A stretch of 22,488 bases of DNA from a virus. The position numbers and the translations under genes were made by a program. Under the pieces are notes generated by a model. The model was not told the DNA's origin and made no database searches. It was given only the letters and a program-made list of their open reading frames with translations. The stretch is from positions 1 to 22,488 of the IMG/VR virus record IMGVR_UViG_3300032249_000208, one strand, 5' to 3'. Shown here piece after piece: positions 1 through 22,488 of the stretch (its first letter is position 1; every line of letters starts with the position of its first letter).

Positions 1-1
1 A

Positions 2-117
2 AAACCCCTTTGGGTTGCTCTAAGTTGAACCCGCTTTAGGAAGCACTCCACAGGCTTTCCAAAACGCTCAAAGCAACCCAAAAGGGTCTTAATGGAGTTC
101 TACTAAACAGGGTTCAA
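2..117. repeat. Two crossing inverted repeats left of the regulator gene
   Basis: Bases 2-19 and 72-89 are near-perfect reverse complements (arms AACCCCTTTGGGTTGCT and AGCAACCCAAAAGGGT). Bases 25-32 (TTGAACCC) and 110-117 (GGGTTCAA) form a second exact 8-base pair. The two pairs cross rather than nest, so if both formed in one RNA they would make a pseudoknot. Each arm of the first repeat is also a small self-complementary hairpin; on the minus strand the leftmost one ends in TTTT at the window edge. It could be a leftward terminator for the regulator transcript, protein-binding sites, or a structured RNA. No coding region is seen in 1-142. Confidence 0.45.
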
Positions 118-142
118 TCTGCTTGTACAGTATACAACAAAA

Positions 143-382
143 TCAACGCAACTCAGGCCATATCAAATGGTATGAGTCAGGAAATAAGTCTTTACGGCTT
201 ACTAAACCTTTGGATTCTTGCTCCAACAAAGCCCCTAAATAGACCATTTTATCGGCAGGGATACCTGAGTTTTTCCACATAGACACCGCAGGTACGCTAA
301 TTTTGCAGATTTTGGCTATTTTGGTAGGCCCACCCAGTAACTCGATAATTTGGCTATCGGTAAATACGCTTTTCTTCTTCAT
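143..382 (-). CDS. YdaS/Cro-like helix-turn-helix regulator
   Basis: A 79-residue protein. A helix-turn-helix can be read at about residues 18-40, GPTKIAKICKISVPAVSMWK, followed by a GIPADK turn. The C-terminus, SRKDLFPDSYHLIWPEL, is the conserved tail of small YdaS/Cro-type phage regulators, which bind operator DNA between divergent promoters. Length is normal for the family. It sits divergently from the early operon, where a phage repressor or Cro gene is expected. Its start codon lies 6 bases after a predicted -10 box, so the mRNA should be leaderless, and there is no good Shine-Dalgarno sequence. Whether it is the lysogeny repressor or the Cro-like partner cannot be decided here, because no second repressor is in view. 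Confidence 0.8.
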   Translation of the reverse strand: MKKKSVFTDSQIIELLGGPTKIAKICKISVPAVSMWKNSGIPADKMVYLGALLEQESKGLVSRKDLFPDSYHLIWPELR

Positions 383-388
383 TAAGCT

Positions 389-417
389 ATCTTACCAAAT
401 AAACAACGCAGATTCAA
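389..417 (-). promoter_or_regulatory. Leftward promoter of the regulator, predicted leaderless
   Basis: On the minus strand TTGAAT (417-412) is followed after exactly 17 bases by TAAGAT (394-389). The normal start point about 7 bases further on coincides with the A of the ATG at 382, so the transcript would begin at or next to the start codon. This resembles lambda cI made from its maintenance promoter. No start site has been measured. Confidence 0.6.
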
Positions 418-422
418 ATAGT

Positions 423-451
423 TTGCACTTTTTTTTAATTTGCCTTAATAT
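423..451 (+). promoter_or_regulatory. Rightward early promoter
   Basis: TTGCAC (423-428), a 17-base spacer rich in T, then TAATAT (446-451): a near-consensus sigma70 promoter for the early operon. Its -35 is only 5 bases from the -35 of the leftward promoter, so one bound regulator could affect both. The same two hexamers at the same spacing recur at 2475-2503. Confidence 0.7.
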
Positions 452-457
452 GGTGGT

Positions 458-471
458 ACAGCATAAGCTGT
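458..471. promoter_or_regulatory. Candidate operator, inverted repeat
   Basis: ACAGCATAAGCTGT is a 5-base inverted repeat around an ATAA centre. It covers the expected start point of the rightward promoter (-10 at 446-451). The half-site TAAGCT also occurs at 383-388, directly between the leftward -10 box and the regulator start codon. The position fits an operator for the adjacent regulator, but binding is inferred only. Confidence 0.4.
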
Positions 472-489
472 TTACTTTTGGAGATGATT

Positions 490-702
490 ATGGATGACTT
501 ACAGGAATTACATAACGAAATGATGGCAGAGCAAGAACGCCTGAATATAGCTTTAGATAAGGCAGAGGATGGTGATATGTTGACTTTGGCAGAAATTGAC
601 CTAATTAGGTTTCATTGTGGCTTACCCAATAAGCGTAGGATTAGCCCCATTTTGGGTACGATTTTTGACGATTTTTCTAATATTTTTGGGGGGAAACAAT
701 GA
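490..702 (+). CDS. Small acidic early protein, unknown function
   Basis: First gene of the rightward operon, 70 residues from the ATG at 490. This start is preferred over the upstream TTG (478) and ATG (484) because GGAG at 480-483 is then 6 bases away. The N-terminal half is a charged, likely helical stretch (DDLQELHNEMMAEQERLN); the middle has LTLAEIDLIRFHCGLP; the end is hydrophobic and glycine-rich. I do not recognise the family. Its stop overlaps the start of the SSB-like gene (ATGA at 699-702), which suggests coupled translation and a role with DNA replication or recombination. Confidence 0.7.
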   Translation: MDDLQELHNEMMAEQERLNIALDKAEDGDMLTLAEIDLIRFHCGLPNKRRISPILGTIFDDFSNIFGGKQ

Positions 703-1313
703 TTGTGACAGGCACAACTACAGAAAAGAAAGAGTTTAAGGTAGCCCCAGTAGGGTCGCACCTAGCTCGTTTATACCGAATTATTGACTTAGGTACACAG
801 AAGTCCGAGTACATGGGTCAAGTCAAGATGCTACGCAAAGTGAAGTTCTTTTGGGAGCTTCATGGCGATGATTTAAAGATTGAGGGCAAGCCCCTTATCC
901 AAACACGCAACTACACGCTGTCGCTAGGCGATAAGGCTTCGTTACGGAAGGACTTGGAATCTTGGCGTGGCAAATCATTTACCGATGATGAGTTGCGTGG
1001 CTTTGATTTACGCAATTTGTTAGATAAATGGTGCATGGTTACTGTTCAGCATAGAACCGCTAATAACGGCAATACCTACGCTGATGCGGTGGCTATTACC
1101 CCAGTTCCCGCAATCGTACAAAAAGCGGGTGTACCACAGGGCGTAAACCCATGCGTATTGTTTGACTTGCAGAAGTTTGACCAAGAAGTATTTGACAGCT
1201 TATCGCAAGGTCTAAAAGACCAAATCATGCTGTCAGCCGAGTACCGCAATACTTTTACCGATGTAAATAAGAAGTTGCAAGACGCAGCAATAGAAGACGA
1301 CATTCCATTTTAG
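699..1313 (+). CDS. Phage single-stranded DNA-binding-like protein
   Basis: A 204-residue protein. Residues about 20-60 (SHLARLYRIIDLGTQKSEY, then a KMLRKVKFFWEL segment) match a phage family usually annotated as ssDNA-binding or recombination-associated. The last residues, EDDIPF, copy the acidic tip of bacterial SSB, which recruits replication and repair partners. A beta-rich core with GKSFTDDEL and DLRNLLDKWCMVTVQHR fits an OB-like fold. A GGGGGGAAAC ribosome site precedes the ATG, which overlaps the previous stop. The PD-(D/E)XK nuclease two genes downstream supports a DNA metabolism role: the SSB would coat DNA exposed by replication or resection. Family assignment is from recalled sequence pattern. 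Confidence 0.75.
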   Translation: MIVTGTTTEKKEFKVAPVGSHLARLYRIIDLGTQKSEYMGQVKMLRKVKFFWELHGDDLKIEGKPLIQTRNYTLSLGDKASLRKDLESWRGKSFTDDELRGFDLRNLLDKWCMVTVQHRTANNGNTYADAVAITPVPAIVQKAGVPQGVNPCVLFDLQKFDQEVFDSLSQGLKDQIMLSAEYRNTFTDVNKKLQDAAIEDDIPF

Positions 1314-1336
1314 GGGGTAACTTTTAGGAGCGAGCT

Positions 1337-1534
1337 ATGAACCACATGATTAAAGACTTTATTGACCAAAAATATACAGTCAAGACCTTTCAAGAACGGG
1401 GCTACGATGAAGAAGTACCCATTATCGGGTTTGCCCAAGATGACTTGGAAACTGTCATTAAGACTGTGGTTCAGGCTTGTGCCGACAGGGTTAAAAACTC
1501 AGACGATAGAATGGCTGTGCTACAGTTAATGTAA
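1337..1534 (+). CDS. Small conserved-type phage protein, unknown function
   Basis: 65 residues, starting 6 bases after a clean AGGAG (1326-1330). It is mostly charged and likely helical, with DDLETVIKTVVQACADRVK as the best helix and no membrane segment or metal motif. It lies between the SSB-like gene and the PD-(D/E)XK nuclease in the same direction and probably the same transcript. No function can be assigned. Confidence 0.7.
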   Translation: MNHMIKDFIDQKYTVKTFQERGYDEEVPIIGFAQDDLETVIKTVVQACADRVKNSDDRMAVLQLM

Positions 1535-1552
1535 TGTTTAACAGGGGGAATT

Positions 1553-2296
1553 ATGTTAGTAAAAGAGAATACAAGTGAGAGCGGTCATTGGTACTTACCC
1601 GATGGCAGTCCAGCCTATCGCATCATTGGCAAGAACGGGAAAGAAAGAAACTCAACTGTCAAAGACGCAAGAGAACATGGCTTATTGCCCTCAGTTACCA
1701 CAATTATTGGTTGTGCGTCAAAACCCGCATTGGATGTATGGAAACAACAACAAGCCATATTGTCCGCTCTTACATTACCTCGCTTAGAGGGTGAATCTGA
1801 GGAAGATTGGCTAAGTCGAGTCGTTGCTGATAGCAAGGAAACCGCCAAGCAAGCAGCAGAACGGGGAACGCAGATACATGGGGTCATAGAAGCCTTCTAC
1901 GAGGGCATTTACATACCTGAGCTACCACCCTATGTCCGAGCCGTAGAAAACGCCATAAACGAGCATTTTGGCTCACAGCTATGGATTTCTGAGAAGTCCT
2001 TTGCTTATGGTGGTTTTGGCGGTAAATGCGACCTAGTTGCTAAGTCAGGATTTGTGGTTGACTTCAAAACGACTGAGAAAGACTTAGACAAGCTCGATTA
2101 CTTCTTTGACCACCAAATGCAACTGGCGGCTTATAGACAAGGGTTTGAGATGCCCAAAGCTCGATGTGCGATTGTTTATGTTAATGCCCTACAAAATAAG
2201 GCTAAACTAGTCGAGATACCTGAAGATGACCTGCGAATCGGGTGGGATTGTTTTACGCATCTTTTGGCGTTTTATCGGGCAAAGAATAAACTATAA
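1553..2296 (+). CDS. PD-(D/E)XK nuclease, Cas4/RecB-like phage exonuclease
   Basis: 247 residues. The conserved order of this nuclease superfamily is visible: RGTQIH (H109) with a following IEAFYEG, E147 in SEKSFAYGG, D160 in GGKCDLVA, the VVDFKTT motif (D170, K172), and QLAAY (Q190, Y194) as the QxxxY motif. These residues bind metal and cut DNA in RecB, Cas4 and lambda exonuclease relatives. AGGGGGAA precedes the ATG at 1553. With the SSB-like gene in the same operon it probably serves phage recombination or DNA processing, though no annealase is in the window. Degradation of host DNA is an alternative. The catalytic residues look intact. Confidence 0.85.
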   Translation: MLVKENTSESGHWYLPDGSPAYRIIGKNGKERNSTVKDAREHGLLPSVTTIIGCASKPALDVWKQQQAILSALTLPRLEGESEEDWLSRVVADSKETAKQAAERGTQIHGVIEAFYEGIYIPELPPYVRAVENAINEHFGSQLWISEKSFAYGGFGGKCDLVAKSGFVVDFKTTEKDLDKLDYFFDHQMQLAAYRQGFEMPKARCAIVYVNALQNKAKLVEIPEDDLRIGWDCFTHLLAFYRAKNKL

Positions 2297-2297
2297 T
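2292..2297 (+). promoter_or_regulatory. Candidate -10 box for the structured RNA
   Basis: TATAAT overlaps the nuclease stop codon. A start 7 bases downstream would fall on the GGGGTGGC stem at 2304. No good -35 hexamer lies 16-18 bases upstream (the bases there are TTTTAT), so this could be a weak promoter or chance. Confidence 0.25.
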
Positions 2298-2303
2298 GAT
2301 TAC

Positions 2304-2452
2304 GGGGTGGCGGCAATCCCCCTGCCACAATCTCCTTCACACCGAGGGCCACCCCACCTTTACAGGGCGGTTAAGCAAGCGTTAGAGGATGCTTGGATAA
2401 AGGGTTTTCTTGCTTTCCCCCCAATTTAGCCAAATCTACGCCCTGTTTTTTT
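2304..2452 (+). ncRNA. Candidate structured RNA ending in a terminator
   Basis: No credible gene lies in 2297-2531, yet pairing is dense. GGGGTGGC (2304-2311) pairs with GCCACCCC (2348-2355) and encloses GGCA/TGCC (2312-2315 with 2323-2326). A second domain is closed by ACAGGGCG (2362-2369) with CGCCCTGT (2439-2446), and contains AAGCAAG (2373-2379) with CTTGCTT (2409-2415). Alternative partners exist: GTGGC with GCCAC at 2324-2328, and CAAGC (2376-2380) with GCTTG (2391-2395). The closing stem runs into a T tract. It may be a small RNA, a leader-type switch at the end of the early transcript, or an elaborate terminator. I cannot match it to a known RNA family. Confidence 0.45.
2362..2452 (+). 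terminator. Rho-independent terminator with a large nested loop
   Basis: ACAGGGCG (2362-2369) and CGCCCTGT (2439-2446) form an 8-base stem running directly into TTTTTTT (2446-2452). The 69-base interior folds further. It follows the nuclease gene and precedes a fresh promoter, so it probably separates two rightward transcription units. Confidence 0.55.
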
Positions 2453-2474
2453 ATACACTAGGGAAACTACCTAG

Positions 2475-2503
2475 TTGCACTATATGTTAAGTTGGCTTAA
2501 TAT
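2475..2503 (+). promoter_or_regulatory. Second rightward promoter
   Basis: TTGCAC (2475-2480), 17-base spacer, TAATAT (2498-2503): identical hexamers and spacing to the early promoter at 423-451. It follows the terminator at 2452 and drives the small-gene operon starting at 2532. The operator-like inverted repeat of the first promoter is not seen here. Confidence 0.65.
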
Positions 2504-2531
2504 TTAATCGTTGTTTAACTAAGGGGGATTT

Positions 2532-2624
2532 ATGAAAGACTTTTTATTAGGTATGGTTGCAGGTGTGTTGGCGTTTGGCATACCTGCTATTGTTTATGTG
2601 TGGAGAACTGGGGGAATATCATGA
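2532..2624 (+). CDS. Tiny single-span membrane protein
   Basis: 30 residues from the ATG at 2532, preceded by AAGGGGGA (2521-2528). Sequence begins MKDFLLGMVAGVLAFGIPA and continues IVYVWRTGGIS: one hydrophobic helix of about 20 residues with a basic residue on each side. Its stop overlaps the next start as ATGA (2621-2624), the same coupling used throughout this operon, which supports it being real despite its size. First gene after the 2475-2503 promoter. Function unknown; a membrane role next to a lipoprotein suggests action at the host envelope. Confidence 0.6.
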   Translation: MKDFLLGMVAGVLAFGIPAIVYVWRTGGIS

Positions 2625-2872
2625 AATACGCAATCGCACTATTAACCGCATTATTAGGGGCTTGTTCATCGTTTGAGCCACCCAACGCTACACTAGAAAC
2701 AGATAAGACTGTTTTTCACATGACTCGTAGTCAGGTTATCTTGGCTATTAATGAATGTGAGTCAGCCAACACAAGACCAATAGTCATCGAGGCTAGGCGT
2801 AAGATTAACGGGGTAACGACTACTGTACCCGTTGAAGTGACCTGCCATCCACGCTATAAAATTTTTTACTAG
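2621..2872 (+). CDS. Small phage lipoprotein
   Basis: 83 residues from the ATG at 2621. The upstream in-frame start at 2600 is rejected because it would place a charged extension before the signal peptide and ignores the GGGGGA site at 2609-2614. The N-terminus is a lipoprotein signal, KYAIALLTALLGAC, with lipobox LGAC and acceptor C15. The mature part is about 68 residues with two further cysteines, C46 and C75, that could form a disulfide in the periplasm. The motif NECESANTRPIV and a PVEVTCHPR end look like a conserved phage family. It could be an outer-membrane superinfection-exclusion protein or an o-spanin-like factor, but it lies in an early-type operon away from the lysis genes. Confidence 0.75.
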   Translation: MKYAIALLTALLGACSSFEPPNATLETDKTVFHMTRSQVILAINECESANTRPIVIEARRKINGVTTTVPVEVTCHPRYKIFY

Positions 2873-2880
2873 GGGGTAAT

Positions 2881-3084
2881 ATGATTGGTACTGTAACGAT
2901 TGGCGATACGCCTGTTGATGTATATGGCACAGAACTGCCTGCTGAACCTGCTGTTGGCATTATGGGCAATTATGTTGAGATTGAGGACTTAGAAGTAGGC
3001 GGCATTAGCATCTATGAAATGGTCGCTAACAACCCAATCTTTGAGCAAATCCAAGAAGCAATCAACGATATGGTGAACTCATGA
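2881..3084 (+). CDS. Small acidic protein, unknown function
   Basis: 67 residues, preceded by TAGGGGGT five bases before the ATG. The composition is acidic and beta-like at the start (IGTVTIGDTPVDVYGTELP), with a helical end (NNPIFEQIQEAINDMV). No membrane segment or recognised motif. Its stop overlaps the next gene (ATGA at 3081-3084). Third gene of the small-gene operon; no function assigned. Confidence 0.65.
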   Translation: MIGTVTIGDTPVDVYGTELPAEPAVGIMGNYVEIEDLEVGGISIYEMVANNPIFEQIQEAINDMVNS

Positions 3085-3422
3085 AAACTACAGCAATACG
3101 AAAATCTATGGATGGTATGTCAGCAGCAAGCAATAGTTGTTTTCCTACTTCTGCAAAAAAAACTCAAAAAATTAAATGGCTAGATAACAAAGAATTGTAT
3201 AAAGCCAACATTACAGGCCATGAACGAGTAGTTACTCCAGTTCATTTTGCTACGGATATTCACAAAAAGCCTTATTTAATGGATTGTGTAACTGGCACTT
3301 TATATAGACCTGATGACGGAAGTTGTGCAAGTTCTGATACTTTAAAAATTATTAAATTTACTAAGTCTGATGATTTAAAGCCCGTTTTAATGAAAATTAA
3401 AGTTCAAGAGGTGATTGAATGA
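3081..3422 (+). CDS. Hypothetical basic protein
   Basis: 113 residues, translationally coupled by ATGA to the gene before (3081-3084) and the gene after (3419-3422). It is lysine-rich, with a low-complexity N-terminus (SAASNSCFPTSAKKTQK) and a middle that reads like a small beta domain: HERVVTPVHFATDIHKKPYL, then MDCVTGTLYRPDDG. The DNA is visibly more A/T-rich than its neighbours, which may mean separate acquisition. I do not recognise it. Confidence 0.65.
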   Translation: MKTTAIRKSMDGMSAASNSCFPTSAKKTQKIKWLDNKELYKANITGHERVVTPVHFATDIHKKPYLMDCVTGTLYRPDDGSCASSDTLKIIKFTKSDDLKPVLMKIKVQEVIE

Positions 3423-3664
3423 AAGCATTTCCAAGCACAGAACCTATTTATGGCGATAACATTGTTGGCGTTAAACAAAGCACAGGCATGGATTTACGGG
3501 ATTACTTTGCTGCCAAAGCATTTCAAAGTTTAATATCTTACGCCCTTCCTGATTGCGTTTATTACACTATAGACAACCAATCAAGAATTGAAATAGGAAT
3601 AGAAATTTTGGCTAAAGATGCTTATTTATTTGCTGATGCCATGATGAAAGCGAGGACAGAATGA
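3419..3664 (+). CDS. Conserved small phage protein of the GMDLRDYFAAKA type
   Basis: 81 residues. The motif GMDLRDYFAAKAFQSL near residues 22-37 and the C-terminal LAKDAYLFADAMMKAR are shared by many small phage proteins of unknown role, typically encoded among early genes. It is soluble, with no signal or metal site. The ATG overlaps the previous stop. The next tiny gene starts at 3661, overlapping this stop by four bases. Function remains unknown; family recognition is from memory of the motif. Confidence 0.7.
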   Translation: MKAFPSTEPIYGDNIVGVKQSTGMDLRDYFAAKAFQSLISYALPDCVYYTIDNQSRIEIGIEILAKDAYLFADAMMKARTE

Positions 3665-3747
3665 ACCTATTTGTAGCTACAATTTTGTTCGTTTTATTAG
3701 CAGTAGCGTGTACAACTCTAGGTTACATTTTAGGGGGGTATTTATGA
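3661..3747 (+). CDS. Tiny membrane protein
   Basis: 28 residues, beginning MNLFVATILFVLLAVACTT and ending LGYILGGYL. It is essentially one hydrophobic helix with a cysteine at residue 17. It starts at ATGA overlapping the previous stop (3661-3664) and ends by overlapping the next start (ATGA, 3744-3747); the two couplings argue that it is translated. VACT is not a standard lipobox, and the signal lacks basic residues, so membrane insertion rather than lipidation is expected. Function unknown. Confidence 0.5.
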   Translation: MNLFVATILFVLLAVACTTLGYILGGYL

Positions 3748-3947
3748 ATGTCCCATACAACAACGGCAAAGTACAAATCGGTAAGTATTATGTACCACCT
3801 AAATATGTTGAAAAAGACACCGATATGCTTGAGCTTCAGTCTTATTTAATCTATGACCCAGCCCGTCTTAACAGGGCTTATTGGACTGAAAAAGGTCTGT
3901 TACTATTAGGACTCTTTATTGTCTTGGTTATATTCCTCAAGAGCTAG
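3744..3947 (+). CDS. Small C-tail-anchored membrane protein
   Basis: 67 residues from the ATG at 3744, chosen over upstream 3708 because of AGGGGGG at 3732-3738 and the ATGA overlap with the preceding stop. The first 47 residues are polar (VPYNNGKVQIGKYYVPPKY, then LELQSYLIYDPARLNRAY). The last 17, GLLLLGLFIVLVIFLKS, are a membrane helix, giving an N-in/C-tail topology. Last gene of the rightward operon. Its 3' end overlaps the endolysin 3' end by 42 bases on the other strand. Unknown function; a membrane-located accessory or immunity role is possible. Confidence 0.65.
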   Translation: MNVPYNNGKVQIGKYYVPPKYVEKDTDMLELQSYLIYDPARLNRAYWTEKGLLLLGLFIVLVIFLKS

Positions 3948-4445
3948 TTTTCTAGCATCCTCAACCCGATTAAGCCAACCTTTAATAAAGCGAGCTTGGT
4001 CGGGTTTTCTTGCCACTATGCCTTGATAGAAGTCTGCCCTAGCGTCTGAAAACTTTGCAATAAGGTCTTTAGGGTTTGCATCATTAATTGCTGCCATAGT
4101 CTTAGGCCCGATAACTCCATCACTAACGCATCCGATTGCCTGTTGTAGCGTCTTAACGCTTCTGCCTGTGCCTGCATTAACGGCAAAATCGAATACCACA
4201 TAATCTAAGCCTTTCGGTAGGACTTCACAATAACTAGGATTCCAATACTTTAGTTTATACATTGAGCCGACTTTTTCGGGGGTCAAGGCTCGCATATCGG
4301 CTTCGGATACAGGATGCCCCACAAATTCTTCCCAAACACGCTTAGTAACGCCTAGATTCGTCATACCGCCTGAGTCTAGGGGGTCATTAACAAAACCGCC
4401 CTCGTGCTTTAGGATGCGTTTTAAACACTTCTCAAATCGGCTCAT
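3906..4445 (-). CDS. Endolysin, glycoside hydrolase 108 lysozyme
   Basis: 179 residues. The GH108 signature is clear at residues 14-34: HEGGFVNDPLDSGGMTNLGVT, split as catalytic glutamate E15 in EGGF and the DSGGMTNLGVT segment. The C-terminal half (LQQAIGCVSDGVIGPKTMAA, then FIKGWLNRVEDAR) corresponds to the peptidoglycan-binding domain usual in this family. It cleaves the glycan strands of peptidoglycan. There is no signal peptide or signal-arrest helix, so it should stay in the cytoplasm until a holin opens the membrane, consistent with the putative holin gene immediately upstream. It is the last gene of the late operon. Confidence 0.92.
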   Translation of the reverse strand: MSRFEKCLKRILKHEGGFVNDPLDSGGMTNLGVTKRVWEEFVGHPVSEADMRALTPEKVGSMYKLKYWNPSYCEVLPKGLDYVVFDFAVNAGTGRSVKTLQQAIGCVSDGVIGPKTMAAINDANPKDLIAKFSDARADFYQGIVARKPDQARFIKGWLNRVEDARKLALEEYNQDNKES

Positions 4446-4461
4446 AGCCTAACCATGCGGT

Positions 4462-4830
4462 TCATTTTTTTAGGTTTGCCATGATGCGACTACCAAATAG
4501 AAATCCAAAGGCTATGTTGGCAGCTTCTAAGCCGATGCGTTGAACATATTGGTCAACAGGTAAGAATAAGGTAGATAAACCCACCACAATGACTGTTAAC
4601 GCCCCTAAATAACGGCTAGACGCTCTTAAATCTATAACCCATTGGCTAGGTTGCCCAAACGGGTTATCGAGCTTGGCAAGGGCTTCTAGACGAGCAATTT
4701 CGCTGTTATCAAGCTGAATTTGCTCGGCAATAGTGGTTGGGCGAACTCCACCATTAAAACGCCCTATAAGCTGTTTAATGCCTTCTACGCCTACTGGAAC
4801 TAATGCCCCGATGATAGTTTCTATAATCAC
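4462..4830 (-). CDS. Putative holin
   Basis: 122 residues starting with GTG at 4830, which overlaps the stop of the preceding gene (GTGA), indicating coupled translation. There is an amphipathic N-terminus, a charged middle (TIAEQIQLDNSEIARLEALA), and hydrophobic helices at about residues 74-92 (YLGALTVIVVGLSTLFL) and 98-115 (IAFGFLFGSR). It resembles the three-TM holin family found next to GH108 endolysins. It would form the inner-membrane lesion releasing the endolysin. The assignment rests on position and topology more than on sequence identity. Confidence 0.65.
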   Translation of the reverse strand: MIIETIIGALVPVGVEGIKQLIGRFNGGVRPTTIAEQIQLDNSEIARLEALAKLDNPFGQPSQWVIDLRASSRYLGALTVIVVGLSTLFLPVDQYVQRIGLEAANIAFGFLFGSRIMANLKK

Positions 4831-4994
4831 TTAGGTAGCGACCATCCATGAGTAGATAGGTAGGCATAACCTAGACCACCGACAAAGACATAAAACAATG
4901 TTCTTAGTGAGAACCAACCAAACTGGCTTACTTTCTCATTTAACCATTCTTTAATGGCTTCTTTAACTACTTCTTTTTGGATTTCGTTAGGCAT
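4827..4994 (-). CDS. Small membrane protein of the lysis cassette
   Basis: 55 residues, MPNEIQKEVVKEAIKEWLNE onward. A charged helical N-terminus precedes a single hydrophobic stretch (FGWFSLRTLFYVFVGGLGYA). Its start overlaps the stop of the upstream basic-protein gene by eight bases, and its stop overlaps the holin GTG. Between a basic protein and the holin it may be an accessory holin, antiholin or i-spanin-like protein. The helical N-terminus is too short for a typical i-spanin coiled coil. A tight overlap at both ends supports reality. Confidence 0.65.
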   Translation of the reverse strand: MPNEIQKEVVKEAIKEWLNEKVSQFGWFSLRTLFYVFVGGLGYAYLSTHGWSLPK

Positions 4995-5154
4995 TTTTCT
5001 TCCTAACTGTAGTCTTTTTAACAGCAGGTTTACGCTTAACCGCAGGTTTTTTGGGCGTGGCTTTTACTTCACCTTGCCAATCATTGAGAATAGTAAGCCA
5101 ATGCACCTTTTTGGTGTAGCCCATCTTATCGCACATCCAATCAATTAGGAACAT
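4987..5154 (-). CDS. Small protein with a histone H1-like lysine/proline tail
   Basis: 55 residues. The N-terminal half, MFLIDWMCDKMGYTKKVHWL, is compact and aromatic. The C-terminal half is very basic, with a tandem KPAVKR/KPAVKK repeat and a TTVRKKNA end. Such tails bind nucleic acid or acidic surfaces. It starts 14 bases inside the end of the fibre-assembly-like gene and overlaps the next gene by eight bases, so it belongs to the lysis/tail end of the late operon. Function unknown. Confidence 0.65.
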   Translation of the reverse strand: MFLIDWMCDKMGYTKKVHWLTILNDWQGEVKATPKKPAVKRKPAVKKTTVRKKNA

Positions 5155-5632
5155 TTTGCACCTCTACAGGGTTGTTGGGCCAAGTAACAGTTAATTGTGC
5201 CAATTCATCAACATTTGTGCAAGCATTAACCGCAGTAATAGCGTTCTCACAAGTAGTCCGTATTGATGCTCTCCATGTGTTCCAATCGCTTGGGATTGGG
5301 GTAGATGTTTCTACTGACTTTACGACCATCCAATCGGTAGGCAAGAGCATGGTGTATGCGGTGGTTCTTAGCTGACTAACCGCATTGGTTTTGCAAGTAT
5401 CTAAGTCTTTAGGATTGTTTATGTAAGTTAGTGTTGCACCATTTAATTCTTGGCTAACCCAGTAATATTGTTGATTGGCTGGGCTATTAGTCGCTATGAC
5501 TTCCTCTAAACTAATCTCAGCCTTTTCTTGTGGGGTAGATAGGTTTAACCAATTCTGTGGGTACTGAATCCCGTTAATCTCAAAGGCTGTGCCTTCTTGA
5601 ATATAAGTGTTTGTGGTGGTTGAATAGAACAT
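5141..5632 (-). CDS. Tail fibre assembly-like protein
   Basis: 163 residues. Residues 20-45 (NGIQYPQNWLNLSTPQEKAE) resemble proteins encoded directly after phage tail fibres. The C-terminal half (LLPTDWMVVKSVETSTPIPS, then DWNTWRASIRTTCENAITAV) has the TDWM...IPxxWxxWR pattern of DUF4376/fibre-assembly proteins. It follows the large fibre gene by eight bases, and the fibre stop codon forms part of its TAGGAAA ribosome site. It would act as a chaperone for fibre trimerisation or attachment, or be a minor fibre tip. Confidence 0.65.
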   Translation of the reverse strand: MFYSTTTNTYIQEGTAFEINGIQYPQNWLNLSTPQEKAEISLEEVIATNSPANQQYYWVSQELNGATLTYINNPKDLDTCKTNAVSQLRTTAYTMLLPTDWMVVKSVETSTPIPSDWNTWRASIRTTCENAITAVNACTNVDELAQLTVTWPNNPVEVQNVPN

Positions 5633-5640
5633 AATATTTC

Positions 5641-8148
5641 CTATCGTGCGTTAGCGTATTTAAAGGGGTTTTCTGCGAAGCAAGCGTATATGTAAGTACC
5701 GCTACTAGCATTTGTATCTGTATTGTTATTTGTAATTTTAAATCCGTTTGATAACGGCTGAACATATACTGTACCCACAGTAGATTCGCTGTCAGAAGTA
5801 TTTGGTCGCAATGCTCCAGTTGTGTTGTTATATGGATTTATTGCGGTATCTGTAATACTCCAGTTTCCCGTTGTATCTGTGCGTTTTACCATCACAAATC
5901 TTGGTCTAAATCCTAAATAAACAAAAGGCCCATCTGTGCTTGAACCATTACCTGTGTATGAGCCAAATGCACTATAGCCAGCGATAGGTGCAAAGCAGTA
6001 GGCTACATAAGTCCCTGTGTTTTGATTCGTACCAATGTCAGTACCAATAGAAAATACTGTTGAATTCAGCGTACTCATACTATTAAATAAAGTTGGATAC
6101 GATGTGCTTGCACTTGTTGAATTTAAAAACAACACATTAGCTGAGCCAATACTGGTATGCCATACACACCAACTTTGGGCGGTATTTCGTTGCTTTACAA
6201 TTACCATACTAGGTGCTACACCCAATCCATGTCCTACTGTAGCATTTGTTCCTGTGCCTGTATAAGTAACAATACTAAATCCAGCAGTTGTATTAGCACT
6301 TACTGTAGATGTAATAGTACCTGCTGTGTTGGTTACGGCTGTTGCGTTAGATGCTCGCCATTGCCAGCCTACATAGGTAGTGCTTGTTTGGTTTGTGTAA
6401 GCATTGCCATTAGGTGCGCCACCGCTACCAGCAGTTCCCTGTGTTACTTGGAATCCTGTGGAATTGAATGCGGATAAAAATCCATATACATTTGAGTTGC
6501 CACCTTCTGCGGCAGTTGAATCGCTAGATAAAGCATAAGCAGAACCAGCACCACGAACCGCATCGTACAGATTATGTTGATAAGCATTACTGCGAGATTT
6601 TAACCAAACAAAATCAGGTTGGAATGAACCTGAGTTAGAGATGCTTCTTGGTGTTGTGTTATCCCCTGTCCAAATTGTCGCATCAAAATACTTATTCGCT
6701 GTTGTAGATGCAGTAGCACCAATCGTAGGAGTAGGTAAGTTAAATGTGTTTAGTCTATTAAAGCCTGTTGGTGGGGTGTAGGCGAATGGTCTTTGACCAA
6801 AGTTTGCCGATAACGCATCTGCACCAGAGTTTTTCCAAGCATAGCAAGTTGGCAATAAATCATTAGTTACAGTAAAGCTAATCGCTCCTGTTTTGCTTGC
6901 ACCTGATGTTGGTACACCGCTATTTTGCCAAGTATTGTTTTTAGCAAAATACAAAGCACCATTGGTCATATCAACGGCAACACCTAATATATCGCCAGTT
7001 GTTAATGTAGAGCCTGTATATGCAGTAGCATTGTTAGCATAAGCAACACCTGATGTATTGGTATAGGCATAAATATTGGCATAAGCACCAGCACCAAAGT
7101 TAGTATCTTGAGTAGCACCTAATTTAGCAATACCAGCCAATCCAGCGTTAGAAACCGCAGACATAGTTACTTCAAAATAGTATTGACCTGTTGTTGGCAA
7201 TGCTATTGTTCCGTTAATACCAGCCGCACCAGTATTTGCACCTGATGTGGAATATGCTTGTAAATTACCATTATTAGCTGTTCCAACTGAACTAGCATTT
7301 AAAGGATTCAACACACAATAATTAGCCGCAGTAGCACTTGTCAGCGTAGGCACATCTGTCATGCTGTCATAAGTAGAGCCTGATGTAATGCTGATATTGT
7401 TTGTAGTCCAATAGTTTGCGTTGCCTGAGAAGTCTTTTCCTAGTCCCACATTGGATGATGTAGTCAGAGCAGAGTTATCGGTAAATGGTAAATAGAATCC
7501 ATTAGTGCCGTAAGTTCCTGAGTATTTCTTAGGAATCCATACACCTGTGGTTGAGGATGTTTCACCGAATGAGGATGGGGTTAGGGCTTGACCATCGATG
7601 AAGTTTACTTCAGCCATGTAGCCGTCAAAATATGCGCTATTAGGGGGTGCTGTCTGCCCAATTCTATGTGGAAGCGCATCATTAATCCATGTGTTTTGAT
7701 TTGTTCCACCACCATAACTGGAAGACCCAAGAGTTTGTTGAACACCATTTACATAAACTTTTAGTGCTGCGGTTGCCGTAGATTGAGTAGTATCAACAGA
7801 AAACACAATGTGATACCAAGCAGAAGGGTCACGAAAAACAGCAGATGTTTGACCATAAAAGCCATTAGCTTGAGAACTGCTTATTACATTACTAAATATA
7901 ATATTGTTTGTAGCATCAAAGCCAACCTCTGTAGTATTGTTTTCATCGCCACTATACGCATTAAATAAGCGTTGACTTGTACTTAATGTTCCTCGTTTAA
8001 CCCACCCACTCCAAGTCCAAGTTCTACGATTACTAGCACTAGCAGGAGTTCTGTTTAGATAAGCAGAAGCACTAGACCGAAAGCGTAGGGAGTTGGTTAG
8101 GTTATAACCACTTGGCCCGTTAGCAGTAAAGACTACAGGTAGGGTCAT
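5641..8148 (-). CDS. Large tail fibre with LamG, SPRY and repeated C-terminal modules
   Basis: 835 residues rich in Thr, Asn, Ser and Ala. Order: a LamG-like lectin domain at about 15-185 (TWTWSGWVKRGTL, AWYHIVFSVDT, LKVYVNGVQQTL, then FIDGQALTPSSFGE); an SPRY-like domain at about 270-450 (GQYYFEVTMS, DILGVAVDMTNGALYFAKNN); then three diverged copies of a DUF7483-like module (GSFQPDFVWLKSRS; GVAPSMVIVKQRN; GFRPRFVMVKRTD), each ending in a YVxxxFA-type strand. These are sugar- or protein-binding folds, so host surface recognition is likely. The start overlaps the previous stop (ATGA at 8145-8148). No signal peptide, as expected for a virion protein. Confidence 0.85.
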   Translation of the reverse strand: MTLPVVFTANGPSGYNLTNSLRFRSSASAYLNRTPASASNRRTWTWSGWVKRGTLSTSQRLFNAYSGDENNTTEVGFDATNNIIFSNVISSSQANGFYGQTSAVFRDPSAWYHIVFSVDTTQSTATAALKVYVNGVQQTLGSSSYGGGTNQNTWINDALPHRIGQTAPPNSAYFDGYMAEVNFIDGQALTPSSFGETSSTTGVWIPKKYSGTYGTNGFYLPFTDNSALTTSSNVGLGKDFSGNANYWTTNNISITSGSTYDSMTDVPTLTSATAANYCVLNPLNASSVGTANNGNLQAYSTSGANTGAAGINGTIALPTTGQYYFEVTMSAVSNAGLAGIAKLGATQDTNFGAGAYANIYAYTNTSGVAYANNATAYTGSTLTTGDILGVAVDMTNGALYFAKNNTWQNSGVPTSGASKTGAISFTVTNDLLPTCYAWKNSGADALSANFGQRPFAYTPPTGFNRLNTFNLPTPTIGATASTTANKYFDATIWTGDNTTPRSISNSGSFQPDFVWLKSRSNAYQHNLYDAVRGAGSAYALSSDSTAAEGGNSNVYGFLSAFNSTGFQVTQGTAGSGGAPNGNAYTNQTSTTYVGWQWRASNATAVTNTAGTITSTVSANTTAGFSIVTYTGTGTNATVGHGLGVAPSMVIVKQRNTAQSWCVWHTSIGSANVLFLNSTSASTSYPTLFNSMSTLNSTVFSIGTDIGTNQNTGTYVAYCFAPIAGYSAFGSYTGNGSSTDGPFVYLGFRPRFVMVKRTDTTGNWSITDTAINPYNNTTGALRPNTSDSESTVGTVYVQPLSNGFKITNNNTDTNASSGTYIYACFAENPFKYANAR

Positions 8149-8876
8149 GCAACCCCCAAACTTCTACCTTGCTCGTATAGGTTTGTACCATCAGAGCGGA
8201 ATACAAAATAATCTTTAGCACTAGCACCTGTTGATAAGGTAGGCGCAGTTCCACCCGCCCACTTAAATACAGCGTTCCAAGTTAGGGTATTTGACCCTGC
8301 GTTTTGAATAACTGCTAGACCATAATAAGCCCCGTTTACAAGTCCTGTAGGTGCGCCCATTGTTCTGTTATTTGATACAAAGGTGAATGTAGCGACTTGG
8401 GCAGTATTAGCCGCCCATGCAATCGTAGCGGCATCGGTTAAAGCTACATTACCAAAGTATTGTTGAGCAGTAAAGTTTGTAGCGGTTGCGGGGGCTACAT
8501 ATTCTGTACCTGCGGTGGCTACAGCAACAACACCTGAAGTACCTTTTAAGACCCCTGTTAAGGATGTAGCAAGGGTAGTCGTACCTGTGACTGTTAAGGT
8601 TGTAAATGAACCCGTACCGCCACTAACTAAAGCGTCAGCATAAGCCTTAGTAACTGCATCGGTTGATAAAGTAGGGGTAGCTAAGTTAACAATTTTGTTA
8701 CTATTTAAATTTAAGTTACCCGACATTGATGTTTGACCATCTGCCGCAACAGAATCAGTCAAAGCAGAAGCTATATCACTAAGTGTGTTATTAGCCCATG
8801 TGCTTGCAATGGTTGTGCCTGTAACTACGGGATTACCCGCAGGTAGTGTGTATGTGCCTGACCCGTTTCTACTCAT
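8145..8876 (-). CDS. Tail fibre/baseplate-type structural protein
   Basis: 243 residues. The N-terminus, MSRNGSGTYTLPAGNPVVTG, followed by TTIASTWANNTLSDIASALT, is a recurrent start of phage fibre proteins. It continues with a repeat-like MSGNLNLNSNKIVNLATPT motif, seen in many fibres ahead of trimeric beta domains. The C-terminal region is beta-rich and ends in NLYEQGRSLGVA. It sits between an ejection-type protein and the large fibre, overlapping both, so it could be the fibre connector to the tail. GGGAG lies nine bases before the ATG. No enzymatic motif. Confidence 0.75.
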   Translation of the reverse strand: MSRNGSGTYTLPAGNPVVTGTTIASTWANNTLSDIASALTDSVAADGQTSMSGNLNLNSNKIVNLATPTLSTDAVTKAYADALVSGGTGSFTTLTVTGTTTLATSLTGVLKGTSGVVAVATAGTEYVAPATATNFTAQQYFGNVALTDAATIAWAANTAQVATFTFVSNNRTMGAPTGLVNGAYYGLAVIQNAGSNTLTWNAVFKWAGGTAPTLSTGASAKDYFVFRSDGTNLYEQGRSLGVA

Positions 8877-10263
8877 TTGATAACTCCCGTTTTTTTGCTC
8901 CTGCTCGCATTAAAGCAGCTAAATTTTTAACATCTGATTTTCTTATTTGTTGAGCCAAATATCTTCCACCAATAGCACCACCAGTTAAAGTTAAACCAAG
9001 TGGGGCACTAGCCGCAGTAGTTAGTAATGCAGGAATACTGCTAACTGAGCTTGTTGGTGCAAACTTTCCAAAGAAACGCAACATATTTTGAACTTTTCCA
9101 CCTTTAACTGCATCTTTAATAGCAGCTTGTTCTTCAGGTGTAAACATACGCATTTTTTTATCGTTTTTAGCTAACTGTCTTAGTTGTTGAGCTAATGAAT
9201 TTTCAATACCTGACATACTAAATTTGCTAGTGTCTAATTGAGCGTTTTCCAACATATCCTCAAAAATTTCTCCTTTGCTCATGCGAGTATAAGCATCCCT
9301 AGCTTGTTTCCAAGCATCTAAACCTTCTTTAGACCCAGCTTTAACCGATGATTCAGGAATGTTTGCTACATAAGTATCAAATTCATCTTTAAGAATAGTT
9401 GCTAAACGCTTTTCTTCTAAATCGGTGCTTTTTTGTGCACCTTGAATAAATTTACGCAATGTACGCAATTCGCTAAAATCTTTGGGAACTTTAGCGTTTT
9501 GTAGTTCACTAAATGCAACATCTAATTTAGGATATAAGCGTGGGTCGTAACCTTCTTCACGCAAGTCTTTACCAATAGTTTTCATGGTATTTGAAAAATC
9601 TTTGGCGTTTAGCTCAACATTAGATTCTTTGGCTTGTTTAAATAATTGGCTAGATTGTGTTGCTAATTCTTCAACCGATGGGGCTGTTTTTGCAATTTCA
9701 GCAACATCTAGTTTTGGCTCTTTACGCAAAGCTTCTGCCATTCTATTTACAACTGGTTGTGCTGTTTCACGAACTGTTTGAGTAGCAATTTGACCGCCTT
9801 GCCTTACTTGTGGGGTTGTTGCTTGAGCCATACGAGCATAGCTAGGCAACATTCCTGTAGGCATTACTGGTGGCAATTTAGACGCTTCAAACGCACTACC
9901 AATGTTTTGCAATACATCTTGGCTTGCACCACTTCTAGGTTGGTACATATTGCGTTGTGCCATAGCCATTGGTGCTTCGCCTGTAGCTAATGCAGATACA
10001 GCACTTGGAATAGTTAACGCTGCACCTGAAAGCATAGTAGCTGGCACTTCATACAATGCCATCATCTTTTCTTGCATGGAGCGTTTTGGCTCGTTTACAG
10101 GTGGATTTGGTACTTGACCAACCACAGTTGGCACATCGCCACTAATAATGTTGCCCCTTGTATCAGGGGTTTTAAATGCGTCATATCGAGCCAACAAATC
10201 GGCTTGCGTTATGTTATCAGGTACATTTTTAACAAGCGTACCATCTGGCATCCTAACATTCAT
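8869..10263 (-). CDS. Putative internal virion / DNA ejection protein
   Basis: 464 residues. It opens with MNVRMPDGTLVKNVPDNITQ, then ADLLARYDAF, a short module common at the start of phage internal or injected proteins. A hydrophobic stretch follows near residues 95-112. The centre is long, helical and charged, and a second hydrophobic region (ALLTTAASAPLGLTLTGGAI) lies near the C-terminus. Small hydrophobic segments in a mostly helical protein suit proteins ejected to form a channel across the cell envelope. AGGAAAT precedes the start. The role is inferred from position and composition. Confidence 0.6.
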   Translation of the reverse strand: MNVRMPDGTLVKNVPDNITQADLLARYDAFKTPDTRGNIISGDVPTVVGQVPNPPVNEPKRSMQEKMMALYEVPATMLSGAALTIPSAVSALATGEAPMAMAQRNMYQPRSGASQDVLQNIGSAFEASKLPPVMPTGMLPSYARMAQATTPQVRQGGQIATQTVRETAQPVVNRMAEALRKEPKLDVAEIAKTAPSVEELATQSSQLFKQAKESNVELNAKDFSNTMKTIGKDLREEGYDPRLYPKLDVAFSELQNAKVPKDFSELRTLRKFIQGAQKSTDLEEKRLATILKDEFDTYVANIPESSVKAGSKEGLDAWKQARDAYTRMSKGEIFEDMLENAQLDTSKFSMSGIENSLAQQLRQLAKNDKKMRMFTPEEQAAIKDAVKGGKVQNMLRFFGKFAPTSSVSSIPALLTTAASAPLGLTLTGGAIGGRYLAQQIRKSDVKNLAALMRAGAKKRELSNE

Positions 10264-10265
10264 GC

Positions 10266-11462
10266 TTATTTCCTTGCTGGCAAACTATTAAAATCAACTT
10301 CTTTCTGTTGACCTGTTGTGGTTTTTGATACACCTTGACCTTGATTTTCTGCTGGAGTTCCAAACAATCTTTCTAATTGTTTTAAGGCGTTCATGTTAGA
10401 TTCATAATCTAAAGATGGGTCTGTTGCTGCAGCTAAATACATCTTTAATTCAGCATTAGAATCCATTTGTTTAGCCGACATTCCAGTAGCGTCTTTAATT
10501 GCGTTTAACAATAAAGGTCTAGATTGTGCAATAGTGTTTCTAGCAGATTGATTTGTTGAACCTATTGCTTGACCAAACGCTTGACCTACAGTAGACCTAG
10601 AAGCAGCACTACGCAAATTAGGTATAAAACCAGCTTCTGTACTAGTAATGCCTTCGTTAGATTTAAGAATATTGTATTGGTCACGCAATCCAGTAATTAA
10701 AGTATCAACATTTTCTCTGCCTGCAAATTTAGCTTGTGATTTAGCGTCAGCAGGGCCACCTTTAATTGGTTCTAACGAGCCATCAGGCATAAATCTATAA
10801 CCTGAAGGTGCTTTTTCGGTTGTTTTGCCAAGTTCTTTTAAATAAGTTTGATAACCCAAGAAAGTCATGCCTTTAGGTAATTGACCTGATTCTTTCATAA
10901 ACTGATAATTTTGAATATCAGATGTTGGCGTAGCAGGTTTTGGCATTGCTCTTTCTAGTATTGTTGGCAACAACGCTCTCGCTTGTGGAGATTGCATATT
11001 TAATGCTTCTGCAAGTGCTAGTCTTGGATTAGCTTCTATTGCTGGTTGTGCAGCCATAGTAGCTACAGGCATAGGTATATTTGTATTGCCTTGACCAACA
11101 CCTTCACCAAAAGGCCCAGCCATTTCAGTTACTTGTTCAGGCGTAGCAGTTCTCCCACCAATAAGATTCATTAATCTTTGGGTTTCTTGAACGCCTTGTT
11201 CACGCAATCGTTTAGCCATGTCTAATTGGCGTTCTTCAACTTTGCCTAATTCTTTTTTACCTAAATAACCTTGCAATAAAGGTGCAGCATATTGAAAGAA
11301 ATTAGGTGCAACATAACGCCCACTTACCATCTGTCCTTGTGGTGTTTGCTGACCTTGTTGCATCAACAACTCTGCCATTCTTTGTTGGCGAGCAATTTGT
11401 TGCTGTTCTATTTGTTGTTCGGGGCTTAAATTGCCACCTAGATTGAGCATTGGTTGTGCCAT
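10266..11462 (-). CDS. Putative internal virion protein, glutamine-rich
   Basis: 398 residues. The first 50 are Gln-rich (LSPEQQIEQQQIARQQRMAE), followed by a helical region (KKELGKVEERQLDMAKRLRE) and a long region of low motif content. Near the C-terminus are LNAIKDATGMSAKQMDSNAE and LAAATDPSLDYESNMNALK, a pattern I associate with phage injected-core proteins. No Shine-Dalgarno sequence is obvious before the ATG at 11462; translation may be coupled to the gene ending two bases upstream. Lying between the small Gln/Met-rich protein and another ejection candidate, it probably belongs to the internal core. Confidence 0.6.
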   Translation of the reverse strand: MAQPMLNLGGNLSPEQQIEQQQIARQQRMAELLMQQGQQTPQGQMVSGRYVAPNFFQYAAPLLQGYLGKKELGKVEERQLDMAKRLREQGVQETQRLMNLIGGRTATPEQVTEMAGPFGEGVGQGNTNIPMPVATMAAQPAIEANPRLALAEALNMQSPQARALLPTILERAMPKPATPTSDIQNYQFMKESGQLPKGMTFLGYQTYLKELGKTTEKAPSGYRFMPDGSLEPIKGGPADAKSQAKFAGRENVDTLITGLRDQYNILKSNEGITSTEAGFIPNLRSAASRSTVGQAFGQAIGSTNQSARNTIAQSRPLLLNAIKDATGMSAKQMDSNAELKMYLAAATDPSLDYESNMNALKQLERLFGTPAENQGQGVSKTTTGQQKEVDFNSLPARK

Positions 11463-11463
11463 A

Positions 11464-11799
11464 TTACATATCGCTTATTATGTCGTTAGGATTCATACCA
11501 GCAGAATAATAGTTTTGTGCAGGTCTTTGGTTATAAGCCGACATTTCTGCATTAGCCATATTCATTCTTTGTTGGTCTTGTTGATTGCGTAAAGCATTAG
11601 CCATAGCTAATTGGTTATAACCAGCCCCAGCTTGTTTACCATCAACAGTCATTCCTGCTTGATTGGTCAGATTCATACCTTGTTGCATAGCCTGTTGTTG
11701 CATAGCTTGTTGATTTGCTATGTTTTGATAAACAGGATTTAACCCACCTAAGTCTTGGGTTTGTTGCATCTGTTGAATGTAAGGGTTGTACATATTCAT
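11464..11799 (-). CDS. Gln/Met/Asn-rich small structural protein
   Basis: 111 residues of low complexity: QQMQQTQDLGGLNPVYQNIA, then a run of QAMQQQAMQQG, then MNLTNQAG. It has no recognised domain and is likely helical or disordered. The start overlaps the preceding stop (ATGA at 11796-11799). Its neighbours are presumed ejection proteins of similar bias, so a small virion component or a linker in the internal core is most likely. Confidence 0.6.
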   Translation of the reverse strand: MNMYNPYIQQMQQTQDLGGLNPVYQNIANQQAMQQQAMQQGMNLTNQAGMTVDGKQAGAGYNQLAMANALRNQQDQQRMNMANAEMSAYNQRPAQNYYSAGMNPNDIISDM

Positions 11800-12008
11800 G
11801 GTAATAGTCCGTAATCTACGACTTTATAGCCGTCATCGAGGGTTTTAACTGCATAAGGAAACACTTGCTGTACTTCGTCAGCCATTATTCCAACATGGAT
11901 ATTATTGCTCGTTAATGGGTTAAATTTAACCTCATCTTTGTATTCAAAGCTGTAAAGAGTTAACCCGTTAGCCATTACGCCTATAGGTTTAATGTTTTCT
12001 TTAACCAT
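11796..12008 (-). CDS. Free-standing S74-type chaperone domain
   Basis: 70 residues from the ATG at 12008. The upstream in-frame GTG at 12026 would lie inside the preceding gene, whereas the ATG has a GGGATGGG site and overlaps the previous stop as ATGGTTAA. KENIKPIG, the central YSFEYKDEV, then VGIMADEVQQVFPYAVKT and DGYKVVDYGLL match the C-terminal intramolecular chaperone (peptidase S74 type) of phage tail proteins. Here it is a separate polypeptide. It lacks the upstream SD-R-(L)K segment that carries the catalytic serine, so self-cleavage is not expected. Confidence 0.65.
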   Translation of the reverse strand: MVKENIKPIGVMANGLTLYSFEYKDEVKFNPLTSNNIHVGIMADEVQQVFPYAVKTLDDGYKVVDYGLLP

Positions 12009-12843
12009 ATTTGCCCATCCCTGCACCAGCCAAGTTAAATAAACCTTGATTCAGGTTAGCTTGGGCGGCTTGTTTAGCGTTAAAGTCACCCATTTGGGCG
12101 TTGTATCCCATCTGTGCTGCACCCAATATGTCAGGGCCAGCAGTCGTAGCTTGTTGGGCAGAATTAACAAATTGTGGGCCTTGTACCTGTGCGCCTGTAC
12201 GCACCGCAGATAGGGTGTTTAAAGGCTCGTTTCTAAGGTAGGCTTGCTCTTGCAATGCAGATTGACGAGCAGTTTGACCAACATTAAAGCCTTGTGTTGT
12301 GGCGGCAGCCAATAAATCATTTTCACGCCTTGCTTGAGCCAACATTGCTCTTTGATAAGCCTCAGAACCAATATCAATTCCACGATTAGCTAAGTCTTGA
12401 TTTAAGCGGTCACGACTTTCCTGAATCTGTGGTTGTAGCCGTTGCATATACGCATCTTGATATGTCTGACTAGGATTAAAGCCTGTAGATGGCAATTTGC
12501 TTACATCAAACGGGGTTTCAAGCATATTTTGTACATAGCCTAAACCCTTGTCTGCTAACTGACCTAAACCAATACTGGTTTTATTTTGATAGTCTAAAAG
12601 TTGTTGTTGGGCGGGGCTTAAAGTCTGAGTAGCAGTCCAAGTCGGATTGCCATAAGGGTCAGCACCAGTAACAGCGTAGCTAAGATTGCCATAAGGCGTT
12701 ACTTGATTAACACGATTAGCCGCAGTTGCGACTCGTGCCGCTTCAATATTACCTTGAGCTGTCTGTTGTGCCGCCCCCGCATAATCAGGGGGTGCAGGTG
12801 CGCTTGGCGCAGGCCCTAATCCTAAAAATCCACCACCACCCAT
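12001..12843 (-). CDS. Putative internal core / tail protein
   Basis: 280 residues. It starts MGGGGFLGLGPAPSAPAPPD, a glycine/proline-rich head, then YAGAAQQTAQGNIEAARVAT, NRVNQVTPYGNLSYAV and QTLSPAQQQLLDYQNK, a run shared by many podovirus proteins usually annotated as tail or internal proteins. The remainder is helical and Gln/Ala-rich, ending AGAGMGKYG. In relatives as I recall them the same protein continues into an S74-like C-terminus; here it stops at 12001 and the S74-like part is a separate gene in the +1 frame. AGGGAGAA precedes the ATG at 12843. Confidence 0.65.
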   Translation of the reverse strand: MGGGGFLGLGPAPSAPAPPDYAGAAQQTAQGNIEAARVATAANRVNQVTPYGNLSYAVTGADPYGNPTWTATQTLSPAQQQLLDYQNKTSIGLGQLADKGLGYVQNMLETPFDVSKLPSTGFNPSQTYQDAYMQRLQPQIQESRDRLNQDLANRGIDIGSEAYQRAMLAQARRENDLLAAATTQGFNVGQTARQSALQEQAYLRNEPLNTLSAVRTGAQVQGPQFVNSAQQATTAGPDILGAAQMGYNAQMGDFNAKQAAQANLNQGLFNLAGAGMGKYG

Positions 12844-12844
12844 A

Positions 12845-13282
12845 CTATTCTCCCTTGTTTAAAGAGCATCGGATGTTAAGAAACCGACACTCCTCTTTTC
12901 TCATAGCCATAATCACCAAATCACCACTCATGTGGGCATCAGGTATTTCAGCTACAACCTTAAAGCCCAAATGTCGGTTTAACTTTAGGGCATCTATGTT
13001 ATCAGCACAGATTTGCCCTAGTATAACGCTAACTCCTAGTTTATTAAAGGGGTAATCAAAAGCCGCCCATAATAAATCTCTACTCATCCAGTTCGTTTCA
13101 GCCAATGCCCCAATGTGCATTTCGCAGGCTTTTGGCATGAAATTACAATAACCAACTACAGCTACTAAATTACCATCTTGCATCTGACCGATACATTGGG
13201 TGGTTTCAGGTAGGGGAAAGTTAAGTACTCTAACCAGCCATTCCCCCAAATATCGCTGGTTTTCAGTCGTAACAGTTCTCAC
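12845..13282 (-). CDS. GNAT-family N-acetyltransferase
   Basis: 145 residues from the GTG at 13282. This start is preferred to the ATG at 13324, which would overlap the preceding gene by 46 bases; the GTG overlaps that gene's stop as GTGA and has GGCGGGG before it. The GNAT pattern is visible: GYCNFMPKACEMHIG (beta4), a helix with LLWAAFDYPFNKLGV, then ILGQICADNIDALKLNRHLG and FKVVAEIPDA, where the N-x-x-A-L-x-L-N-R-x-L-G-F segment is typical of RimJ/RimL-like members. It transfers acetyl groups from acetyl-CoA; the substrate is unknown. Location amid tail genes suggests modification of a virion protein or a host target. Confidence 0.75.
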   Translation of the reverse strand: MRTVTTENQRYLGEWLVRVLNFPLPETTQCIGQMQDGNLVAVVGYCNFMPKACEMHIGALAETNWMSRDLLWAAFDYPFNKLGVSVILGQICADNIDALKLNRHLGFKVVAEIPDAHMSGDLVIMAMRKEECRFLNIRCSLNKGE

Positions 13283-15048
13283 AATACCCCGCCAGCCTCC
13301 ATTACAAAGTCGGTTGATGCCCAATGAAAATCAATGCCTTGGCTTGCCACATTCATGCTAACTGAGCCTGCATAGCCTATTCCTGTCACGCCTTGCCAAA
13401 ACTTAGTCACAATTAGATTTCCACCCCAGTTGGTGTCATCCCATGTGGATGTATCCCAAACCCCAATATCTAGGGTAGATGGGTTAAACGATATTTGGCT
13501 AGTTAAAGGTACTGTATCAAAATCGGTACTGACACCGCATAAAACAGTCGGTAAGCCGTTATCGGTCTGAAGGATAGGGCGTACCATAGTAAAGCGTTTT
13601 TGTTGCCCTCTGCGGTCAAAATAAGAGTAGGCTTGCTGTACAAACCCACTAATATTGTCGGTATCGTCAGAAAATGAGTCATAAAAACGGGCTACATAGC
13701 CGTTTCCACCAAAATACATATCTTCACCACTCATTTCCCAACAATTTGCGTCAATATTGGTAAATCTTGCCCATGACTTTGTAATGTTGTGCATGACATA
13801 TTGCTCAGAACCCGTAGTTACAGGAATATTGACCAATAACATATTGTATTTGGCTAAATAACTCATTTGCCAGCCGTAGTTTGCAGAATAAAGGTCTGCC
13901 GCTTGGCTAATAGCAAAGAAAATCTTGTCTGTAATGTTAACTCGTGGGTCTAATCGGGTGGACTGTAATCCTGCCGATAGGGGCACTAAGCCATCTTGGG
14001 TTAAAAGTAGGATGTCACCACCAAATTTAAAGACGCATTTACGGGCAAAAGTCTGTCCGATGTTCCAAATACCCACTAAAGACCAATCTGTAGGGTCGGA
14101 TGGGTCAGAACCCTTGTAAACAGCGACTTCTCCGTTACTTGTAACGAATACGGCTAGGTCATCGACTCCGTAACCAGCGTCAATAGTCCATGTTCCCATC
14201 GCTTGTAGGTAGCCACCTCGCTTAAAGATGCCACCAAGAGGAAATGAAGTTATCGCCCCATTTATTGAATCTACAGGCAAATACCAAAAGTTAAGGGAGT
14301 TTTCTTCTACAAAGTACAAACGCTCTTTAAACAAGTTTACATATGCAAATGTATTAGAATTTTTACCTGTTATGTAGTAATTAATTGTGTAAGTGCCTAC
14401 AACTGTTGCATTACCGCTAGGGGCAACCGCCATCGTATAGGTGAGGGTCGAACCACCCGTAACAGTAATGCGATAAGTTCCGTTAAATTCTGCGGGGGTA
14501 GCACCTGCGACTGTTATGGTGTTACCTGTAACAAGATTATGAGGACTAGCAGTCGTTAAGGTAGCGGTTAAATTACCCGTACCACCCCTAGTAATGGTAG
14601 AAATAGTCTGTGCGGTACTTGTCGTAGCACTTCTTGACCATCTTGTACCATCATAAACAACCATAGGGTCTGCACCATTTACAGCCGCCATAAACGAACC
14701 ACCAGCAGTCGTAATCATGGCGTGAATCCATTTACCATCGGTATTGCCTGTAAGACTCGCTGTAGCCGTAGAAGTGCTTGTATCCCAAATAGTTGTTGCG
14801 GTAGAGGCAAACAACTTTGTCGTACTCGGACTTGAGTAATTCATCAAGGACAAAACCTCACCAGTTATGCCCGTAGAAATCTTGGTATAGCCTTTTCTAA
14901 GGGTTACATCGGTAGGCGTAGGAAAGAAATTGACCATCTGAACCGCATCGAGTTGGTTCATTTCTGCCAAAGAATCCCTTGCGTTCCACCCCCCAATCGG
15001 GGATGGCAACGATGCAGTCATTGCCCGTCTTTGTTGAGCTACCGCCAT
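13279..15048 (-). CDS. Tail tube / phage stabilisation-type protein
   Basis: 589 residues. The N-terminus, SLPSPIGGWNARDSLAEMNQ, followed by LDAVQMVNFFPTPTDVTLRK, is characteristic of a podovirus tail protein family that follows the adaptor gene, comparable in position to P22 gp10 or T7 gp12. The rest is beta-rich with repeated blades (LAVFVTSNGEVAVYKGSDPS; DILLLTQDGLVPLS), suggesting a beta-propeller. Residues about 150-222 (TASPHNLVTGNTITVAGATP, then AEFNGTYRITV) look like an inserted beta module found in diverse phage proteins. Its start codon now abuts the inserted homing endonuclease. Confidence 0.7.
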   Translation of the reverse strand: MAVAQQRRAMTASLPSPIGGWNARDSLAEMNQLDAVQMVNFFPTPTDVTLRKGYTKISTGITGEVLSLMNYSSPSTTKLFASTATTIWDTSTSTATASLTGNTDGKWIHAMITTAGGSFMAAVNGADPMVVYDGTRWSRSATTSTAQTISTITRGGTGNLTATLTTASPHNLVTGNTITVAGATPAEFNGTYRITVTGGSTLTYTMAVAPSGNATVVGTYTINYYITGKNSNTFAYVNLFKERLYFVEENSLNFWYLPVDSINGAITSFPLGGIFKRGGYLQAMGTWTIDAGYGVDDLAVFVTSNGEVAVYKGSDPSDPTDWSLVGIWNIGQTFARKCVFKFGGDILLLTQDGLVPLSAGLQSTRLDPRVNITDKIFFAISQAADLYSANYGWQMSYLAKYNMLLVNIPVTTGSEQYVMHNITKSWARFTNIDANCWEMSGEDMYFGGNGYVARFYDSFSDDTDNISGFVQQAYSYFDRRGQQKRFTMVRPILQTDNGLPTVLCGVSTDFDTVPLTSQISFNPSTLDIGVWDTSTWDDTNWGGNLIVTKFWQGVTGIGYAGSVSMNVASQGIDFHWASTDFVMEAGGVL

Positions 15049-15056
15049 GTTATAAT
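15048..15056 (+). promoter_or_regulatory. Extended -10 promoter of the homing endonuclease
   Basis: TGTTATAAT gives a perfect extended -10 (TG-N-TATAAT). No -35 is needed for such promoters, and none is convincing. A start near 15063 would give a short leader before GGAGA (15076-15080) and the ATG at 15086. The site overlaps the start codon of the oppositely oriented tail gene. Confidence 0.55.
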
Positions 15057-15085
15057 ATCCCCATATTGTGATAACGGAGATTCTT

Positions 15086-15568
15086 ATGGAAGAATGGCGT
15101 GATGTTGTTGGATTTAAAGGTTTGTATGAAGTTTCTAATCATGGAAATGTTCGTTCCTTTAAAAAGAAAAAACTTAAAAAAATTAGCGTTGATAAAAAAC
15201 TTAATCGACCTTTTGTAAACCTTTGGAAAGAAAACAAGCCATATGTTCGAAAACCACATAAACTTGTTCTTGAAGCATTTGTTAGTGTTTGCCCTGAAGG
15301 AATGGAAGGTTGCCATAACGATGGAAACTCTTTCAATAACCATGTTGAAAATTTGCGTTGGGATACTCACAAAAATAACATTCTTGATAAGTTTGGACAT
15401 AACACCAGTAATAGTGGAGAACGCTGTAATTGGGCTAAATTGAAACAATTTCAAGTTGATGCCATTCGTAAGGACAATAGAATTCAACGCATTATTGCGG
15501 AAGAATATGGCGTAAAACAAAGCCTTATTAGTCGAATTAAAAATGGCATTCGCTGGAAACATCATTAA
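15086..15568 (+). CDS. HNH homing endonuclease with NUMOD4 domain
   Basis: 160 residues from the ATG at 15086, six bases after GGAGA; earlier in-frame starts lack a site. A NUMOD4 domain occupies residues 2-25 (EEWRDVVGFKGLYEVSNHGN), then an HNH_3 nuclease at about 55-100: HKLVLEAFVSV, CHNDGNSFNNHVENLRW, DTHKNN. A C-terminal DNA-binding helix-turn-helix follows at 118-160 (DAIRKDNRIQRIIAEEYGVK, then QSLISRIKNGIRWKH). It would nick or cut a specific site and spread itself between phages. It is the only plus-strand gene in the late region, A/T-rich and Lys-rich. Its TAA shares bases with the adaptor stop on the other strand (TTAA, 15565-15568). Confidence 0.92.
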   Translation: MEEWRDVVGFKGLYEVSNHGNVRSFKKKKLKKISVDKKLNRPFVNLWKENKPYVRKPHKLVLEAFVSVCPEGMEGCHNDGNSFNNHVENLRWDTHKNNILDKFGHNTSNSGERCNWAKLKQFQVDAIRKDNRIQRIIAEEYGVKQSLISRIKNGIRWKHH

Positions 15569-16488
15569 GTCCCATAGCCAGTGTCTGGGATGTTAGCGTA
15601 ACCAATAAGCACCTTGGTTGGGTAAGGTGCAAAGCTAAGGTTAGCAGAGCCTTTATCGTTGGCTTTGGCTACATTTAAATAGCGGAAATAGTCTTGTTGC
15701 AATGCAGTAGTGTCAAAGCCTTTAATTTGGAAATACTTAAGTTTTGTGCTTAGAACCATAACTGTATCGTCAAAAATGGTTGTATCGGTGTCAGCCGTAA
15801 AGCTGTTTTTAACTGCACCAGCAGCACTTCTAGCCCAACCTTTTGAGCGGTATTCAAAGCCTAAATACTCTTGTGTGTTATATGGTGGCCAAATTTGGAA
15901 CTTATCGCCTAGAATACGCCACCTAATGCGTGGGCCTGTTGAAATATAACCCGACTTTAGCCATTGCCATTGTTGGGCATCTTCAGGGCCAAGCATCTGC
16001 CAATGCTTTGTCTTATCCCAATGCGTATTGTCCGTAATGGCTTCAAAGTCATTAGGTAAAGGGTATTTGGTTTGTGAAAAGGTAAAAGTCACGCCTGCGT
16101 ATGTACCACTAGCTAACTGGCTCATAACAATGGTTGATAAACCTGTGCCTGAGTTGTAAGTTACGCTTGACACATAGGTATCTTGGTTAATGCCTGTACC
16201 TGTAATGGTGTAATTGCTATTTAAGGCTGTAGCGTTACCAGTAACAATAATGTTATAGCTTTGGTCGCTAACTGTAGAACCTACAAAAGTCTGTGCATCG
16301 GTGTAAAAACGATACTCCAACTGTAAACCTTGCCAATCGTATTCCTTAACCAAATCATAGCCAGCACGATTCATAAGGGCTAGAACTTGTTGTACATCCT
16401 GATTGGTATTACCCGCCACATAGGTGGGAATAGCAAGATTTAACTCGCTAGTGGTCTGTTGCACGAGTTGGAGCATCGTTGATGACAT
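15565..16488 (-). CDS. Head-tail adaptor / tail accessory protein
   Basis: 307 residues. MLQLVQQTTSELNLAIPTYV, then QDVQQVLALMNRAGYDLVKE and DWQGL form the helical start of podovirus adaptor proteins (position of P22 gp4 or T7 gp11), which join portal to tail. YPLPNDFEAITDNTHWD and WQWLKSGYISTGPRIRWRIL, with FQIWPP, continue the conserved core. Residues about 77-138 (VTGNATALNSNYTITGTGIN, then LASGTYAGVTFTF) interrupt it as a beta-like insertion. The gene precedes the tail tube protein, as usual, but the HNH gene now separates them. Confidence 0.7.
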   Translation of the reverse strand: MSSTMLQLVQQTTSELNLAIPTYVAGNTNQDVQQVLALMNRAGYDLVKEYDWQGLQLEYRFYTDAQTFVGSTVSDQSYNIIVTGNATALNSNYTITGTGINQDTYVSSVTYNSGTGLSTIVMSQLASGTYAGVTFTFSQTKYPLPNDFEAITDNTHWDKTKHWQMLGPEDAQQWQWLKSGYISTGPRIRWRILGDKFQIWPPYNTQEYLGFEYRSKGWARSAAGAVKNSFTADTDTTIFDDTVMVLSTKLKYFQIKGFDTTALQQDYFRYLNVAKANDKGSANLSFAPYPTKVLIGYANIPDTGYGT

Positions 16489-16489
16489 A

Positions 16490-17131
16490 TTAGGCTTCCT
16501 CTACGCTTTTCTTTTTGCGGGGTTTCTTTTCACCAACTGCCGCAAGTATAGCCGCCATCTGTTCTTGCATTAAGGCGAGCTTCGCATCAGTTTCAGCCTT
16601 GATTTTAGCAGTTTCCTCGTCTTTTTTGGCAAGTTCTTGCTTTAACTGATTAATTTCTTCAGTTCGTTTTGTGGCTTCTGCGGTTTCTTCGGCAAGGTTT
16701 AGAAATGTTCTAGCCTTATCCCTAAAGGCGTGGGGTGACATACCAGCAATCATGCCAATGCGTTGAAGCTGTAAGTCTGATGCGTTAGCGATGGATTCGA
16801 CTGTCATAAACTTGATACCCCGTAGCTCTTGGGCTTGGGATTGGCTGATTAAAGTCCATTCCTCTACAGGCGTTCCAATCATCTCGCTACTAGTGTCTTG
16901 TGTAGCCTGATATTGAAGCCATTGGCGTGGAAAACGCTGTTTGTGGCTATTTTGTGCGTAGGTGTCAATCTCTGTAAGGCTGTCACCAGCGACCATAATG
17001 CGTACAAAGTCAAAATCTTTGAATATTGGTCTGCCAGCTTCGCTTGATTCGTGTTCTAGTTGAACGGCTCGCTTGTAAAACTTAACTGCCAAACGAGAAT
17101 CTGCGTCTTGCATATCGCTATCTATTGCCAT
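16490..17131 (-). CDS. Phage structural or morphogenesis protein with C-terminal coiled coil
   Basis: 213 residues. Residues about 10-150 form a conserved phage domain (SRLAVKFYKRAVQLEHESSE, FKDFDFVRIMVAGDSLTEID, FPRQWLQYQATQ). Residues 150-200 are a coiled coil (EINQLKQELAKKDEETAKIK) followed by a basic end, KKPRKKKSVEEA. GGGAG precedes the ATG. It is the first gene after an internal terminator downstream of the capsid genes. The C-terminal coiled coil suggests scaffolding or oligomerisation; the exact role is unknown. Confidence 0.6.
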   Translation of the reverse strand: MAIDSDMQDADSRLAVKFYKRAVQLEHESSEAGRPIFKDFDFVRIMVAGDSLTEIDTYAQNSHKQRFPRQWLQYQATQDTSSEMIGTPVEEWTLISQSQAQELRGIKFMTVESIANASDLQLQRIGMIAGMSPHAFRDKARTFLNLAEETAEATKRTEEINQLKQELAKKDEETAKIKAETDAKLALMQEQMAAILAAVGEKKPRKKKSVEEA

Positions 17132-17165
17132 TTTAAAACTCCCAAGTGGTTAGGATACTGCGGTT

Positions 17166-17202
17166 AAAAAAAAAAGGAGCTACCCCATTACGAGATAGCC
17201 CC
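17166..17202 (-). terminator. Rho-independent terminator downstream of the capsid genes
   Basis: Read on the minus strand, GGGGCTA (17202-17196) pairs with TAGCTCC (17182-17176), with one G-U pair and a 13-base loop, followed immediately by ten T. It lies between the small capsid-associated gene and the coiled-coil protein gene. No promoter is visible between it and the next gene, so partial read-through is expected, giving more capsid than tail transcript. Confidence 0.8.
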
Positions 17203-17224
17203 TTGTTTTTACTACAATTTTTGA

Positions 17225-17530
17225 TTAGACGCTAGTAGCAGCAAACCAACCAAAGTCACCGCTTGCCATCGATTCTGCTGACAAATATGTGCCACCTGAT
17301 GCGGAAGCAATAAATGTAGAAGCGTTGATAGAGCAAGTTGCGGTAGATGCACCGATAGCAGCACCAGCTTTAGCAAACACATAACGCTTGCCGTCATTAC
17401 CAAAAGTCTGAGTCCCTAATGGGCCAAACTGAGGAATGTCAATAGCGGTAGTGCCGTTAGTGTACTGAAAGCTGTCAGGTGTGACGCTGTTTAAATCAAC
17501 CCCTGCAATGGGGAGTGTTGAGTAAGCCAT
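17225..17530 (-). CDS. Small capsid-associated (decoration-type) protein
   Basis: 101 residues, directly downstream of the major capsid gene with AGGAAAT before its ATG. It is small, beta-rich and Ala/Ser/Thr-rich: IPQFGPLGTQTFGNDGKRYV, FAKAGAAIGASTATCSINAS, then MASGDFGWFAATSV. The closing GDFGWF pattern and the size fit capsid decoration or minor capsid proteins of this phage type. It shares the capsid transcript and lies before the terminator, so should be made in large amounts. Function is inferred from position. Confidence 0.6.
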   Translation of the reverse strand: MAYSTLPIAGVDLNSVTPDSFQYTNGTTAIDIPQFGPLGTQTFGNDGKRYVFAKAGAAIGASTATCSINASTFIASASGGTYLSAESMASGDFGWFAATSV

Positions 17531-17549
17531 GATTATTTCCTTTACTTAA

Positions 17550-18524
17550 TTAGGTGGTCAAAATACCCTGCAACTGAGCGTTGCTGGTGGTTAAGTTACC
17601 TGCCCAACCATAGAGTTTAACAATCGCATCTTGGTTGATGGCTTGACGCTCACCACCGATAGGTACGAAATTACGCTCTTTGTGTGGACGGAAGAAAATG
17701 TAGTTGGTGTTCAAGAGATACATATAGTTGTCATTCTCTTGTTGACCAATACCACCACCGAGTACCACATCAGCAGATGTACCACCGCCGTAGAACTTGA
17801 GGGATGCGAAACCTGCTGCACCACTTTCTTCGGTAGTAATACGCTGAATTGCTTGCAATGCACCTACAAAATACTGATATGCGGTGTTACCAGCAATGTA
17901 CAGGTCAGCTTTGTCTGTACCACGAACCTGCTTGATGGCAGCTTCTGTCATCTTTGCAAGGGTGTTGGTAGAGAGCAAACCAGTAGTTACTTGGTTACGC
18001 CAAAAAGTCCAGTTAGCACGATTGATACCGCCATAAGTGCCTGTGGATGGGGAAGTAGCAACGGCAGCAGCTAAGCCGTCAATGTTCTTACCGCCATTAC
18101 CAGTTCCATCGCCATACAAATCGCCTGAAATGCGGTTCAAAAGACGAGCTTCAGAAACTTGCATACGACCATCTAACAGGTCAATGATTGCTTCTTTGCT
18201 TGAGTTTTGGAGCATCTCTAAACCGCTCATTGTTACAGCAGCAGCGTATTGAGCAATCTTGAACTGAGCAGCCGAGATTGGGCTATCAGGAGCAATGTTC
18301 AATACTTCGTAACCGCTATAGGAATTAGCGTTGTTGGTAGATGGGTCGTTGTACATGATTTCTTCCAAAATCACATTACCACCCGAGAATGGGCGTACAT
18401 TGCCCTTAGAGTTAAGTCTTTGCAGAATCGCATTGTTCTGCGTTAAGTTGTCAGCCAATTCACCGCTACGACTTTGAATGGTGGTAGCGATAATATCGGT
18501 GATTGCTGAGTTAGCAAATGCCAT
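17550..18524 (-). CDS. Major capsid protein
   Basis: 324 residues, without a leader peptide. The N-terminus (AITDIIATTIQSRSGELADN) and N-arm region (FSGGNVILEEIMYNDPSTNN), then AAVTMSGLEMLQNSSKEAII and LLDGRMQVSEARLLNRISGD, GDGTGNGGKNIDGLAAAV and RPHKERNFVPIGG, follow a recognisable phage capsid family with the HK97 fold. The scaffold gene lies immediately upstream and a strong AGGAAAT site precedes it. It assembles the icosahedral shell around the genome. Length is normal for the family. Confidence 0.87.
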   Translation of the reverse strand: MAFANSAITDIIATTIQSRSGELADNLTQNNAILQRLNSKGNVRPFSGGNVILEEIMYNDPSTNNANSYSGYEVLNIAPDSPISAAQFKIAQYAAAVTMSGLEMLQNSSKEAIIDLLDGRMQVSEARLLNRISGDLYGDGTGNGGKNIDGLAAAVATSPSTGTYGGINRANWTFWRNQVTTGLLSTNTLAKMTEAAIKQVRGTDKADLYIAGNTAYQYFVGALQAIQRITTEESGAAGFASLKFYGGGTSADVVLGGGIGQQENDNYMYLLNTNYIFFRPHKERNFVPIGGERQAINQDAIVKLYGWAGNLTTSNAQLQGILTT

Positions 18525-18545
18525 GATATTTCCTTTTTAAGTTAA

Positions 18546-19601
18546 TTAAAGCCTACCGCTCTCTGCTTCGGTCATTTGAGCCATCAGTAGAGAACGCCTG
18601 TCCTTTGCTTCGACTTTCGCTTGTGTTCCGTTAGGAGTAACGGATTTTGGGCTAACAGCCGTTGCTTTGGCTCGTGCTACTTGTTGTGCCTTAGATGCTT
18701 GCTTTGTAGCGTTGGTCAGGAGTTTTTCCTGTTCCAATCTAAAGGCTTCATCGTTCATACGCACAGCTTTTGCATAAGCCGTTTCAAGGTCTTGGGCCTT
18801 ACCTAGCTCAAGTAGTTGAGCCATTTCTTCCCTAACCATATCAAAGTGCGGAAACCGCTCTTTGTCACTTCGTACTCGCTCAATCTCATTATTTAATCGA
18901 GCTTGTTCTTCTTGCTCAAACCGCCCTTTTATCGAGCTAACCTCTTGATTAACTTGATAAAGTTGTTGCATTAACTGTTGAGTATATGCGTCAACTGGTT
19001 GTTGCGGTTCGTTAATTTGATTTAAGTTTACTCCATAATCTTGTGCAAGTCTATGAAACATCTGCACTTTTTGTTCATAAGGTGCTTTGGTCAGAATCAT
19101 GTGTGCCCGACCTAAATTGTTTATCCATGCGGCAGGGTGGATTCCTTGCGATTGGAGTTCGGGGACAAACGGGTTAATTGCTTCCTCAAGAGCCTTTGCT
19201 CGCTCCGCTTCTGCTTTATATACGCTAACGCCTTTTTTAAACTCGTTCTCTCGTTGGTTAAGGTATTCAAGATGTTTCTTACTTTCGTCTTTAGTTAATG
19301 TTTCGCCCTTGGCTATCTTATCCCATAGAGGTAAAAGGTCTTTCTTCCAAGTCGTAGGCTTTGGTATATCGCTAACCTCAGGCTGTTCTTCGGGCTGTTC
19401 GGATTCAGTCGTATCTTCTGCAACAGCCTCAACGCTTTCTTCCTCTGTTGGCGTTTCATCTTCAGCGACAAACTTTTCCTTTTCATTGCCAGTAGGTTCG
19501 TCTTGAGGTATTTCCTCTTCCTCATGTTCCACCTCTTGAGGTTCGTCTTTTACTTCGACTTCATTCATTGCTGCTTCCAACATCTCTCTGCGGTCTGCCA
19601 T
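18546..19601 (-). CDS. Capsid scaffolding protein
   Basis: 351 residues, strongly acidic in the first 90 (runs of EEEE and EEQPE), then a central helical region (KKDLLPLWDKIAKGETLTKD, LEYLNQRENEFKKGVSVYKA), a coiled coil near residues 205-250 (QQLYQVNQEVSSIKGRFEQE), and a basic helical C-terminus (TKQASKAQQVARAKATA). This acidic-to-basic, fully helical layout directly upstream of the capsid gene is that of scaffolding proteins, whose basic end binds capsid subunits. TAAGGAG precedes the ATG. No protease gene is seen. Confidence 0.85.
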   Translation of the reverse strand: MADRREMLEAAMNEVEVKDEPQEVEHEEEEIPQDEPTGNEKEKFVAEDETPTEEESVEAVAEDTTESEQPEEQPEVSDIPKPTTWKKDLLPLWDKIAKGETLTKDESKKHLEYLNQRENEFKKGVSVYKAEAERAKALEEAINPFVPELQSQGIHPAAWINNLGRAHMILTKAPYEQKVQMFHRLAQDYGVNLNQINEPQQPVDAYTQQLMQQLYQVNQEVSSIKGRFEQEEQARLNNEIERVRSDKERFPHFDMVREEMAQLLELGKAQDLETAYAKAVRMNDEAFRLEQEKLLTNATKQASKAQQVARAKATAVSPKSVTPNGTQAKVEAKDRRSLLMAQMTEAESGRL

Positions 19602-19610
19602 GATTACTCC

Positions 19611-19985
19611 TTAACGATAGTTTAGTTTGGCGTAAGCAAGCTCGGCAATCTTGCGTTTACGGGTTTCTTGCTCTTTACGGCTTAATTCCACAGGTTTGTG
19701 CTGTAGGGGTACATCGTTGCCTAATTCAATCATGCGGTGCTGTTTAAGGTGGTTTCTGTGGTGACTACGGCTACTAATCCAAGTGCCATCGACCTGAGAT
19801 ACATAGCCTTCAATGTCTGACATGACCATTGGTGACTCTTTGGCGGTCATTTCTTGCTTCTGTTTCCATGCTTCTTCGGCTTCAGGCGTACCAATCGTAA
19901 ATCCCCAAAAGTCTAGGTAATTTTCTTTGTCTGACTTAGCTTCTACATGGTTACTTTCAGAGTATCCGCACTTAGGGCAAATCAT
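19611..19985 (-). CDS. Small conserved phage protein with N-terminal Zn-ribbon half-site
   Basis: 124 residues. MICPKCGYSESNH gives a CxxC plus histidine that could bind zinc. The core, IEGYVSQVDGTWISSRSHHR, then NHLKQHRMIELGND, is shared by small proteins encoded between portal and scaffold genes in many podoviruses. The C-terminus is a basic helix (SRKEQETRKRKIAELAYAKL). The ATG shares one base with the upstream stop (TAATG), with AGGAG before it. Probable role in DNA binding or head assembly; function is not established. Confidence 0.7.
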   Translation of the reverse strand: MICPKCGYSESNHVEAKSDKENYLDFWGFTIGTPEAEEAWKQKQEMTAKESPMVMSDIEGYVSQVDGTWISSRSHHRNHLKQHRMIELGNDVPLQHKPVELSRKEQETRKRKIAELAYAKLNYR

Positions 19986-20776
19986 TACATTCTCCTTATT
20001 AACTCAGGCACTTTGTCGTATTCGTGGGGTCTTAAAGCCACTATAGAATCGTACCAACGCCCATTTTTCCAACGCCAACATACAAATTCTTCTTTAGGCA
20101 AAAGCACAATAGTCTTGACTCCTAAAGCCCCTGCAAGGTGGGCAGTACCCGTATCGACTGTCACAATGCCTTTACAGGCTTTCATGTGTTGGGCGGTTTG
20201 CATCCAGTTCTTCTTCCAACCATCGTTAGGTAAGGGGTGAAATGGCCCTTCGCTCTTGGGGTTTAAGGAATAGCAGTTATCCCCCGTTAGTTTGAGCATT
20301 TCCCGACTATCTATGGATTTGATGTAATACAAAGACTTGCCAGATGCTTCCCAGTTCACCCCAATCTTTGCAGGAATATTGCTAGGCGTAGCTTCCAAAT
20401 AGCCTTCTGAACCAACAATCTTTTTAGTAGTAATTGGAAATAGACTTTTAACATAGGGTTGGCTGTGTGAGATGTAGTGAGGCAAAGACATTGAGCCAAT
20501 CCAATAGTCAGCTTCGGGGGCTTCGCCTTTATCGATTTCGTTGGTTATGACATCAATACATTCCATCTGTCCGATAAGGTAGTGCAATGAGGATTCTTGC
20601 AAAACAATGAGTTTCTTAGCCCCCATAACTTTTAAGGCAGGCAAAAAGCGATAGAACTGCAATACATCGCCAAAGCCTTGTTCCATCTGCACTACGATGG
20701 ATTTGCCTAGTAGGGATTCCCCACGCCATACAGGGATTGAGAGGGCAGGCGTATAGGGTGTTGACTGCTCCCCCAT
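19985..20776 (-). CDS. TPR-type glycosyltransferase (GT9/GT41-like)
   Basis: 263 residues from the first ATG, at 20776. Motifs: VWRGESLLGKSIVVQMEQGF (P-W-x-G-E...E-Q-G-F-G-D), LQFYRFLPALKVMGAKKLIV, AKIGVNWEASGKS, then GIVTVDTGTAHLAGALGVKT with IVLLP: the nucleotide-sugar-binding half of TPR-linked glycosyltransferases. It would transfer a sugar to a protein or glycan. The ATG has no ribosome site, and family-like sequence continues in frame upstream to 20884 (ALYKLAYDHLHAGRYEAGFR, then HFEYRWHKDI). That extension has no ATG, GTG or TTG; ATT at 20884 lies seven bases after GAGG. The true protein is therefore probably 36 residues longer. Confidence 0.8.
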   Translation of the reverse strand: MGEQSTPYTPALSIPVWRGESLLGKSIVVQMEQGFGDVLQFYRFLPALKVMGAKKLIVLQESSLHYLIGQMECIDVITNEIDKGEAPEADYWIGSMSLPHYISHSQPYVKSLFPITTKKIVGSEGYLEATPSNIPAKIGVNWEASGKSLYYIKSIDSREMLKLTGDNCYSLNPKSEGPFHPLPNDGWKKNWMQTAQHMKACKGIVTVDTGTAHLAGALGVKTIVLLPKEEFVCWRWKNGRWYDSIVALRPHEYDKVPELIRRM

Positions 20777-20868
20777 AATGTCTTTGTGCCATCTGTATTC
20801 AAAATGCCTAAACCCCGCTTCATAACGCCCTGCGTGTAAATGGTCGTAGGCTAACTTGTATAGGGCTT

Positions 20869-21345
20869 TTATATCAGTAGTAATATGCTTTCCTCATCGT
20901 CTTGTTCAGCAAGGCGTTGAGTTTCAAGTATTGCGAGCCTAGCCCTTATTTGGCCTTGTTCTCGTCTTAACTCTACCGCCCTAAGCAACTTGCTTCGTTG
21001 GTTTTCAAGGTAGGCGATAGACTGCTCTAGTTCTGTAGTATCAACTGGCGGTATACCAGCCTTAACCTCTTGAATAGATTGTAGTTTATTTTGTTTCTGT
21101 TTAGCAACAACTTTTGGTGGGTCAACTAAACCCTTAATCCGAGCTTTACGAGCTTCTCGGTCTGCTCGTTGGGCTTTAAGTAATGCTAGTTCTTTTTCGT
21201 GTATCTTTCTTTCTAGGTTCTTTGCCCGTCTAATTTCTTCGGGCGTGAAACCATCATGCGTGTCAGTATAAGGATTGGGGGGTATTTGTCCTATCTGAAA
21301 CGCATTAATCTGAAACGCTAAGACCTGAAATGCGGTTTGGAACAC
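20869..21345 (-). CDS. Coiled-coil phage protein with FQ-rich N-terminus
   Basis: 158 residues, starting at a GTG (21345) that shares one base with the previous stop (TAGTG). The start, MFQTAFQVLAFQINAFQIG, is a repeated F-Q pattern common in a small phage family placed between packaging and head genes. The centre is a long coiled coil (EEIRRAKNLERKIHEKELAL, LRREQGQIRARLAILETQRL), and the end is EDDEESILLLI-type acidic-hydrophobic. It overlaps the probable start of the glycosyltransferase. A structural or assembly role is likely. Confidence 0.65.
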   Translation of the reverse strand: MFQTAFQVLAFQINAFQIGQIPPNPYTDTHDGFTPEEIRRAKNLERKIHEKELALLKAQRADREARKARIKGLVDPPKVVAKQKQNKLQSIQEVKAGIPPVDTTELEQSIAYLENQRSKLLRAVELRREQGQIRARLAILETQRLAEQDDEESILLLI

Positions 21346-21614
21346 TAGCAGTCCTCTGCGCCTTCGTAATCACTATAAGTCTTTAGAACCTCGTAGATTG
21401 CAGGAATTAAGTCACCCTTTAAATCTTCCATATTGATATAGTGTGCGTTTTCTTTGACTGTAGCCATATTGCTATGCCTTGCCGACTCGTCATAATGAAT
21501 AGCGACTTGGACTTGGATTTGGTCTTTAGTGCCAAAGAAGTTAGTGATTCTAGCGTAGGCTTGTGGGGCTGGTACGCCAAATTGGGTTGATGCTAGGTTA
21601 AGTTTTAATGCCAT
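21345..21614 (-). CDS. Conserved small phage protein, unknown function
   Basis: 89 residues with AGGAG before the ATG. MALKLNLASTQFGVPAPQAY, ARITNFFGTKDQIQVQVAIH and LKGDLIPAIYEVLKT form a compact beta-alpha protein seen in the head region of many related phages. The family is recognisable but not functionally assigned; a virion or head-completion role fits its place between the fibre-like protein and head genes. The stop overlaps the next GTG. Confidence 0.7.
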   Translation of the reverse strand: MALKLNLASTQFGVPAPQAYARITNFFGTKDQIQVQVAIHYDESARHSNMATVKENAHYINMEDLKGDLIPAIYEVLKTYSDYEGAEDC

Positions 21615-21623
21615 GATTTCTCC

Positions 21624-22488
21624 TTAGTAAGTCATTTCGGTTGTGCGGATTTGGCAAACTGTACGAATAGTTGTACTAGCTTGTCCTGTAAAGGTTACGG
21701 CTAGTCCACCATTAGTCGTGTCTGCTGTTACTGCGATAGTCCAAGTAGAAGCCCCCGCATCAGCAAAGCTAGATGTTACTGTAGGAGTACCGACTAAGGC
21801 AGTCGATGCCGCATTAGCACCTCGTTTAATTACACCCTCGATAGTCCAGCCCTTAGTGTTACCACCGCCAGTAACTCCTGAGATAACTTCACCTCTAAAG
21901 AAGTAAGCAGAGTTGTTAGGTAGTATTACTTGGTTTGTTGTACCTGCGGCATTGCCATTTGAGCGTAATACTGTAGCTGTAGCATCTGTAGTTTGAACAC
22001 CTAAATGCAATATACAAGTTTGACTAGCCCCAGAAGCAAAAGAAAAAACACCAGCAAGATTTGTGCCAATTACAACATTTCCTTGAATAGACCTTGCAGT
22101 TTGAACATATCCAGAAATTATGCTAGTAAAGTCTGCATTTGCTTGATTAGAAAAACCCGCACTAACAGAAGAACCTTGACTTGTTGCTCTGTTTCCAACC
22201 CCACCAAGAATCATTGAACCCAAACCAGTTGCTTGGTTTCCATTGGCATTATTATCTCCAGTTGTTCCACCGCCACCAACAAAAGAAGCTAAACCTGAAG
22301 CTAAATTGTTTCTACCTCCAGCAATTGTTGACCAATCTCCTGATGCGGCATTTCGTTGAGCCGCAGTACCAGCATCACCACCACCACCGATAAATGAATA
22401 ACTACCTGTAGCTTGGTTATTACCACCGCCTACTACTACTCCATGAGGAGTAAAGAAAGATAAAGTGCTTGTAGATGAACCTGATGCG
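21624..22488 (-). CDS. Partial fibre-like protein with YadA-head-like repeats
   Basis: The frame is open from its stop at 21624 to the window edge (288 codons), so the gene is truncated on its N-terminal side; the internal TTG or ATG near 22223 is not the true start. The visible N-terminal part is built of glycine/asparagine repeats (GVVVGGGNNQATGSYSFIGG; STIAGGRNNLASGLASFVGG; SMILGGVGNRATSQGSSVSA; then GFSNQANADFTSIISGYVQT), as in left-handed beta-rolls of YadA-like adhesin heads. The C-terminal 130 residues are a beta domain with an end (TTIRTVCQIRTTEMTY) common to phage fibre proteins. Likely a trimeric fibre or spike. Confidence 0.7.
   Translation of the reverse strand, partial: ASGSSTSTLSFFTPHGVVVGGGNNQATGSYSFIGGGGDAGTAAQRNAASGDWSTIAGGRNNLASGLASFVGGGGTTGDNNANGNQATGLGSMILGGVGNRATSQGSSVSAGFSNQANADFTSIISGYVQTARSIQGNVVIGTNLAGVFSFASGASQTCILHLGVQTTDATATVLRSNGNAAGTTNQVILPNNSAYFFRGEVISGVTGGGNTKGWTIEGVIKRGANAASTALVGTPTVTSSFADAGASTWTIAVTADTTNGGLAVTFTGQASTTIRTVCQIRTTEMTY

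Follow-up and report, generated by a model that had tools for sequence, protein, structure and literature searches.

Transcribed from PRM, the cI gene of phage lambda gives a leaderless repressor message. This example is also named in a study of the PaaR2/YdaS region of CP-933P (PMC8630535), in which the YdaS footprint overlaps both divergent promoters and the exact site is left open. That a cro message can be leaderless is an idea already known, from phage PY54, whose cro and cI transcripts start at the AUG as mapped by RACE (PMC4488713). Stem-loops and 5′ untranslated regions are named among the features that protect bacterial mRNA in a review (PMC7509114).

Here we describe a divergent switch in the IMG/VR record IMGVR_UViG_3300032249_000208, the whole of which (22,488 bases) was analysed and is called the window throughout. 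Its minus strand carries head, tail and lysis genes. We consider it rather probable that this is an early control switch, built from a leaderless cro message, a Cro protein acting on TTAAG-N4-CTTAA sites and a hairpin at +1 that would protect the rightward mRNA, with no CI found in the window. Two promoters stand back to back, as an earlier note on this DNA had claimed. The leftward one, on the minus strand, combines a −35 box TTGAAT (412–417; TTGATA in many relatives) with a −10 box TAAGAT (389–394) extended by TG at 397–396, and the rightward one, on the plus strand, a −35 box TTGCAC (423–428) with a −10 box TAATAT (446–451); both spacers measure 17 nt and the −35 boxes lie 5 bases apart (ATAGT, 418–422). 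Leftward transcription would serve a 79-residue regulator of cro/ydaS type (143–382, minus strand), whose ATG (382–380) has no clear ribosome site. In the rightward direction, a Shine–Dalgarno sequence GGAG (480–483, plus strand, duplex −6.4 kcal/mol) precedes a first gene of 70 residues (490–702, plus strand), for which searches of Pfam and PHROG gave nothing up to E 1.

The promoter matches in the window are weak (8 and 7 of 12), and neither is listed in a consensus scan at 9 of 12. Of 2000 dinucleotide shuffles of 383–489, 1061 contained a leftward pair that matched as well or better (8 of 12), 1976 such a rightward pair (7 of 12, spacer 17), 921 a perfect 5-bp inverted repeat with a loop of 3–6 and 48 a −10-like hexamer placed exactly 6 nt upstream of the ATG. 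Judged by the window alone, most of these features are thus close to what chance gives, and it is comparison with relatives that decides which of them exceed it; the promoters and the −10-to-ATG spacing do so because they are conserved in relatives.

The comparison drew on 64 regulator loci in IMG/VR, on 80 of the 327 relatives returned by a regulator profile search (19 of the 80 being new) and on 80 of the 105 relatives found for the rightward gene, many of them on contigs shared with the regulator set; the related records are not independent of one another, and many are fragments. Across loci L001–L060 the regulator protein is at least 91% identical, and several types can be told apart in the DNA upstream of it. 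The sole match among genome contigs (L066), from a Bacteroidota bin, was counted with the other loci. The window itself (L065) and L061 (incomplete) were left out of the leader geometry, and L133 (too short) out of promoter anchoring; L158 and L161 are absent from the rightward-promoter anchoring set and present in the fixed-position operator scoring. A blastn search of window positions 1–5000 against named phages gave a single match, of 99 bases at 758–856, away from the switch.

A probable hairpin at the predicted rightward start

An exact inverted repeat, ACAGC-ATAA-GCTGT (458–471, plus strand), lies where the rightward mRNA is predicted to start. Individually the window hairpin is weak, being matched by 17 of 200 leader shuffles (the rightward leader folds with a z of −1.15). 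Its counterpart is the most stable hairpin in all 38 distinct 50-base rightward leaders (104 loci), and in all 38 it starts at most 3 bases from the predicted +1. We infer the position of this +1 from a hand-made arm list plus a TTG at −35 (101 loci, 35 distinct promoters), most firmly in lineages with a near-consensus promoter (TTGACA); an automatic best-promoter picker placed the rightward promoter of the window group elsewhere.

The arms of the hairpin covary. In hand-chosen arm lists, which do not include L067 and L076 because their arms have four bases, seven distinct five-base pairs of arms form 35 of 35 standard pairs, a result equalled by 2 of 5040 permutations. With the Manatee Spring phages added, ten such pairs of arms form 50 of 50, against a mean of 34.4 when permuted, and 0 of 100,000 partner permutations reach that score. 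Pair 3 of the hairpin is seen as all four Watson–Crick pairs, and the arm sequences include ACAGC, ACGGA, ACCGA, ACGGC, ACGGT, CCTGA, ATGGC, GTAGC and CTAGC. Loops measure 4 or 5 nt among regulators sharing one recognition helix and 4 to 6 nt across the five-base arms, while G–U pairs occur in the hairpins of L158–L165, L067 and L076. Covariation by itself would also be compatible with a DNA site, since palindromic DNA sites keep symmetry too. Because arms and loop change under a constant helix (SVPAVSMW), because some pairs are G–U and because the position tracks the predicted +1, we read the repeat as an RNA rather than a DNA element: the mRNA probably begins with a hairpin at 458–471, which is probably not an operator.

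Its most likely job is to shield the rightward mRNA from decay that depends on the 5′ end, with the GGAG left free. The same structural data would also suit an action on initiation, in which the hairpin would affect promoter escape, cause pausing early in transcription or be bound by another RNA-binding protein. A place at the first transcribed bases suits initial transcription, and the leaders of the second promoters described below show no comparable hairpin by eye; the loop sequences, however, differ among lineages, which argues against a loop-specific protein site. We regard a role in initiation as possible but doubtful, and prefer protection of the mRNA from decay.

The regulator and the start of its message

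The earlier suggestion of a YdaS/Cro-type protein is borne out by profile matches. The regulator exceeds the cut-off of 30 for Pfam YdaS_toxin (6e-8, 32.8 bits) and matches the PHROG 35 repressor at 1e-12; against Pfam P22_Cro it scores 26.3 bits (6e-6), under the curated cut-off of 30.2, which the L109 relative passes at 33.2. The predicted fold (mean pLDDT 84.5) is nearest to Xfaso 1 Cro and to YdaS of CP-933P, with P22 Cro at rank 13, and no match in the fold search fell below E 0.001.

Opposite cro the window has an early operon with an exonuclease gene, and the Manatee Spring phages have, opposite their homologue, an early operon with erf and single-strand-binding genes. Neither HTH_3 nor S24, both CI-type, was found in any of 14 related records or in the window record, and neither the tyrosine nor the serine recombinase family (PF00589, PF00239) in any of 12 related records or in the window, all of these being records that may be fragments; S24 was detected in both temperate controls. 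A missing CI or integrase is not proof, records often being fragments. Since the gene is Cro/YdaS-like and the CI-type and integrase families were not found, early control here seems to be of a Cro-only kind. An ordinary lysogeny switch, whose CI partner would be encoded elsewhere or belong to a family that was not recognised, would accord with the possible fragmentation of the records and with the Acinetobacter, Acidovorax and Bordetella phages, in which the homologue lies opposite a CI or Xre gene; we hold it to be improbable in view of these absences, of the S24 found in the temperate controls and of the gene opposite cro, which begins an early operon. The parallel once drawn with lambda cI and its maintenance promoter holds for the 5′ end of the message, but not for the protein, which matches the Cro/YdaS families and stands opposite CI or Xre genes in the temperate relatives examined.

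Very probably, the message of this presumed Cro has its 5′ end at the start codon and is leaderless. With 6 nt from TAAGAT to the ATG, the leftward +1 is predicted to fall on the first base of the cro start codon. To describe this geometry in relatives, the best TAnnnT hexamer was scored 3–12 nt before the ATG of the first gene. All 38 distinct upstreams (106 loci) have one at 5–9 nt, the distance being 6 nt in 22, 7 nt in 12 (34 of 38 at 6–7 nt), 5 nt in two, and 8 and 9 nt in one each. At the 27 other gene starts of the window, TAnnnT lies at 5–9 nt in 1 and anywhere in 3–12 nt in 5. Pairing with the anti-Shine–Dalgarno sequence reaches −5.4 kcal/mol or lower at 22 of these 27 starts, a strong ribosome site being missing at five of them as well, and −2.9 kcal/mol at cro (20 nt upstream). 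The leaderless regulator message proposed earlier is backed by this geometry, and the accompanying statement that the protein would be made without a ribosome site agrees with the short distance and the weak duplex at cro.

The 6 nt before the ATG vary by type within the window family (AGCTTA, TGCTTA, GACTTA, ACCTTA, AATTGA, ATTTGA). The type with TAAGAT-AATTGA-ATG has no −35 at the usual distance and carries TGn. An in-frame TGA directly before the ATG in one upstream type fixes the start of cro. The spacing is kept in relatives at 57–66% identity, and also where the rightward gene pairs with QAVHRW or QAVHKW regulators instead of SVPAVSMW. By eye, it measures 6 nt in two distant Manatee Spring phages and in a Bordetella phage homologue, and 7 nt in an Acidovorax phage homologue if the second ATG is the start, the record annotating a start further up; Acinetobacter homologues differ, with a leader carrying AGGAG.

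Other genes can occupy the same place. In L002–L005 and L007 an HNH endonuclease gene (2219–2554 in L002, with counterparts in the other four; Pfam HNH_3, 1e-13) sits between promoter and cro, its own ATG in the arrangement TAAGAT-6 nt-ATG and the cro ATG overlapping its stop as ATGA. In L160, a single contig, an HNH_3 domain is fused in frame to a Cro-type domain; the start of this minus-strand ORF is 5 nt from the −10 and lies 112 bases to the left of the rightward gene. The predicted leaderless position goes to whichever gene comes first. A regular-expression scan of 80 HNH loci for Cro neighbours gave none beyond the five already known. Elsewhere in the window, a NUMOD4-HNH endonuclease ORF (15068–15568, plus strand) lies antisense among structural genes.

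If transcription instead began further upstream, cro would have a short leader and the −10 spacing would be coincidental. The weak promoter consensus of the window and the 8–9 nt spacing in two of the 38 upstreams would fit such a leader, as would a few relatives with ribosome-site-like bases further up, namely L067–L069, L073, L074 and L076 (duplex −4.2 to −5.4 kcal/mol). Those pairing bases, however, lie by eye in or above the −10 and would be absent from a leaderless message, and the hexamer present at 5–9 nt in every distinct upstream, the TGA directly before the ATG and the HNH genes at the same position all argue against a leader. We think a short leader quite unlikely and retain the leaderless start.

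Palindromes on the promoters

TTAAG-N4-CTTAA is the likely operator of the Cro-type protein. It is present with one mismatch at the regulator promoter (382–395, −13 to +1) and at the rightward promoter (435–448, −23 to −10), and a perfect candidate, TTAAGTTGGCTTAA (2487–2500), lies at a second rightward promoter read from the sequence (TTGCAC-17-TAATAT, 2475–2503, plus strand). These three are the only window sites with at most one mismatch, against 1.65 expected. As 20 of 100 shuffled windows hold at least three operator-like sites, the number in the window is not unusual, and it is the places, all on promoters, that are telling. Allowing two mismatches gives 19 window sites, no more than chance.

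Perfect sites number 0–3 per related record, with at least one in 11 of 13 records, and a backward-read control gave 0. All 19 perfect sites in the 13 related records lie within 3 kb of the switch, where 3.3 would be expected if they were uniform. TTAA at −23 is found in 29 of 35 distinct rightward promoters; the six promoters without it are five with QAVHRW/QAVHKW regulators, plus L076. When the SVPAVSMW group was scored at fixed positions, leftward sites matched 6–9 of 10 letters and rightward sites 7–10, the upstream mean being 3.1, and the leftward sites of L067–L069 and L076 matched 6 of 10. The sequence ANTNAAG with N4 spacing, which we take to be the P22 half-site, fits TTAAG-N4-CTTAA. 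For the QAVHRW/QAVHKW regulators we tentatively propose TAAAC-N4-GTTTA as a candidate operator; it is perfect at the leftward promoters of L109 and L113 and partial elsewhere, and similar sites in L109, L113 and L130 lie near the usual operator places, which is suggestive only.

Two further motifs were considered and set aside. A CAAA...TTTG palindrome between the promoters is, by eye, mostly the two −35 boxes back to back, with varying spacing. TTAA-N6-TTAA, taken as a CII-like direct repeat, gave way to TTAAG-N4-CTTAA because the latter accounts for the third site as well as for both promoters.

Behind the second promoter, an ORF of 30 residues (2532–2624, plus strand), read by eye, has a stop that overlaps the next ATG. 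Similar promoters lie downstream in relatives, and the second-promoter pattern is present in two copies in 47 of 169 loci, many of which overlap. On the cro strand, L004 (3745) and L023 (3650) carry a further promoter of the same kind, about 650–750 nt behind the cro start. In L169 (5434–5487, MW202674), a second promoter with operator has a hairpin ATGGC/GCCAT at its predicted +1.

The earlier note had placed the operator at 458–471, with a half-site TAAGCT at 383–388 and bound Cro blocking both directions, a reading that we judge highly unlikely: the repeat is exact and stands at the predicted rightward start, and TAAGCT is indeed found both inside it and at 383–388, but arms and loop (4–6 nt) change even under the same recognition helix, G–U pairs appear in L158–L165, TAAGCT is not kept at all leftward starts and in the window sits inside the palindrome at 382–395, and it is this other, better conserved palindrome that lies on both promoters. 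Repression in both directions nevertheless remains probable, by way of the conserved palindromes.

With TTAAG-N4-CTTAA as operator, the parts of the switch could work together as follows. Transcription from the leftward promoter would begin at the first base of the cro start codon or beside it, as the conserved geometry suggests, and cro would be translated from a leaderless message. A Cro dimer would bind the palindromes at 382–395, 435–448 and 2487–2500, and Cro, as it accumulates, would turn the early operons down; the position of the sites and the YdaS/Cro relatives point to both the binding and the direction of control. The hairpin at 458–471, whose structure is supported by covariation, would form the 5′ end of the rightward mRNA and might slow its decay.

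The neighbouring RNA and known systems

Downstream of cro, positions 1–117 (minus strand) encode a structured, strongly covarying RNA with an 8-bp helix H1, an H2 of about 7 bp and an H3 of about 20 bp, folding at −54.4 kcal/mol (z −6.3). Because H3 crosses H1 and H2, the RNA would be a pseudoknot or a two-fold switch; H3 followed by U4 looks like a terminator-like end. A −10 box TATACT (129–134, minus strand) probably belongs to a promoter of its own, and 50 of 53 copies have TATACT or TATAAT in the 30 nt that precede them. Trained on 10 copies, a covariance model scored above 58 bits in 53 of 84 sources, two of the matches being second stretches of contigs already counted (L167, L168), while L162 and L164 scored 43 bits; the symmetry of the RNA explains weaker matches on the opposite strand. 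Of 14 records, 8 contain the RNA; in L006, L020 and L024 it is separated from cro by several hundred more bases, and a pattern scan of IMG/VR found it in at least 119 stretches. One 44-kb contig, 3300047557_000594, has the pattern in two stretches (L276, L284).

The alignment comprised 36 of the 38 distinct sequences, L138 and the sequence shared by L162 and L164 being left out as divergent. Two-sided changes are seen at 7 of 8 pairs in H1, 5 of 5 in H2 and 5 of 22 in H3, and 95.5% of cells pair, against 30–55% when the alignment is slid. In fixed columns 79% of H2 cells pair, with register shifts among copies; in free register H2 forms 7.0 pairs, against 3.8 with partners mixed between copies. 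Among named phages, blastn found no more than a 29-base match in three records (E 0.4). Rfam gave nothing at gathering score and nothing credible below it, the best matches (E 0.29) being to two microRNA models far below gathering. A literature search for the structured RNA at 1–117 did not find it, which is thin evidence of novelty.

It is conceivable, though on balance we doubt it, that this phage group has swapped CI control for a Cro-only switch with messages specialised at their ends: a leaderless cro start captured at least twice by HNH genes, a covarying +1 hairpin on the opposite operon and, behind cro, an unnamed RNA of pseudoknot topology, whose terminator-like stem H3 would compete with or stack on H1/H2 and gate the replication operon. 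Leaderless regulators are usually treated as single cases; the predicted start geometry described here is shared by many phages and taken over by inserted genes, and it would offer a natural series in which to test leaderless initiation. Simple mutations could separate the likely operator from the +1 hairpin. The locus also illustrates how misleading a perfect inverted repeat can be when it stands at the start of a promoter's transcript, here being more likely an RNA element than an operator. The neighbouring structured RNA is a separate, possibly larger prize.

Compared with lambda, where the leaderless gene is cI, the predicted leaderless gene of the window is cro-like. The cI and cro genes of PY54 are divergent as in the window, and this temperate telomere phage has CI and one Cro operator (PMC4488713), whereas in the window no CI was found, several likely operators are proposed and the +1 hairpin is on the opposite mRNA. 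In CP-933P the YdaS homologue is the Cro analogue and a leaderless regulator lies in the same intergenic region, but the leaderless gene there is the CI analogue PaaR2 (PMC8630535); in the window it is predicted to be the YdaS-type gene itself, for which a candidate binding site is now proposed. The regulator shares with P22 Cro, of the Cro/c2 operators, a match to P22_Cro, although below the cut-off and with no CI found in the window. Lastly, in comparison with protective stem-loops, the window hairpin belongs to an early operon of a phage and stands at its predicted +1, where it would stabilise the message and where its structure is kept rather than its sequence.
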